Of a stretch of DNA of 64,000 bases, positions 1 to 64,000 are shown one piece after another. The position numbers and the translations under genes are program-made. The notes under the pieces are model-generated. The model saw only the letters and a program-made list of their open reading frames with translations, had not been told where the DNA came from and made no database searches. Each line of letters begins with the position of its first letter. Within the stretch, counting starts at the first letter, position 1. The DNA comes from Porphyromonas gulae DSM 15663. GTDB taxonomy: Bacteria; Bacteroidota; Bacteroidia; Bacteroidales; Porphyromonadaceae. The stretch is taken from contig NZ_KB899154.1 of assembly GCF_000378065.1 (NCBI RefSeq), positions 1 to 64,000 of the forward strand, in the 5' to 3' direction.

Positions 1-1166
1 TCCTAATAAAATAGACAATCCCAGATTGAGGGCAGCCTCTGTAATAGGAGCCCATATATCTCTGAAAAGACCATAAGCGGACAAAAAATCATCGCTGATA
101 CGCGTAATGCTGGCGAATGTAATGCCAACGATCAGGAAAAATGGGATTTCTTCCAAAAGATATTCAGCACCTACCCACAAAACAATAAAACTATTTCCTC
201 CAATCCATAAACAATAGGTGACGACTCCTGCTATAAGCATACGGCAGGCAAAATATTCTCCGAAAACCTTTAGGATGGATTCTCGTTTCCCTTCCGCGAT
301 AAGGTTTCCTAAAGTCGGTATAATACCACTGAAAATCGCAATCAGAAGAGAGATTAACCCTGATACTATCAGCATATAATTGCCATAGATAGCAACAAGT
401 GTTAGGGTCGTATAAGCATAGATAATCAGAGGTGAGGTCTGATTGAGTACATACCCTGCAACCTTGTGGAAAAACAGTTGTTTGCTCTTCGTAAGTATTA
501 CTTCATGCTCCTTATATACGCTTTTTCCGATCCGGAAAGAAGTTTTCAGCCAAGGATAGGTCTTTCGAACGGAATATTCTAGCATGATTGCAGTCAGGAA
601 AGCAAATACAAATTCGACAACTAACCAACCCTGATAGCTCCATGGCGAATAGTATAGCACCAGGATTTGGATAATAAGCTTGAGGAAGGTTAGACCTTTG
701 GCAATATAGGTTATTTTGTATTGCTTTTGATCCGCGGATAGGATAATCTGTCTATAATTGACGAAGTAACCCAAAAGAGAAGAGGTTAGAAAGACTATAT
801 AGGTGGCATAGGCATACCATAACGGCAGATCTGTTTTTTGAAATATCCAGGGGAAAAAAAACATAAGAATCATTCCCACGATAATGATCAAAATAGCGAT
901 ATTCCTGTATAGCCATCCCTGAACTGATACGATCTCGGTGATACCCTTTCGATTATTCTCCAGCAGAGGTTTGAACAATGCAAAAGATACGGCAGTACCA
1001 ATCCCTAATTCCGATAGGTTCAAAAGGCCCAGCAAATTTGTGATTGTTGTATTCAAGCCCAATACCTCGGTTCCAAGGGAATCGATAAAAACTTTACGGG
1101 AAAAGAAGGTTGTTACGAGGATAAGCAGATAAAAGAACAAAGAAACCCTCTTTTTTATCCTTCATC
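1..1166 (-). CDS. Wzx-like polysaccharide flippase, 3' end outside window, start out of frame by one base
   Basis: The minus strand is open for about 387 codons, from 1161 to the window edge. It encodes a very hydrophobic multi-pass protein with flippase-like features near its start (FIDSLGTEVLGLN, then NLSELGIGTAVSFALF). Such proteins move lipid-linked sugar repeat units across the inner membrane in O-antigen or capsule synthesis. The only good ATG (1166-1164) is in another frame: it gives MKDKKEG and soon stops. Removing one A from the six-A run at 1156-1151 would give MKDKKRVSLFFYL and join the long frame. As read, the gene is off, or depends on slippage or on the in-frame TTG at 1140. The C-terminus lies beyond the window. 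Confidence 0.75.
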
Positions 1167-1826
1167 GATAGTGATGATTACGTATCATCGGATTTCTACG
1201 AAAAGAATATCAAGTATTTGCAGGATCATCCTGAGGTCGATATAGTAGTAGTTCCCGTATCTTTGGAAGAGGATAAAACCGGTAAACAGAGGCCGTTCAA
1301 AGCTCACCTAAAACCTTGTATGAAAGGAGGGAAAGAATCTATTGTCGATTTTCTGTGGTCGAGACATTTTCTGCTGTTGCAATCGGCTATCTACAAGGCA
1401 TCTATATGGGAAGAAATAAGATTTCCATTGGGCATGCTACACGAAGACTCCTACATTCTTCCGGATTTGGCGGAAAAAGTAAAACGAATAAGTATTTCTT
1501 CAGTAGGAGTGTACTATTATTTAAAAAGGGAGGGTTCTATAACTGCAGCCCAAAGCGCGAAAAGATCAAGGGATATAATGAGGGTTGCCTTCTATCATCT
1601 TGATTACCTGAAACAATCTCCCAACTCTTATACATACAATCATCGACTATTAGGATTCATGTATACACTTAGGACAATAAAATCGACGATACCCAAAGGC
1701 GAATACGAAGAGTATATAAACCGAATTAAATCATATCCGTTGAATAGAAAAACGATCCTACTCTCACATAAAGCAGGATACAAAGAGAAGCTTTTTGCTC
1801 TCTTATACGAATTCCTATTAAACTAA
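1158..1826 (+). pseudogene. Family-2 glycosyltransferase lacking its N-terminus
   Basis: The frame begins abruptly at about 1158 with SFIDSDDYV, which is the middle of a GT-A glycosyltransferase (the DxD metal-binding region). The roughly 80 residues that should precede it, carrying the nucleotide-sugar binding strand, are absent. At that point the sequence becomes the start of the oppositely oriented flippase. The rest (about 220 residues, ending LFALLYEFLLN) is uninterrupted. The first in-frame alternative start is TTG at 1218, beyond the DxD motif. It is probably an inactive remnant of a sugar transferase for surface polysaccharide. Confidence 0.75.
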
Positions 1827-1851
1827 AAATCAAAAAAATACTGAAACCAAT

Positions 1852-2667
1852 ATGAAGTCCCCCTTTTTTTCCGTGGTAATACCTCTTTACAACAAAGAGA
1901 AGACTATTTCCATAACGGTAGAATCAGTATTATCACAAACATTTGAAAATTTTGAAATCATAATAGTAAATGATGGGTCAAAAGATAAAGGTCCTCTTTT
2001 CGTTCAAGAGATTCATGATCCACGCATTACTTTAATTCATCAGGAAAATAAAGGAGTATCTACATCCCGTAATAGAGGAATAGAAAAAGCCCATGGGGAA
2101 TATATTGCATTTTTAGATGGAGACGACATCTGGGAAAAAAATCATCTTGAAGAGTTGTATGCACTAATCACTGAATACACTCCACAAGCCAGTGTATTTG
2201 CCACAAATTTCGTCTGCAGATTTCCTGATGGCGAAATTTTTCTCAATAGAAATGATTTAAAAAGAGGTATTATCCGGAACTACTTTAAAGCAGCGATTAA
2301 AGTCGCCGTAGTACAGACATCTTGCGTTTGTATCAGCAAAAAAGCCCTATTATCAACAAAAGGTTTCAATCCCAATTATTCTATGGGTGAAGATACTGAT
2401 CTATGGAACAGACTTGCCCGAAAATACAACATCGCTTATTCGCCTGTCGCCACATCGATTTATGACACAAATGGCCCCAACAACAGCTGTAATCAGCCTC
2501 TTAACTATAGAAGAAACGCAGCAAAAGATGCTCTCAAGGGAATGACCTTTAACATTTATGATATAAGGCTATCGATTAAGAGGTACGTTTACTTTCTAAT
2601 TAAAATAGCCATTAGATATAAATCTAGACCTCAAAAACCGAGGGATACTAGTCTTAAAATAAAATAA
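1852..2667 (+). CDS. Family-2 glycosyltransferase
   Basis: This 271-residue protein is a typical inverting GT-A sugar transferase. The N-terminus SVVIPLYNKEKTI is the nucleotide-binding strand, followed by IIIVNDGSKD, the segment GVSTSRNRGIEKAHGEY, and the metal-binding IAFLDGDDIW at about residues 88-97. GEDTDLWNRL near residue 180 fits the catalytic-base region. It starts 25 bp after the broken glycosyltransferase on the same strand and shares its AT-rich composition, so both look like parts of a strain-variable surface-polysaccharide locus. Donor and acceptor sugars cannot be read from the sequence. The C-terminus is basic and may lie at the membrane. Confidence 0.85.
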   Translation: MKSPFFSVVIPLYNKEKTISITVESVLSQTFENFEIIIVNDGSKDKGPLFVQEIHDPRITLIHQENKGVSTSRNRGIEKAHGEYIAFLDGDDIWEKNHLEELYALITEYTPQASVFATNFVCRFPDGEIFLNRNDLKRGIIRNYFKAAIKVAVVQTSCVCISKKALLSTKGFNPNYSMGEDTDLWNRLARKYNIAYSPVATSIYDTNGPNNSCNQPLNYRRNAAKDALKGMTFNIYDIRLSIKRYVYFLIKIAIRYKSRPQKPRDTSLKIK

Positions 2668-3105
2668 TAAACAGACAAGGGGAAAGAAGAGAGTTATTAC
2701 TATCGTTGCAAAGAGCAGAGTGTTATTTTGCTAAAAATCCCATTTTGGGGATAGCGAAGGAGATTTGAAAGTAAAAAAACAGGCTATAGCCTGATTTACG
2801 CAAATGCTTGGCAGCCACAAAGATTTTTAGCATCTTATAATTCAGAGAGATGCATAAAAAATAATGACAAGCAACTCGTGATCCATAACAGCTTCTTAGC
2901 AAGCTGACTAGACATTCGAAAAACATGGCATCTGATATATTCCTGTGACCATAGTCCTACGATACGGCTGTTTTCTAAGGAATTAGTTTGCCGATATGTT
3001 TTATTTGGTACCTTTGTGCTGGTAAAAGATGCACCTATGCATCTAATGACTGTAGAACAAGAAAAAACTACTAATAACTAACCACTTAAACATTGTTTTT
3101 CTCAG
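2668..3105. other. Intergenic region, 438 bp, with the serC promoter at its right end
   Basis: No convincing gene is seen. A 67-codon minus-strand frame at 2723-2926 is Cys- and Phe-rich without domain features. A short palindrome (caggctatagcctg) lies near 2785. The composition changes from the AT-rich polysaccharide genes to the more balanced core genome here, so the right edge of the variable locus is probably in this stretch. Confidence 0.5.
2987..3016 (+). promoter_or_regulatory. serC promoter (Bacteroidetes -33/-7 type)
   Basis: TTTG at 2987-2990 and TACCTTTG at 3009-3016 are separated by 18 bp. This matches the primary sigma-factor promoter of Bacteroidetes (TTTG, then TAnnTTTG). It predicts transcription starting about 3023 and a leader of about 80 nt before serC. 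Of the promoters listed here it has the clearest pair of boxes. Confidence 0.7.
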
Positions 3106-4188
3106 ATGAAGAAGCACAATTTCACCGCAGGACCCTGTATCCTCAACGACTTAGTTTTGAAGGATGCTGCATCAGCATGTCTCAATTTTGCCGGAACGGG
3201 TCTTTCTGTTCTTGAAGTTTCTCACCGCGACAAAGAGTTCGACGCTGTAATGCTCGAAGCTCGTAATCTCTTCAAAGAACTTCTTGATGTGCCCGAAGGC
3301 TATGAAGTACTTTTCCTCGGTGGTGGCGCCAGCCTCCAATTCTACCAAGTACCGCTGAACCTGCTTAAGAAGAAGGCAGCCTTTATCAATACCGGTACAT
3401 GGGCAACCAACGCCATCAAACAGGCTAAGATCATGACGCAGGTATATGGTGGAGAAGTAGAGGTTTTGGCTTCATCTGAAGACAAGAACTTCTCATACAT
3501 CCCCAAGGATTTCGTTATTCCCGAGGACGTAGACTATTTCCACTTCACCACAAACAACACGATCTACGGTACTGAGATCCGCAAGGATTTCGACACGAAG
3601 ACTCGTCTCGTTGCGGACATGTCTTCCGACATTTTCTCTCGCCCGGTAGACGTTTCCAAGTACGACCTCATCTACGGTGGTGCTCAGAAGAACATCGGAC
3701 CGGCCGGAGCTACTTTCGTATTGGTAAAAACGGATGTACTCGGACAGGTAGATCGTCCTCTGCCCGATATGCTGAACTATCAGATTCACATCAAGAAGGA
3801 CTCTATGTTCAACACTCCTCCCGTATTCCCCGTTTATGTAGCACTCCAGACGATGAAGTGGTACAAAGAACTCGGCGGCGTGAAGGTGTTGGAAAAGATG
3901 AATCTGGACAAGGCAGCCCTTATCTACGATGCTATCGATAGCAGCAAGATCTTCCGCGGCACGGTTAATCCCGAAGACCGCTCTATCATGAACGTTTGCT
4001 TCGTGATGAAGGATGAGTACAAAGAGCTGGAGAAAGAATTCGCTACGTTTGCAGCTTCACGCGGCATGGTAGGTATCAAGGGACACCGCTCTGTAGGTGG
4101 TTTCCGTGCTTCTCTCTACAACGCATTGCCTATCGAAAGCGTACAATCTTTGGTTAGCGTAATGAAGGAATTCGAAGCTAAGCACTAA
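3106..4188 (+). CDS. serC: Phosphoserine aminotransferase
   Basis: SerC converts 3-phosphohydroxypyruvate and glutamate to phosphoserine, the second step of serine synthesis; it also acts in pyridoxal phosphate synthesis in some bacteria. The protein has 360 residues, the usual length. It opens with [11 protein letters not shown], has the GGGAS turn at about residue 72, and carries the PLP-binding lysine K195 in [13 protein letters not shown]. The C-terminal [17 protein letters not shown] is typical. The ATG at 3106 lies behind a clear promoter. serA follows on the same strand, 100 bp downstream, but a strong hairpin terminator lies between them. Confidence 0.96.
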
Positions 4189-4202
4189 TCGTGAATAAAT
4201 CT

Positions 4203-4256
4203 AAAGAGATAAGATGATTGCCCGACTTCACTGTGGCAATCTCTTATCTCTTTTTT
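4203..4256 (+). terminator. Intrinsic terminator between serC and serA
   Basis: A long stem (AAGAGATAAGA...ATTGCC paired with GGCAAT...TCTTATCTCTT) is followed by six T. It should stop much of the transcription leaving serC. Expression of serA and the next gene then depends on read-through, as no clear -7 box was seen in the 30 bp before serA. Confidence 0.8.
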
Positions 4257-4288
4257 CATAACAAACATATTAATCGAAGATATCAGTC

Positions 4289-5209
4289 ATGACAAAAGTA
4301 TTGGTAGCTACCGAAAAGCCTTTTGCCAAGGTAGCCGTAGACGGAATCAAGAGAATTATCGAAGAGGCAGGTCTCGAATTTGCTTTGCTCGAAAAGTATA
4401 CCGATAAGAAACAGCTCCTCGATGCAGTGAAAGATGCTAACGCCATCATTATCCGCAGCGACCAAATCGATGCAGAAGTTCTCGATGCAGCTAAGGAGCT
4501 GAAAATCGTAGTACGTGCAGGTGCCGGATATGACAACGTAGATCTGGCTGCTGCTACTGCGCACAACGTGTGCGTGATGAATACGCCGGGACAAAACTCA
4601 AATGCCGTTGCCGAATTGGTAATGGGTATGCTCGTATTCATGTATCGCAATCTCTTCAACGGAGCATCCGGTTCTGAGCTCATGGGCAAGAAGCTGGGTA
4701 TCCTCGCATACGGCAATGTAGGTCGCAATGTGGCACGTATCGCAAAAGGTTTCGGCATGGAAATTTATGCTTACGACCAATTTGTTTCTGCAGCGGATAT
4801 TGAGAAAGAAGGAGTAAAGGCTGTTGCTTCTCGCGATGCTCTGTTCGAAACCTGCGATATAGTTTCGCTTCACATCCCGAAGACTCCCGAGACTGTAAAA
4901 TCAATCAATGCCGAACTCCTGTCGAAGATGCCTAAGGGTGCCTGCCTGATCAATACGGCTCGCCAAGAAGTAATCGACGAAGAGGGTATCTGCAAGTTTA
5001 TGGCTGAGCGCACCGACTTCAAATACGCTACGGACATCAAGCCTGCAAACGATGCCGAAATGGCAAAATTCGAAGGTCGCTACTTCACCACTCCTAAAAA
5101 GATGGGTGCTCAGACAGCAGAAGCCAACATCAATGCCGGTCTGGCTGCAGCTCGTCAAATCGTTGACTTCATCAAAAACGGCAACGAAAAATTCCGTGTA
5201 AACAAATAA
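4289..5209 (+). CDS. serA: D-3-phosphoglycerate dehydrogenase, short form
   Basis: This 306-residue enzyme oxidises 3-phosphoglycerate to 3-phosphohydroxypyruvate, the first step of serine synthesis. It lacks the C-terminal ACT regulatory domain, so serine feedback by that route is unlikely. The 2-hydroxyacid dehydrogenase pattern is visible: RAGAGYDNVD near residue 77, the nucleotide-binding LGILAYGNVGRNVARIA near 136, and INTARQEVID with the substrate arginine R225. The usual catalytic histidine (TPH) is replaced by lysine in TTPKKMGAQT (K270), a pattern I recall from short phosphoglycerate dehydrogenases such as the amoebal enzyme. It sits between serC and a DUF1015 gene. Confidence 0.93.
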   Translation: MTKVLVATEKPFAKVAVDGIKRIIEEAGLEFALLEKYTDKKQLLDAVKDANAIIIRSDQIDAEVLDAAKELKIVVRAGAGYDNVDLAAATAHNVCVMNTPGQNSNAVAELVMGMLVFMYRNLFNGASGSELMGKKLGILAYGNVGRNVARIAKGFGMEIYAYDQFVSAADIEKEGVKAVASRDALFETCDIVSLHIPKTPETVKSINAELLSKMPKGACLINTARQEVIDEEGICKFMAERTDFKYATDIKPANDAEMAKFEGRYFTTPKKMGAQTAEANINAGLAAARQIVDFIKNGNEKFRVNK

Positions 5210-5227
5210 TTTGCTTCGACAGACAAT

Positions 5228-6475
5228 ATGGCTATCATAAAACCATTCAAAGGAGTACGTCCTCCGAAAGAACTCGTAGAGCAAGTAGCATCTCGCCCCT
5301 ACGACGTCCTCAATTCAGAAGAAGCTCGTGAAGAAGCGAAGGGCAACGAAAAGTCGCTCTATCATATTATCCGTCCGGAGATCGATTTCCCTGTAGGAAA
5401 AGATGAGCACGATGCGGATGTGTATGAAAAAGCTGCCGAGAACTTCAGAATGTTCCAAGAAAAAGGCTGGCTCGTACAAGACGCAAAAGAAAACTACTAC
5501 GTTTATGCCCAAACCATGAATGGCAAAACGCAGTACGGCCTTGTCGTAGGTGCATACGTAGAGGACTATATGAACGGCGTGATCAAGAAGCATGAGCTGA
5601 CACGCCGCGACAAGGAAGAAGATCGTATGAAGCACGTTCGTGTGAACGATGCCAACATCGAACCGGTATTCTTTGCCTATCCGGAAAACAAAGAGTTGGA
5701 CGCTATCGTGAAGAAATATGCCGCTCGTCCGGCCGAATATGATTTTGTGGCAGAATTCGATGGTTTCGGCCACCACTTCTGGGTGATCGACGAAGAAGCC
5801 GACATCAAACGTATCACGGAGCTATTCGCTGCCATGCCGGCACTCTATATCGCTGACGGTCACCACCGTTCGGCTGCTGCGGCCCTGGTGGGTGCCGAAA
5901 AAGCCAAGAATAATCCCAATCATCGCGGCGATGAAGAGTACAACTACTTCATGGCTGTATGCTTCCCTGCCGATCAGCTCACGATCATCGACTATAACCG
6001 CGTGGTGAAAGATCTGAATGGCTTGAGTGACGAAGAATTCTTGCAGAGACTGTCTCAGCACTTCGACGTAGAATGCAAAGGGACGGAAGAATATCGTCCT
6101 ACCAAGCTGCACAACTTCTCTCTCTATCTCGGTGGCAAATGGTACTCGCTGACAGCAAAAGCCGGCACCTATGACGACAACGATCCTATCGGCGTACTGG
6201 ACGTTACGATCTCTTCGAATCTGATTCTGGATGAGATCTTAGGCATCAAGGACCTCCGCTCCGACAAGCGTATCGACTTCGTGGGTGGTATTCGTGGCCT
6301 GGGAGAACTGAAAAAGCGTGTAGACAGCGGCGAAATGCGTGTTGCTCTTGCTCTTTATCCGGTATCGATGAAGCAACTGATGGACATTGCAGATTCGGGC
6401 AATATCATGCCTCCCAAGACTACTTGGTTCGAGCCGAAACTTCGTTCCGGTCTGATCATCCACAAACTGAGCTGA
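5228..6475 (+). CDS. DUF1015 family protein
   Basis: The 415-residue protein belongs to the DUF1015 family. Visible signatures are the N-terminal IKPFKGVRPP, RPYDVLNSEEAR near residue 23, HELTRRDKEEDR near 114 and the strongly conserved DGHHRSAAA near residue 210. Family function is not firmly established; members often sit next to serA in Bacteroidetes, as here (18 bp after serA). A role tied to serine metabolism or kinase activity has been suggested by such context, but that is inference. No signal peptide or membrane segment is seen, so it should be cytosolic. A strong terminator follows. Confidence 0.88.
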   Translation: MAIIKPFKGVRPPKELVEQVASRPYDVLNSEEAREEAKGNEKSLYHIIRPEIDFPVGKDEHDADVYEKAAENFRMFQEKGWLVQDAKENYYVYAQTMNGKTQYGLVVGAYVEDYMNGVIKKHELTRRDKEEDRMKHVRVNDANIEPVFFAYPENKELDAIVKKYAARPAEYDFVAEFDGFGHHFWVIDEEADIKRITELFAAMPALYIADGHHRSAAAALVGAEKAKNNPNHRGDEEYNYFMAVCFPADQLTIIDYNRVVKDLNGLSDEEFLQRLSQHFDVECKGTEEYRPTKLHNFSLYLGGKWYSLTAKAGTYDDNDPIGVLDVTISSNLILDEILGIKDLRSDKRIDFVGGIRGLGELKKRVDSGEMRVALALYPVSMKQLMDIADSGNIMPPKTTWFEPKLRSGLIIHKLS

Positions 6476-6510
6476 TCGGACGATCGACAGACAAGACATT
6501 TAATCCAAGC

Positions 6511-6563
6511 AAAGAGGGTGTGTAGAGATCGCAATCAGGCGATTTTTGCACACCCTCTTTTTA
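6511..6563 (+). terminator. Intrinsic terminator after the serA/DUF1015 genes
   Basis: AAAGAGGGTGTG pairs with CACACCCTCTTT around an inner small stem (GATCGC/GCGAT), and T residues follow. It closes the serine-gene unit. Confidence 0.85.
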
Positions 6564-6591
6564 TCCTTTTGATACACCGCTCGTTCTTTTG

Positions 6592-6599
6592 TATTTTTG
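6592..6599 (+). promoter_or_regulatory. -7 promoter box for the DUF2027/Smr gene
   Basis: TATTTTTG matches TAnnTTTG and lies directly after the terminator of the previous unit. Transcription would start near 6606, about 30 nt before the chosen ATG. Confidence 0.55.
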
Positions 6600-6635
6600 T
6601 GGAGTATAAACTATGAATACGACCTGCTTAGAACA

Positions 6636-7760
6636 ATGAATACAAATAATATCACCATCGGCAGCCGTGTACGATTTCTCAATTCACAGGGAGGAGGGAT
6701 CGTCCGCCGCATCAGTGGGAGGATCGCTTGGGTGGAAGGAGAAGACGGATTCGAAATACCTACCCCGATCCAGGAATGTGTGACAGTCGGAGATAATGAC
6801 ACCTTTATTCCCGCCTATAAGTCGCCCATGGAAAAACGCCGAGAAGAGGAATCGAAAAAAGAAGAGCGGAACAAACGACACAAAGAAGCAGCCGTCGCTT
6901 CCGACAGAAAGCCAACACAGTCCGAGGAAAAACCGCGCTTGCTGCATACCGAACTGGCAGGACACGACAAGCTGAATGTATATCTGGCCTATCTGCCCAT
7001 GAACGAACAACGCTTGGGGACAGAACCTTATGAATGTTTTCTGATCAACGATAGCAATTACTGCCTCCAATACAACTACCTCTCCTTAATATCCACCGGT
7101 TGGAAGATGCGAGCTGCCGGTAGCATAGACCCGAATACCAAATTGTTCATCGAGGAGTTTACCGCTGCAGATTTGCAAGATATGGAAAGGATATGTCTGC
7201 AAATAACCGCATACAAGGAAAGGAAAACTTTCCTCCTGAAACCGGCCATGTCAGTGGAATTAAGACTCGATACGATCAAATTCGTCAAACTGCATTGCTT
7301 CAGAGAAAATGATTTCTTCGAAGACAAAGCCCTGGTCTATTCCATAGTGGAGGATGATCGTCCTGTTGTGGAAAAGGTCTTCGATCCGGAAGCGATCGAA
7401 CAGGCCATGAAGACCAAGGAGCAGATCGACAGGGCTGCGCCCACGCCGGCCCGAAAGGCTTCTACGGAGAAAAAACCGGATATAATCGAAATAGATCTCC
7501 ATGCCAGCGAACTACTCGAAACCACGGCAGGGATGAAGAATGGGGACATATTGCAGTACCAGCTGGACAAATTTCACGAAGTCATGAAACAATATGCCTC
7601 CCGTAAGGGACAAAAGATTGTTTTCATTCATGGCAAAGGTGAAGGCGTATTGCGTCAGGCAGTAGAAAAGGAACTGCGCACACGCTACAAACAACATCGC
7701 TTTCAGGATGCCTCCTTCCGAGAATATGGTTTCGGTGCTACGATGGTGATTATTCATTGA
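6636..7760 (+). CDS. DUF2027 and Smr domain protein
   Basis: The 374-residue protein has an N-terminal beta-rich DUF2027 region (IGSRVRFLNSQGGGIVRRI) and a charged Lys/Glu linker near residues 75-105. The C-terminal Smr domain of about 90 residues carries the signature IEIDLHASEL, then FIHGKGEGVLR near the end. Smr domains are small endonuclease modules known from MutS2 and acting on branched DNA or on ribosomal mRNA. Here the MutS ATPase part is absent. The ATG at 6636 is preferred because it lies just after a promoter box; an upstream TTG at 6597 would fall inside that promoter. The CYTH gene follows after 23 bp. Confidence 0.87.
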   Translation: MNTNNITIGSRVRFLNSQGGGIVRRISGRIAWVEGEDGFEIPTPIQECVTVGDNDTFIPAYKSPMEKRREEESKKEERNKRHKEAAVASDRKPTQSEEKPRLLHTELAGHDKLNVYLAYLPMNEQRLGTEPYECFLINDSNYCLQYNYLSLISTGWKMRAAGSIDPNTKLFIEEFTAADLQDMERICLQITAYKERKTFLLKPAMSVELRLDTIKFVKLHCFRENDFFEDKALVYSIVEDDRPVVEKVFDPEAIEQAMKTKEQIDRAAPTPARKASTEKKPDIIEIDLHASELLETTAGMKNGDILQYQLDKFHEVMKQYASRKGQKIVFIHGKGEGVLRQAVEKELRTRYKQHRFQDASFREYGFGATMVIIH

Positions 7761-7783
7761 TGGACAGTACCAGTTCCTGAAGA

Positions 7784-8239
7784 ATGGAAATAGAAAGAAA
7801 ATTCCTGGTCTTAAATGACGATTTCAAAGCCAAGGCTACGGCCGTACACAGCATTACACAAGCTTATCTCGTGGCTGACGAACGGTGCACCGTCCGCATC
7901 CGATTGTGTAATGATGAAGCCTATCTCACCATCAAAGGGAAAACAAATGAAGGGGGATTGAGCAGATCGGAGTATGAGTATTCCGTGCCATTCGAAGAGG
8001 CTAAAGAGATGCTTACCCTATGCCTTCCCGGCTGTATCATGAAGCAGCGATACTGCGTCCCTCACAAAGGCCATGTATGGGAAGTGGATGTATTCGAAGG
8101 CCGGCACAGAGGGCTTGTAATAGCCGAAGTAGAGCTTGCCACTGAGGACGAAAGCATAGAGCTGCCCGATTGGATCGGAAGTGAGATAACGGGAGACAGG
8201 CGGTACTACAACTCATTCATTGCCGGCATTCAGAAGTGA
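7784..8239 (+). CDS. CYTH domain protein (triphosphate tunnel family)
   Basis: The 151-residue protein starts with MEIERKFLV, the ExExK motif that defines the CYTH/triphosphate tunnel fold. It keeps the alternating charged strands (VRIRLCNDEAYLTIKGK, then WEVDVFEG and VIAEVEL). Bacterial members hydrolyse inorganic triphosphate or thiamine triphosphate, and a few make cyclic AMP; which applies here cannot be told. It is 23 bp behind the Smr gene and probably in one transcript with it. No export signal is present. Confidence 0.9.
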   Translation: MEIERKFLVLNDDFKAKATAVHSITQAYLVADERCTVRIRLCNDEAYLTIKGKTNEGGLSRSEYEYSVPFEEAKEMLTLCLPGCIMKQRYCVPHKGHVWEVDVFEGRHRGLVIAEVELATEDESIELPDWIGSEITGDRRYYNSFIAGIQK

Positions 8240-8306
8240 GGAATGCCATCCACAAGGACACACAAGAACAAAGAACAATCGACACACAAAATAAAACGAA
8301 GTAATA

Positions 8307-10469
8307 ATGAAAAAAAGACTATTGCTCCCCCTCTTTGCAGCTCTCTGCCTGAGCCAGATAGCTCATGCTGACGAGGGTATGTGGCTGATGCAACAGCTCG
8401 GACGGAAGTATGCGCAGATGAAAGAACGCGGCCTCAAGATGAAGGAATACGACCTTTACAACCCCAACGGCACATCACTGAAAGATGCCGTAGTACTATT
8501 CGATGGAGGATGTACGGGCGAAGTCGTTTCCGATCGCGGACTCGTACTGACCAATCACCACTGCGGATACGATATGATCCAGGCTCACAGCACGCTCGAA
8601 CACAACTACCTCGAAGACGGATTTTGGGCGATGAGCGAAGCAGATGAATTACCGAACAAGGATATTTCCGTGGTATTCATCGACAAGATCGAAGATGTTA
8701 CGGACTACGTCAAGAAAGAACTCAAAGCCATCAAAGATCCCAACAGCATGGACTACCTCTCTCCGAAGTACCTGCAAAAGTTGGCTGACAAAAAGGCCGG
8801 CAAGAACTTCTCTGCCAAGAATCCGGGACTTTCCGTAGAGATCAAAGCCTTCTATGGGGGCAATCTCTACCTGATGTTTACCAAAAAGACTTATACGGAT
8901 GTTCGACTGGTGGGAGCACCTCCCAGCAGCATAGGCAAATTCGGTGCCGACACGGACAACTGGATCTGGCCTCGTCATACAGGCGACTTCTCCATCTTCC
9001 GTATCTATGGAGACAAGAACGGCAATCCCGCACCATACTCCAAAGACAATGTTCCACTCAAGCCGAAGCGTTTCTTCAACCTCTCTCTTGGTGGAGTACA
9101 AGAGAACGACTACGCCATGATAATGGGTTTCCCCGGTACTACGCACCGCTATTTCACAGCTTCGGAAGTAGACGAATGGAAGAGCATCGACAACGATATT
9201 CGCATCCGTATGCGTGATATTCGTCAGGGTGTCATGCTTAGGGAAATGCTGGCCGATCCTCAGATCAAAATCATGTATTCAGCTAAATATGCCGCCTCAC
9301 AGAATGCTTACAAACGAGCCATAGGTGCCAACTGGGCAATCAAGACACGTGGTCTGCGTCAAAACAAACAGGCGATGCAGGACAGGCTGATCGCATGGGG
9401 AGCGAAGCAGGGTACTCCTCTATATGAAGAGGCCGTACACGAAATCGATGCTACGGTAGCCAAGCGTGCGGATCTGCGCCGTCGTTATTGGATGATAGAA
9501 GAGGGCATCATCCGTGGGATCGAGTTTGCCCGTTCTCCTATCCCTACCGAAGATGAAATGAAAGCTCTGCAAGGCAATGACGCTTCGGCTCGCAAGGAAG
9601 CGATCGATAAGATTCGTACACGCTACAGCAAGTTTGCCAACAAGGACTACAGTGCAGAGGTGGACAAGAAAGTGGCTGTAGCCATGCTGACAGAATATCT
9701 CAAGGAAATACCCTATGAGAATCTGCCTCTCCATTTGCGTCTCGTAAGAGACCGCTTTACAGGAGATGTTCAGGCCTATGTGGACGACATATTCGCTCGT
9801 TCCGTATTCGGTAGCGAAGCGCAGTTCAATGCCTTTGCAGCAGCACCTTCTGCAGAAAAACTTGCCGAAGATCCCATGGTACTCTTCGCCTCTTCGGTTT
9901 TCGACGAATACCGCAAACTCTACAACGAACTTCGTCCCTATGACGATCCCATTCTAAGGGCACAACGCACCTACATTGCAGGTCTCTTGGCAATGGATGG
10001 TGATCAGGATCAATTCCCTGATGCAAACCTGACGCTTCGTTTCACCTATGGTCAAGTGAAGGGCTATTCGCCCCGTGACAATGTTTACTACGGACACCAA
10101 ACCACGTTGGATGGTGTAATGGAGAAAGAAGATCCCGATAATTGGGAATTCGTAGTCGATCCTAAACTCAAAGCCGTGTATGAGCGCAAAGACTTCGGAC
10201 GTTATGCCGATCGCAACGGTCGCATGCCTGTAGCTTTCTGTGCCACTACGCATACAACCGGTGGCAATTCGGGCAGCCCCGTCATGAATGCCAATGGTGA
10301 GCTGATCGGTCTGAACTTCGACCGTAACTGGGAAGGCGTTGGTGGTGACATCCAGTATTTGGCCGACTACCAGCGCAGTATCATTGTGGATATTCGCTAT
10401 GTCCTGCTTGTGATAGACAAGGTAGGTGGTTGCCAACGCCTGTTGGATGAAATGAATATCGTTCCCTAA
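8307..10469 (+). CDS. dpp11: Dipeptidyl-peptidase 11 (Asp/Glu-specific, S46 family)
   Basis: A 720-residue exported serine peptidase that removes dipeptides with Asp or Glu in the second position, supplying acidic dipeptides to an organism that lives on amino acids. A signal peptide of about 21 residues ends at AHA. The chymotrypsin-like triad is present at its published positions: His85 in TNHHCGY, Asp227 in HTGDFSI and Ser655 in GGNSGSPV. Arg673 in LNFDRNWEG is the residue that gives DPP11 its acidic-residue preference, separating it from DPP7. The length agrees exactly with P. gingivalis DPP11. The protein acts in the periplasm or at the cell surface. A terminator follows directly. Confidence 0.97.
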   Translation: MKKRLLLPLFAALCLSQIAHADEGMWLMQQLGRKYAQMKERGLKMKEYDLYNPNGTSLKDAVVLFDGGCTGEVVSDRGLVLTNHHCGYDMIQAHSTLEHNYLEDGFWAMSEADELPNKDISVVFIDKIEDVTDYVKKELKAIKDPNSMDYLSPKYLQKLADKKAGKNFSAKNPGLSVEIKAFYGGNLYLMFTKKTYTDVRLVGAPPSSIGKFGADTDNWIWPRHTGDFSIFRIYGDKNGNPAPYSKDNVPLKPKRFFNLSLGGVQENDYAMIMGFPGTTHRYFTASEVDEWKSIDNDIRIRMRDIRQGVMLREMLADPQIKIMYSAKYAASQNAYKRAIGANWAIKTRGLRQNKQAMQDRLIAWGAKQGTPLYEEAVHEIDATVAKRADLRRRYWMIEEGIIRGIEFARSPIPTEDEMKALQGNDASARKEAIDKIRTRYSKFANKDYSAEVDKKVAVAMLTEYLKEIPYENLPLHLRLVRDRFTGDVQAYVDDIFARSVFGSEAQFNAFAAAPSAEKLAEDPMVLFASSVFDEYRKLYNELRPYDDPILRAQRTYIAGLLAMDGDQDQFPDANLTLRFTYGQVKGYSPRDNVYYGHQTTLDGVMEKEDPDNWEFVVDPKLKAVYERKDFGRYADRNGRMPVAFCATTHTTGGNSGSPVMNANGELIGLNFDRNWEGVGGDIQYLADYQRSIIVDIRYVLLVIDKVGGCQRLLDEMNIVP

Positions 10470-10475
10470 AGCCGT

Positions 10476-10508
10476 AAGAGGTGTGTCGGACGTCCGGCAC
10501 ACCTCTTT
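10476..10508. terminator. Terminator after dpp11
   Basis: AAGAGGTGTG pairs with CACACCTCTT around an inner CGGACGTCCG palindrome, followed by TTTC. It begins 6 bp after the dpp11 stop. Confidence 0.75.
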
Positions 10509-10624
10509 CAATTATAAATCACATTCTCATACAGACACCGCTATTCATAATTAGGATTTACACGAATCTTGCACGGAGGGCAAAGCCCTCAAAAAAAAAC
10601 ATCAACAACAAATACCCTAACAAC

Positions 10625-12613
10625 ATGAGATTGAACCTAAGCTCCATGATTTCTCTATCCGAAATACCGGAGCGATACTACCGTCCGCAGAATACTTACG
10701 AAGAGACCCTGCTACGTCGGTTCGAGAATATACCGACCAATATATACCGCACCAACGACGAAGCAGCAGAAGTCATTGCCAACGAAATAGCCAAAGATAT
10801 ACGGGAGTCGCAGGCACAACACAAATACTACACACTGGCTCTGTCCGGAGGCAATTCGCCGGTCATCGTGTATGACAAACTGATACAAAAACACCGCGAC
10901 GAAGGACTCAGCTTCCGCAACGTGATTGCCTTCACCGTATTCGAATACTATCCGCCGGTGAGCGAGAACTTGGGCTGTCTGGCCAAGTTGCGCAAGGACT
11001 TTCTCGACCATATCGACATCCTGCCGGAGAACATTATGGCACCCGATGTATATGCTTCGGAAGAAAACCTACTGCAAGCCTGTCAGGATTACGAATCCAA
11101 AATAGACAGCTTGGGTGGCATCAGACACATGCTCCTCGGCATCGGATCGGCCGGCAGTATCGCCTTCAACAGCCCGGGTACGCATCCCAACACATACACG
11201 CGCCTTGTCGTACTCGGCCATACGGAGCACAACGATGCTCTGACCATATTCAGCTCCCACGACACCATCCCCCCATCGGCTATCAGTATGGGACTGGCTA
11301 CCATCCAGAAAGCTCACAAGGTGACCCTGCTGGCATGGGGAGAGAGCAAAGCGGAAGTAATAGCCCAAGCTATCGAAGGAAAGATTAGCGAGGCCTCTCC
11401 GGCTTCGTCCTTGCAACTACATCGCAATGCTTCCATCGTGTTGGATCTGTCGGCATCGTCTTGTCTCACGAGGATCAATCGTCCTTGGCTGGTGACGAGC
11501 TGTATCTGGAACAAACAGCTCATACGCAGGGCAGTAGTATGGCTGTGCGGACTGACCGGCAAGCCCATCCTGAAGCTGACGAACAAGGACTATACGGAGA
11601 ACGGACTGGGTGAATTGCTGGCCAAATACGGCTCGGCCTACGAGGTAAACATCAAGCTCTTCAACGACATCCAGCACACCATCACCGGCTGGCCGGGCGG
11701 AAAGCCCAATGCCGATGACAGCAGCAGGCCGGAGAGAGCACTACCCTATCCCAAGAGGGTGGTTATCTTCAGTCCACACCCCGATGATGACGTCATTTCG
11801 ATGGGTGGAACATTCCACAAACTGGTCAATCAGGGACACGATGTACATGTAGCCTACCAGACCTCCGGCAATATAGCCGTAGGGGATGAAGAAGTGATTC
11901 GATACGTGTCGTACCTCAGAAATGTATGCCGCCGGTACGGGCAAGAGAGCAGCCCCATTCTGGCCAAAGCAGAAGAAGTGCGGCACTATCTCATGCACAA
12001 AAAGATAGAAGGGGATCCCGAGCAGGAGGATATCAGGTTTATGAAAGGAACCATCCGACGCGAAGAAGCCCGAACGGCATGCAGATACTTGGGATTGCCG
12101 GAGGATCATGTTCATTTCCTCGATCTGCCTTTCTATGAGACGGGATTGATCAGGAAAAATCCTTTGGGAGAGGAAGACGTGTGCATCATCATAGCTCTAT
12201 TGGAAGAGATACAGCCACACCAGATATTCGTAGCAGGGGATTTGGCCGATCCGCACGGCACGCATCGCGTTTGTCTGAACGCCGTTTTGGCAGCTATAGA
12301 CGAGCTGAAAGAGGAGCCTTGGTTCAAGGAAGATTGTCGCGTATGGATGTATCGCGGGGCATGGGCAGAGTGGGAAATGGACTACATAGAGATGGCTGTA
12401 CCGATGAGTCCGGACGAACTCCGCTTCAAACGAAACAGCATCCTCAAGCATCAGTCCCAAATGGAGTCCGCCCCCTTCCTTGGCGATGACGAACGGCTCT
12501 TCTGGCAGAGGGCAGAGGATCGAAACAGACAAACGGCCACCCTGTACGAAAAGCTCGGCTTGGCCTCCTATGAAGCCATAGAGGCATTCGTACAGTATAA
12601 GCCTGTGGAATAG
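10625..12613 (+). CDS. NagB-like / PIG-L deacetylase-like fusion protein
   Basis: This 662-residue protein joins a glucosamine-6-phosphate deaminase-like domain (about residues 15-300) to a PIG-L/LmbE domain (about 375-650). The PIG-L half keeps zinc-binding HPDDD near residue 384 and DPHGTHR, as in N-acetyl-sugar deacetylases. The NagB half has lost its catalytic set. Compared with E. coli NagB, Asp72 is Phe106 (FTVFEYY), Asp141 is Ala176, His143 is Ser178 and Glu148 is Ser183 (GIGSAGSIAFNSPG). Databases often name such proteins glucosamine-6-phosphate deaminase, but deaminase activity is unlikely. The ATG at 10625 is chosen because the upstream extension has no NagB character. Confidence 0.88.
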   Translation: MRLNLSSMISLSEIPERYYRPQNTYEETLLRRFENIPTNIYRTNDEAAEVIANEIAKDIRESQAQHKYYTLALSGGNSPVIVYDKLIQKHRDEGLSFRNVIAFTVFEYYPPVSENLGCLAKLRKDFLDHIDILPENIMAPDVYASEENLLQACQDYESKIDSLGGIRHMLLGIGSAGSIAFNSPGTHPNTYTRLVVLGHTEHNDALTIFSSHDTIPPSAISMGLATIQKAHKVTLLAWGESKAEVIAQAIEGKISEASPASSLQLHRNASIVLDLSASSCLTRINRPWLVTSCIWNKQLIRRAVVWLCGLTGKPILKLTNKDYTENGLGELLAKYGSAYEVNIKLFNDIQHTITGWPGGKPNADDSSRPERALPYPKRVVIFSPHPDDDVISMGGTFHKLVNQGHDVHVAYQTSGNIAVGDEEVIRYVSYLRNVCRRYGQESSPILAKAEEVRHYLMHKKIEGDPEQEDIRFMKGTIRREEARTACRYLGLPEDHVHFLDLPFYETGLIRKNPLGEEDVCIIIALLEEIQPHQIFVAGDLADPHGTHRVCLNAVLAAIDELKEEPWFKEDCRVWMYRGAWAEWEMDYIEMAVPMSPDELRFKRNSILKHQSQMESAPFLGDDERLFWQRAEDRNRQTATLYEKLGLASYEAIEAFVQYKPVE

Positions 12614-12634
12614 AGAAGCGGTATAAATACAGTA

Positions 12635-12690
12635 AGAGAGGCTTCCTTCATTTGTCCATTCGGGACGGAGAAGGAAGCCTCTCTGTTTTG
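12635..12690. terminator. Bidirectional terminator between the NagB-like gene and ferritin
   Basis: AGAGAGGCTTCCTT (12635-12648) pairs perfectly with AAGGAAGCCTCTCT (12671-12684) with a 22-nt loop. It serves two converging genes. Confidence 0.85.
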
Positions 12691-12720
12691 ATACCGACCT
12701 TTGCCAACGGCAGGTGGAGT

Positions 12721-13203
12721 TTATCTCTTAGCGAGCTGATGATCGATGAAGATCAGATTCTGCTCCTGAGAGAGACGGATCGTATCGACGATTTCAGCAG
12801 CAGTGGCTTCCTCTTCTACCTGCTCGCGGATATACTTCCAGAAGAAGTCCTGCGATGCCATATCTCTGGCTTCGGAGGCAGCCCTTACGACACCTTCGAT
12901 CATTTCGGTCACTTTGCATTCGTGTTCGTACACTTGTTGGAATACCTCCAATACAGAGCCGAACTTCTGGGGCACGGCATCGATAGCTTCTATCTTCACC
13001 TCACCGCCACGCTTCAGGAGGTAGTCCATCATATCGTAGGCGTGCTCCATTTCCTCGAGGCTCTGCTTTTTGAGCCAATGGGCAAAGCCGTTGTACCCTA
13101 TCTGCGCAAAATGCACGGACATGGACAGATAGAGGTTTGAAGACCACATTTCGGCCTTGATTTGGTCATTGATCGCTTTTGTTACGTTTTCGCTTATTTT
13201 CAT
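12721..13203 (-). CDS. ftn: Ferritin
   Basis: The 160-residue protein is a non-haem bacterial ferritin, which stores iron as a mineral inside a 24-subunit shell. The four-helix bundle is evident, and the ferroxidase ligands are visible: E17 in IKAEMWSSNLYLS, then EEMEHAYDMMDYL near residues 50-62 (ExxH), with later glutamates in YIREQVEEEATAAEIVDTI. Ferritin helps this haem-dependent anaerobe survive iron shortage. It is transcribed towards the NagB-like gene and shares its terminator. No clear -7 box was found in the 100 bp upstream of its start. Confidence 0.95.
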   Translation of the reverse strand: MKISENVTKAINDQIKAEMWSSNLYLSMSVHFAQIGYNGFAHWLKKQSLEEMEHAYDMMDYLLKRGGEVKIEAIDAVPQKFGSVLEVFQQVYEHECKVTEMIEGVVRAASEARDMASQDFFWKYIREQVEEEATAAEIVDTIRLSQEQNLIFIDHQLAKR

Positions 13204-13500
13204 TGTTCTGTAAATTTATTATTCGGGCCTACACAGCGAAACCCGATGATTATTTACTTCTATATCCATTAACCGAATAACACCTCCTTTTGTTCACCGC
13301 CAAAGCAATCTTGCCACACCTTAATTTGGAGCATGAGTCTGACATAAGACGAGAACTTATCTATGCCACGAAGGATCAATAACCGGACGGCTATTACGAT
13401 CTGCTCCATCCAACCACCAACCACCTTAGAAGAGCAGAGCCATATTATCGTTCGGTCGATTTACGTGCCGGAATTTTCGAGTTTGCTATCCGATAAAATG

Positions 13501-13574
13501 TGGCGCGAGAAGTTTTTTGTTTTGGCGCGAGAAGTAAAAAATTTACGCGCCAAAACGAAAAAGATCTCACGCCA
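13501..13574. repeat. 74-bp palindromic element, copy A
   Basis: Outer arms TGGCGCGAGA and TCTCACGCCA enclose an inner inverted pair (TTTTGGCGCG.. and ..CGCGCCAAAA). The same element, of the same 74-bp length, recurs at 23308-23381 and 36051-36124. The transcript of either strand would fold into one hairpin. Confidence 0.85.
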
Positions 13575-13866
13575 TTTTTTCAGGAAACACGAACGACAAT
13601 CCGAACATTTCTCACTCGTAAAATATGAAGGCAGTAAGTTATAAACGTCAAGCCTCGGGATCAATTCAGTAGTATCAGTCTACAAGCCTTATCGTCTCTC
13701 ACTTCCGAATTTCAAATTTCACGTCAATATATCTCCCTATTCCAATGGGTTGATCGCTTCTGGAGGATGCCCTACCTGATACTTAGTTCGCAGCAAGGGC
13801 AAATCCTCCATTGTCAAATATTCAGAGGAAAAACAAACTATCCTACATTATCGTGGGAGGAATGAG

Positions 13867-13874
13867 TACTTTTG
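13867..13874 (+). promoter_or_regulatory. -7 promoter box for gmd-fcl
   Basis: TACTTTTG matches TAnnTTTG. It would give a leader of about 50 nt before the ATG at 13933. Confidence 0.5.
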
Positions 13875-13932
13875 CAGGGAATCATGTTATTTGCTTGAGC
13901 CGGTCAAGATTAGGAATCCGGCCTTTCCGATT

Positions 13933-15030
13933 ATGAAAAAGAAAGTCGCATTAATCACGGGAATCACAGGGCAGGACGGCTCTTTCCTCGCCGAGTTTCT
14001 GATAGAAAAGGGGTACGAAGTGCATGGTATCCTGCGCCGTTCGTCTTCGTTCAATACGGGACGAATCGAACATCTCTATCTGGACGAATGGGTACGGGAT
14101 ATGAAGCGCGAGCGGCTGATCAATCTGCACTATGGGGACATGACGGACAGCTCCTCTTTGGTACGCATCATTCAGACCACTCGCCCCTCGGAAATATACA
14201 ATCTGGCCGCTCAAAGCCACGTCAAGGTCTCGTTCGACGTTCCGGAGTACACGGCAGAGGCCGATGCCGTGGGCACGCTTCGCCTCTTGGAAGCGGTGCG
14301 AATACTCGGATTGGAAAAAGAAACACGGATCTACCAGGCCTCTACATCCGAGCTGTTCGGCAAGGTGCAGGAAGTGCCCCAACGGGAGAGCACTCCGTTT
14401 TATCCCCGATCGCCGTACGGAGTGGCCAAGCAGTATGCTTTCTGGATCACGAAGAACTATCGCGAGAGCTACGGCATGTTTGCTGTCAATGGCATTCTCT
14501 TCAACCATGAGAGCGAACGCCGCGGCGAAACCTTCGTCACCAGAAAGATCACGCTGGCCGCTGCTCGCATCAAGCAAGGATTTCAGGACAAGCTCTACCT
14601 CGGCAATCTGGATGCCCGTCGCGACTGGGGCTATGCTCGCGACTACGTGGAGTGTATGTGGCTGATGCTACAGCACGATATGCCGGAAGACTTCGTCATC
14701 GCCACAGGGGAGATGCACAGTGTACGCGAGTTCGCTACTCTGGCATTTCGTGAAGTCGGCATAGCACTGGAGTGGAAAGGCTGCGGAGTGGAAGAGCAAG
14801 GCATAGACACCGCCACGGGACGGGTTTTGGTAGAGGTGGATCGGAAATACTTCCGTCCCTGCGAAGTGGATCAGCTATTGGGCGACCCTACCAAAGCCAA
14901 GACGCTACTGGGATGGAATCCGACAAAGACCTCTTTCGAAGAGCTGGTACGAATCATGGTCGAAGCAGACATGAGATTTGTCCAAAAGCTGCATATAAGA
15001 GCCGAAATAGACAATTCCTACGATGAATAA
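13933..15030 (+). CDS. gmd: GDP-mannose 4,6-dehydratase
   Basis: The 365-residue enzyme converts GDP-mannose to GDP-4-keto-6-deoxymannose, the first step to GDP-L-fucose. It is a short-chain dehydrogenase with the NADP-binding [18 protein letters not shown] at the N-terminus and the [12 protein letters not shown] catalytic Tyr-Lys pair near residue 158. The conserved [21 protein letters not shown] follows. The ATG at 13933 gives the expected N-terminus; the frame is open upstream to 13891 but that extension is not family-like. It overlaps fcl by 8 bp, so the two are translated together. The product feeds fucosylated surface polysaccharide or glycoprotein. Confidence 0.96.
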
Positions 15031-16096
15031 AGATGCCAAAATCTATGTGGCCGGTCATCGCGGTTTGGTCGGATCAGCCATTTGGAACGATCTCCGCCGG
15101 AAGGGTTATACCAACCTTGTCGGGCGAACTCATCAGGAGCTGGACTTGCTCGATGCCGTAGCCGTCAGAGAGTTTTTCGACAAGGAAGAGCCTCAATACG
15201 TATTTCTCGCAGCTGCCTATGTGGGAGGCATCATGGCGAACAATCGTTTCCGTGCCGACTTCATCTATCGCAATCTGGGTATCCAGCAGAATATCATCGG
15301 AGAAAGCTACAGGCACCGTGTCAGCAAGCTGATGTTTCTCGGCAGTACCTGTATCTATCCGCGCGATGCCCATCAGCCGATGCGTGAGGAAGAACTGCTG
15401 ACAGCTCCGCTGGAATACACCAACGAGCCGTATGCCATAGCCAAAATCGCAGGACTGAAGATGTGCGAGAGCTTCAACCTCCAATACGGTACCAATTATA
15501 TAGCTGTGATGCCGACCAACCTGTACGGACCCAACGACAATTTCGATTTGGAGCGAAGCCATGTGCTTCCGGCCATGATCAGGAAGATTTATTTGGCCGA
15601 TTGCCTGCTTCGCCACGATGAGGAAGCAGTTAGAGCAGATTTATCTGCACGTCGCGTCGAAGGCATCAACGGGTCTTCTTCTTTCGATGATATTCTCTCC
15701 TTGCTCAAGCGGTACGGCATCACGGCCGAAAGGGTAAGCCTATGGGGTACAGGTCGTCCGATGCGCGAATTTCTATGGAGCGAGGAGATGGCCGATGCCT
15801 GCGTATTCCTCATGGAGCATCGCGACTTCTCCGATATGTACTCCCACGGGACCCAAGAGATCCGCAACTGCCATATCAACATCGGCACTGGGGAGGAAAT
15901 CTCCATTCGCGATTTGGCTTCGCTGATAGCAAAGACCATCGGTTACGAAGGCCTTATCGAGTTCGACTCCTCCAAACCGGACGGCACGATGCGCAAACTA
16001 ACGGATGTAAGCAAACTCCATGCCTTAGGCTGGAAGCACCGAATCGACATAACCACAGGAGTGCGAATGTTAGTGGATTGGTATCGTCCGAAGTAG
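15023..16096 (+). CDS. fcl: GDP-L-fucose synthase
   Basis: This 357-residue epimerase-reductase turns GDP-4-keto-6-deoxymannose into GDP-L-fucose with NADPH. The nucleotide fold starts [28 protein letters not shown] and the catalytic [15 protein letters not shown] follow. An insertion near residues 195-235 ([21 protein letters not shown]) lengthens it beyond the E. coli enzyme of about 320 residues; I recall similar insertions in Bacteroidetes homologues. It overlaps gmd and completes a two-gene GDP-fucose unit. The protein is cytosolic. Confidence 0.95.
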
Positions 16097-16156
16097 ACAT
16101 TCGCATACCTGCTTTCATTTATCGAACCAAAACCAAATAACAGACTGATTATTTGC

Positions 16157-16164
16157 TACCTTTG
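16157..16164 (+). promoter_or_regulatory. -7 promoter box for ilvE
   Basis: TACCTTTG matches TAnnTTTG; transcription would start near 16171 and leave a leader of about 65 nt. Confidence 0.55.
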
Positions 16165-16234
16165 CAGAGTTGCTGAATGAAAGACATTTGCAATTATCAT
16201 CTTAATCATAAACAATCTTATTCTAATTAGGATT

Positions 16235-17254
16235 ATGGAAAATATCGATTGGTCATCGCTCTCATTCGGTTATATGAAGACCGACTACAACGTGCGTTGT
16301 TACTATCGCAATGGCAAATGGGGAGAGCTTGAAGTATCCTCAGAGGAAACGATCACGATGCACATGGCTGCCACATGCCTCCACTATGGACAGGAAGCAT
16401 TCGAAGGGATGAAGGCTTTCCGGGGCAAAGACGGCAAGATCCGCCTCTTCCGCATGGACGAGAATGCCAAGCGCATGAACAGATCATGCCAAGGTGTGGT
16501 AATGGCCGAGCTGCCGCAGGAAATCTTCGAAGCAGCTGTAATCAAAGCCGTAAAGATGAACGAGCGTTTCGTTCCTCCCTACGAAAGCGGAGCTTCTCTT
16601 TACATCCGTCCGCTTGTTATCGGACTGGGTGCACAAGTGGGTGTGAAGCCGGCTCCCGAGTATCTCTTCATCGTCTTTGTAACGCCCGTAGGGCCGTATT
16701 TCAAAGAAGGATTCAAACCGACCAAGATGGCTATCTTCCGCGAGTATGACCGTGCAGCTCCTCTGGGTACGGGTACGATCAAAGTAGGCGGTAACTATGC
16801 AGCAGGTATGATCCCCACGGTGAAAGCTCACGAAATGGGCTACTCTGCAGCTATCTTCTTGGATGCCAAAGAAAAGAGGTACATAGACGAAGCCGGTCCG
16901 GCCAACTTCTTCGCCATCAAGAACAATACTTATATCACTCCCGAATCCAGCTCTATCCTGCCCTCTATCACAAATAAGAGTCTGATGCAGGTGGCTCAGG
17001 ATCTGGGTCTGAAGGTAGAGCGTCGTCCGGTAGCCGAAGACGAGCTTGCTACTTTCGAAGAAGCAGGTGCTTGTGGTACGGCAGCCGTGATCAGTCCTAT
17101 CTCCGAGATCGACGACTTGGAGAACAACAAACAGTACGTAATCAGCAAGGACGGCAAACCGGGTCCGTGGTGCGAAAAGCTCTATCACGAACTTCGTGCC
17201 ATCCAGTATGGCGACAAGCCCGACACTCATGGTTGGGTGACAATCCTCGACTAA
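16235..17254 (+). CDS. ilvE: Branched-chain amino acid aminotransferase
   Basis: The 339-residue class IV PLP aminotransferase interconverts Leu, Ile and Val with their 2-oxo acids. The PLP lysine is K183 in GTGTIKVGGNYAAG; upstream lie GQEAFEGMKAFRGKDGKIRLFR and later FLDAKEKRYIDEAGPANFFAI. In an amino-acid fermenter the enzyme probably works mainly in breakdown, giving branched-chain oxo acids for energy and branched fatty acids; that is inference. It is a single-gene unit with its own promoter and terminator. Confidence 0.95.
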   Translation: MENIDWSSLSFGYMKTDYNVRCYYRNGKWGELEVSSEETITMHMAATCLHYGQEAFEGMKAFRGKDGKIRLFRMDENAKRMNRSCQGVVMAELPQEIFEAAVIKAVKMNERFVPPYESGASLYIRPLVIGLGAQVGVKPAPEYLFIVFVTPVGPYFKEGFKPTKMAIFREYDRAAPLGTGTIKVGGNYAAGMIPTVKAHEMGYSAAIFLDAKEKRYIDEAGPANFFAIKNNTYITPESSSILPSITNKSLMQVAQDLGLKVERRPVAEDELATFEEAGACGTAAVISPISEIDDLENNKQYVISKDGKPGPWCEKLYHELRAIQYGDKPDTHGWVTILD

Positions 17255-17280
17255 TATCCCCTAATCTATTCGCTTAGAAA

Positions 17281-17318
17281 GAAAGGCATCGCAACCGAGT
17301 TGCGATGCCTTTCTCTAT
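17281..17318. terminator. Terminator after ilvE
   Basis: GAAAGGCATCGCAA pairs perfectly with TTGCGATGCCTTTC with a 5-nt loop. It can also act on the converging phospholipase-D-like gene. Confidence 0.8.
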
Positions 17319-17362
17319 TACGGATGTTCAAAAAGCGGACAACTTATGAAGCTATACGGGCT

Positions 17363-19084
17363 TCACTCTTTGCCAAACATTTCACGATCCTTGATTTTCT
17401 TGGGATCGGTGTAGAACTTTTCCCACCATGCTTTCTCATCTTGCTTGCGGGGAGGTTTCGTCAGGAACAATCGTATATTACACTCTTCGGCCTGTGCCAG
17501 ATTGACCCTGAAGTGATAATGATCAAAGATTCGCAAAGCCTCGATCATATAGGATATAGCTACTTTTCGATCCTTGACAAACAGGAGATTCTCACCGTTC
17601 TTGCGATCTGCAGTCGTAGAAAAATTGTATGACCCCAGATAAACACGGGCAGTAGGCTTATCAAAGTCAATCACTATAAACTTATGATGCATACGCGTGC
17701 CACCTCCTCCGGTCGGCTCTGACTTGAATGGCTCCGGCATGTTTTTATTGATGGCCTGCGGATACACAGGCATAAGATTGCCGTTGGGCTTTTGCAAATT
17801 GAGCCCTCCCATTCTTTTATCCGAGATACCATAGACGAACACATCGTCCTTCTCCAGCACACGTACTATTTCTTCTTTCAGCGAACCGGTGGTTTGCGAC
17901 AGGAAAGCGAGTGAATAAAAGAGGCTCGACTCCGTACCGGCTACATCAGCAGCAATAGTATCCAACAAAGCATTGTCTTTGGAGTGTGGAGAAAAAGATA
18001 CCTGCGCATCTATCTTCGGAAGATTGAGATTATTCCAGAGGGCAGAGCTTGTCTTGCCGAATTTGGGTACCGAAGAATTCCAATAATGATCAAAAGCATC
18101 CCAAAACGGCTTTATAGCCTCCTCTCCTCGAACGACAACGACATTATTGGACTGCACATACAGGCCTCGCCAAGTGAAATTAGTAGATCCACAGACTGCA
18201 GCTTTTACCTTAGAGCCGTTCACTACGATTGTTTTATTGTGCTGCAATTGCCCCATGTGCTGTCGCTTTGCCTTACCCATGGTCGAGGAAAGCAGCTTTT
18301 CAAAGGCGATGCTTTCAGCCGAATCATGTTCTTTGTGTTCTGCACTATCGTCAATGATAATGGACAGCCTTTCGCCTAATTGTACAAACCGCTCCACAAT
18401 CGCGGGAAGATTGAGATCGAATGCTACCACCCTTACTTCGGCCGTTTGATCAGCTATCGCGTCGTCCAAGAGACGGAGCAGAGCCTCTACAGCCTCGAAA
18501 CCCATCCAAGAGAGTGCAGCAGAAGCCTTCGGATGAGTAGGCACAAAGTCGATACCCGACTTGGAATCTTTCGGCAGCAATGCAGCCACACCACCTCCAT
18601 CCGAAAATCTATCGACAAAAGCCTGTGATGAAATGAATCCGCGAGTGAATGCCACATCAAGACAGTCCGGATAGGTCTCGCGATGCAATACTACCTCCAC
18701 TCGCTGCTCCTCTCCATAACTCAATTCATCATAATAGTTCATAAAAACGGGTTTTACCACATAGACGAAAGCTCCGTTTTTATCTGCATTGCGAGGGAAG
18801 TGTACCCAGCGAAACATTTGGAAAGGAGACAAAAGGGAAGACTTAGCCGCTTTACACACGGTTCCATCCTGATTGAGGAAAGAAAGCCTGTTCTTCAAAG
18901 CATAGTAGCGATCGCCATCCGGCTCCTTGTACTCTATGGAAAAACCGACAAAATCCCGAGGAGGACGCCCCTTTTTCCAATTCATAGCCAAAAGAACCAT
19001 GCCGTCTCCTCTATAGACTTTCAAGGAAAATACAGCCTTTTCGTTTTTCCCGGTCAAAATAAAATCGTCCAAATCCCGCTTCAT
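17363..19084 (-). CDS. Phospholipase D-like domain protein
   Basis: The 573-residue protein has two PLD-type motifs. The second is canonical (MHHKFIVIDFD, then YLGSYNFSTTADRKNGEN, about residues 465-500). The first reads QHNKTIVVNGS (about residue 282), followed by CGSTNFTWRGL; the usual aspartate of HxKx4D is asparagine here. PLD-family enzymes cut phosphodiester bonds in lipids or nucleic acids, and both motifs build one active site. The substrate is unknown. No signal peptide is seen, which argues for a cytosolic role such as nucleic-acid processing. It stands alone on its strand. Confidence 0.85.
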   Translation of the reverse strand: MKRDLDDFILTGKNEKAVFSLKVYRGDGMVLLAMNWKKGRPPRDFVGFSIEYKEPDGDRYYALKNRLSFLNQDGTVCKAAKSSLLSPFQMFRWVHFPRNADKNGAFVYVVKPVFMNYYDELSYGEEQRVEVVLHRETYPDCLDVAFTRGFISSQAFVDRFSDGGGVAALLPKDSKSGIDFVPTHPKASAALSWMGFEAVEALLRLLDDAIADQTAEVRVVAFDLNLPAIVERFVQLGERLSIIIDDSAEHKEHDSAESIAFEKLLSSTMGKAKRQHMGQLQHNKTIVVNGSKVKAAVCGSTNFTWRGLYVQSNNVVVVRGEEAIKPFWDAFDHYWNSSVPKFGKTSSALWNNLNLPKIDAQVSFSPHSKDNALLDTIAADVAGTESSLFYSLAFLSQTTGSLKEEIVRVLEKDDVFVYGISDKRMGGLNLQKPNGNLMPVYPQAINKNMPEPFKSEPTGGGGTRMHHKFIVIDFDKPTARVYLGSYNFSTTADRKNGENLLFVKDRKVAISYMIEALRIFDHYHFRVNLAQAEECNIRLFLTKPPRKQDEKAWWEKFYTDPKKIKDREMFGKE

Positions 19085-19236
19085 GACTATAATTTGTTAA
19101 TCGATCAAATATAACAAAAGATTGTTTTGAAAACTAATATTCTAATGTCTTTGTTATCTTTACAAAACAAGATTGAATCAATCGATCAATCAGAGAGTGT
19201 TAGTATAAGCAGTATTAATAAAAAAGCTTTTTATCT

Positions 19237-19647
19237 ATGGCAAACTACAAAGTGATGGAAGTAGAAGGTATCGGTCCCGTTATGGCCGGTAAACTGAATG
19301 ATGCAGGAATCAACACTACAGACCAACTCCTGCAAGCGTGCAAAACAAAAGCAAATCGAAAGGCTTTGGCTGAAAAAAGCGGTATCGATGAGGCCAAAAT
19401 CCTCAAGTTTGCCAATATGGTAGACCTTTTTCGCATCAAAGGAGTAGGAAGCGAATACGCTGAACTCCTTGAAGCAGCCGGAGTAGACACTGTGAAGGAG
19501 CTTGCCACTCGGAAAGCAGAAAATCTGACACAGAAGATGGCAGAGGTGAACGAAAGCAAAAAACTGGTGCGTCGCCTGCCCGTACTCAAAATGGTAGAGG
19601 ACTGGATCAGTCAGGCAAAGGCACTGCCTCGAATGCTTGAGTACTAA
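19237..19647 (+). CDS. Helix-hairpin-helix protein (DUF4332-like)
   Basis: This 136-residue protein contains two helix-hairpin-helix units (VEGIGPVMAGKLNDAGI near residue 9 and IKGVGSEYAELLEAAGVDT near residue 68). This duplicated form is found in DUF4332 proteins and resembles the DNA-binding tips of DNA polymerases and ligases. A DNA-related role is likely but not shown. There is no signal peptide. A structured region and a terminator lie downstream. Confidence 0.8.
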   Translation: MANYKVMEVEGIGPVMAGKLNDAGINTTDQLLQACKTKANRKALAEKSGIDEAKILKFANMVDLFRIKGVGSEYAELLEAAGVDTVKELATRKAENLTQKMAEVNESKKLVRRLPVLKMVEDWISQAKALPRMLEY

Positions 19648-19991
19648 GATCGCTGTTGCGTAGCGTATCAGCAGGCATTAGAAGCAGCTCGAATCTCTGA
19701 GTTTGAGACTAAGAACGGCTCCTTATCCCTGTTTCACATTCGAAAAGAAAATATAGGTGGGCAGAGGGCACCTACCCCGATCCGACTATATTCTCTTCTT
19801 GCATTATTTTTTAGTATTTCCAAAGGTTAAAGGGCGCTTTCCTTCATTGAGGGAAGCGCTTTATTCCGCAATAAAAATTCGCAACTAAAACTACCAGGAC
19901 ATAAAACGGTGGAAAGCACCGAAAAGCGAAGTATTTTTATAAGCTGTATTTCTCCTTTATTCATTGGTTTAGTTAGTATTTTTGCGCTATC
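19648..19991. other. Intergenic region, 344 bp, with two stem-loops and the feoB promoter box
   Basis: A long stem (AAGAAAATATAG with CTATATTCTCTT, about 19745-19795) contains an inner AGGTG/CACCT pair and is followed by a T run. A second hairpin at 19834-19859 (GCGCTTTCC with GGGAAGCGC) precedes TTTATT. Both may end the upstream transcript. TATTTTTG at 19977-19984 is a -7 box only 7 bp from the feoB ATG, predicting an almost leaderless mRNA. Confidence 0.6.
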
Positions 19992-22529
19992 ATGAGATTA
20001 TCAGAATTACATACGGGCGATCAAGCAGTAATCGTACGAGTAGAAGGTCGCGGGGTATTCCGCAAACGGATTTTAGAAATGGGATTTGTGCACGGCAAGA
20101 CGATTACTGTCGTCCAGTGTGCCCCATTGCGGGATCCGGTCTATTATCGCATCATGGACTACAATGTCTCTTTACGGAGAGAGGATGCAGCCAAGATAGA
20201 AGTGGAGCTTATATCCTCTAATGCAACTTCTTCCTCGGCAGAAAACGGAGAAGGAGAACAATTGGCTATGTCGGCTTCTAACGGATCGGTTTCGACAAAT
20301 ACCGCAGAGAGCTTCCAACCGGATACAGATGATTCGGCGAGAGGAACCGATGTCAAGCCGAACGGGCATGTGATACGTGTTGCACTAATCGGGAATCCCA
20401 ACTGCGGTAAGACCTCCATATTCAACCGCGCCAGCGGTGCCCATGAACATGTAGGGAACTATAGCGGCGTGACGGTAGAAGCGAAAGAAGGTCTCTTCCG
20501 GCACAAGGACTACAAGATAGAGATTATCGACCTGCCCGGCACCTACTCTCTTTCTCCATACAGTCCTGAAGAACTGTATATCCGCCAGTATCTAAGCGAG
20601 GAAACCCGTCCCGATCTGGTGCTGAATGTAGTAGATACCTGTAATCTGGAGCGCAATCTTTACCTGACCCTCCAGCTCAAAGAAATGGGTTTGCCTGTTG
20701 TCATCGCACTGAATATGTTCGATGAGTTCGAGAAGAAAGGCGACACCTTCGACTATCCTGCCCTATCCGCTATGCTCGGTATCCCCATGGTTCCGACGGT
20801 GGGGCGTACGGGACAAGGCCTGCCGGAGCTTTTCGATACGCTTATCTCCATTCATGAAGGACGAAACAAAATCATACGTCCCATTCGTATCAACTATGGC
20901 AGCATCATAGAACCGGCCGTAGAAGCTCTGACAGAGAAAATAAAAAATCAGCTCTCTCTACCCTACTCCCTTCCGGCACGCTATATAGCTGTCAAACTGC
21001 TGGAAGGCGATAAGGAGATGAATCGCTTCGTAGGCGAACAGCCCAAAGGTCTTTTCATCCTTTCGGCCCGAGACTTCGCCCTACGAGAGATCGACGAACA
21101 TCTGACAGTGGCGAGCGATGCCGAAAGCGTTATCACGGATCAGCGATACGGATTCATCGCAGGAGCCCTCAAAGAAACTTACCGGAGTAGCTACAAACAG
21201 CTCAAGACCCTGACCGATAAGATCGATCATATCGTCACCCATCGTGTCTTGGGTTTCCCTCTCTTCCTCCTATTCATGTTTATCATGTTCGAGGCTACGT
21301 TTGTTCTCGGCCAGTATCCGATGGACTGGATCGAAGCAGGTGTAGGTTGGATAGGCAGCATGGTAAATACCTTCATGCCCGATGGTTCGTTCAAGGATCT
21401 GATCGTGGACGGAGTGATAGGAGGCGTAGGCGGTGTGATCGTCTTCCTGCCGAACATCCTCATCCTCTATTTCTTCATTTCGCTGATGGAAGACAGCGGC
21501 TATATGGCACGTGCAGCCTTCATCATGGACAAGATCATGCACCGAATGGGACTGCATGGCAAATCGTTCATTCCCCTTATCATGGGATTCGGCTGTAACG
21601 TTCCCGCCATTATGGCCACTCGCACGATCGAAAGCAAACAAAGTCGCATGATCACCATGCTCGTAACACCTCTGATGAGCTGTAGTGCCCGTCTGCCGGT
21701 CTATTTGCTTTTGGCCGGTGCATTCTTCCCCGATTCGGCCGGCTTGGTGCTTTTCGGATTGTATTTTCTGGGTATTCTGTTGGCTGTATTATTGGCACGT
21801 CTTTTCAAAAAAACACTTTTCAAGGTGGAAGACGTTCCCTTCGTCATGGAACTCCCCCCCTATCGTATGCCGACCTCTCGCTCCGTAATCGTACATATGT
21901 GGAATAAGGCAGCACAATACCTGCGCAAAATGGGTAGCATCATCCTGCTTGCTTCGATCGTCATTTGGTTCCTCAGCTATTACCCTCGCTACTCCGAAGA
22001 GGCTGTACTGATCTCCCAAATCGAACAGATAGAAGGTAATCCGCTGCTGGACGAAGAGGAGAAGACATCTCAGAAAGAAGAGCTGAATCGCAAAGCGCAT
22101 ATCGAACAGCAAGAACAATCCTACATCGGACGATTCGGCAAAGCCGTTCAACCCGTATTGGCACCGATCGGTTTCGATTGGAAAATGAGTGTAAGCTTGC
22201 TAACTGGTATGGCAGCCAAAGAGGTCGTAGTGAGTACCCTCGGTGTCATCTATACGGGCGACAGTGATGATAGCGACGAAGCTGCCCAGCGACTGGGCGA
22301 ACGTATCCGAGAGGATCGCGACGCAGAAGGCAACCATACATTCTCCCCTATCATTGCTTTGGCACTGATGGCTTTCGTGCTGATTTATTTTCCGTGCATC
22401 GCTACCGTGGTCGCTATCGGACGTGAAAGCGGACATTGGAAGTGGGCAGCTTTCTCCATTATATACTCCTGCTCGCTGGCATGGATCGTATCGTTCCTTA
22501 TCTACCGGATAGGGATACTCTTCTTCTAA
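19992..22529 (+). CDS. feoB: FeoA-FeoB fusion, ferrous iron or manganese transporter
   Basis: The 845-residue inner-membrane transporter begins with a complete FeoA-like SH3 domain (about residues 1-73). A Ser/Asn/Glu-rich linker follows (about 75-125), then the G-protein domain (GNPNCGKTS at 134-142, DLPGTYSL for G3, NMFDEF for G4). The C-terminal half has the membrane helices and the two Gate motifs (MGFGCNVPAIMATRTI and LTGMAAKEVVVSTLG). P. gingivalis has two FeoB proteins, and one of them, FeoB2, is reported to accumulate manganese. From memory of gene order this is FeoB2, but the sequence alone cannot settle the metal. A Cys-rich FeoB partner follows after 19 bp. Confidence 0.95.
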   Translation: MRLSELHTGDQAVIVRVEGRGVFRKRILEMGFVHGKTITVVQCAPLRDPVYYRIMDYNVSLRREDAAKIEVELISSNATSSSAENGEGEQLAMSASNGSVSTNTAESFQPDTDDSARGTDVKPNGHVIRVALIGNPNCGKTSIFNRASGAHEHVGNYSGVTVEAKEGLFRHKDYKIEIIDLPGTYSLSPYSPEELYIRQYLSEETRPDLVLNVVDTCNLERNLYLTLQLKEMGLPVVIALNMFDEFEKKGDTFDYPALSAMLGIPMVPTVGRTGQGLPELFDTLISIHEGRNKIIRPIRINYGSIIEPAVEALTEKIKNQLSLPYSLPARYIAVKLLEGDKEMNRFVGEQPKGLFILSARDFALREIDEHLTVASDAESVITDQRYGFIAGALKETYRSSYKQLKTLTDKIDHIVTHRVLGFPLFLLFMFIMFEATFVLGQYPMDWIEAGVGWIGSMVNTFMPDGSFKDLIVDGVIGGVGGVIVFLPNILILYFFISLMEDSGYMARAAFIMDKIMHRMGLHGKSFIPLIMGFGCNVPAIMATRTIESKQSRMITMLVTPLMSCSARLPVYLLLAGAFFPDSAGLVLFGLYFLGILLAVLLARLFKKTLFKVEDVPFVMELPPYRMPTSRSVIVHMWNKAAQYLRKMGSIILLASIVIWFLSYYPRYSEEAVLISQIEQIEGNPLLDEEEKTSQKEELNRKAHIEQQEQSYIGRFGKAVQPVLAPIGFDWKMSVSLLTGMAAKEVVVSTLGVIYTGDSDDSDEAAQRLGERIREDRDAEGNHTFSPIIALALMAFVLIYFPCIATVVAIGRESGHWKWAAFSIIYSCSLAWIVSFLIYRIGILFF

Positions 22530-22548
22530 ACCGTATAAGCCCAAAGAT

Positions 22549-22734
22549 ATGATACAGAATATCCTCACAGCCATAACGGGTATCCTTGTCCTCGTCCTGA
22601 TCGTTTATCGTTTGGTACGTCTCTGGAAGCGAAAAGACTCTGGCGGTGGATGCTCCGGCTGCTCGTCCAAATCCGATTGTGCCTTGTCCTCGAAAACGAT
22701 GAAGGAAAAAGGCAATCCATCATCCCTCAAATAA
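22549..22734 (+). CDS. FeoB-associated Cys-rich membrane protein
   Basis: The 61-residue protein has one N-terminal membrane helix (ILTAITGILVLVLIVYRLV) followed by a basic stretch and a Cys motif (GGGCSGCSSKSDCALSS). Small proteins of this kind accompany feoB in many bacteria and may bring metal to the pore, a role like that proposed for FeoC. It starts 19 bp after feoB and is surely in the same transcript. Confidence 0.85.
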   Translation: MIQNILTAITGILVLVLIVYRLVRLWKRKDSGGGCSGCSSKSDCALSSKTMKEKGNPSSLK

Positions 22735-22741
22735 AACTCTC

Positions 22742-23266
22742 ATGGAAACAGGACGGCAATACTATCCCCTCAGTATCTGGCAGCGGATTCTCTCTGTCCT
22801 CGTTATTATAGTGTTAGCCATTGCTCTGGTCCCGGCTTGGTACAACGGCATGTGGGCTTTGGCAGTTGCCTTGTGGGTTATTATTCTTCCTGCTGTAGGA
22901 TGGAGTATAGCTATTATTCCACGCTATACAGAGGTGACAGAGAAGCAAATAATCGTCAAGCAAGTATGGGGGCAATTAGTCTTCGACAAGAAGGAAGTGG
23001 AAATAGTGCCTATCGTCAAAGACGATCTCAAAAGCTCGATTCGTACATTCGGCAATGGAGGTCTATTCGGCTATGCCGGTTATTTCCAGAATAAGAAACT
23101 GGGGAAGTACCGTATGTATGTAACGCGCTTGAAAGACTTATCGCTACTCACAGACCGCAACGGCCAGAAAACGGTGATCAACCTGCGACAGGCATACCCC
23201 CCCACTCGTCATCAACGTGAACCCGACATAAGGGGAACACATCATCTCATCATAATCCGCTTTTAG
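22742..23266 (+). CDS. Bacterial PH-domain membrane protein, C-terminus uncertain
   Basis: The 174-residue product has two N-terminal membrane helices (about residues 16-58) followed by a PH-like domain (YTEVTEKQIIVKQVWGQL, FGNGGLFGYAGYF, YRMYVTRLKDLSLL). The last 25 or so residues (PPTRHQREPDIRGTHH...) do not look like the family. They follow a run of seven C at 23197-23203; with one C fewer the protein would end AYPPLVINVNPT, a more natural hydrophobic end. It begins 7 bp after the Cys-rich gene, so it belongs to the feoB transcript. Function is unknown. Confidence 0.75.
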   Translation: METGRQYYPLSIWQRILSVLVIIVLAIALVPAWYNGMWALAVALWVIILPAVGWSIAIIPRYTEVTEKQIIVKQVWGQLVFDKKEVEIVPIVKDDLKSSIRTFGNGGLFGYAGYFQNKKLGKYRMYVTRLKDLSLLTDRNGQKTVINLRQAYPPTRHQREPDIRGTHHLIIIRF

Positions 23267-23307
23267 TTTACGCGCCTAAAATTTGTGGCTTATCACCTCT
23301 AAAAAAG

Positions 23308-23381
23308 TGGCGCGTAAACGTTTTCGTTTTGGCGCGAGAAGCAAAAAATTCCCGCGCCAGAGCGAAAAATATCTCGTGCCA
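23308..23381. repeat. 74-bp palindromic element, copy B
   Basis: It starts TGGCGCGTAAAC and ends ATCTCGTGCCA, with the inner GTTTTGGCGCGAGAAG and CCCGCGCCAGAGC. It matches the elements at 13501 and 36051 in length and core. It lies 41 bp after the PH-domain gene and could act as a transcript end. Confidence 0.85.
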
Positions 23382-23498
23382 AAAAGAGAAACTTACGGCG
23401 CGTGTTTCTCCGGAAAACACGCGCGACATCTAAGAATTCGGAGAGCTCAGAAAATCAGCAATTATGTCGAAATATTTGACCTACTTCAAGTGGTTTTG

Positions 23499-24150
23499 CA
23501 CTAAAACCGATACTGCAACGTAAGAGAAAGGCTGTATACTTTCAGACTGTACTTCGAATAGGTGGCCATTGCATCATCCGTCAACGAAAGAGTCCGGTAC
23601 TCACCCGGATCTGAGTAGATGAAGCTCAGTGTCCCTTCCCTACCCAATGCTTGCTTGTCTTTTTTATTGACATGGAATAGAAGTCGCCTCGTGTCTTAGC
23701 GTCTTGTATCATATGGCGTTTGTTCCATTTCGCCCCTGCCGTGATTGCGATTTGACTGCCGGGGAATACAGCCAATTGAGCTCCCCAAATCCGGTCGGTC
23801 TGATTGATAGGCCTGTCCGAAATCCTCCACCGTCTTGCCGAAAGCTCTCCATTGAGAGACAGTTCCATCCATTTGAACGGCCGGCTGAGCAACTTTCCAC
23901 TCAGAGCGTATGTCTCCGCCAGCACCTGCAGTGTCGTTTTTTGGTGAATGACAGAGGATTTGTTTCTGTCATAGCTCGCTTGGAGAATAAGCTTGGAAGC
24001 TAATGGCCTGTAAAAGAAATCTGTGGAGGCACTTAGCCCGAAGTTGTACAGGGAAGTAGGGATAGAGGCGAATGTGGAAGAAAGTGAAGAGGTATTTATC
24101 TGTTCCGTGGCAGAGGTGTTGGACTTGGTTCGGCATCTCTTCTTCCAGGG
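23499..24150 (-). pseudogene. Decayed outer-membrane beta-barrel gene (C-terminal remnant)
   Basis: The minus strand encodes alternating amphipathic strands typical of a TonB-dependent receptor or similar barrel (LYNFGLSASTDFFYRPL, KLILQASYDRNKSS, QLAVFPGSQIAITAGAKW). It is broken near 23640: the frame ends KHWVGKGH, but shifting one base at a GGG run restores EGTLSFIYSDPGEYRTLSL and a natural barrel end LSLTLQYRF, with the terminal Phe needed for outer-membrane insertion. Upstream an in-frame TAG at 24153-24151 and mixed frames end the similarity, so the plug and most strands are missing. Confidence 0.7.
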
Positions 24151-24341
24151 CTATCGCATTTGAAAGTTTATACTGTATCCTTGGCCTCTTTCTTCTATAA
24201 TTTGGGACTCTAGTACATTAATGCGTACTTGTTTTGATAACCGGACGTAGCAATCGTTAGGTTTATAAGTGTGATAACAGCTCAAATGCGATTGCCCTGT
24301 CTCTTCTTCTGACGTATTACTGTCTCGAAGGATATTTTTTC

Positions 24342-24349
24342 TATCTTTG
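24342..24349 (+). promoter_or_regulatory. -7 promoter box for the riboswitch transcript
   Basis: TATCTTTG matches TAnnTTTG and lies about 15 bp before the riboswitch, so the aptamer would be at the very 5' end of its RNA. Confidence 0.55.
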
Positions 24350-24363
24350 TGCGGACTTTGTTC

Positions 24364-24547
24364 AGAGCTGCCTTTTCCTAACAGGATCGGCGGTAATGAT
24401 TAAAAGGGAATCGGGTGAAAATCCCGAGCAGTCCCGCTGCTGTAAACCTTGTTAAGCTTCCGGCATTTATATCCACTGTCCGTTCTGTGCGGATGGGAAG
24501 GAGTCGGAAGTATGGGGTGAGCCAGAAGACCTGCAAAGTCTTTGTCT
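24364..24547 (+). ncRNA. Cobalamin riboswitch
   Basis: The hallmark stretches of the B12 aptamer are present in order. AAAAGGGAATCGGGTGAAAA begins near 24402, CCCGAGCAGTCCCGCTGCTG near 24423, and the box GCCAGAAGACCTGC is at 24521-24534. Such RNAs bind adenosyl- or hydroxocobalamin and usually shut off a B12 uptake or B12-saving gene. A hairpin downstream (CTTGTGG 24580-24586 with CCACAAG 24604-24610) could be the expression platform. No vitamin-related gene follows; the next gene starts at 25066. Confidence 0.88.
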
Positions 24548-25065
24548 GCGGCTTCGAGGAAAAGCCGGGAGAGAATGCTCTTGTGGTCAATCCGACTTTA
24601 CTGCCACAAGGATCCGTTTCTTTCCCTTTCAATCCCCCGAGGAAAATTCTGTTTCCGACGCAGCGGAAACGATCCGATTCTTTTGCCAGGAATTGGAGTG
24701 TATTGTGAGCGGACCCTTATGGTCTTGTCTTGGTGGGATGAGCTCCACACAAGGCAGACCTAAGGGTCTTATCATTTCTCCCCCTCCCCTATCATACTTA
24801 TTGCCGTGTGCTTGGAGCGGATCATCAGGGTTCGGAAGAACGAATCTATTCTGCGTCCCCATGTCAGGACTTAAATTAAATGTTACTTTTGTAGGGCTTT
24901 CAATATGGGAATCATCGTCTCTATTGGCAGGGCATAAAATGATAAAATCACTTAGCTGAATTTCCGGTGTATCGTCTTTAGCTCACTAAGATGTAGAGCC
25001 GATCTCGACCCATAGAAATAACAGCACACAGTAATCAACTAAAACTAAAAGCTATTTCGATCAAT
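24548..25065 (+). other. Gene-free stretch after the riboswitch, with a second promoter box
   Basis: No credible gene is seen on either strand. An 88-codon frame at 24693-24959 has no family features. TACTTTTG near 24883 fits a -7 box and may drive the transporter gene at 25066 on its own. The stretch may be what remains of the gene once controlled by the riboswitch. Confidence 0.55.
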
Positions 25066-26745
25066 ATGCAATGGCTGAATGACTTGCTTTTCGGCGTAGG
25101 AGTGGGGCACTCTATCCTCCTCATATCCATTACGATTGCCTTAGGGATTTGGTTGGGAAAGATAAAGATCTTCGGAATCTCCCTGGGTGTTACTTTCGTT
25201 CTTTTTGTAGGGATTGTCTTAGGGCATTTCGGTATGCACCTGCACCCCGATGTACACCATTTCTTCAAAGAGTTTGGACTGATCCTATTCGTTTACTCGG
25301 TGGGGATGCAAGTAGGCCCGGGCTTTTTCTCCTCTCTTCGTAAGGGGGGGCTTACCCTGAATATGCTTGCCATGGGTGTAGTTTTCCTGGGCGTACTGAC
25401 CACCGTGGTTCTACACTTCGTGACAGGCATCCCCATGTCTACGATGGTAGGCGTTCTGTCCGGAGCCGTGACGAATACACCGGGTCTGGGAGCTGCCGAA
25501 CAAACATTCCACGACCTCACAGGAACGAGCGATCCGACCATTACACTCGGATATGCCGTAGCCTATCCATTGGGAGTGGTGGGGATCATCGCATCGATGC
25601 TGATCGTACGTGCCATTTTCAAGATCAGTGTGGCAAAAGAAAAGGAAAAGATGGACAATCTGGAGCAGGGCGATGAAAATCAGGCTATCGCACTCTCTCT
25701 GGTTGTGAAAAATCCGGCCGTTTTCTCCAAAACGCTGGCCGAAGTACGCCAACTGCTCAAAGGTCATGACTACGTGATTTCGCGCACGATGGATTCGCGC
25801 ACCAACAGTATTTCGCTGGCACATTCGGATACGGTTCTAAATGAAAACGACAGGGTTTTCGTTATTACCAATCCGCAAAATGCTGCGGTGATCAGCAGCT
25901 TCATCGGGACTGAGGTACAGATGGACAGGAAGCAGTGGATACCTACCGAGTCGCATTTGGTGAGTCGCCGATTCATCGTCACGAAGTCCGAGTTGAATGG
26001 AAAGACCCTCGGTTCATTGCAGCTACGCAAATTACATGGCATGAATGTGACACGGGTAAACCGTGCCGGAGTTGAGATGGTAGCATTGGCTTCCCTTCCG
26101 CTACAGGTGGGCGATCGTCTGACTGTAGTGGGCAGTGAGTTGGTGATGCCCAAGGTGGAAGAACTGATCGGCAATTCCGTCAAGCGGCTCAACGAACCGA
26201 ACCTGATGTCCATATTCATCGGCATCGGTCTCGGTATCCTTTTGGGTTCGCTTCCGATCGTTTTGCCCGGTATTCCTCAGCCCGTCAAGCTGGGACTTGC
26301 CGGTGGCCCATTGGTAGTGGCTATTCTGTTGAGCCGGTTCGGTTATCGGTATAAGCTGGTGACTTATACGACACCTAGTGCCAATTTGATGTTAAGAGAA
26401 ATCGGCATCACCATATTCTTGGCTTGCGTAGGATTGGGAGCCGGGGAGGGATTCGTCGATACGATAGTAAACAAGGGTGGTTTTACATGGATCGGATACG
26501 GTTTTATAATCACCCTCCTGCCTCTTCTGATCATCGGCTTTATCGCTCGCAAAGGATATAAGATCAATTACCTTACACTGATGGGGATGTTGGCCGGTAG
26601 CACTACAGACCCTCCCGCACTGGCATACGCCAACAACACGACTAACCACGATGCCCCGGCCGTAGGCTACGCCACGGTCTATCCTCTGACCATGTTCTTG
26701 AGGGTGCTGACTGCACAATTGCTCATCTTATTCTTTTGCTCTTAG
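25066..26745 (+). CDS. AspT/YidE-type membrane transporter with RCK_C domains
   Basis: The 559-residue protein has two similar halves of about five membrane helices (residues about 5-185 and 385-559) around a cytosolic middle. That middle holds two TrkA-C/RCK_C ligand-binding domains (about 205-285 and 295-375). The paired motifs [14 protein letters not shown] and [17 protein letters not shown] are the family's re-entrant repeats. AspT of this family exchanges aspartate for alanine; YidE-like members have no known substrate. For an organism feeding on acidic dipeptides, an aspartate or other dicarboxylate exchanger would make sense, but that is inference. The cobalamin riboswitch lies 520 bp upstream on the same strand. 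Confidence 0.88.
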
Positions 26746-26835
26746 TCCGGCGAACCGAAAGACTCGCTTTTGCGGAGCCTGTCTCCGCTGTATTCGCGGT
26801 AGACCGCTTGTACATATCGACTAATGCCAAGCTGA

Positions 26836-27354
26836 ATGGTGACTGATACACAAGACAATGAGCCTATCGTTTTCGGAGAGCATAATGTCCACGCCGAAAA
26901 CCTTTCCATAGGCCGTCTTGTCACATACTTTCCGTGGACAGAATACTTCAATGCGTTAGGCATGGCAGGGGCCTACCCGGCTCTGCTTTACACAGATGAA
27001 AAAGCCGATGCCTTGTATGAAGCCGTATCGTCGCTTTTAGGCGAGTGGATCGTATCGGGAGATCCGTGGATCGACCTCTCTTTGGTTTTTCACGATGTGG
27101 AGGGAGGGCAGCCCGAAGGCGATTTGGAGGTCGTGCTCTCCTCTCATCTAAGCGATGAAGACATTATGCCTGTAGCGTCCCTTTCTTTGTATGATATGGG
27201 ATACTACCTCTTGGAGGCAGCCGCTGCATGGATAGCTGATCAAGAGGCATACGGGATGCAAACGGTGATCGAGCGAAAAGACATCAGCCGCAGACCCTCG
27301 GAGGAAGGTCTACGGCTGATGGGGCACTGGGTCTTGAGAGCAATCGAAAGTTAG
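26836..27354 (+). CDS. Hypothetical protein, acidic, 172 residues
   Basis: I do not recognise a family. The protein is acidic and soluble, with no signal peptide. Visible stretches are YFPWTEYFNALGMAGAYPALLYTDEK and a helical C-terminal half rich in Ala and Leu. The coding character is good (balanced composition, no interruption). It begins 90 bp after the transporter and could share its transcript. It overlaps the converging cation exporter gene by 4 bp at the stop codons. Confidence 0.65.
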   Translation: MVTDTQDNEPIVFGEHNVHAENLSIGRLVTYFPWTEYFNALGMAGAYPALLYTDEKADALYEAVSSLLGEWIVSGDPWIDLSLVFHDVEGGQPEGDLEVVLSSHLSDEDIMPVASLSLYDMGYYLLEAAAAWIADQEAYGMQTVIERKDISRRPSEEGLRLMGHWVLRAIES

Positions 27355-28331
27355 CAGCCCTCCATTCCGCAAGAGCAACCCTCGGGATCCAATTCTATCG
27401 TAGCATGCCGTATTCCGTGGGCACTGCACTTCTCCCGTACCGATTCTTTCATATCGAATACTGCTTGGGGCGAACTGAAATCGTCCGGGCAGTACACAAC
27501 GTGAATCGTCATCACGTGCGACTCTCCGTCGAGTGTCCACAGGTGGATGTCGTGAACGCTACGTATATGCGGCAGAGAGAGTATGTCCGTTTTTAATCCT
27601 TCTAAGTCTATCCCGTCGGGCACACCTTGCAGCATGACTTTGAAGGTCTCGCGCAGATTGCCGTACACATTGTATAGAATCCACGCTGTGATACATAGAG
27701 AAAGTATCGGGTCGAGGATCGGGGCATTGACAAAGAGCATAACGATACTGACTACAAGGACAGCCGCCCATCCGAGCACATCCTCCATAAGGTGCAGCAT
27801 CACGGCGCGCTCATTGAGCGAAGAGCTTCCTTTCAGCCTGAATGCGGCCAAACCATTGACAGCGAGTCCGAATATGGCCAGCACAAGCATTCCTCCCGCC
27901 TTGGGTTCTCCCGGTACGCTAAGACGTTCGATGGCAGCGATAATGACAAAAACGGATCCTACCAGAAGAATAAGCGAAATGAGCAAAGCTCCAAGTAGGG
28001 AGAAACGTTTGTATCCATAGCTGAATGAGGTGTCGCGCCCCTTTTCAGACAGCTTCTGTAGTCGCCAGGCAACACCGAGGGAAATGGAATCGCCGAAATC
28101 GTGCAAAGCATCCGACAGGATGGCCACACTGCCGGTGAAAATACCACCGACCAATTCTACAATAGCAAAGAAGAGATTCATGGCGAAAGCAAAAAGCAAA
28201 TTGCTTCCACTGCCGCCATGGTGGTGATGGAGATGATGATGGTGTCCGTGGTGATGATGCTCTTGATGGTGATGAGCATCATGTTGGTGCTCCGAGCAGC
28301 AAGTGTGAGTGTGAGATTGTCTTGTTTCCAT
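27351..28331 (-). CDS. Cation diffusion facilitator with His-rich N-terminus
   Basis: The 326-residue inner-membrane antiporter exports zinc or similar divalent ions (CDF/ZnT/CzcD family). The first 40 residues are extremely His-rich (runs such as HHHQEHHHHGHHHH), a likely metal-binding tail. Six membrane helices follow; the transport-site pattern is LSDALHDFGDS in helix 2 and LHLMEDVLGW in helix 5, both with the expected H/D pairs. The C-terminal cytosolic domain (HIRSVHDIHLWTLDGESH) is also typical. A MITE-like element begins 40 bp upstream of its start and may carry or disturb its promoter. Confidence 0.94.
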   Translation of the reverse strand: METRQSHTHTCCSEHQHDAHHHQEHHHHGHHHHLHHHHGGSGSNLLFAFAMNLFFAIVELVGGIFTGSVAILSDALHDFGDSISLGVAWRLQKLSEKGRDTSFSYGYKRFSLLGALLISLILLVGSVFVIIAAIERLSVPGEPKAGGMLVLAIFGLAVNGLAAFRLKGSSSLNERAVMLHLMEDVLGWAAVLVVSIVMLFVNAPILDPILSLCITAWILYNVYGNLRETFKVMLQGVPDGIDLEGLKTDILSLPHIRSVHDIHLWTLDGESHVMTIHVVYCPDDFSSPQAVFDMKESVREKCSAHGIRHATIELDPEGCSCGMEGC

Positions 28332-28370
28332 AGATTTGTCTCCTACACGTTTGATCTGATGTTTTTGTTT

Positions 28371-28488
28371 TGACGGTGTGTCATAATGTCCAAATTACGG
28401 CGTTGCTTGCGATATTCGGCTTGTACTTTACACATTCTTACCCATCTAAAGGGGTGGGTTGTACCCAAAAAGAATTTTGACACAGCCC
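28371..28488. mobile_element. MITE-like element, copy 1 (118 bp)
   Basis: The left end TGACGGTGTGTCATAAT and right end ATTTTGACACAGCCC form an imperfect terminal inverted repeat. A second copy with the same ends and an internal CAAATTAC...TGCTTGCGA match lies at 55912-56056. No transposase is encoded. It separates two divergent genes. Confidence 0.75.
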
Positions 28489-28699
28489 ATCTTTATTGCA
28501 AAGGTGATCATTTTGTTGACATTTTTACCATATATTTCCGCACTTTCACAAAGTGCCGATTCCTCAAATAAAATTTACTATTGGAAAATACATCTTCCAT
28601 TTCTCAATCTGTCGTGCTGGGCTGTAATCTTAAAAGATTTTTCAGCATTCTCTCAATACGGAGCATAATCAAACGGCTCTGGAAGAAGAGAAAAAACGC

Positions 28700-28707
28700 T
28701 ACTTTTG
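28700..28707 (+). promoter_or_regulatory. -7 promoter box for psd-pssA
   Basis: TACTTTTG matches TAnnTTTG. Transcription would start near 28713, exactly at the first ATG of the frame, which favours the next ATG at 28788 as the real start. Confidence 0.5.
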
Positions 28708-28787
28708 TATCAATGGAGACCGCGGAAGAAGCGTATCATTCCTGCGTACAATCCTACAAGATTCATTTCAACTATGATGAGAACGAC

Positions 28788-29453
28788 ATGAAGGTTCATA
28801 AAGAAAGTACCGGCCTTTTAGTATCCATGGCAACCCTCTTCACAGGGATATGCTTGAGCCTGTTTTATTTCCTTGGGACTTCTTTTGTATCCTATTTGGT
28901 AATGATCATTGCCATTTTCCTCTATCTGCTTACGATCAACTTTTTTCGTTGCCCTAAGAGACACAGCCCCTTTGCCGATGACGATCGTGCCGTTGTGGCA
29001 CCTGCCGATGGCAAGATTGTAGCCATCGAAGAAGTATCCGAAAACGAAATACTCCATGAACGCTGTATTCAGGTATCGATTTTTATGTCGGTTTTCAACG
29101 TTCATGCCAATTGGTTCCCCTGCAAAGGCAAGGTTACGCACGTATCCCACAAGAACGGTCATTTTATCGCAGCCTACCTTCCTAAAAGCAGCACCGACAA
29201 CGAGCGTTCGGCTATCGTTATCAAAACGGAAAGAGGGGCTCGCATACTGGCGCGACAGATTGCAGGGGCCTTGGCTCGCCGTATCGTTACCTATGCAGAG
29301 GTGGGGGATATATGCTCCATAGATGCCCATATGGGTTTTATCAAGTTTGGCTCACGAGTAGATGTTTACTTGCCCCTCGGTTCTCAGGTAGAGGTTAAGA
29401 TGGACCAGAAGACTGTCGGCAATCAAACGCTAATAGCCCGACTGCCCGAGTAG
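28788..29453 (+). CDS. psd: Phosphatidylserine decarboxylase
   Basis: The 221-residue proenzyme makes phosphatidylethanolamine from phosphatidylserine at the inner membrane. Two membrane helices at the N-terminus are followed by NFFRCPKR, APADGKIVAIEEV, the conserved FMSVFNVHANWFP and the self-cleavage site GS in IKFGSRVDVYLPLG, where the serine becomes the pyruvoyl cofactor. The short prokaryotic form is normal in Bacteroidetes. Start 28788 (MKVHKEST) fits family length and the promoter; 28713 would add 25 residues. pssA follows with one base between stop and start, so the two steps are coupled. Confidence 0.93.
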   Translation: MKVHKESTGLLVSMATLFTGICLSLFYFLGTSFVSYLVMIIAIFLYLLTINFFRCPKRHSPFADDDRAVVAPADGKIVAIEEVSENEILHERCIQVSIFMSVFNVHANWFPCKGKVTHVSHKNGHFIAAYLPKSSTDNERSAIVIKTERGARILARQIAGALARRIVTYAEVGDICSIDAHMGFIKFGSRVDVYLPLGSQVEVKMDQKTVGNQTLIARLPE

Positions 29454-29454
29454 C

Positions 29455-30165
29455 ATGAATATCCATCGACATATTCCCAATGCGATTACTTGCCTCAATC
29501 TGCTTGCAGGTTGTGGGGCTATAATAGCAGCCGTTCAGTACCACAATCTCGCTGTGGCTGCCGGATTCATTATTTTGGCTGCCGTATTCGACTTCTTCGA
29601 TGGGATGGCAGCCCGGATTCTCAATGCGAAGTCATCGATTGGAGCGGATCTGGATTCATTGGCTGATGTGGTGAGCTTCGGCGTGGCTCCTGCCATGTGT
29701 TTGTATGAAGCTTTGGAGGCTGTAGTGGAGCCTTCGTATCGCTTTGCCACCTATGGCGTATTCCTTTTGGCTGCATTTGCCGCCTTGCGTTTGGCCAAAT
29801 TCAACAACGACACGCGTCAGACTACCTCCTTTATCGGCCTGCCGGTTCCGGCCAATGCTCTTTTTTGGATCGCATACATAGACCTCTTTTCTTTAGATAG
29901 CAGTCCGATCATCACGGGATTGCCCTTGCTTGTGCTCACGCTTGCGCTCGTTTTCCTCTTTTCTTATCTGATGGTAAGCGAGCTGCCCATGCTTGCGCTG
30001 AAGATTCGATCGCTGGCGTGGCGTGGCAATGAATGGCGATATATACTGGTCATTGCTTCGGCTCTGTCCGTAGCAGTCTGGGGAATAGGTGGATTTTCGC
30101 CCGCTATCGTACTTTATCTGCTGATGGCTATCGCAACAAAGCGTATCGACCGCGAACGGAAGTGA
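29455..30165 (+). CDS. pssA: CDP-diacylglycerol-serine O-phosphatidyltransferase
   Basis: The 236-residue membrane enzyme makes phosphatidylserine from CDP-diacylglycerol and serine, feeding Psd encoded just upstream. The CDP-alcohol phosphotransferase signature is complete: DGMAARILNAKSSIGADLDSLAD, with all three aspartates of DGx2ARx8Gx3Dx3D. About seven to eight membrane helices fill the rest. It begins one base after the psd stop. Confidence 0.95.
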   Translation: MNIHRHIPNAITCLNLLAGCGAIIAAVQYHNLAVAAGFIILAAVFDFFDGMAARILNAKSSIGADLDSLADVVSFGVAPAMCLYEALEAVVEPSYRFATYGVFLLAAFAALRLAKFNNDTRQTTSFIGLPVPANALFWIAYIDLFSLDSSPIITGLPLLVLTLALVFLFSYLMVSELPMLALKIRSLAWRGNEWRYILVIASALSVAVWGIGGFSPAIVLYLLMAIATKRIDRERK

Positions 30166-30232
30166 TCCAGAAGCCATGTATTCTCTCATTGCCTTGCTAT
30201 AGGCACAATAACAAAAAAAGCATGATCATAAT

Positions 30233-30478
30233 ATGGAACTAATAGGCACTTTCTTCCTTGTCCTCTTTATCTACTGGGTAATCCGATTTCTGATGAAGAT
30301 GTTCGCCATTCGTCAGATGTTTTTCGATCAGAAGAAGAACTCTTCACGGCAAGGAACGCAAACCACAAAAACGCCTTCACCGGGTGAAAAAGTCGAACTC
30401 GACGAACTGGAAAAACGAAGATTTGACAAAGACCAAGGAGAATACGTGGACTTCGAAGACATAAAGGACAAGGGCTGA
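30233..30478 (+). CDS. DUF4834-like small membrane protein
   Basis: The 81-residue protein has one N-terminal membrane helix (LIGTFFLVLFIYWVIRFL), then a basic turn and a charged tail ending DFEDIKDKG. Its length and arrangement fit DUF4834 proteins of Bacteroidetes, whose function is unknown. It lies 67 bp after pssA and is probably in the same transcript, ahead of the terminator at 30567. Confidence 0.75.
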   Translation: MELIGTFFLVLFIYWVIRFLMKMFAIRQMFFDQKKNSSRQGTQTTKTPSPGEKVELDELEKRRFDKDQGEYVDFEDIKDKG

Positions 30479-30566
30479 TACATAAACCGGATGGATCCAT
30501 ATACTCAGCTGGTTCGGATCTTTTGCTCCGATCTCCCATTGTTTGATAGCAGATCCGGCAAAGAAT

Positions 30567-30604
30567 AAAGAGGGCGTGCCAATTCTTCATCTTGGCACGC
30601 CCTT
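30567..30604. terminator. Bidirectional terminator between the pssA unit and ackA
   Basis: AAAGAGGGCGTGCCAA pairs with TTGGCACGCCCTTT with an 8-nt loop. It serves both converging transcripts. Confidence 0.85.
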
Positions 30605-30672
30605 TACTATATTGGGGTTTGAGGCTCTCGAAACGAACTGTTATGCCCCATTTCAGTGTCAGATCGGTCTTT

Positions 30673-31872
30673 TTATTTGCTGAGGATTGTCATGGTGTCG
30701 GAGGCAATCATATATTCTTCGTCGGTGGGAACCACGATCACGGTTACCTTACTTTCTGGCTTGCTGATTACCATTTCTTTTCCACGCATACCATCATTCA
30801 CCTTCGGGTCGAAGACAATACCCATAAATTCCATATCGGAACAAACCTTCTCACGTGTAGAATATTGATTTTCACCCACTCCACCGGTGAATACAAGCAC
30901 ATCGACTCCACCCATGGCAGCTGCATAAGCTCCCACATATTTTTTGATCCGATAATCGTACATGGTCATGGCCAGAATAGCTCTTTCGTCGCCATTCTTA
31001 ATACCATCTTCGATCTCACGCATGTCCGAAGAAATGCCACTTACGCCGAGCACACCACTCTTCTTATTGATCAGTTCAGAGATTCCTGCAGCATCCAGAC
31101 CTTCTGCTTCCATCAAGAAAGTAAGAACACCGGGGTCGACATCTCCACTGCGGGTACCCATCATAAGTCCTTCTACGGGTGTCATCCCCAGTGATACATC
31201 CAGAGCCCTGCCATTTTTGATGGCAGCGATGGAAGCACCATTGCCGATATGCGCCGTGATAATACGAGTTTTGTTGTAGTCCAGACCCAAAATCTCACAA
31301 GCACGGGCACTGACATAGCGATGGCTGGTGCCGTGGAATCCATAGCGACGTACACCATGCTTGTTGCACATATCGTATGGCAAGGCATATCGGTACACAT
31401 GTTCGGGCATGGTCTGGAAGAAAGCCGTATCGAATACACCGACCTGACGGATACCGGGGAGCAGCTTTTCGATGGCTACCACGCCTTTGAGGTTAGCAGG
31501 ATTGTGAAGCGGAGCCAAGGGAATACATTCCTCTACTTTGGCAATTACTTCCGGTGTGATCTCCACACTGTTGCTGAACTTCTCTCCTCCATGAACGAGA
31601 CGGTGGCCTACAGCATCGATTTCTTCGTAGCTCTTGATGCATCCATATTTCTCATCTTTGAGTACGGAGAGAATGAACTCCACGGCTATTGTATGCTCGG
31701 GCATGTCTTTCTCCAGCACTACCTTCTCGCCATTGGGCATGGTTAGTTTGAGAAACGAGCCGGGAAGACCCAATTTTTCTACTCCGCCCTGAGCCAATAC
31801 GTCGCCCTTGGGCATTTCGAGTAGCTTATATTTGACGGATGAACTACCACAGTTCAATACCAATACTTTCAT
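30673..31872 (-). CDS. ackA: Acetate kinase
   Basis: The 399-residue enzyme makes ATP and acetate from acetyl phosphate, a main energy step in amino-acid fermentation. It has the expected ASKHA features: VLNCGSSSVKYKLL at the N-terminus, HRLVHGGEKF near residue 88, RRYGFHGTSHRYV near 175 and HIGNGASIAAI near 207. It lies 46 bp after pta on the minus strand, forming the usual pta-ackA pair. Confidence 0.97.
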   Translation of the reverse strand: MKVLVLNCGSSSVKYKLLEMPKGDVLAQGGVEKLGLPGSFLKLTMPNGEKVVLEKDMPEHTIAVEFILSVLKDEKYGCIKSYEEIDAVGHRLVHGGEKFSNSVEITPEVIAKVEECIPLAPLHNPANLKGVVAIEKLLPGIRQVGVFDTAFFQTMPEHVYRYALPYDMCNKHGVRRYGFHGTSHRYVSARACEILGLDYNKTRIITAHIGNGASIAAIKNGRALDVSLGMTPVEGLMMGTRSGDVDPGVLTFLMEAEGLDAAGISELINKKSGVLGVSGISSDMREIEDGIKNGDERAILAMTMYDYRIKKYVGAYAAAMGGVDVLVFTGGVGENQYSTREKVCSDMEFMGIVFDPKVNDGMRGKEMVISKPESKVTVIVVPTDEEYMIASDTMTILSK

Positions 31873-31918
31873 ATCGTTTAGTTGATTTTTAGGGGTTTGA
31901 TAGGGTTAGTTTTCTCTA

Positions 31919-32929
31919 TTATTGTTCTTTGGCTGCGATAGCTTGGTTAGCCGTGATGGCAACCATCCTGTATATATCCTCGACCGAGCAGCCGCGACTC
32001 AAATCGTTTACAGGAGCAGCCATTCCTTGCAGGATAGGCCCTACGGCTTCTGCATGTCCAAGACGCTCTACAAGTTTGTATGCGATGTTGCCGACTTCAA
32101 GCGTCGGGAATACAAGTACATTGGCCTTTCCTGCCACATTGCTTCCGGGAGCTTTGAGTATTGCCACTCTTTCTACCAAAGCGGCATCGGCTTGCATTTC
32201 GCCGTCGATCATCAAATCAGGTGCCATTTCTTGAGCTTTACGAGTAGCTTCTACGACCTTGTCTGTCATTTCATGCTTTGCACTGCCTTTCGTAGAGAAG
32301 CTCAACATGGCTACACGGGGCTCAATGTCAGCAATAGCCTTTGCCGTGCGAGCTGTAGCTACAGCGATCTGTGCCAGCTCGTCCGATGTCGGATTGGGGA
32401 TAACCGCACAGTCTGCCACGAGCAAGAGTCCGTCTTTGCCGTATTCTTTGGCTTTGGTGAAGAGTAAGAAAGTACCGCTCACGCTACTCATGCCCGGAGC
32501 TGTCTTGATGACTTGAAGGGCCGGACGAAGTACATCGCCGGTAGTATTCTGTGCACCGGCAATCAGTCCGTCGGCATCTCCGCTCTTTACAATGAGACAA
32601 CCCAGATAAAGAGGGTTTTCTACGAGTTCGGCCGCCTTTTCGGGAGTCAGCCCTTTCTTTTGACGGATTTGCAGCAGAAGATCTGTGTATTGTTGTTTCT
32701 TGGGGTGGTTATTGGGATCGATGATCACAGCCTGGTCCAAGTTTTTCAAACCGAGTTCTGTCACTTTGGCTTTCACCTTGTCGACATTGCCGATCAGAAT
32801 GATGTTTACAACTTTGTCGGCCATGAGGCGGTCGGCAGCTTCCAATGTACGAGGTTCCAACCCTTCGGGCAGAACGATCCGTTGCTTGTTCTCTTGAGCA
32901 CGCTTAATAACGTCTTGAATGAGATCCAT
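31919..32929 (-). CDS. pta: Phosphate acetyltransferase
   Basis: The 336-residue short-form enzyme converts acetyl-CoA and phosphate to acetyl phosphate, the substrate of AckA. It lacks the N-terminal regulatory DRTGG region of the long E. coli form. Typical segments are RIVLPEGLEPRTLEAA, GLIAGAQNTTGDVLRPALQ and the C-terminal KANVLVFPTLEVGNIAYKLVERLG. TATCTTTG on the minus strand at 33011-33004 is the probable -7 box, giving a leader of about 65 nt. Confidence 0.96.
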   Translation of the reverse strand: MDLIQDVIKRAQENKQRIVLPEGLEPRTLEAADRLMADKVVNIILIGNVDKVKAKVTELGLKNLDQAVIIDPNNHPKKQQYTDLLLQIRQKKGLTPEKAAELVENPLYLGCLIVKSGDADGLIAGAQNTTGDVLRPALQVIKTAPGMSSVSGTFLLFTKAKEYGKDGLLLVADCAVIPNPTSDELAQIAVATARTAKAIADIEPRVAMLSFSTKGSAKHEMTDKVVEATRKAQEMAPDLMIDGEMQADAALVERVAILKAPGSNVAGKANVLVFPTLEVGNIAYKLVERLGHAEAVGPILQGMAAPVNDLSRGCSVEDIYRMVAITANQAIAAKEQ

Positions 32930-33003
32930 GGATAATACCTTATTATGTTATAGTTATTGTTTGAAAAGAAAGACGAACAGAAATGACGCCTTATTTGCGG
33001 TCG

Positions 33004-33011
33004 CAAAGATA
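33004..33011 (-). promoter_or_regulatory. -7 promoter box for pta-ackA
   Basis: Minus-strand TATCTTTG matches TAnnTTTG, 75 bp before the pta ATG. Confidence 0.55.
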
Positions 33012-33127
33012 GTTAAAAACACGGGTAATAAGAGAGATACGCTCAAAATAATTTGAAATGGACGCACCACAAAAATAAGGCTGCGATTCCATTTTCTCTT
33101 TTGTGTTTATATCTCTTTTCTACAGTC

Positions 33128-33973
33128 TTATTTGACTCGTGCGGATAGCGGGTGGCGCAGTCCCTCAGCTGACTTCAGATAGACTTCGGCAGCCCCGATT
33201 TTCAACTCCATTCTGATACGCACCGGTATTCTATTGGCATCGTTCGTGAACCATACGGTAATAGCTTTTTGAGGCTTCTTGAATGTTTCAGGTTCATTTA
33301 TAAGCATAGATACCCGATGAGTTCGGTAGCTGATGCCTTGTTTAGTCTTCTGTACGTCAGCCCCTTCGTATTGAAAGAAACAGTCGATTCCCTTTTTGCC
33401 GGCAAAGATTTTTGTCTTTATAATCTCTTTGGAAGCACTCGACCAGTCAATCGATCGAAGGTAAAGTATGGCACCTATCATATCAAGAGAAGTTTGATCG
33501 ACAAATTCGATCGTGTCTATCCTTGCCTCTCCGTTGCGGAATCGTGTGGTATGTATACGATTGCGTCCCTCTTGCCGAGAGAAATGAATGAGATCTATCG
33601 TATAATCTCCTCCCTCCATTACGTGTTTCTGACCATTCATGATACGCATGTCTTGATCAAGATTACAGTCGAGAGTATCCCTCATACTAAAGATAGCATC
33701 GAAGAAAGGAGCCGTCCTGAAAAGCAAACGGGATCGATATCCTTTGTCCGCCTTTTTGAACGAAAGCGAAGCGTCACCGGCACGAGGCATCAGTGCCCCC
33801 CATTTATAGTAGACCGTATAGTCGAGTCGCTCGCCGGACTGAACAAAATCATTGACAATAGGCTGCTGGGCTTGTAACAGTATAGCAGTACCGCTTATAT
33901 ATAAAATCGTAAGGATATGGACTATTCGGTTGGATAGCCATTGTTTCCGACTTACATTTTCTTTTGCCTTCAT
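33128..33973 (-). CDS. DUF3108 family exported protein
   Basis: The 281-residue protein has an N-terminal hydrophobic segment (VHILTILYISGTAILLQAQQ) that looks like a signal peptide ending at QAQ. The mature part is beta-rich and fits DUF3108 (GERLDYTVYYKWGALMPRAGDASLSF, FDAIFSMRDTLDC, AITVWFTNDANRIPVRIRMELKIG). Such proteins are periplasmic; function is not established, though their shape suggests lipid or lipoprotein handling. TATATTTG at 34024-34017 on the minus strand is the likely -7 box. Confidence 0.82.
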   Translation of the reverse strand: MKAKENVSRKQWLSNRIVHILTILYISGTAILLQAQQPIVNDFVQSGERLDYTVYYKWGALMPRAGDASLSFKKADKGYRSRLLFRTAPFFDAIFSMRDTLDCNLDQDMRIMNGQKHVMEGGDYTIDLIHFSRQEGRNRIHTTRFRNGEARIDTIEFVDQTSLDMIGAILYLRSIDWSSASKEIIKTKIFAGKKGIDCFFQYEGADVQKTKQGISYRTHRVSMLINEPETFKKPQKAITVWFTNDANRIPVRIRMELKIGAAEVYLKSAEGLRHPLSARVK

Positions 33974-34016
33974 TTCTTCCCTTCTTCTTTTTTATGCAGG
34001 CTTTTTTTCAACGCCC

Positions 34017-34024
34017 CAAATATA
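34017..34024 (-). promoter_or_regulatory. -7 promoter box for the DUF3108 gene
   Basis: Minus-strand TATATTTG matches TAnnTTTG, 44 bp before the ATG. Confidence 0.5.
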
Positions 34025-34117
34025 GGCAATAAGCTATTTAGTAAAAATAAAAGGAGGAAGCCTGCGCAAGGCCTCCTCCTAAAATCGTTTCGGTCTTCCG
34101 AGTCTAAATACCCGATG

Positions 34118-35209
34118 TTATTTATAGATTTCGCTCAACTTTTCGATGAGCTTTTCGCCACGAAGATCGCGCTCTACAATGGTGCCGTCAGGACCGAACA
34201 GGATAACTTGAGGAATCCCTTGTATGCCATACATATCCGTTGCAACATTCTTGCTGTCGAAAAGCTGAGGCCAAACTACGTTGAGGGCTTCTTTGGCTTT
34301 GAGGTGATCTTCCATTTTGTCCCAAACCACCACTCCGATTACTTGCAGACCTTTAGCTCCAAACTTAGCATTAGCTTCAGCTATATAAGGGATCTCGCGA
34401 CGGCAAGGACCGCACCATGAGGCCCAGAAGTCTACCACAGCATAGTTGCCTTGTCCCACATATTTGAATAGTTCCACCTCGTTGCCCTCGGCATCTGTGC
34501 CGGTGAAGTTTTTAGCCATTTTGCCGGGCTGCGTGTCAGCCAAGTTGTCAATCATAGCAAGCAGACGCACGATGTTCGGATGTGCCAAAACAATAGGGCC
34601 GGCTTTTTTACGTGCCTCTGCAATAGCATTGGAATTAGAGCTTTCACCACGGAGAATATTCTGGAAGAGACGTATTCCAAGAGCATCGTTCGTATGCGAT
34701 TCGTACAGATCGGCTGTGATTTTGTTTTTCTCTCCTAACATAGCTGTGTATTCTTTCTCGAGCAATGCCTGAGTTTCCTCGGCCGGACGAAGCGTATCAG
34801 CTTGAATCTCTTCCATCTTCATCCTGAAATTATCTTCCAACTCGTTAAGTTTAGCGGAATACTCAAAATTCTTATCGTTCAGCGGAGTACCCTTTGCTGC
34901 AAATTCTCCGACTTTAGCCGATATTTTGCCATCCTCCAAGATGAAGATAATCGGAGCTACGTTCTGTTCGGGAGAAGCCGTCACGATATAAGCCAGTTTA
35001 GCTGTGTCGATATGCTCTCCGGTGAATGTAAATGCACCGTTCCGGATCGTCGTGCTATCCAGTTTGTTGTCTTGAGACAGCTGGATATAAACCATCTTTC
35101 CATCCAGGTTCAGCGTACTATCCACTGTACCGGTGATGGTATAACCTTTCTGTTGACAGGATGTAAGACCTGCAAGCAGCACTACGGCTGCGAATAACAA
35201 TTTTTTCAT
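34118..35209 (-). CDS. Thioredoxin-like lipoprotein (TlpA/ResA type)
   Basis: The 363-residue protein starts with a lipoprotein signal (LLAGLTSC, Cys18) and continues with a DUF4369-like N-terminal domain (about residues 22-125). A helical linker leads to a C-terminal thioredoxin domain with the redox pair in WASWCGPCRREIPYI near residue 265 and the cis-Pro in GIQGIPQVILFG. It should be anchored in the periplasm and act on disulfides or oxidative stress. Bacteroidetes carry many of these. TACTTTTG on the minus strand at 35255-35248 is a likely -7 box. Confidence 0.92.
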   Translation of the reverse strand: MKKLLFAAVVLLAGLTSCQQKGYTITGTVDSTLNLDGKMVYIQLSQDNKLDSTTIRNGAFTFTGEHIDTAKLAYIVTASPEQNVAPIIFILEDGKISAKVGEFAAKGTPLNDKNFEYSAKLNELEDNFRMKMEEIQADTLRPAEETQALLEKEYTAMLGEKNKITADLYESHTNDALGIRLFQNILRGESSNSNAIAEARKKAGPIVLAHPNIVRLLAMIDNLADTQPGKMAKNFTGTDAEGNEVELFKYVGQGNYAVVDFWASWCGPCRREIPYIAEANAKFGAKGLQVIGVVVWDKMEDHLKAKEALNVVWPQLFDSKNVATDMYGIQGIPQVILFGPDGTIVERDLRGEKLIEKLSEIYK

Positions 35210-35247
35210 ACGTTATCGTTTTTGAATTGGTGGATTATTTCTACCGG

Positions 35248-35255
35248 CAAAAGTA
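35248..35255 (-). promoter_or_regulatory. -7 promoter box for the thioredoxin-like lipoprotein
   Basis: Minus-strand TACTTTTG matches TAnnTTTG, 38 bp before the ATG. Confidence 0.55.
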
Positions 35256-35429
35256 AGTATTTTGGTCTTTATAGCCCCCTTCCTTAGAATCGATAAAAAC
35301 GGATTCTATTCCGAAGGATTTTGAAAATGTTCTTCAAAAATCGGATAATGATCCCAATGCTATCCCTGTGATTGTCCCAAAAATAAAGCCTATCTAAATA
35401 ATAAACTATTCTTTTTAAAAGAATTTATT

Positions 35430-35437
35430 TACTTTTG
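35430..35437 (+). promoter_or_regulatory. -7 promoter box for the 82-residue protein gene
   Basis: TACTTTTG matches TAnnTTTG, 32 bp before the ATG at 35470. Confidence 0.55.
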
Positions 35438-35469
35438 TATAGCGAACAATTCATTTAGAAATATAGACT

Positions 35470-35718
35470 ATGGAAAAAAAGCGTGGAAAAAGGGCTGAAA
35501 CGCCTGAACAAAAGAAGCAAAAAGCTTCCATGGGTTTTTACTTTAAGAGTACAAAACCTGCCGAAAGAATGGCTCAGCTTGATACAGCGATCGCTCGCTA
35601 TGAAAATTACTTGGCCAACTGCCGAATAGCTAAAGATAATATCGCTGTTACATCTGTAGCGGATCAGATTAAAATGCTGACCAAAGAACAAAAAGAAGAG
35701 TTGAAAAAATTCCTCTAA
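35470..35718 (+). CDS. Small basic protein, 82 residues, unknown function
   Basis: No family is recognised. The protein is very basic and charged at the N-terminus (MEKKRGKRAETPEQKKQK), then forms probable helices (RMAQLDTAIARYENYLANC, DQIKMLTKEQKEELKKF). It has no membrane segment or signal. It has its own promoter box 32 bp upstream and a terminator about 70 bp downstream, so it is a genuine single-gene unit. The basic composition suggests nucleic-acid or ribosome contact, which is only inference. Confidence 0.7.
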   Translation: MEKKRGKRAETPEQKKQKASMGFYFKSTKPAERMAQLDTAIARYENYLANCRIAKDNIAVTSVADQIKMLTKEQKEELKKFL

Positions 35719-35788
35719 ACATCTTTTCCTTATTCCGTTCTCACCTGCTGATAGCACATGAATCGGAATAGGGTTATCTCAATAAGCG

Positions 35789-35829
35789 AGGCTGTCCGAG
35801 TGTAAAACTTCGGCAGCCTTTCTTTTTCG
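35789..35829 (+). terminator. Terminator after the 82-residue protein gene
   Basis: AGGCTGTCCGA pairs with TTCGG-CAGCCT (one bulged base), followed by TTTCTTTTT. Confidence 0.75.
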
Positions 35830-36296
35830 GACAAAAGGAGCTAAGGACGAGGCTGGTAATTTGGGACAAAGATCCTGATAGTCTAATGCAAGTTCGATGT
35901 ACGGCCTACATGGCTTGGCGGATAGAGTCTGACCCCGACATCCAGACAGCAGCACATTCCTATTATTGAGGCAGCGCAGTGCCCAAAACCTGCCGGCTCG
36001 GCAATACGCACCAAAAAAGTTCAGATTCTCGCCCCTGATTCGGGAGAAAGTGGCGCGAGATTTTTTTCATTTTGGCGCATAAATTTTTTACTTCCCGAAC
36101 CAAAAGAAAAAAGTTTTCGCGCCATGTTTTTAGGACTAACGAACGCAAAAATTTTGGTGCCATAAACTAAACCGATATAAGATGGAGCATACCCCATTTA
36201 GCCGGTATCGGTCATTAGAAAAATGAAACCTACGACCAATCCGGCTTTAATTGCTCTCTTTTTTGTTCTTTTGTGCAGAAACAAGGTTGTAGGTCG
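35830..36296. other. Intergenic region, 467 bp, with a palindromic repeat
   Basis: Apart from the 74-bp element at 36051 nothing is recognised. A 66-codon minus-strand frame at 35963-36163 runs through the repeat and has no protein features. Confidence 0.55.
36051..36124. repeat. 74-bp palindromic element, copy C
   Basis: It starts TGGCGCGAGATTTTTTTC and ends TTTCGCGCCA. It is the most diverged of the three copies, with a weaker inner pair (TTTTGGCGC versus CCAAAAG). The flank beyond it (TTTTTAGGACTAACGAACG) resembles that of copy A (TTTTTCAGGAAACACGAACG). Confidence 0.8.
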
Positions 36297-37280
36297 ATGA
36301 TACAGCTAACTACCCCAGTTGACAATCCGGTGATAAGCGAAAAGTTAATCTCTTACGCCAACAGACTCTTTTTCATCGGGTCCTGCTTTAGTTTGGAAGT
36401 CGGTTCTTATATGCGTCAAGCCGGATTCCGTGCAGAGATCAATCCTTTTGGAATCATGTACAATCCCCTATCCATAGGAAGGTGTATCGGCAGATTGCTC
36501 GATGCTACACCTTATGCGGCGGATGAACTGTTCGAATATGATGGCTTATTTCACAGCTTCGACCATCATGGAGTCTTTTCTCACGCGAAAAGAGGAGAAA
36601 CCTTGCAGCACATCAATGACCGCTTGCGCACCGGTCGCGAAGCTTTACTTGGCTCGGACAGGCTTTTCTTTACTTGGGGGACAGCTTTTGTCTACAACAG
36701 TATTCATGACAATAAAGTGGTGGCCAACTGTCATAAACTGCCCGAACGGCTCTTCCGCAGGCATATGGTCAGTATCGATGACTTACTGGCTGTATGGATT
36801 CCTCTCATGGAGCGACTGACAACTTCTTATCCGGAGCGTAAGATCATCCTTACGGTCAGCCCTGTACGTCATCTTCGCGATGGAGCTGTAGGTAATCAGC
36901 AAAGCAAAGCCACTCTCGTCCTGTTCTGTAAGGCTTTGACAGAGCATTTCCCGGAGCATCTTTATTATTTCCCTGCATATGAGATAATGATGGACGAACT
37001 GCGTGACTATCGCTATTATGCAGACGATATGACTCATCCATCTGCTTTGGCCGTTTCGATCATACGTGAACGCTTTACCGATCTTTTTGTGGGAAAGGAG
37101 CACCGTGAGGCTATGGAGGCCTGTCTCAAACTCCGACGTCGTATGGTGCACAGACCGTTACACCCGGATAGCCCTGATGCCATGCTGTTTGAAGAACAGA
37201 CACAGACACTCATCAGTGCATTGCTACGTAAGTATCCGGACTTAGTATTAGACGATATTGCGGATGGGATAGAATCCTGA
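36297..37280 (+). CDS. GSCFA domain protein
   Basis: The 327-residue protein carries the GSCFA family signature FIGSCFSLEVGSYM near residue 23, which names the family, followed by NPFGIMYNPLSIG. Further segments typical of this SGNH-hydrolase-like group are FTWGTAFVYN near 128, LTVSPVRHLRDGA near 190 and a C-terminal YADDMTHPSALAV. The fold suggests an esterase or acyltransferase on sugars; no substrate is known. The ATG at 36297 gives the normal start, while an upstream GTG at 36273 is less likely. murF-alr follows after 30 bp and is probably co-transcribed. Confidence 0.88.
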   Translation: MIQLTTPVDNPVISEKLISYANRLFFIGSCFSLEVGSYMRQAGFRAEINPFGIMYNPLSIGRCIGRLLDATPYAADELFEYDGLFHSFDHHGVFSHAKRGETLQHINDRLRTGREALLGSDRLFFTWGTAFVYNSIHDNKVVANCHKLPERLFRRHMVSIDDLLAVWIPLMERLTTSYPERKIILTVSPVRHLRDGAVGNQQSKATLVLFCKALTEHFPEHLYYFPAYEIMMDELRDYRYYADDMTHPSALAVSIIRERFTDLFVGKEHREAMEACLKLRRRMVHRPLHPDSPDAMLFEEQTQTLISALLRKYPDLVLDDIADGIES

Positions 37281-37310
37281 TATTCCAATGTACGATTTAA
37301 TAGCATATTC

Positions 37311-39788
37311 ATGACCATGTTCCTTTTCTCCGAATTATGCAGGCACTTGTCTCCTCGAGAGGCAAGAATCGTCAGCGACAACGAGATCGTATACCTGCTT
37401 ACCGATAGTCGTACACTGTCCGATCCTGCCACCACCCTCTTCTTTGCTATACGTACCGCATCGGGCGACGGCCATTTATATATCCGAGACTTGTATGACA
37501 GGGGGGTAAGGAATTTTGTCATTTCGGATCTTTCCGAAGATTTGACAGAGAAAATGCCGGAAGCAAATTGGATGCGTGTGGCGCATCCGTTGGACTCTCT
37601 ACAACGGATAGCTGCGCTAAGGCGTTCTATGTTCGATATTCCTGTGATAGGAATTACCGGAAGCAATGGCAAGACAATCGTCAAAGAGTTTCTTTACCAG
37701 TTATTACGCAAGGACTATCGCATTGTCCGCTCGCCCCGAAGCTATAACTCGCAGATAGGAGTACCTCTTTCCGTATGGCAAATGACAGAGGAACACACTC
37801 TCGGTATATTTGAGGCCGGCATATCGCAAATGGGGGAAATGGAACGTCTGGAGGGCATAATACGCCCCTCGTACGGTATCATTACGAATATAGGAGGTGC
37901 TCATCAGGAGAATTTCCCGGATATAAAAACGAAACTGGAGGAAAAGCTTCGCTTGTTCCTCCATTGTCATACCATTGTCTATAACGGCGACAGCGAAGAG
38001 ATAGCAGCAGCTATCTCTTCTTCTGGTTTGGCAAGAGCCGGGGTGTCATGGAGCCGGACGAATCCCGAAGCTCATTTGTACATATGCAGATTGGAATCGA
38101 AAGATAATCGCACCGAGATTGATTTTCGGTGTCTCGGCAAAGATTACTCTCTTGTGTTGCCATTCACAGATGCTGCTTCCATAGAAGATATGATCCATTG
38201 CATCACACTGATTTCTGTACTGTGTCCGGAGGTCTTATCTGCACGAAAGCGGTTTGCAGGTTTAGAGCCTGTCGAAATGCGAATGGAAGTTAAGGCCGGA
38301 GACCATGGCAATACGATCATCAATGATGTTTACAGCAATGATGTCTATTCGCTCACGCTGGCCTTGGACTTCCAACGAAGACGTACTGCCGAAACAAGCC
38401 TAAAGAAAGTGTTGATTCTGTCCGACATCTTGCAAAGCGGAATGCCTCCCGAAGAATTGTACAGGCATGTAGCAGCACAATTACAAGTCTATGCTCTTGA
38501 CTTTTTCGTCGGTATCGGAGAGGAAATAGCCTCGAATCGCACTTGTTTTGCCGGCATGTCTGCCGTTTTTTTCAAAGACGTTGCCACATTCTTGGCATCC
38601 GGTGAGATAGAACACCTTTCCGACAGTTGCATTCTGCTTAAAGGTGCACGCAAGTATCGTTTCGAACAGATTACGGAACGGCTTGTCCAGCAGGTGCACG
38701 AGACTGCGCTAAGGATCAACTTATCGGCCATCACCCATAATCTTAATTTCTATCGCAATTTAGTTCCTTCTGGCACCAAAACCATCTGTATGGTCAAAGC
38801 CCAGGGCTACGGCGTAGGCTCCTACGAGCTTGTCAAGACGCTGCAGGAGCATCGTGTGGATTATATAGCCGTCGCTGTAGCGGACGAAGGTAAGGAGCTT
38901 AGGGAAAGGGGTATCAATATGCCTATCGTGGTGATGAATCCCCAAAGAAATGCCTTTCAGACACTCATAGACTATGGATTAGAGCCTGAGATTTATAGCT
39001 TTGCCCTTCTCGCTTCTTTTTCAGATGCTGTCGTACGCAACGGTCTCACGGGCTATCCTGTTCATATCAAAATCGACACGGGGATGCACCGGCTTGGTTT
39101 TTTACCGTCTGAGATGACACAGCTCGGTGAGATACTTGTTAAAGATGCCGGATTGAGCATTCGCTCTGTATTTACTCATCTTGCAGGTGCCGATGACCCT
39201 GATTTGGATGATTTCACGCGATCTCAACTGCTGTCTTTCGATACTGTTTTCGCCTCTCTCTCTTCTTCATTAGGCTATATACCTCTCCGTCATGTATTGA
39301 ATACGGCAGGGGTAGAGCGTTTTGCCGACTACCGTGCCGACATGATTCGTCTTGGCATCGGCTTGTATGGAGTAACGGCATCCGGTGTACAAGGATTGAG
39401 ACCGGTAGCCACCCTGATGACTACAATTTTGCAAATCAAGGATATTTCTTCGGGCGATACGGTCGGATATGGACGTAGAGGACGGGTACAGCAACCATCT
39501 CGAATAGCCATTATACCTATCGGTTATGCCGATGGTCTGGATAGGCGTTTGAGTTGTGGAGTAGGAGAAGTACTTGTCCGCGGTCACCGCTGTCCAATTG
39601 TAGGGAATGTCTGTATGGATATATGTATGATAGATGTTACCGGCGTGCCGGCAGAAGAGGGTGACCCTGTCATTATTTTCGGAGAAGAACTCCCAATCGA
39701 AGAAGTTGCCCGTAAGATGAATACTATCCCCTATGAGGTGCTCACTGGTATCTCGCCTCGTGTCCGCAGAGTTTATTTCCAAGAGTAG
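37311..39788 (+). CDS. alr: MurF-like / alanine racemase fusion protein
   Basis: The 825-residue protein joins a Mur-ligase domain (about residues 1-455) to a full alanine racemase (about 460-825). The Mur part keeps the ATP loop GITGSNGKTIVKE near residue 110 but has NDVYSNDVYSLTLAL where MurF has DAYNANPxSM, so its ligase activity is doubtful. The racemase part has the PLP lysine in CMVKAQGYGVGS (near 496), and the second catalytic tyrosine in SGDTVGYGRRG near 720. D-alanine from the racemase is needed for the D-Ala-D-Ala that MurF adds. A separate complete murF lies at 51512. Such fusions are regular in Bacteroidetes. Confidence 0.93.
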   Translation: MTMFLFSELCRHLSPREARIVSDNEIVYLLTDSRTLSDPATTLFFAIRTASGDGHLYIRDLYDRGVRNFVISDLSEDLTEKMPEANWMRVAHPLDSLQRIAALRRSMFDIPVIGITGSNGKTIVKEFLYQLLRKDYRIVRSPRSYNSQIGVPLSVWQMTEEHTLGIFEAGISQMGEMERLEGIIRPSYGIITNIGGAHQENFPDIKTKLEEKLRLFLHCHTIVYNGDSEEIAAAISSSGLARAGVSWSRTNPEAHLYICRLESKDNRTEIDFRCLGKDYSLVLPFTDAASIEDMIHCITLISVLCPEVLSARKRFAGLEPVEMRMEVKAGDHGNTIINDVYSNDVYSLTLALDFQRRRTAETSLKKVLILSDILQSGMPPEELYRHVAAQLQVYALDFFVGIGEEIASNRTCFAGMSAVFFKDVATFLASGEIEHLSDSCILLKGARKYRFEQITERLVQQVHETALRINLSAITHNLNFYRNLVPSGTKTICMVKAQGYGVGSYELVKTLQEHRVDYIAVAVADEGKELRERGINMPIVVMNPQRNAFQTLIDYGLEPEIYSFALLASFSDAVVRNGLTGYPVHIKIDTGMHRLGFLPSEMTQLGEILVKDAGLSIRSVFTHLAGADDPDLDDFTRSQLLSFDTVFASLSSSLGYIPLRHVLNTAGVERFADYRADMIRLGIGLYGVTASGVQGLRPVATLMTTILQIKDISSGDTVGYGRRGRVQQPSRIAIIPIGYADGLDRRLSCGVGEVLVRGHRCPIVGNVCMDICMIDVTGVPAEEGDPVIIFGEELPIEEVARKMNTIPYEVLTGISPRVRRVYFQE

Positions 39789-39913
39789 TATACATCTTTT
39801 TTATTTTCTACTCTTTTACCCTGTGATAATATCATATGAAAGGGAATATGCATACGTATATATACGTAGAAAAAATACAGAGGAACCCGTAGAAAATCTC
39901 TTCAAATACCTCT

Positions 39914-40035
39914 TACCTTTGCGATAGATAAAAACAGAGATACTGTTTTGGGAAAATATCTTACTTATTCCTCAATAGTGTTTTTATTGTAATGGGTGCG
40001 CGCGGGATTGCTTGTACAAGCAATCCCGTTTTTTT
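39914..40035 (+). ncRNA. Candidate small RNA with its own promoter and terminator
   Basis: TACCTTTG at 39914-39921 is a -7 box. About 75 nt past the predicted start (near 39928) lies a perfect 26-nt palindrome CGGGATTGCTTG-TA-CAAGCAATCCCG (40003-40028) followed by seven T. No open frame of use lies between. The unit would make an RNA of about 105 nt. The same terminator could instead end murF-alr read-through, as no other terminator is seen after 39788. No -33 box was found. Confidence 0.45.
40003..40035 (+). terminator. Strong intrinsic terminator
   Basis: A perfect 12-bp GC-rich stem with a tight TA centre is followed by TTTTTTT. This is the strongest terminator in the window. Confidence 0.9.
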
Positions 40036-40102
40036 GTATGGATTTTGATCTTATTTATCTGTGAAAAATGCCCGACTTCTTGTGTTTTGTTCGGAGGATG
40101 AA

Positions 40103-41326
40103 TTACTCTGCCTTACGAAGTAGTAGCAACACCTTTTTCCCATCTGCCATTGTCGTACCCATCAGTGTTTTTTCCCCTCCGTCTGCCATCTTGCTGCGTT
40201 GTCTCAGTTCGATCGGAGAAAGAGGAAAGTTGCGACAACTGATGGAAGCCTGTGGTACTGTCTTGCGAAGCTGTTTAAGCACGGAAGAGGAAAAGGAAAT
40301 AATTTCTTCCGGAACAAAGGTACGCCCGGGGAAAGCCGACTCATATACTTCCGACGTGTAGAGATGGCTGTTGGGATGCAGTTTGCGTAAGCCAAGGCGA
40401 TAGGCTACGGTCTTGAAGGCTCCGGCTTTCAGCAATGCAGTATGTGGCTCATATACGTACTTTTCTATCGAATCGGCATACGGAATAGAGATACTTCTCT
40501 CTTCCTCCATTGTAAAGATGAAGGGTGTTGCGGTATCTTCCGAAAGAAGATTAACTGCGTGGATCGGCACTTTTTCAGGAGGAATAGCAGCTTTGCTTAG
40601 AGACATTCTGACCAATAGTTCTTTTACCTCTCCGTGGGCGGCCACTACGTGTAGCTCCTGTACGTGCGGAAGAGACTGAAGCGTGTCCCACAGGTCGATC
40701 ATAGGAGACAGTTTGCCCAGAATACTGCCACAGAACGGTAGCAATTCGGCAGCCAATGGGATGAGATCCGGCTCACAGTCGGCTATGGCATAAACGCGCT
40801 TATCCGCTCCCGACCTTCTGGCAGGATCCACGTAGATACAGTCGGGGTGAAAAGTCTTTATCTGCTGTAAATACTCTTTGAAATCCCCCGTTAGGATATT
40901 TACATCTTTCCCTTCGTTGAGCAATAGCGGTATGTTGTGCCGTGCTGCAGTTGCCGTCTCTTCATTTCGCTCGATATATATGCCTTGGGACGCTTTGGAC
41001 ATCAAGGCCATGAAGTCGATGCCGAGTCCGCCGGTCAGATCCACCACCTTGGCCCCTTCTCCGATGAAACGGCTTTTGTACGAACTCGTGACAGCTCCGG
41101 AGGATTGCTCCAAAGAGAGCCGTGAAGGAATGTACAGAGAACTGATACCGGCCCACCGGGGCAGCTTGTTCTTCAGACGAGGCCAAAGCTCTATCTGGGT
41201 AGCCACTGCAGCCCGATACACCGAAGGAATATCGTTGCTCCCCAGCAGAATCCTGTCGGGTGATTGGTCGGCATAGAGCTTAGCCCATCGCGTAATGGCG
41301 AGAATTTCTTTTTCGTCGAATAGCAT
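40103..41326 (-). CDS. SAM-dependent methyltransferase with THUMP-like C-terminus
   Basis: The 407-residue protein has a class I methyltransferase core (GAKVVDLTGGLGIDFMALM near residue 105, then YIERNEETATAARHN and CIYVDPARRSGADKRVY near 185, whose DPAR resembles the DPPY/NPPY motif). The C-terminal 120 residues fit the THUMP-like domain seen in this family (GLRKLHPNSHLYTS, FPGRTFVPEE). RNA is the likely substrate. The start at 41326 (MLFDEKEILA) is chosen because the longer frame runs into the tRNA-Arg gene at 41389. Confidence 0.85.
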   Translation of the reverse strand: MLFDEKEILAITRWAKLYADQSPDRILLGSNDIPSVYRAAVATQIELWPRLKNKLPRWAGISSLYIPSRLSLEQSSGAVTSSYKSRFIGEGAKVVDLTGGLGIDFMALMSKASQGIYIERNEETATAARHNIPLLLNEGKDVNILTGDFKEYLQQIKTFHPDCIYVDPARRSGADKRVYAIADCEPDLIPLAAELLPFCGSILGKLSPMIDLWDTLQSLPHVQELHVVAAHGEVKELLVRMSLSKAAIPPEKVPIHAVNLLSEDTATPFIFTMEEERSISIPYADSIEKYVYEPHTALLKAGAFKTVAYRLGLRKLHPNSHLYTSEVYESAFPGRTFVPEEIISFSSSVLKQLRKTVPQASISCRNFPLSPIELRQRSKMADGGEKTLMGTTMADGKKVLLLLRKAE

Positions 41327-41388
41327 CGTCCGTACGGGGTATATACTGAAAGAGGGAACCCTTCGAATGGATTCCCTCAGATACTGTG

Positions 41389-41462
41389 TGACCGCGACAG
41401 GATTCAAACCTGTAACCGGCTGATCCGTAGTCAGCTACTCTATTCAGTTGAGCTACGCGGCC
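41389..41462 (-). tRNA. tRNA-Arg (anticodon ACG), copy 2
   Basis: The minus strand folds into a complete cloverleaf: acceptor GGCCGCG with CGCGGTC, D-stem GCTC/GAGT, anticodon stem GCTGA/TCAGC with loop CTACGGA (ACG) and T-stem ACAGG/CCTGT. The discriminator base is A and CCA is not encoded. It is identical to the copy 35 bp upstream. Confidence 0.95.
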
Positions 41463-41497
41463 ATCGTAAAAGCCTGAAACAATAGAAGGAGAAAAAG

Positions 41498-41571
41498 TGA
41501 CCGCGACAGGATTCAAACCTGTAACCGGCTGATCCGTAGTCAGCTACTCTATTCAGTTGAGCTACGCGGCC
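41498..41571 (-). tRNA. tRNA-Arg (anticodon ACG), copy 1
   Basis: Same 74-nt sequence and fold as the copy at 41389-41462. It is first in the transcript, with a -7 box (minus-strand TATATTTG, 41604-41597) about 26 bp upstream. The wobble A would be modified to inosine to read CGN codons. Confidence 0.95.
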
Positions 41572-41596
41572 GTTCTTCTTTTCTTCGTTTCGGGTG

Positions 41597-41604
41597 CAAA
41601 TATA
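41597..41604 (-). promoter_or_regulatory. -7 promoter box for the tRNA-Arg pair
   Basis: Minus-strand TATATTTG matches TAnnTTTG at a suitable distance before the first tRNA. Confidence 0.55.
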
Positions 41605-41667
41605 GTGGTTTTATCGATAGATGCAACATTCCCGAACGGTTTTTTTCCCTTTTGCCGGTGTAAGTTT

Positions 41668-42492
41668 CTATTTCTCGGGTGGCTTTTGCTTCATGCTTTC
41701 GGAGGCGATACGGACAGATCCATGGCGAAGGAGGAGGGTACGGGCTTCTTCGTAGGAGAGGTCGAACTCACTCATCAGCATGCGCGTGCCCCGATCGATC
41801 AGCTTGTTGTTGCTGAGTTGCATATTGACCATACGATTGCCCTTTACCCGTCCGAGACGAATCATTATGGAGGTGCTGATCATATTCAGGATCATTTTCT
41901 GCGCCGTACCGGATTTCATCCGTGAGCTACCCGTCACGTATTCCGGGCCTACTATCACTTCGATGGGACAATCCGCTTCGGCAGCCAGCGGAGATCCGAT
42001 ATTGCTACAGATACATCCCGTCAGGATTCCATGTCTGCGTGCTTCTCGCAAGGCTCCGATGACATAGGGTGTAGTCCCCGATGCCGCTATGCCGATGACC
42101 GTATCGGAGGAGTTTACTCCGTGGCTCAAAAGCTCTTCCCAGCCGCGTTCGGTGTTGTCTTCGGCTTTCTCTACCGGATTACGCAGGGCACGATCCCCTC
42201 CGGCGATCAGCCCGATGACGAATGTAGGGGGCATGCCGAATGTGGGAGGGATCTCCGAAGCATCCAGAACACCCAAGCGGCCACTGGTGCCGGCTCCCAT
42301 GTAGAAGAGTCGCCCACCCTGCTCCATGCGTGGTATGATTTGTTCGACCAATCGTTCGATCAACGGGATAGTCCGGCTGACGGCTTCGGCCACTTTCCTG
42401 TCCTCGCGATTGATGTCTTCGAGGATCTCTCTGGTCGATTTTTCTTCCAGTCGGTCGTACAGGGATGGTTGTTCGGTAATCTTCTCAAACAT
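41668..42492 (-). CDS. murQ: N-acetylmuramic acid 6-phosphate etherase
   Basis: The 274-residue enzyme removes the lactyl ether from MurNAc 6-phosphate to give GlcNAc 6-phosphate and lactate. The SIS-domain features are clear: FYMGAGTSGRLGVLDASEIPPTFG near residue 63 (the family signature), GIAASGTTPYVIGAL near 130 and SSRMKSGTAQKMILNMIST near 190. It is the last of three overlapping genes (symporter, kinase, etherase) and overlaps the kinase by 8 bp. Together they salvage cell-wall amino sugars. Confidence 0.95.
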   Translation of the reverse strand: MFEKITEQPSLYDRLEEKSTREILEDINREDRKVAEAVSRTIPLIERLVEQIIPRMEQGGRLFYMGAGTSGRLGVLDASEIPPTFGMPPTFVIGLIAGGDRALRNPVEKAEDNTERGWEELLSHGVNSSDTVIGIAASGTTPYVIGALREARRHGILTGCICSNIGSPLAAEADCPIEVIVGPEYVTGSSRMKSGTAQKMILNMISTSIMIRLGRVKGNRMVNMQLSNNKLIDRGTRMLMSEFDLSYEEARTLLLRHGSVRIASESMKQKPPEK

Positions 42493-43336
42493 GATCGTTG
42501 TGGTGATATTGTATAAGTCCCTCCATCGGACTTTGCAGTACCGATCCGAGCGTCAAGCCTCTTTTTTCGATGACGCTGCTCAACACTTCCCGATAGTGGA
42601 AGGCTACGGAGCCGATGAAGTGGATGGGGAGGTCAGGGCGATTGTATCGGAGCACATTGCGCACAAGAAAGTCGTCGAAACTATTCTGTACAAGGCTATA
42701 TACAGCCGGAATGTCCAAATGCTGCGCGATAAAGGGAGAGAATCCGGCCAAGAAACGGTTGGGGAAAGGCTTTCGATAGACACTCTCGATAATATCGGCA
42801 GACGTCAGATCATACTCCTGCAAGAAAGCTTCGCACAGCCCCTCCGGCATCTGCCCCTTGAGCAGGCTGCCGATGAAGAGCCGTCCCAATACGGCTCCGC
42901 TCCCTTCATCTCCGAGGATATAGCCCAGTGGGGAAACGTTGGCTTTGATCTCCCGACCATCGAACAGGCAGGAATTGGATCCCGTACCCAATATGCAGGC
43001 TATCCCCTCGGTATCGCCACAGAGAGCACGGGCTGCGCCGAGCATATCGCCGGCGACTTCGATGCGGCCACAGCAGGGCAGCATACCGCCCAAGGCTTCG
43101 TATAGTATAGGAGCTTTGGCCGGTGTACACCCTGCTCCGTAGAAATGTACAGCTCGGATGGAGGTGGCTTTTGGGCCTATGGCCGGCAGGACTTCCGAGC
43201 ACAAGGCTGTGTCTATTTCGTCCCTATCCTGCTGAAAGGGATTGATACCCGACGTTTGGAATCGTCCGAGGCTTTTTCCCTCCTTGGCCATGCACCAATC
43301 CGTCTTGGTGGAACCGCTGTCTCCAATCAGAATCAT
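42485..43336 (-). CDS. BadF/BadG-type sugar kinase, probable MurNAc or GlcNAc kinase
   Basis: The 283-residue ASKHA-fold kinase has the two phosphate loops IGDSGSTKTDW at the N-terminus and CILGTGSNSCLFDG near residue 112, and the LGDEGSGAVLGR segment of N-acetylglucosamine kinases. It overlaps murQ by 8 bp and the symporter by 4 bp. That placement makes MurNAc the likely substrate, giving the MurNAc 6-phosphate that MurQ needs. This mirrors MurK of the related oral species Tannerella forsythia; the correspondence is from memory and from gene order. Confidence 0.88.
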   Translation of the reverse strand: MILIGDSGSTKTDWCMAKEGKSLGRFQTSGINPFQQDRDEIDTALCSEVLPAIGPKATSIRAVHFYGAGCTPAKAPILYEALGGMLPCCGRIEVAGDMLGAARALCGDTEGIACILGTGSNSCLFDGREIKANVSPLGYILGDEGSGAVLGRLFIGSLLKGQMPEGLCEAFLQEYDLTSADIIESVYRKPFPNRFLAGFSPFIAQHLDIPAVYSLVQNSFDDFLVRNVLRYNRPDLPIHFIGSVAFHYREVLSSVIEKRGLTLGSVLQSPMEGLIQYHHNDHV

Positions 43337-44793
43337 GATCGTATTTCTTTTTTCCTGCTCAACAAGGCCAGACCCATAGCGGTAAAGAGGGCATTGAAGA
43401 TGAGGAGTTCGTAACTGAATTTATAGCCGCCGAACCATTGCTCCGAATGGCTCTGGAGAATGTAGCAGAGCACCGGAGCGGCAAGGGCTGCCAGGGGGAC
43501 GTATCTGTCCCGTACCGCCCTTTTGGTGGTGATGCCAAAGAAAAACAGCCCCAATATCGGGCCATAAGTGTAACTGGCCAGTACGTAGACGGCATCGATG
43601 ACGCTCGTGCTGCTCACCATATCGAAGAAGTATATGACCAACCCCATGACGACAGCCATGCCGATGTGCACGCGATGGCGTATGCGAGCCGATTGCTCTT
43701 CAGTTCGGTGGCTGTCTGCTTGGAGGATGTCCAGCGTGAACGAAGTGGTCAGAGCCGTCAGAGCCGAACCGGCTGCGGAGAAAGCCGACGACACCAGTCC
43801 CAAAACAAACAGGATACCGACAATAGGCGGAAAATAGCTACCCGTGGCCAAGAGAGGGAAAAGTTCATCACTTTTGGCCGGATGGGGGATGCCGTGGCTG
43901 TCGGCATAGGTATAGAGCAGGGTGCCGAGCATGAGGAAGAGTGCTATGATGAAAAACTGCATCACGCCACCGGTGAGGACGTTCTTCTGCGAATCGCGGT
44001 AGTTCCTACAGCTCAGATTGCGCTGCATCATGTCCTGATCCAGACCCGTCATAGCTATTACGGTGAATACGCCCGCCAGAAACTGCTTGAAGAAATAGCG
44101 TCTGTCGTTCACGTCATCGAAGAAAAACATACGGGAGTAGTCGCTCCCACCGATAAGATCGGAAAGCCCACCCCACTTGTCGCCCAAGTCGGCAGAAATA
44201 TAGACGATGCAGAGTACGACCGAGACGATGAGGCAGAGGGTCTTGAACGAATCTGTCCAGATCAGCGATTTCACTCCGCCCTTGAACGTATACAGCCAGA
44301 CGAGGAGCATCGTCAGACACACATTGGTCCAAAAAGGCCAACCGAACGGTTCGAATATGATCAGTTGGAGCGTCAGGCACACGAGGAAGAGACGGACAGC
44401 CGCACCGAGCATCTTGGAAATGAAGAAAAACCATGCCCCCGTCTTGTAGGACGAGAATCCGAACCGCTCTTGCAAGTAGCCGTAAATGGACATCAGATTC
44501 ATCCGGTAGAAGAGAGGGATCAGCACGAAAGCAATGATCAGCTGTCCGGCCACGAAGCCCAGTACCATCTGCAAGTAGGAGAATCCACTGCCGGCCACCA
44601 TGCCCGGCACGGATACGAAGGTCACACCCGATATACCGGAGCCGATCATGGCAAAAGCCACCATGTACCACGGGGATTTGCGATTGCCGACGAAGAAGCC
44701 GGCATTATCCGCCTTGCGGCCCGTGATGATGGAAATACCGAAAAGGAAAATGAAATAGATGATAACGGTCAGAATAGCTACGAGAGGACTCAT
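43333..44793 (-). CDS. Sodium:solute symporter, probable MurNAc importer
   Basis: The 486-residue protein has about 13 membrane helices and sodium-solute symporter family features (FFVGNRKSPWYMVAFAMIGSGISGVTFVSVPG near the N-terminus, then GLDQDMMQRNLSCRN near residue 255). In this family the first of these regions binds sodium. Because it overlaps the kinase gene by 4 bp and leads the operon ending in murQ, its substrate is probably N-acetylmuramic acid or a related sugar. The -7 box TAGCTTTG (minus strand 44848-44841) lies about 50 bp upstream. Confidence 0.9.
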   Translation of the reverse strand: MSPLVAILTVIIYFIFLFGISIITGRKADNAGFFVGNRKSPWYMVAFAMIGSGISGVTFVSVPGMVAGSGFSYLQMVLGFVAGQLIIAFVLIPLFYRMNLMSIYGYLQERFGFSSYKTGAWFFFISKMLGAAVRLFLVCLTLQLIIFEPFGWPFWTNVCLTMLLVWLYTFKGGVKSLIWTDSFKTLCLIVSVVLCIVYISADLGDKWGGLSDLIGGSDYSRMFFFDDVNDRRYFFKQFLAGVFTVIAMTGLDQDMMQRNLSCRNYRDSQKNVLTGGVMQFFIIALFLMLGTLLYTYADSHGIPHPAKSDELFPLLATGSYFPPIVGILFVLGLVSSAFSAAGSALTALTTSFTLDILQADSHRTEEQSARIRHRVHIGMAVVMGLVIYFFDMVSSTSVIDAVYVLASYTYGPILGLFFFGITTKRAVRDRYVPLAALAAPVLCYILQSHSEQWFGGYKFSYELLIFNALFTAMGLALLSRKKEIRS

Positions 44794-44840
44794 ATCAAAT
44801 CATTGAGACGTTAGGAGGAGTACTTTTCTTAAACACTCTG

Positions 44841-44848
44841 CAAAGCTA
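44841..44848 (-). promoter_or_regulatory. -7 promoter box for the MurNAc-salvage operon
   Basis: Minus-strand TAGCTTTG matches TAnnTTTG. Confidence 0.5.
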
Positions 44849-44940
44849 CGGAAATACGGCAAGCTCTTTGCAACCAGCATATCCGACAGATCATGAGCTG
44901 CATAGTCGTGCTCGTGAAGACATCTCCGGCAGACTTCCGG

Positions 44941-45137
44941 CTACGCCCTAGGGGTTATCGAGCTACGCTGTAGGGGTCAATGAGCTACGCTCTAGAGCTT
45001 GTCGAGCTACGCCGTAGAGGCCGGCTCGTTATCCTCTACGGCTTATCTCGTTATGTTCTAGGGAGCTCCTCATTGTCCTCTACGGATTATCTCCCTACGC
45101 CCTACAGCTCGTTTCCATACGCTCTACAGGATAGCAG
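44941..45137. repeat. Degenerate 22-bp tandem array, about nine units
   Basis: Successive units read CTACGCCCTAGGGGTTATCG.., CTACGCTGTAGGGGTCAATG.., CTACGCTCTAGAGCTTGTCG.. and so on, with steps of 22 bp (one of 24). The later units drift to CCTCTACGGNTTATCTC. Many units contain a CTACG/CGTAG dyad. The array fills the gap between the DUF5686 gene's 3' end and the symporter promoter. Confidence 0.8.
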
Positions 45138-45204
45138 AAGAGCCCCTGTTCTGCAAGGAAAAGAGTGGGGAAAAAGCTGCAAAACGGACAATTCTGTTCG
45201 GCTT

Positions 45205-47853
45205 TCAAAATGTCGGAAAGTTGATCGTATAGCGGAGCATCAGGCCGTAATCTTTATGGAAATTGTATGCGCCACAGAAGATGCCGATTTGTGCGATCGT
45301 ACCACGAGAATAGCCTATTTCGAAGAAAGGCATCCGGTCTTTGTGGCATCCCCAATACGTATTCAGATGAAGGTTGGACTGGAACGAAGCGAATAGGATG
45401 CCCAACGGATTAGTGATCAATGAGGGGAAACACCAGCGAGTCTGAAGGATGAGAAAGTTCTGATCCGTATAAGAATAAGGAGGGAGGGTTTGGAAACTGT
45501 CGTGGAGCGTGCCTCCTATTTGAAACAAAGCATTGTCAGCTTTGAGATAGCGCTGTTCGTCGAGGTGTACCGTATGCCGACGAAAGTAACTGCCCACCGT
45601 GAAGTGGTAGTAGAGCGAGTGCAACGGATTGAGTCGGAGATTTTGCCGTACCGAACCGGATAGGTAGATGTAGTCGCTGTCGTGCTCTCGTCCGAGCGGT
45701 ATGGCTTGACGGTAAGTGAGCCCAAATAGCGGAGCGCGTGTACCGACCCCGTCATACCGCTTACGTCCGTCCTTGTCCAAACGATAATAGGGTGCAGGAT
45801 TATAGCGGATGCTGCCCCCGACCGTCAGACTTCTGTGATCGGGCATCGAATAGAGCAGGCTATCGGGAGAAGATGCGATGCCGCCGATTAATTTGTTTTT
45901 AATCGGTTTCTTGAAAATTCCCCATACACGATTTTCGGCCAAAGGGCTGCCATGGCGTCCTTCAGCGAAGAGGAATAGCTGCAAGCCCGGCAATAGGTCT
46001 ATCTGATTGCTCAAGCGCAGATACTTCTTGTCATATAGCATCAGATGACCACGACCGTCTACTAAGGTGGTCAGGAAAGTCTGTATGCGCCAGTCCGTAT
46101 TGGCAAACGGGCCAGTCAGGTCTGCACTCTGCCTGCCTGCCGATAGGGAGAGTAGTCCACCCGAGAGAGGAGCGTAGCGGAAATCGGCACGGACATCCCA
46201 GTATAGCTTCCGCCTATGAGTAGTATAATATAGTATAGGGCGCAGCGTCAGGTCTACACCTTTGGAAAACTTCTGCCGGAAGAAAAAGCTCTGTCCCAAC
46301 CAAAAGCCATCCGTATAGCGGTAGTCATAGAGCGATCCGCGGATAAGGCCGTTGAATCCGAGTGTAGTCCCCTCTCCCATTTTATAGTCATGTCCGCCGA
46401 GGATAGCACCGAGGATGGAAGTACGGCCGGTACGTTCGCCTTCCCGACCGCCACCGAACCGCCGCTTTTTCTCAAAAGCTTGCATCAGACTGTCCCGATT
46501 GGCATAGCTCTGTGCTTCTTCATCGGTAAGCGGTGCCGTCACTACAGCGTCCCAGTAGGAAGAGTCGCGATCGAAAGCTAGTGAATCGAATCGGACCTTG
46601 GCCTGCAATTCGGTATCGGGCAGCATATACTTGTCGGGCAGATGATAGCCCAGCGTATCCAATCGGGATTCGAGCATCCGAAGGTGGCGGTTTACTTCGC
46701 GGTTCGTACGGAAGCGAAGTCCCTCAGCTCTTCGGGCAGTGGATAGCAATTTGCGGTCGATCTCAAGCGAATCGTACACCAAGGACGAAAAGTACTGGTA
46801 CTCCAGTTTCAGTCCCATCGACTGCATCTCCATACCGATGGCATAGGTGGTGGGCAGGTACACATCCTTTTCGAGCGGATTGAGACTTATATCGACCTTG
46901 TACCGAATCATATCGTAAGCCTTAATTTCCAATTTTAGTGCCTGCAGACACCAGATGCTATCGATCACCCACAGTTCGCCCCTCATGGCGTCCCTTCTGC
47001 CTTTGAAGCTGATGTGGTACACTTTTCTTTCCTTTTCCCGGCTGGTACCCTCCAGTTTGTAGGTGTACGATTCCAGTACACCCGTCCGTATAGGACTTGC
47101 CATGTTTACTATTCCATCAAGACTGAACTCTTTGGCATATATGTTGGTCGAGATAATCTGCATATAATCCGTTGTATCAGATTTGAGGTCATCCGGTATC
47201 GAAGAGCGCATCGCGCGCACTTGCTTGTTGTATTTGTTCGGATGCCGGAATTCCAGAGAGGCTTGGCTCTCTATGACGAAGCGTTTTTTCTCCAGATCCT
47301 TTGCACTTATGCCATCTGCTTTCTTATAGCGTAGCCAGAAAGGCAGCTTATCCAGCCGCATCGAACCCTTGGTATAGACTTTGGCCTGATAGCTCTTTAC
47401 CATGTGCTCGTAAACTGGAGTGCGCGCTATGAGTTCGCGCATGATGGGATAGGCAGGATCTTCTTTAGGCCGTTTACCTATCACTTCCACCTCTTTCAGA
47501 TCATAGATGACGGAGCTGAGTCGGAAAGTCTTCTCCTCGCTTTTCTCGCCCACGAGCAACTCTGTCTCAAGAGGAGTGTATCCCATGGAACGGATGGCCA
47601 GCCGGTAGCGTCCCGGATGGAGGCGGAGGATAAATCGTCCGCTCTCGTCCGCCACTACTCCGCTCTTTGTTTCAGCGACATAGATGGATGCATAAGATAC
47701 GGGGGCTTCATTGTCCGCTGCGAGGACAAGACCTTTGATCACCGTTTGTGCCGTGGCTGAATAGCCTGCCGATACTATTATAATAATATATAGGAAGAAG
47801 TGGTGAAGTCTGCACCTCAGCAGGGAAGTCAATGACAACAGATGGTGTGGCAT
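45205..47853 (-). CDS. DUF5686 family outer-membrane protein with carboxypeptidase-regulatory domain
   Basis: The 882-residue protein has a signal peptide (FFLYIIIIVSAGYSATAQ), then a CarboxypepD_reg-like beta-sandwich (TVIKGLVLAADNEAPVSYASIYVAE, about residues 37-120), then the DUF5686 region. The second half has the spaced aromatic beta-strands of an outer-membrane barrel. The protein ends LMLRYTINFPTF with a terminal Phe, the usual mark of insertion by the BAM machinery. Function is unknown; the sandwich-barrel plan recalls TonB-dependent receptors, but no plug domain is present. The start at 47853 is preferred because the frame's earlier start adds 43 residues before the signal peptide. 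Confidence 0.85.
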   Translation of the reverse strand: MPHHLLSLTSLLRCRLHHFFLYIIIIVSAGYSATAQTVIKGLVLAADNEAPVSYASIYVAETKSGVVADESGRFILRLHPGRYRLAIRSMGYTPLETELLVGEKSEEKTFRLSSVIYDLKEVEVIGKRPKEDPAYPIMRELIARTPVYEHMVKSYQAKVYTKGSMRLDKLPFWLRYKKADGISAKDLEKKRFVIESQASLEFRHPNKYNKQVRAMRSSIPDDLKSDTTDYMQIISTNIYAKEFSLDGIVNMASPIRTGVLESYTYKLEGTSREKERKVYHISFKGRRDAMRGELWVIDSIWCLQALKLEIKAYDMIRYKVDISLNPLEKDVYLPTTYAIGMEMQSMGLKLEYQYFSSLVYDSLEIDRKLLSTARRAEGLRFRTNREVNRHLRMLESRLDTLGYHLPDKYMLPDTELQAKVRFDSLAFDRDSSYWDAVVTAPLTDEEAQSYANRDSLMQAFEKKRRFGGGREGERTGRTSILGAILGGHDYKMGEGTTLGFNGLIRGSLYDYRYTDGFWLGQSFFFRQKFSKGVDLTLRPILYYTTHRRKLYWDVRADFRYAPLSGGLLSLSAGRQSADLTGPFANTDWRIQTFLTTLVDGRGHLMLYDKKYLRLSNQIDLLPGLQLFLFAEGRHGSPLAENRVWGIFKKPIKNKLIGGIASSPDSLLYSMPDHRSLTVGGSIRYNPAPYYRLDKDGRKRYDGVGTRAPLFGLTYRQAIPLGREHDSDYIYLSGSVRQNLRLNPLHSLYYHFTVGSYFRRHTVHLDEQRYLKADNALFQIGGTLHDSFQTLPPYSYTDQNFLILQTRWCFPSLITNPLGILFASFQSNLHLNTYWGCHKDRMPFFEIGYSRGTIAQIGIFCGAYNFHKDYGLMLRYTINFPTF

Positions 47854-47999
47854 GGGTATTCTTCGTCTTTTTAGCGATTGATCTGCTCTGTAAAAATAAG
47901 GAAATGATACTTCTATAGACTTTCCTCTCGCTTTCCCGTTTAATGGCAGTTTCCACTCGCGTACATGCGGATCGTATCCCAATTATGTACCTTAGCGGC

Positions 48000-49307
48000 A
48001 TGAAACAAATACCCTTGGCAGAGAGAATGCGTCCCAAGATGCTGGTCGACTATGTGGGGCAGCAGCATCTGATCGGACCGGGAGCTGTGCTCCGGCGGAT
48101 GATCGAACAGGGACAGGTGCCATCCATGATTCTGTGGGGGCCTCCCGGAGTAGGCAAGACCACGCTGGCCGAAATCATTGCTCACGAAGTGGATGCACCT
48201 TTCTATACATTGAGTGCGGTCAGCTCCGGTGTGAAAGAAGTGCGAGAAGTGATAGCCGACATCGAATCCAATCGTGGCAATCTGTTCGACAAAGGCGGAC
48301 GCGCCATCCTCTTCATAGATGAGATACACCGTTTCAGCAAGAGTCAGCAGGATTCGCTTCTGGCAGCCGTAGAGCGAGGGATAGTGACGCTGATCGGTGC
48401 CACGACCGAAAATCCGAGTTTCGAAGTGATACGTCCGCTCCTCTCGCGCTGTCAGGTCTATGTGCTCAAACCCCAAAGTGATGAGGATCTGCTGCTACTG
48501 GCACACAGGGCTATCGATCGGGACGAACTGCTGGCCGCCAAGCATCCTGTACTGGAGGAGACAGAAGCTCTGCTTCTCTATGCCGGAGGCGATGCGCGAA
48601 AGATGCTGAACATCCTCGACCTTCTGGCTACAAGCGAAGTAGAAGACCGGCTCGTCATTACCAACGAAAAGATACGCCGGCGATTGCAAGAAAACCCTGC
48701 TGCTTTCGACAAGGGAGGCGAACTGCACTACGATATAGCATCCGCCTTTATCAAAAGTATTCGGGGCAGTGATCCCGATGCGGCTATTTACTGGCTGGCG
48801 CGCCTTATCGATGGTGGGGAAGAACCCTCATTCATCGCTCGCAGGCTGATCATATCGGCTGCGGAGGACATCGGTCTGGCCAATCCGAACGCCATGCTCA
48901 TCGCCACGGCCTGTGCCGAGGCTTTAGACCGGATCGGCTGGCCCGAAGGCCGTATTCCATTGGCCGAGGCTACCATTTATTTGGCTACTTCGGAGAAGAG
49001 CAATTCGGCTTATTTGGCCATCGACTCCGCTCTCGAATATGTCCGCCGATCAGGCAATCTCCCTGTGCCCCTACACCTGCGTAATGCCCCTACCCGTCTG
49101 ATGGCCGACCTCGACTATGGTAAGGGATATAAATACTCGCATGATTTTCCGGAGCACTTCGTCTCACAGCAATATCTGCCCGACAAAGCTGCTGACGTCT
49201 CTTTCTGGACTCCTCAAATGCACACGGCACATGAAGCCAAACTGGGAGAGCGGATGAAGCGGTGGTGGAAGGGGGAGAAATCCGAAAAGGATACAACGAA
49301 ACAATGA
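48000..49307 (+). CDS. rarA: Replication-associated recombination protein RarA (MgsA)
   Basis: The 435-residue AAA+ ATPase is related to clamp loaders and RuvB and acts at stalled replication forks. Signatures are PLAERMRPKMLVDYVGQ at the N-terminus, Walker A in LWGPPGVGKTTLAEII near residue 45, Walker B FIDEIHRFSKSQQD near 102, sensor 1 IGATTENPSFEV and the C-terminal tetramerisation region (SAEDIGLANPNAM). The start at 48000 gives the usual MKQIPLAERMRP. trmN6 follows after 22 bp. Confidence 0.95.
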   Translation: MKQIPLAERMRPKMLVDYVGQQHLIGPGAVLRRMIEQGQVPSMILWGPPGVGKTTLAEIIAHEVDAPFYTLSAVSSGVKEVREVIADIESNRGNLFDKGGRAILFIDEIHRFSKSQQDSLLAAVERGIVTLIGATTENPSFEVIRPLLSRCQVYVLKPQSDEDLLLLAHRAIDRDELLAAKHPVLEETEALLLYAGGDARKMLNILDLLATSEVEDRLVITNEKIRRRLQENPAAFDKGGELHYDIASAFIKSIRGSDPDAAIYWLARLIDGGEEPSFIARRLIISAAEDIGLANPNAMLIATACAEALDRIGWPEGRIPLAEATIYLATSEKSNSAYLAIDSALEYVRRSGNLPVPLHLRNAPTRLMADLDYGKGYKYSHDFPEHFVSQQYLPDKAADVSFWTPQMHTAHEAKLGERMKRWWKGEKSEKDTTKQ

Positions 49308-49329
49308 CTCTTCATTCTGTACCGCCCTT

Positions 49330-50097
49330 ATGCCGACAGATATTTTTTCCTTCAAACAATTCGACATCGACCAAACAGGTTGTGCCATGCGCGTGGGTAC
49401 CGATGGCGTCCTGCTCGGAGCATGGGCCGGAGAGGATGCAGCCGGAAGTATGCCCCGGCATTGTCTGGACATAGGCACGGGCACAGGGCTGATAGCCTTA
49501 ATGTTGGCACAGCGATTTCCACAGGCCCGGGTACAGGGAATAGAAATAGATACTGCCGCTGCCGAATGTGCTCGTGCAAACGCCGCTGCTTCTCCTTTTT
49601 CCGATCGAATAGCGATCGCTTCTGGAGATATTTTGGATTCATCGCTCGAAAGCCTTATCGGGGATCAACGTTTCGACCTGATCGTCTCGAATCCGCCTTT
49701 CTTCAAATCCTCCCTGCATGCCCCCGACAGGCAGCGTACCATGGCACGACATGAAGAAACCCTGCCATTGGAAAGACTGATATGCCGTGCCTCCGAATTG
49801 CTCTCTCCGCAAGGACGATTGGCATTCATTACGCCCCATGACCGGCTAAAGGATTTACGCCTGTATGCAGCTACCTATCACTTGGCCCCGTCTCGCTTGA
49901 CCGAGGTGTGTACTCTACCCCATAAAGGACCTAAACGACTCCTAAGCGAATGGCGACCTGCCGATACCGCTATCGACCGATCGCCACTCACCGATACTCT
50001 CATCATTCATCCTGCCACAGGCTTCTATTCGCCTGAGTACGTACGTCTGACAGAGCCTTTCTATACGACTTCTTTCCGCATCCTTGCTGTGGGATAA
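49330..50097 (+). CDS. trmN6: tRNA1(Val) (adenine37-N6)-methyltransferase
   Basis: The 255-residue class I methyltransferase has motif I LDIGTGTGLIALMLAQRF near residue 50 and the adenine-methylating NPPF motif in LIVSNPPFFKSS near residue 122. Both match TrmN6 (YfiC), which makes m6A37 in tRNA-Val. It opens with IFSFKQFDIDQTGCAMRVGTDGVLLG, which is characteristic. It overlaps the 3' end of rpoN, on the opposite strand, by 37 bp. Confidence 0.92.
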   Translation: MPTDIFSFKQFDIDQTGCAMRVGTDGVLLGAWAGEDAAGSMPRHCLDIGTGTGLIALMLAQRFPQARVQGIEIDTAAAECARANAAASPFSDRIAIASGDILDSSLESLIGDQRFDLIVSNPPFFKSSLHAPDRQRTMARHEETLPLERLICRASELLSPQGRLAFITPHDRLKDLRLYAATYHLAPSRLTEVCTLPHKGPKRLLSEWRPADTAIDRSPLTDTLIIHPATGFYSPEYVRLTEPFYTTSFRILAVG

Positions 50098-51518
50098 CCG
50101 AGCTGCTCCCGATACTTGGCAACGGTACGACGAGCCAGTCGATAACCGCTTTCGGCCAAAACCTCAGCCAACTCGGTATCATTCAGGGGAGATCTCTTGT
50201 CCTCGGAGTCGATGGCTTCGGCAAGTACTCGCTTGACCTCACGTGTGGATACTTCCTCTCCCTTATCATTCACAGTGCCATCGCTGAAAAAGTGCTTCAG
50301 GGAGAAGATTCCGAAGTCGGTCTGTACATATTTACTGTTGCTCACCCGAGAGATCGTACTGACATCGTAACCCGTCGGATCGGCCACATCTTTCAGAATC
50401 ATAGGCTTCAGATCGGCAAGTTCTCCACTTCTGAAATAAGCATCCTGTAGCCGTACTATGGCCTCCATCGTCCTCTGTAGTGTTTCCCGACGCTGACGAA
50501 TGGCTTCGATGAACCATTGTGCCTGATCCACTTTCTGCTTGACGAAAAGAAGTGTTTGCTTGCGTTCGCGTGAACGATTCTTAGCAGAGCCCTGATAATC
50601 CTGCATCATCTCCTGATAGACCTTACTGACGCGCAAGGGCTGAATATCACCACCACGGGTAAGCGACACGACCAGATCATCTCCCATACGCTCGACGATG
50701 AAATCGGGATATACCCTGTTCATGGCTGCTTCGGCATCGTCTCCCCATCCATTAGCGGGTTTGGGATTGAGCTGCATGATCAGCCCGAAGGCTTCCTTCA
50801 TTTCCGAGTCGGAAAGAGATGCCTCCTCCTGCAACTGCTCGAACCGTTTGGAGACAAAGTCGTCATAATGGTTCGTAAGAATATGGAGGGCTGTCTGCCG
50901 AGTTGTCGTATCCGGCAATCGCTCCAACTGAAGTAGCAGACATTCTTTGAGATCTCTGGCACATATACCGGGAGGATCGAGGCTCTGTACCAATCCTATC
51001 ACTTCCTCCACTTCCTTTTGGTCCGCTTCGATACCGGCACGGAAGGCGAGATCGTCCAGAATCTCCTCCAGATCGCGATGCAGATAGCCATCTTCTTCTA
51101 TGTTACCAATAATATAAGGAGCAAGTTGTTGCTGTCGATCCGTCAGAGGCAGGAACTTCAGCTGTTCGACCAAACGATCGTTGATCGAAGGTGCAGCGGA
51201 AGAAAAAGGTATTTCCTCTCGTCGGCTGTTGCGATCCTGTATTTCGCGCAGCTTGTATTCCGGAATATCTTCCTCGGTACGGTAATCGCCCAATGAGAGG
51301 TCGGAGGTGTCATCCCCCATCAGATTGTCTTCGGTTCCATCCACACTGCCGGATACCTCATCATCATACGCTCCTTCTTCCAAAGCAGGGTTAGCCTCCA
51401 GTTCTTTCTGTATCCTCTCTTCCAACTCAATGGCAGGAAGCTCCAAGAGTTTGATTTGCTGGATCTGCTGTGCAGAGAGATTTTGTTGCTGCCTTTGAGC
51501 AAGGGTTTGCTTCAACAT
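50061..51518 (-). CDS. rpoN: RNA polymerase sigma-54 factor
   Basis: The 485-residue protein is the sigma factor for -24/-12 promoters, which need ATP-driven activators. Region I (LKQTLAQRQQQNLSAQQIQQIKLLELP) is Gln-rich as expected, an acidic stretch covers about residues 45-85, and the C-terminal RpoN box ARRTVAKYREQLG ends the protein. It overlaps murF by 7 bp on the same strand, so the two are co-transcribed. No sigma-54 activator gene is in the window. Confidence 0.95.
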   Translation of the reverse strand: MLKQTLAQRQQQNLSAQQIQQIKLLELPAIELEERIQKELEANPALEEGAYDDEVSGSVDGTEDNLMGDDTSDLSLGDYRTEEDIPEYKLREIQDRNSRREEIPFSSAAPSINDRLVEQLKFLPLTDRQQQLAPYIIGNIEEDGYLHRDLEEILDDLAFRAGIEADQKEVEEVIGLVQSLDPPGICARDLKECLLLQLERLPDTTTRQTALHILTNHYDDFVSKRFEQLQEEASLSDSEMKEAFGLIMQLNPKPANGWGDDAEAAMNRVYPDFIVERMGDDLVVSLTRGGDIQPLRVSKVYQEMMQDYQGSAKNRSRERKQTLLFVKQKVDQAQWFIEAIRQRRETLQRTMEAIVRLQDAYFRSGELADLKPMILKDVADPTGYDVSTISRVSNSKYVQTDFGIFSLKHFFSDGTVNDKGEEVSTREVKRVLAEAIDSEDKRSPLNDTELAEVLAESGYRLARRTVAKYREQLGYPTARMRKEVV

Positions 51519-52816
51519 AGAGGAATTATCTTTTCGAGGTGGATACCGTGCGATCCTTTGAGCAGGATGAGAGAATCGTGAATGGGATGAGCTTTCAAAT
51601 ACTCTTCGAGAGCAACATTGTCGGCAAATCCCGTTGCTCCGTTGGGGAAGCTATCCGCCAAAGCCGTCAGGCAAGGACCGCATAGCAATATCCGCCGATA
51701 CCGACCGGTATTGATACGTTCGAGAAGAGCCATATGCTCACGCTTGCTCTCTGCGCCCAGTTCGTTCATGTCGCCGAGGATAAGCACAAGAGGTTTATCG
51801 GTATGCAGGGAATCGAAATTGTCGAGTGCCGCGTGCATGCTCACCGGATTGGCATTATAGGCATCCACAATCAGGGAATTGCCTCGCTCCGTTTCGATCC
51901 ATTGGGAGCGATTATTACTCGGTCTGTAAGTAGCAAGAGCCGATACAATGGCTTCATCGGGGACATCGAAAAAGCGTCCTGTCGTTACGGCAGCCAAAGC
52001 ATTCGGCAGATTGTAGTCGCCCACGAGATTGGTGCAAATCCTCTGCTCACTCGATGAGCCGAATAAATCGAAGCAGAGATAAGGCGTGTTGTTTGCAACT
52101 ATTCGTCCTCGAACCGTGGCATCTGCCGAGGTACCGTAAGAGACCGATTGCAGTCCCTGCGACATATCGACGAGGGTATCATCATCGAAATTCAAGAAGA
52201 GGATCCCACCCTCTGCTCGAATGAAATCATAAAGTTCTCCCTTGGTACGCCTTACCCCTTCCAAAGAGCCGAAGCCCTGTAAATGCGCCCGACCGATATT
52301 GGTAATCAGTCCAAAGTTAGGACGGGCTATACGCGTCAGCTCGGCAATGTCTCCGGGCTTATTGGCACCCATCTCGATAATAGCTATCCGGTGTTCGGCT
52401 TTGAGCCTCAACAAAGTCAAAGGCACTCCTATATGGTTATTGAGATTGCCCTCCGTATAGAGTATAGGATAAGTAGTGGAAAGGACAGCAGCCATCAGCT
52501 CCTTTGTCGTGGTTTTGCCATTCGTCCCGGTGATACCGATAACCGGTGTGCCGAGACTCTTGCGGTGAAAAGCAGCCAGCTGCTGGAGAGCTGTCAGCAC
52601 ATCGTCCACAAGGAGATAGCGTTCGTCACGAACGACTGAAGAGTCGTCCACCACAGCCAAGGCGCATCCTTTCTCCAAGGCAGAGGAGGCAAACCGATTG
52701 CCATCGAACAGCTCGCCCTTGAGAGCGAAGAAAATACTGTCGGGAGGTGTTTGGCGGCTGTCGGTAGTCACCGTAGGATGAGCCAGATAGGCTGCATATA
52801 ATTGTTCGATTGTCAT
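51512..52816 (-). CDS. murF: UDP-MurNAc-tripeptide-D-Ala-D-Ala ligase
   Basis: The 434-residue enzyme adds D-Ala-D-Ala to the muramyl tripeptide, the last cytoplasmic step of the peptidoglycan precursor. The Mur-ligase pattern is whole: TDSRQTPPDSIFFALKG near the start, ATP loop GITGTNGKTTTKELM near residue 98, NNHIGVPLTLL, and the MurF-specific DAYNANPVSMHAALDNF near 315. It is the intact MurF, in contrast to the MurF-like half of the racemase fusion at 37311. rpoN follows with a 7-bp overlap. Confidence 0.95.
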   Translation of the reverse strand: MTIEQLYAAYLAHPTVTTDSRQTPPDSIFFALKGELFDGNRFASSALEKGCALAVVDDSSVVRDERYLLVDDVLTALQQLAAFHRKSLGTPVIGITGTNGKTTTKELMAAVLSTTYPILYTEGNLNNHIGVPLTLLRLKAEHRIAIIEMGANKPGDIAELTRIARPNFGLITNIGRAHLQGFGSLEGVRRTKGELYDFIRAEGGILFLNFDDDTLVDMSQGLQSVSYGTSADATVRGRIVANNTPYLCFDLFGSSSEQRICTNLVGDYNLPNALAAVTTGRFFDVPDEAIVSALATYRPSNNRSQWIETERGNSLIVDAYNANPVSMHAALDNFDSLHTDKPLVLILGDMNELGAESKREHMALLERINTGRYRRILLCGPCLTALADSFPNGATGFADNVALEEYLKAHPIHDSLILLKGSHGIHLEKIIPLC

Positions 52817-53032
52817 TTCGACTGCAAATTTGAATTTGTCTTGAGGTAGCGCAGGCAGCTACTCCCACTTGATCTGTCCGAACAAAAGTACAGCAATTCT
52901 CGGTTGCATCCCATACGAACAATGTTTGCCACAGAGAGATATAGATATACTGAATACAAGTGCGATTGTTGTACATACATATATTTACCGTTACTTTGCA
53001 GTCGTAAAAAATACAGAGAATTGCAAAACAAC

Positions 53033-53389
53033 ATGTACGTCGAAGTATTAAAATCCAAAATACACCGCGTAACCATTACGGAGGCCAACCTCGACTATGT
53101 AGGCAGCATCACCATCGATGAAGATCTGATGGATGCTGCCAACATCATCGCCGGAGAGAAAGTCCAAATCGTGGACAACAACAACGGAGCACGCTTGGAG
53201 ACCTATACCATACCGGGCAAAAGAGGTTCGGGGGTAATCTGTCTCAATGGAGCAGCTGCTCGCATCGTTCATCCGGGCGATATTATCATCATCATGGCGT
53301 ATGCCTGGATGAAGATGGAGGAAGCCAAGGTGTTCAAGCCTGCTGTAGTATTTCCCGATACTGCAACGAACAAGATAATTCTGAAATAA
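53033..53389 (+). CDS. panD: Aspartate 1-decarboxylase
   Basis: The 118-residue proenzyme makes beta-alanine from aspartate for coenzyme A synthesis. It cleaves itself between Gly24 and Ser25 ([15 protein letters not shown]) to make a pyruvoyl cofactor; both residues are present at the expected positions. [17 protein letters not shown] and the C-terminal half ([23 protein letters not shown]) are also typical. The ATG at 53033 is chosen over longer frames for family agreement. Confidence 0.95.
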
Positions 53390-53467
53390 TCACAGCAATA
53401 TAATCTCTCCCCTCCTCTCCGGCTATGAATCGGATCGCGAGAGGAGAGATGCAAGCTATCATTTCCT

Positions 53468-54805
53468 ATGTTTGAAAATCTGAGCGAACGGCTCGACCGT
53501 TCTTTTAAGCTCCTCAAAGGTGAGGGGAGAATCACCGAGATCAATGTAGCCGAGACTCTCAAAGACGTACGTCGTGCCCTTTTGGATGCCGACGTGAACT
53601 ATGTCGTTGCCAAGCAGTTTACGGACTTGGTCAAGGAAAAAGCCATCGGCCAAAACGTACTGACCTCCGTCCGTCCGGGCGAACTGATGGTGAAGATCGT
53701 TCATGACGAATTGGCTGCTCTGATGGGCGGACATTCTGTGGATATTAACCTCAAAGGCAGTCCGGCAGTAATCCTGATGTCCGGATTGCAGGGTTCGGGT
53801 AAGACCACCTTCTCCGGCAAACTGGCCAATATGCTCAAGTCCAAGCAGGGCAAACGACCTCTGCTCGTGGCCTGCGACGTGTATCGTCCTGCGGCCATCC
53901 AGCAGCTGATGATCCTCGGCGAGCAGCTCGGAGTACCCGTCTACAGCGAACCGGACAGCAAAAAGCCGGTCGAGATAGCCCGACATGCCATCGCCGAAGC
54001 CAAGACCAAGGGGAACGACGTTGTCATCATTGACACCGCGGGTCGCTTGGCCATCGACGAAGAAATGATGCGCGAGATAGAGGCTATCAAGGCGGCCATC
54101 CAGCCGAACGAAGTCCTTTTCGTAGTGGATTCGATGACCGGTCAGGACGCCGTGAATACAGCCAAAGAGTTCAACACACGCTTGGATTTCGACGGTGTTG
54201 TCCTCACCAAACTCGATGGAGACACTCGAGGCGGTGCTGCTCTCTCGATCCGTTCGGTCGTAAACAAGCCCATCAAGTTCGTCGGTACGGGAGAGAAGAT
54301 GGAAGCGATCGACGCATTTCATCCCGAGCGTATGGCCGACCGTATCCTCGGCATGGGGGACATCGTGTCGCTTGTGGAGCGTGCTCAGGAGCAATACGAC
54401 GAAAAGGAAGCTCGCAAACTGGAGGAGAAAATAGCCAAGAATCAGTTCGACTTCAATGACTTCCTCGCCCAGATACATCAGATCAAAAAGATGGGTAACC
54501 TCAAAGAGCTTGCATCCATGATCCCGGGAGTGGGAAAGGCCATCAAGGATATAGACATAGACGACGATGCCTTCAAGAGCATCGAGGCCATCATATATTC
54601 CATGACGCCTCATGAGCGCACCCATCCCTCTATCCTCAACGGACAGCGTCGCAAGCGAATAGCAATGGGTAGCGGCACTTCCATACAGGATGTCAATAAG
54701 CTGATCACGCAGTTCGACCAGACGCGTAAAATGATGAAGACCATACAGGGATTCAAAGGTGGCAAAATGCCGAAGATGCCGCGCATGCCGAAGATGAAGA
54801 GATAA
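53468..54805 (+). CDS. ffh: Signal recognition particle protein Ffh
   Basis: The 445-residue GTPase binds the signal sequences of nascent membrane proteins and 4.5S RNA. It has an N-domain, a G-domain with the P-loop in GLQGSGKTTFSGKLA near residue 106, DTAGRL near 190 and TKLDGDTRGGAALS near 247, and a Met-rich M-domain with the RNA-binding RRKRIAMGSGTSIQDVNKLI. The tail PKMPRMPKMKR is basic. It is 78 bp after panD. The SRP RNA gene itself is not seen in the window. Confidence 0.96.
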   Translation: MFENLSERLDRSFKLLKGEGRITEINVAETLKDVRRALLDADVNYVVAKQFTDLVKEKAIGQNVLTSVRPGELMVKIVHDELAALMGGHSVDINLKGSPAVILMSGLQGSGKTTFSGKLANMLKSKQGKRPLLVACDVYRPAAIQQLMILGEQLGVPVYSEPDSKKPVEIARHAIAEAKTKGNDVVIIDTAGRLAIDEEMMREIEAIKAAIQPNEVLFVVDSMTGQDAVNTAKEFNTRLDFDGVVLTKLDGDTRGGAALSIRSVVNKPIKFVGTGEKMEAIDAFHPERMADRILGMGDIVSLVERAQEQYDEKEARKLEEKIAKNQFDFNDFLAQIHQIKKMGNLKELASMIPGVGKAIKDIDIDDDAFKSIEAIIYSMTPHERTHPSILNGQRRKRIAMGSGTSIQDVNKLITQFDQTRKMMKTIQGFKGGKMPKMPRMPKMKR

Positions 54806-54926
54806 ATAAAGATACCGGCCGCAAAGAGTTCTTCGGACAGCCGGAGTGAGTGCAAGGCGAGAGCGCATCGGCATCGCTGACGGAAGAGCGAAGAACAATG
54901 TTGAGATCAAAGAGGTTGTCTAATAT

Positions 54927-55817
54927 ATGGAAACGACATACAAACTTCTCGACGGGAAAAAGATTTCCGGCGAAATAAAACAAGAGATTGCAGCCGAAGT
55001 AAACGAGCTGCTGGAGAAAGGTGGTCGCCGTCCGCATTTGGCAGGCGTGCTCGTAGGTCATGATGGCGGTAGCGAGACCTATATGGCCAGCAAGGTAAAA
55101 GCTTGCGAAGAGGTGGGCTTTACCTCCTCGCTCATTCGCTACGAAGACGATGTAACGGAGGAGGAACTGCTGGCCTGCGTGCACCGCCTGAATCAGGATC
55201 CGACGGTAGACGGCTTCATCGTACAGCTCCCCCTGCCCAAGCATATCGACGAGCAGAAGATCATCGAAACTGTAGACCCGCGCAAGGATGTGGACGGATT
55301 TCATCCCATCAACGTAGGCCGTCTGAGCATCGGTCTGCCCGGTTTCGTCTCGGCCACACCGAAAGGAATAGTGGAACTGCTTCGCCGCTACAATATCCCT
55401 ACCAGAGGCAAGCATTGCGTAGTATTGGGACGTAGCAATATCGTAGGCAAGCCCGTATCGCAGCTTTTGCTCCAAAAGGGAGAGCCGGGCGACTGCACCA
55501 TCACCATCTGCCATAGCCGTACCCCTAACATCAAAGAGGTATGCCTGACGGCCGACATTATTATTGCAGCTTTGGGGCAGCCCGAATTCCTGACAGCCGA
55601 TATGGTAAAGCCCGGGGCCGTAGTCGTGGACGTAGGTACCACGCTCGTACCGGACTCTACGCGCAAAAGCGGTTTCCGTCTGACGGGCGACGTCAAATTC
55701 GATGAAGTGGCACCCAAGTGCTCGTACATCACTCCCGTACCGGGCGGAGTAGGTCCGATGACCATCGTATCGCTCATGTCCAATACCCTTCTGGCAGGTA
55801 AAGGATTGTACCGGTAA
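54927..55817 (+). CDS. folD: Methylenetetrahydrofolate dehydrogenase/cyclohydrolase
   Basis: The 296-residue bifunctional enzyme interconverts 5,10-methylene-, methenyl- and 10-formyl-tetrahydrofolate. The catalytic lysine lies in [16 protein letters not shown], and the substrate loops are [13 protein letters not shown] and [13 protein letters not shown]. The C-terminal [12 protein letters not shown] equivalent reads [17 protein letters not shown]. The nucleotide-binding [17 protein letters not shown] is in the middle. It is 121 bp after ffh; a separate promoter was not identified. Confidence 0.96.
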
Positions 55818-55911
55818 ACCCTCCTTCCCTTATTTGCCAACGACCTTATCGAAGAGGCCTGTCATCAATATCGGTTCGTCCAGTATTACGATGATCGGCC
55901 TCTTTTCTTAT

Positions 55912-56056
55912 TGACGGTGTATCGTCATGCGCAAATTACTGCACTGCTTGCGACATTCAGCTTCAGTCACGTACTCTAATCGGTCTTGGAGCCTCGTACT
56001 TTCGCACTCTTAGGCACCTAAAACAGGTTATGCCAAAATGAATTTTGACACAGCCC
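55912..56056. mobile_element. MITE-like element, copy 2 (about 145 bp)
   Basis: Left end TGACGGTGTATCGTCATG and right end AATTTTGACACAGCCCC match copy 1 at 28371-28488, as does the inner CAAATTACTGCACTGCTTGCGACATTC. It is about 27 bp longer than copy 1. It lies between folD and the MATE gene. Confidence 0.75.
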
Positions 56057-56132
56057 CTTCCTGCCGATACTTTGAAGAATCGCTTCGTATCCTTTCTCAT
56101 TAGGAGGTAAAGGCGTACTTTCGCAGCACGCT

Positions 56133-57479
56133 ATGGATGCTACTACGCAAAAAACCGGCCACTACGGGGCATTGCTCCGCCTCGGGCTACCCATTATCAT
56201 CGGCCAACTGGGAATCATCTTCGTCAGCTTTGCCGATAATATCATGGTCGGGCAGCACTCCACGGCAGAGTTGGCCGCAGCCTCCTTTGTGAACAATATA
56301 TTAGGTCTGCTCCTCATCCTCGGTATCGGCTTTGCATACGGACTGACGCCGCTGGTGGCATCGGCCGAACACAGAGGGCAGTACTTCAAAGCCGGCATCC
56401 TGCTCCGGCACAGCCTCCGCCTCAATATAGCGATCGGACTCTTCCTCGCAAGTGTGGCAGTCGTGATGGTTCCCTTGTTCGATACGCTCAACCTCCCACC
56501 CTCGCTCCGCCCTCTCGCCATCCCCTATTACTGGGTGCAGGTGGGAGGTCTCTTCCTCGTAACGGTATTCAATGCCTTCAAGCAGTTCTATGACGGCATG
56601 AGCGATACGCGCACCCCGATGTATATCACCATATCGGGCAATCTCTTCAATGTCGGACTGAACTATCTGCTGATATTCGGCAAAGGCGGTCTTCCCGAAA
56701 TGGGACTCCTCGGAGCAGGCTATGCTACCCTGCTGAGTCGCTTGCTGATGCTCGCCACCATCGTCCTTTTCCTCTATCGCAGACCCTCATGGACAGCGAT
56801 CCGCCGTGCCTTCTGCCGGCAGACGCATATCCGCCGCGCCTACCGCCGCCTATTCTCCGTCGGACTCCCCGTTGCCGTCCAGATGGGACTCGAATCGGCC
56901 TCTTTCACCATCGCCGTCCTTTTTGTCGGGCGACTCGGCGATCAGGCTCTGGCGGCACACCAGATCGTCTGCGTCATCACCACGCTCGGCTACCTCGTCT
57001 ATTACGGGCTTGGTGCTGCCACCACCATCCGCATCAGTCACTTCAAGCTGCACGGCCAACCCGATGAAGTCCGCCGCGTAGCCGCCACGGCCTACCGAAT
57101 GGCCGCACTGACCGCCTGCGTCGTGGTCGTACTACTTTTGCTCACGCGGCACAGCTTTTCCTTCCTCTTCACGCCCGACGAGGAGGTGGCTCGTATCGTT
57201 GCCCTTACGTTGATCCCTGTCGTCGTCTACCAATTCGGAGATGCCCTCCAAGCCATCTATGCCAATGCTCTGCGAGGAATGGAGCGCGTCCGTTTTCTGG
57301 CTCCGGCAGCAGCTTTCTGCCACGTATTGCTGGCACCGATACTCTCCTATTTGCTGGGATTCGTATTCATATCGGGCAATACGCCCATGCAGTTGGCCGG
57401 TATCTGGTCGGCCTTTCCCATCAGCCTGACACTACTCGGCATCCTCTTCTACAGCTACTTCCGGAAGGTAACCCGATAA
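56133..57479 (+). CDS. MATE family efflux transporter
   Basis: The 448-residue inner-membrane protein has twelve helices in two related halves (LPIIIGQLGIIFVSFADNIMVGQHSTAELAAASFVN at the start and VGLPVAVQMGLESASFTIAVLFVGRLGDQALAAHQIV in the middle). Such proteins export drugs or organic cations in exchange for sodium or protons. The second half of the gene is richer in GC than its neighbours, notably a C-rich stretch near 56790-57070. It is transcribed alone, towards clpB. Confidence 0.92.
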   Translation: MDATTQKTGHYGALLRLGLPIIIGQLGIIFVSFADNIMVGQHSTAELAAASFVNNILGLLLILGIGFAYGLTPLVASAEHRGQYFKAGILLRHSLRLNIAIGLFLASVAVVMVPLFDTLNLPPSLRPLAIPYYWVQVGGLFLVTVFNAFKQFYDGMSDTRTPMYITISGNLFNVGLNYLLIFGKGGLPEMGLLGAGYATLLSRLLMLATIVLFLYRRPSWTAIRRAFCRQTHIRRAYRRLFSVGLPVAVQMGLESASFTIAVLFVGRLGDQALAAHQIVCVITTLGYLVYYGLGAATTIRISHFKLHGQPDEVRRVAATAYRMAALTACVVVVLLLLTRHSFSFLFTPDEEVARIVALTLIPVVVYQFGDALQAIYANALRGMERVRFLAPAAAFCHVLLAPILSYLLGFVFISGNTPMQLAGIWSAFPISLTLLGILFYSYFRKVTR

Positions 57480-57685
57480 ACTCTGCGAAGGAAAACCTTG
57501 CTCCTCTTTCGGGAAAACGGTCCTTTTTCCGATCCCCCGTCTCCATTTGCTCCGGGACGGCTGTATGGAAAGTGAAAACCACAGACGGATCCGACCGATA
57601 TGGCCATCCCTTTACTTACTCCTCTGTCGATAAAGTGAAATTCATTTCTTGAAAAAATCATGATAAATATAGAGAGAATAGTATA

Positions 57686-57800
57686 GTCTCATATAAGAGG
57701 ATATTATGGTCTCATGTAAGAGGATACTATGGTCTCATGTGAAAGGATACTATGGTCTCGTATGAGAGGATACTATGGTCTCATATGAGAGGATAGTATC
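57686..57800. repeat. 23-bp tandem array, five units
   Basis: Five direct units of exactly 23 bp (115 bp in all) read GTCTCATATAAGAGGATATT.., GTCTCATGTAAGAGGATACT.., GTCTCATGTGAAAGGATACT.., GTCTCGTATGAGAGGATACT.., GTCTCATATGAGAGGATAGT... The last unit ends in the dyad GAGGATAGTATCCTC. There are no unique spacers, so this is not a CRISPR. Confidence 0.9.
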
Positions 57801-57851
57801 CTCTCTATATAGATCCCTTAGGGATGTACTCGAAGACACCCCTTGAAACAC

Positions 57852-57901
57852 AAAAAAGGCTCCTCCGGAGAGTGGCAAGCCACATGCCCGAAGGAGCCTT
57901 G
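57852..57901 (-). terminator. Terminator of clpB
   Basis: On the minus strand AAGGCTCCTTCGG pairs with CCGGAGGAGCCTT, followed by TTTTG. Confidence 0.85.
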
Positions 57902-57934
57902 AAGGAATAAGAGGAATAAGACAGCCGGAGGCTA

Positions 57935-60526
57935 CTATTCGTTGCGGAAGACGATCGACCCGTCTATGCAGTCGATGAGTACGGGACGCGTACTGTCCAC
58001 CGCATCGGCCAAGAGAGCCTTGCTCAGCTCGTTGAGGACGAATCGCTGCAGGACTCGCTTCACGGGACGCGCCCCGAACTGCGGATCATAGCCCTCTCTG
58101 GCGCCAAAGGCCACGACAGCCTCCGTGTAGTGGAGCACCACGTCGTTATCGGCCAGTTGGCGCACGATACCATCGAGCTGCAAGCGGACGATCTCGTAGA
58201 TCTCCTGCTCGGTCAGCGGCGTGAAGACGATGGTCTCGTCGATACGGTTCAGAAACTCGGGGCGAATCGTATGCTTGAGTAGCTGCATCACCTCATCGGC
58301 CGTCCGAGCCGTGAGGGACTGGCGATTCTCCGCCGTGAGGTTCTGCATCCGCTCGCGAATGATGTCCGAACCGAGGTTCGACGTCATGATGATGAGCGTA
58401 TTCTTGAAGTTTACCACATGCCCCTTGTTGTCGGTCAGGCGGCCATCGTCGAGGACTTGCAGCAATACGTTGAACACATCCGGGTGAGCTTTTTCTATTT
58501 CATCGAAAAGCACCACGGAATAAGGTTTGCGGCGAATGGCCTCCGTCAGTTGGCCACCCTCGTCATAGCCCACATACCCCGGAGGCGCACCGATCAGACG
58601 CGTGGCACTGAACTTCTCCTGATACTCGCTCATGTCTATTCGCGTAAGCATGCTCTCATCATCGAAGAGCAATTCGGCCAAGGCTCGCGCCAACTCCGTC
58701 TTGCCCACCCCTGTAGTACCGAGGAAGATGAACGAACCGATCGGACGCTTGGGGTCCTGAAGACCGGCCCGACTGCGGCGGACGGCATCTGCCACGGCGC
58801 GGATGGCTTCGTCCTGACCGATCACGCGCTTGTGTAGCTCCTCCTCCAGATGGAGCAGCTTCTCGCGCTCGCTCTGAAGCATACGGCTGACGGGGATGCC
58901 CGTCCAGCGCGACACGATGTCGGCTATGTCGTCGGCCTCCACTTCCTCCTTGATCATGGAGCCGCCACGCTGCAATTCGTGCAGCTGCTGCTGTATCGTG
59001 CCGATCTCCGTCTCCTTCTGCTTGATAAGCCCGTAACGTATCTCGGCCACTCGTCCGTAATCGCCCTCCCGTTCGGCACGATCGGCCTGAAACTTCAGCT
59101 CCTCTATATCTATCTTGAGCTGCTGGATCTGATTGATCCGGTCCTTTTCGTTCTGCCATTGGGCTTTCTCCGAAGCCTCTTTCTCCTTGAGTTCGGCTAT
59201 TTCCCTGTCGAGGAGCTGTACCTTTTCTTCGTCATTCTCTCGCTTGATGGCCTCGCGTTCGATCTCAAGTTGCTTGATCCTGCGCGAGATCTCGTCCAGC
59301 TCCTCCGGCAGCGAATCCACCTCCATACGCAGACGGGCGGCGGCCTCGTCCATCAGGTCGATGGCCTTGTCGGGCAGGAACCGCTCCGTAATGTAGCGGT
59401 GCGACAGCTTCACGGCCGCGATGATGGCATCGTCCTTGATCCTCACTTTGTGGTGATTCTCGTATTTCTCCTTCAAGCCCCGGAGGATGGAGATGGAGCT
59501 TAGCTCGTCCGGCTCGTCCACCATCACCATCTGGAAGCGTCGTTCCAGAGCCTTGTCCTTCTCGAAGTACTTGCGGTATTCGTCCAGCGTAGTGGCACCG
59601 ATGGCACGGAGTTCGCCCCGAGCCAGAGCCGGCTTCAGTATGTTGGCCGCATCCATCGCCCCTTCGCTCTTGCCGGCTCCGACAAGGGTGTGGATCTCAT
59701 CTATGAAAAGGATGATCTCCCCCTCGGCTCCGGTCACTTCGTTTACCACGGCTTTCAGCCTTTCCTCGAATTCACCTTTATACTTGGCTCCGGCGATCAA
59801 GGCTCCCATGTCGAGAGAGAATATCTGCTTGTTGCGCAGATTCTCCGGCACGTCGCCACGTACGATCCTGTAAGCCAGACCCTCGGCTATGGCCGTCTTG
59901 CCCACCCCCGGCTCACCGATAAGGATAGGATTGTTCTTGGTACGTCGGGAGAGGATTTGCAGCACACGCCTGATCTCGTCGTCACGACCGATCACGGGAT
60001 CCAACTTGCCGTCGCGGGCACGCTGGCAGAGATTGACGGCATATTTCTCCAGTGCATTGTACTGCTCCTCCGCACTCTGACTGGTCACGCTGCGCCCCTT
60101 CCGAAGCTCTTCGATGGCTGATTGCAAGAGCTGTTCGGTAGCTCCGGCATCCTTGAGCAGAGTGGATACTTCACACCGCGTAGCCAGAATAGCCAGCACG
60201 ATGTGCTCCAACGAGACGTATTTGTCCTTCATCCGGTGCGCTGCGTCCTCCGCTGCCTGTAGCACCTGATTGGTTTCACGCGACAGATAGGGTTCGCCAC
60301 CCGATACATGGGGCAGCTTCTCGATCAGTTTGTCCACAGCCGTGGCGATACTGCCCTTATTCACCCCCATCTTGGCAAAAAGGAAATCGGTCAGGCTTTC
60401 GCCCTGATCCATAACGGCCTTGAGCAGGTGCTGCGGTTCGATGGCCTGCTGTCCGTGCCGATGGGTCAGCTCCACAGCCTGCTGTAGAGCCTCCTGCGAT
60501 TTGATTGTGTAGTTGTTAATGTTCAT
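57935..60526 (-). CDS. clpB: Chaperone ClpB (disaggregase)
   Basis: The 863-residue Hsp100 ATPase pulls proteins out of aggregates together with DnaK. Order: N-domain (residues 1-145), first AAA+ domain with Walker [19 protein letters not shown] near 205, coiled-coil middle domain (about 405-520, rich in Glu/Lys/Arg), second AAA+ domain with [20 protein letters not shown] near 607 and [22 protein letters not shown]. No ClpP-binding loop is expected. The start at 60526 ([14 protein letters not shown]) gives the family N-terminus and the 863-residue length I recall for P. gingivalis; the frame extends upstream to 60565. Confidence 0.96.
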
Positions 60527-60708
60527 TGCTGTGTTTGTTGTTACCGAACAAAATCCAACAACCATGCCAACGCCTAAAGACTGACATTTTGTCCTTTTTT
60601 ACATTTTTCCCCTCTCATCGTTTATATCCAAGGCAAGGATTACTCATTATAATACATGGTATAAGAAAGAAAATAAAGACTCCATACAGCTTATATGACC
60701 TAATCGAA

Positions 60709-60716
60709 TACCTTTG
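60709..60716 (+). promoter_or_regulatory. -7 promoter box for the flavodoxin gene
   Basis: TACCTTTG matches TAnnTTTG, 30 bp before the ATG. Confidence 0.55.
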
Positions 60717-60745
60717 TCCGTGGAAAATCATAAAAATACCCTACT

Positions 60746-61306
60746 ATGAAACTCAGAACATTCTTATTCGTGATTGTAGCTGCACTGGCAGTAGCGTTTG
60801 GCGCAGAAGCGCAGAAGAAGACAGCGAAAAAACCGCTTATCGTCTATTACTCCCACAGTGGCAACACCCAAGCAGTGGCCGAACACATCCAAAAGGCTAC
60901 CGGAGGCGTACTCTTCCGCATAGAACCGGAGCAGGCCTACCCCGAAGACTACAAAGCCCTCGTCCAGCAGGCTAAAGAGGAGCTGAAGAAAGGCTTTCGT
61001 CCCAAACTCAAAAAGTCCGTCAAAGACATAGCCGACTACGACGTTGTCTACATAGGTTCGCCCAACTGGATCCACACCTTGGCTCCTGCCGTAATGAGCT
61101 TTCTGGATCAGCACAACCTCAAGGGCAAGACCATCATCCCCTTTGTCACACATGGCGGTGGCGGCATGGGCAAGTGTTTGGACGAGATGAAGCGACTGGC
61201 ACCTCAAGCGACAGTCCTCGACGGCATCGTTATTGACGGCAAGAAAGCCAAAGAATCGGCCGAAGAAGTCCGCAACACCCTGAAAGCATTGGGACAAATC
61301 AAATAA
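60746..61306 (+). CDS. Exported flavodoxin-like protein
   Basis: The 186-residue protein has a signal peptide (RTFLFVIVAALAVAFGAEAQ) followed by a flavodoxin fold. The FMN phosphate loop is YYSHSGNTQAVAEHI near residue 36, and GSPNWIHTLAPAVMSFLD and FVTHGGGGMGKCLDEM lie at the flavin ring. Most flavodoxins are cytosolic; here the electron carrier would work in the periplasm or envelope, perhaps in quinone or thiol redox. It has its own promoter and a strong terminator. Confidence 0.9.
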   Translation: MKLRTFLFVIVAALAVAFGAEAQKKTAKKPLIVYYSHSGNTQAVAEHIQKATGGVLFRIEPEQAYPEDYKALVQQAKEELKKGFRPKLKKSVKDIADYDVVYIGSPNWIHTLAPAVMSFLDQHNLKGKTIIPFVTHGGGGMGKCLDEMKRLAPQATVLDGIVIDGKKAKESAEEVRNTLKALGQIK

Positions 61307-61410
61307 CGACAACTGTCCCTATCCCGAATCAACGAGGATCGATAGTGGCGAGCTTTTCTCCACAAATCAAACACAAGCTCCCCACCCTCCCGGGTTCTTT
61401 CCCCCCACAA

Positions 61411-61438
61411 AAAGAGGCGTCGATGACGCCTCTTTTTT
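61411..61438 (+). terminator. Terminator after the flavodoxin gene
   Basis: AAAGAGGCGTC pairs perfectly with GACGCCTCTTT around a GAT loop region, and the T run continues. Confidence 0.85.
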
Positions 61439-61601
61439 ATGCCCTATAACCACCAAATACGCACCAAAAAACTTTTCAACAACGAAGACGAGTTTGGAAT
61501 CATTCTAAATAAGCGTCTGAAAAGAACTCCACTTTGACACTCAACAGATAAGTAAGCAAATATTTTCTGTTCGAAATTCGCTTTTCAGAAACTCATTCAA
61601 C

Positions 61602-61709
61602 GATCTATATATAAAGCATTTTCAATTTATATATAGATCGTTTTCGATTTATATACAAATAGTTTTCAATAAATATATAAATCAAAACTCGTTTATATAT
61701 AAATCACCC
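61602..61709. repeat. AT-rich 22-bp tandem array, about five units
   Basis: Units GATCTATATATAAAGCATTTTC, AATTTATATATAGATCG.., GATTTATATACAAATAG.., AATAAATATATAAATC.. and GTTTATATATAAATC.. follow each other at 22, 22, 22 and 23 bp. The array is different in sequence from the ones at 44941 and 57686 but has the same period. Confidence 0.8.
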
Positions 61710-61743
61710 TATCAAAAAAGGCCATCTACGATCTGATATAAAT

Positions 61744-61785
61744 AAGGCGTCCGCCATGTTCGACTGCGAACATGGCGGATGCCTT
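61744..61785. terminator. Long hairpin, 19-bp stem
   Basis: AAGGCGTCCGCCATGTTCG and CGAACATGGCGGATGCCTT pair over 19 bp with one G-T type mismatch and a 4-nt loop. On the minus strand it lies 42 bp after the small membrane ORF and is followed by TTATTTAT, so it probably ends that transcript. Confidence 0.65.
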
Positions 61786-61826
61786 AACATATTTAGAGGA
61801 CAATTTCTCCTATTCTCTTTTACACA

Positions 61827-61952
61827 TCATCCGCACGCCAATCCGTTCTCTATGTACCATAACCTCACAATAAAAAAACAGCCCACCGAACGAGCCAAAC
61901 AGATCAGCATCACAAACAAGACGATCACACATACACTCCATCTATTTATCAT
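61827..61952 (-). CDS. Candidate small membrane protein, 41 residues
   Basis: The frame starts at ATG 61952 and encodes one hydrophobic helix (SVCVIVLFVMLICLA) with flanking Arg residues and a second hydrophobic patch (VGCFFIVRLWYI), ending GLACG. It has a -7 box (minus-strand TATATTTG, 62010-62003) about 50 bp upstream and a long hairpin downstream, so it has the layout of a real short gene. I know no family for it. Small Cys-rich single-helix proteins of this size include type I toxins, but that is only a thought. Confidence 0.45.
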   Translation of the reverse strand: MINRWSVCVIVLFVMLICLARSVGCFFIVRLWYIENGLACG

Positions 61953-62002
61953 TGATTCATAAACACTTACACCTCACCAAGAAGTCTTCCTTCTCCGCTG
62001 CA

Positions 62003-62010
62003 AATATAGT
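62003..62010 (-). promoter_or_regulatory. -7 promoter box for the small membrane ORF
   Basis: Minus-strand TATATTTG matches TAnnTTTG and reads away from the TIR-SIR2 gene. Confidence 0.5.
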
Positions 62011-62126
62011 AAAAAACAACCTCAAATAATAAGTATTAGAATCGATTCAAAAAAACACTTTTAACGGTATATCAATACAGTATTCAGAAAAAACACCAAC
62101 AATAGAACAAAACAAAATAAAACCCC

Positions 62127-62134
62127 TATATTTG
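62127..62134 (+). promoter_or_regulatory. -7 promoter box for the TIR-SIR2 gene
   Basis: TATATTTG matches TAnnTTTG and ends 13 bp before the ATG, predicting a very short leader. Confidence 0.55.
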
Positions 62135-62147
62135 CAAAAAAAGAAAC

Positions 62148-63470
62148 ATGAAGATTTACATAAGTGGCTGCAAAGAAGATAGAGAATATATAGAAAAAAT
62201 TTCTCAAGCTTTAAAAAATGAAGCTCATGAAGTTTTTGATCTCTTTTCATCCATAAGCATCTTTGGAAAGTCAATCCATAAACAAGTATTAGATGCGATA
62301 AAAGAGAGTGATGTTTTCATTTTTCTAATAAGCAAAAACTCAATTTGTACAGAGTACACATCAAAAGAATGGTTTTTGATTCTATTAGGCAACACGTCAA
62401 ACAGAAAATCAAATATAATACCTGTATTAATAGATCAAGCTAAAATACCTAAATATTTGTATGGGTATAACTGTATTTATTTACACAAAAGCCTTGAAAG
62501 AGGAATAAGAAAAATACTCTCCTTTTTATCAAATTACTCCCACATACAAGAAGCAGAAAAAATCAAAGTTACAAGGGAGGACAATAGTAAATTCATTTCA
62601 GAATTATCTCAAGCGTTGAAAAATGGAAAACTAACTTTAGTTTCAGGTGCAGGAACCTCAATAGCAGCGGGTATGCCATCTTGGAATAATCTATTGACCA
62701 GATTAACTAAACACATGGCCGAAAGATTATCTAAGGAACAGAAAAATCCGTCATTAGAAAATCTAAATCATTTCATAGAAGAATCTAAATTATCACCGTT
62801 AATACGAGTAAAATACATTAAGTATATTCTGGATAATGATTTTACAAAAAAAATACGGAATGAATTATATATATCAAATCCAAAAACTTGTGATATAATT
62901 GAAGCAATTGTCGATTTAGCAAGACCTAGACGAGAATCAAAGTCTTTAGATTCAATCATAACATTCAATTTTGACTCCTTAGTAGAAGAAAACCTAGAAA
63001 AAAACAATATTAAGTATAAGGCCATTTATATGGAAGGGATGCGTAGTAGCCCACTTGAATTACCTATATACCATGTGCATGGATACTTACCACGAAAAGG
63101 AAGAATTACGAAGAACAATAAAATTGTTTTTAGCGAAGATACCTATCACAACCTATTTATAGATCCATTTAGCTGGTCTAACCTAATTTTACTAAACAAA
63201 TTAAGTCAAAACACATGTCTTTTTTTGGGCTTGAGTATGACTGACCCAAATTTGAGAAGGTTATTAGATATTGCAAATAGAAGAAATCCTTCTAATTCAT
63301 TAAATCATTTTATCATTAAAGATAAGCCACAAAGAATAAACAAAAAAGAAGAAGACAGATTACCTCTATTTTTAATCGAAAGAGACTTTAATGAATTAGG
63401 ATTAAATACAATATGGATTGAAGACTTCAAAGAAATTCCCGATATATTGACAAGAATAGGGAACGAGTGA
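62148..63470 (+). CDS. TIR-SIR2 fusion protein, probable NAD-consuming anti-phage defence
   Basis: The 440-residue protein joins a TIR domain (about residues 1-130) to a SIR2 domain (about 145-440). In the TIR part, KIYISGCKEDREYIEKIS forms the first strand and loop, and E74 in ICTEYTSKEW is at the position of the catalytic glutamate of NAD-cleaving TIRs. The SIR2 part has SGAGTSIAAGMPSW (166-179), TFNFDSLVEENL with N274, the catalytic HG in YHVHGYLP (H311) and LGLSMTDPNLRRLL (361-374). Both domain types serve in bacterial immunity by degrading NAD or making signals from it. No signal peptide or membrane helix is seen. The gene is far more AT-rich than the core genome, which suggests transfer. 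Confidence 0.88.
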   Translation: MKIYISGCKEDREYIEKISQALKNEAHEVFDLFSSISIFGKSIHKQVLDAIKESDVFIFLISKNSICTEYTSKEWFLILLGNTSNRKSNIIPVLIDQAKIPKYLYGYNCIYLHKSLERGIRKILSFLSNYSHIQEAEKIKVTREDNSKFISELSQALKNGKLTLVSGAGTSIAAGMPSWNNLLTRLTKHMAERLSKEQKNPSLENLNHFIEESKLSPLIRVKYIKYILDNDFTKKIRNELYISNPKTCDIIEAIVDLARPRRESKSLDSIITFNFDSLVEENLEKNNIKYKAIYMEGMRSSPLELPIYHVHGYLPRKGRITKNNKIVFSEDTYHNLFIDPFSWSNLILLNKLSQNTCLFLGLSMTDPNLRRLLDIANRRNPSNSLNHFIIKDKPQRINKKEEDRLPLFLIERDFNELGLNTIWIEDFKEIPDILTRIGNE

Positions 63471-64000
63471 TCTTATTAAAGACTTCATACGCATATTTGG
63501 TCTTACTTAAACCCAGATTTGTCGTTAGGTCTTACTTTTCTAATGGCAGCCATTAGAGATTTTCTTTGTAATCTGCTTAATAACTGCTACTTGTCTTCTT
63601 ATAAAAATCACATCTACATCCTAATTTCATCTCACCAATCGGTTGATGTGAAGTACATGCTTATTCTAGACATAACTCTTTTTCCTTCAAAGCAATAAGT
63701 AGTGCCTCGATTCTATATGCTATTCTCAAATGACCAATCTGGATTAAAGTCTACGTTTGCTTTTATTCCAAACTATCTATATTACGGCTCATCGACATAT
63801 TACGTTTATTTTGGCATATTCCGACAAGGAGGTATTTGTATAGAGGTGTTCCATCCGTTTTTAGTCCTCTCATCAAAAAACATTAAGTATATCATCCTTT
63901 TACATTGCCAAATAGAGAAAGTACTCCGTGTCGCATAGGCGACATTTCAGGCGGATAGCAGCTTCTACTTTTGTGTCATCAAAGAACAACGATCGATTAA
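63471..64000. other. AT-rich tail of the window, 530 bp, no gene recognised
   Basis: A small hairpin (CTAATGGCAGCCATTAG, near 63540) follows the TIR-SIR2 gene. A 78-codon frame at 63702-63938 has no family features. TACTTTTG at 63966-63973 is a -7 box that may serve a gene starting beyond the window. Confidence 0.5.

Follow-up and report, generated by a model that had tools for sequence, protein, structure and literature searches.

The window, i.e. the whole stretch of 64,000 nucleotides analyzed here (positions 1 to 64,000 of contig NZ_KB899154.1 of Porphyromonas gulae DSM 15663), contains close to its right end a gene for a single protein chain with an N-terminal TIR domain and a C-terminal SIR2 domain. 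The features of the locus are as follows, G006 being the genome of the closest relative.

62031 to 63893, no strand: strain-specific segment with the fusion gene, between the ends of homology to G006
62127 to 62134, plus strand: TATATTTG, 14 bases 5' of the start codon, weakly resembling the Bacteroidota -7 box
62148 to 63470, plus strand: TIR-SIR2 fusion gene, 440 amino acids; intact ORF with TIR_2 and SIR2_2 Pfam matches and an AlphaFold model
62148 to 62540, plus strand: TIR domain, residues 1-131, with the catalytic glutamate E74 (62367-62369); SPARTA TIR match
62541 to 62585, plus strand: low-confidence linker, about residues 132-146 (pLDDT below 50 at residues 134-143)
62586 to 63467, plus strand: SIR2 domain, residues 147-440; BcThsA and KomC structure matches
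63507 to 63749, minus strand: decayed repeat 3' of the fusion gene, part of which matches the ORF L144:1793-2056 in the relative

The upstream neighbor of the fusion gene is a flavodoxin-like gene (60746), and the downstream neighbor, found by reading past the window end, is a hydroxylamine-reductase-like gene whose start is at contig position 64025; thus neither side of the fusion gene holds a partner gene, as the original prediction had stated for the 530 bp downstream. With 29.9% GC and 25% GC3, versus 48.2% GC for the window, the composition of the fusion gene upholds the horizontal transfer proposed from it. The consensus of the Bacteroidota -7 box is TAnnTTTG; no TTTG -33 box was seen upstream of the -7-like box of the fusion gene.

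Homology to the closest relative stops at 62030 in the left flank and restarts at 63894 in the right one. In the relative about 180 kb separates these flanks, and hence no precise empty site can be demonstrated; the fusion gene lies at a rearrangement point, within a strain-specific segment, and is followed by the decayed repeat, whose partial match in the relative resembles a transposase fragment, as judged by eye. The shared left flank holds different cargo in the relative, as expected for a variable site: the gene group L143:2105-7000, which consists of a dynamin-like GTPase (identified by motif), two more proteins and a HerA-like ATPase at the site of the fusion gene, and which is a possible uncharacterized defense cluster. 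A dispersed, MITE-like intergenic repeat of about 250-330 bp is found upstream of the fusion gene (61455-61787), with dozens of copies, at roughly 70-80%, in the relative's genome.

Among 26 genomes of the genus, the fusion gene is present only in the P. gulae genome of the window. The same genome encodes a second TIR protein (L175:73-1674 on contig C3; 533 amino acids, C-terminal TIR), which adjoins an ATPase gene, and a second SIR2_2 protein (G000:C20:24022-24381, minus strand, in an 817-aa frame).

Both domains were recognized by Pfam above the gathering score, TIR_2 over residues 3-123 (E=2.3e-15) and SIR2_2 over residues 269-401 (E=6e-19). An initial structure model built on three sequences had a low pLDDT of 52 and was dropped; the AlphaFold model built from 34 family members has a mean pLDDT of 84.4 and a pTM of 0.76 and contains no third domain. 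Compared with solved structures, residues 1-131 match the SPARTA TIR domain (8i87; Z 18.4, rmsd 1.9 A over 131 residues), confirming the TIR fold on which the original prediction had been made to depend, and the SIR2 half matches BcThsA (8bto; Z 27.7) and KomC (9xvc; Z 27.0), followed by DSR2, SPARSA and Avs5. All these closest solved structures are antiphage NADases; human FAM118B also matches the SIR2 half (Z 18.9). E74 of the TIR domain and GAGTS (167-171), N274 (62967-62969) and H311 (63078-63080) of the SIR2 domain occupy the places claimed for them, so that two NAD-using folds with their key residues are indeed kept in one chain. No match to the model was found in a viral structure library at E<=0.001.

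In the sequence profile of the family, the SIR2 half matches ThsA proteins, KomC and DSR2, and the TIR half matches Toll-like receptors as well as bacterial TIR proteins, among them AbTIR, TcpB and Cat1; none of the 25 matched chains covers both halves in its best stretch.

Two further full-length members (49% and 41% identity) were found in an order-wide sample. Scans of genomes and viral contigs with a single sequence yielded no homologs; an alignment query then succeeded, yielding 77 loci from named genomes plus three from viral contigs, from which duplicates were removed. The full TIR-SIR2 order is present in 34 non-duplicate members. The 29 fusions from named genomes span nine phyla: Bacteroidota (9), Bacillota (7), Pseudomonadota (6), Thermodesulfobacteriota (2), Ignavibacteriota, Chloroflexota, Actinomycetota, Acidobacteriota and Armatimonadota. 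The rarity of the fusion implied by the original prediction was therefore wrong; this is a widespread if patchy family. With 34 distinct members in nine phyla, a sequencing or fusion artifact is ruled out, and so is a one-off chimera. Phage and plasmid records gave SIR2-only or partial matches and no full fusion.

Pfam recognizes SIR2_2 in all 34 fusions and TIR_2 in 32 of them. The SIR2 asparagine and histidine and both GxG glycines are invariant (34/34), the asparagine and histidine being present also in all 42 other family members. The TIR glutamate at the position of E74 ranks among the six most conserved TIR positions and is kept in 32 fusions, the exceptions having glutamine (Noviherbaspirillum) or lysine (phage contig L119). 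Mean identity among the fusions is 32% for the TIR halves and 53% for the SIR2 halves. The distances for the two halves are correlated (r=0.77; none of 2000 permutations gave a value as high), which indicates that the halves travel as one unit.

In a tree of SIR2 domains, the 34 fusions and two TIR-less members, one from Ammoniphilus (intact, alone) and one from Competibacteraceae (at a contig end), form one clade (SH-aLRT 98). Phyla are mixed within it, Vibrio for example grouping with Desulfosediminicola, and the gene has thus moved between phyla. Nearest to the window protein, though weakly supported (84), are the three phage copies. In sister clades the N-terminus is either short or PD-(D/E)xK-like, the latter showing the motif D..GP..hEhK as judged by eye. 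This is a quick tree whose deep branches should not be taken as firm.

The neighborhoods of the homologs vary from locus to locus, and no conserved partner gene was found among them. In all three viral contigs the fusion follows a CI-type repressor (phrog_4) either immediately or one gene later; in one contig a Sie-like exclusion gene separates the two. CII-type activators lie on the other side of the fusion (match scanned on L118 and L119). Cargo beside cI in P2-related phages is known as an antiviral hotspot (PMC9122126). A TIR-less SIR2 gene of the same wider family was seen among morphogenesis and baseplate genes of a P2-like prophage in E. coli LR-45 (L150:4280-5485).

Among cellular genomes, the fusion of Duganella (L024) immediately follows a 2TM gene (PDC-M50) and has ThsB-type TIR genes on both sides; Halomonas (L030) has a PDC-S66-type TIR gene whose end is about 20 bases 5' of the fusion; and Noviherbaspirillum has a CBASS cyclase gene beginning about 2.1 kb 3' of it. 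The island-type fusion loci are L024, L029 and L030, whereas at most of the 29 cellular loci the fusion is apart from any recognized defense gene. Scans of the neighborhoods, in which families and not genes are reported, returned the defense genes listed above, and control regions returned mainly generic helicases and candidate families. The predicted association with defense is supported by the prophage immunity-region loci of the three phage contigs and by the Duganella, Halomonas and Noviherbaspirillum islands, while at most other loci the gene is alone; the island enrichment is accordingly no more than suggestive.

The island of Duganella sp. SG902 (L024:2807-8240) contains several TIR genes, a SLOG-like gene (judged by eye), a ThsB-plus-2TM pair (PDC-M50) and the TIR-SIR2 gene. 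In Pseudomonas fluorescens PS655, a TIR gene (L082:7373-8317; bSEFIR / PDC-S66-like) is located 3' of a nuclease-like-SIR2 gene, a Thoeris-like order.

We compared the fusion with known systems. It uses the same two enzyme families as Thoeris, and its SIR2 fold has the catalytic asparagine and histidine of ThsA; but its TIR domain is N-terminal to SIR2, whereas ThsA is a SIR2-SLOG NADase and ThsB a separate TIR protein, and ThsB-type TIR genes adjoin two fusion homologs only. The ThsA model of PADLOC matches the fusion (E=2e-27) at model positions 4-275 of 478 only, and the chain ends at residue 440; the SLOG domain is absent. No ThsB gene is found between the flavodoxin-like gene and the genes beyond the window end, and ThsB_TIR is above the cut-off nowhere in the P. 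gulae genome. Membership in Thoeris is ruled out by the lack of SLOG and of a ThsB neighbor.

The TIR domain is a close structural match to that of SPARTA (TIR-APAZ with a short pAgo), but the fusion has SIR2 instead; unlike SPARTA and SPARSA, it has no residues left for APAZ and no pAgo neighbor. Its SIR2 half resembles KomC, the stand-alone SIR2 filament NADase of Kongming (KomB HAM-KomC SIR2), but no HAM-type KomB gene is present at the P. gulae locus, a TIR domain being fused instead. DSR1, DSR2 and Avs5 (SIR2-STAND) similarly have the SIR2 executioner fold within one protein, but these chains are longer, with SIR2 at the front and a large sensor behind it, while the fusion has SIR2 last and a 131-residue TIR domain in front. 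At 440 amino acids it does not have the DSR1/DSR2 layout of an N-terminal SIR2 and a long C-terminal sensor (about 1000 amino acids or more), and its score with the Dsr1 model is 32 against a cut-off of 1400. Nor is there an adjacent HerA ATPase gene, as in the SIR2-HerA layout, at the P. gulae locus. The candidate PDC-S66 and ThsB-type TIR proteins of PADLOC, which adjoin the fusion in Halomonas and Duganella, have a related TIR domain but no SIR2. Human SIRal/FAM118B, an antiphage-like SIR2 protein linked to Toll-like receptor signaling (PMC13292451, PMC12700824), shares with the fusion the SIR2 fold and a functional tie between SIR2 and a TIR pathway; in vertebrates SIR2 and TIR are on separate proteins, whereas in these bacteria they are fused.

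In the open-access literature no report naming a TIR-SIR2 architecture was found, related papers describing TIR and SIR2 in separate proteins (an earlier description is possible in subscription papers). No model in PADLOC, Pfam or NCBIfam is named for it, and none in PADLOC or NCBIfam covers it. The family is apparently undescribed and recombines known parts. Bacterial immunity makes wide use of TIR and SIR2 as NAD-destroying domains, and both have relatives in animal innate immunity. The conservation of a natural fusion of the two in nine phyla provides good genomic evidence that they act together in one step, and makes the protein a one-gene test bed for the coupling of TIR activity to a sirtuin NADase.

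The fusion is probably a stand-alone, one-gene abortive-infection protein that protects against phages by depleting NAD+, with SIR2 as the executioner and TIR as the front module. As an NADase of the ThsA/KomC type, the C-terminal SIR2 domain would be the constant executioner; we read it so because the characterized bacterial relatives are NAD-depleting effectors and the catalytic residues never vary in the family. The N-terminal TIR domain would be an exchangeable front module responding to infection or to a partner. It would drive oligomerization and probably also cleave NAD+, a reading as trigger, oligomerizer and likely second NADase which follows from the glutamate being strongly but not absolutely kept; as two members have no TIR glutamate and two have no TIR domain, the TIR enzyme is not essential everywhere. 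On infection the fusion protein would assemble, both active sites would deplete NAD+, and the cell would halt before phage release. In favor of this explanation are the two folds with their conserved active-site residues, the single fusion family that has moved between phyla, the prophage and defense-island settings, and the different cargo beside the shared left flank in the closest relative. Against this explanation stand the position of the P. gulae copy at a rearrangement point beside a decayed repeat, its presence in one of 26 genomes of the genus, and the many lone loci.

The cis signaling from TIR to SIR2 that the original prediction had considered is possible but unsupported, and we regard it as unlikely. 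On infection, TIR would make an NAD-derived signal, a cyclic ADP-ribose isomer, which would directly switch on the SIR2 domain of the same or a neighboring chain via a non-SLOG site, replacing the SLOG domain of ThsA. The close likeness of the SIR2 half to ThsA in both the PADLOC and the structural comparison, the glutamate in 32 of 34 TIR domains, and the ThsB-type TIR genes next to the fusion in Duganella and Halomonas speak for such signaling. It is opposed by the absence of SLOG, the domain known to read TIR signals in ThsA, with the ThsA model matched over its first part only, by a structure model with no third domain, by the two members that have lost the TIR glutamate, and by Ammoniphilus, an intact member reduced to SIR2. 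If true, the two-gene Thoeris circuit would be condensed into one polypeptide, and a bridge would exist between the TIR and antiphage-SIR2 pathways, which vertebrates keep separate.

Two further explanations assign other roles to the domains, and we consider both rather improbable. According to one, the roles are reversed, with TIR acting as the NADase effector and SIR2 serving as sensor or regulator, similarly to CBASS and CRISPR effectors, which swap an N-terminal TIR or nuclease on a shared C-terminal sensor. The occurrence of the same SIR2 family with TIR, PD-(D/E)xK-like or short N-termini in separate clades of the SIR2 tree is consistent with this; yet the SIR2 asparagine and histidine are invariant in both sets (34/34 and 42/42) while two fusions have lost the TIR glutamate, TIR-less members exist, and SIR2 is the effector in the characterized relatives (ThsA, KomC and others). 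According to the other, of equal probability, TIR is mainly an adaptor: TIR-TIR contacts would recruit the fusion to a separate TIR sensor encoded nearby or elsewhere, SIR2 being the only enzyme that matters. TIR genes are directly adjacent in Halomonas and Duganella and lie beside the nuclease-like-SIR2 gene in P. fluorescens, the P. gulae genome has a second TIR protein, and the glutamate is lost in two members; most fusion loci, however, have no TIR neighbor, and the glutamate is otherwise strongly kept.

That the gene has no part in defense at all, and is instead an NAD-processing gene acquired horizontally for another role or carried along by a genome rearrangement, would fit its lone position beside a decayed repeat in P. 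gulae and the lone homologs, but is very unlikely given the intact ORF with all catalytic residues, the phage-borne copies beside cI, and the antiphage proteins that are its nearest structural relatives.

The SIR2 module can be regarded as a chassis with varied front ends, including TIR, nuclease-like and short N-termini. The proteins L047, L056, L061, L069, L082 and their relatives have SIR2 fused to a PD-(D/E)xK-like N-terminal domain unrecognized by Pfam, while the SIR2 proteins L046, L051 and L053 have an N-terminus which, judged by eye, resembles the IF2 N-domain of the translation initiation factor (LNKVLRDFNISLDRAIDFLASKG).
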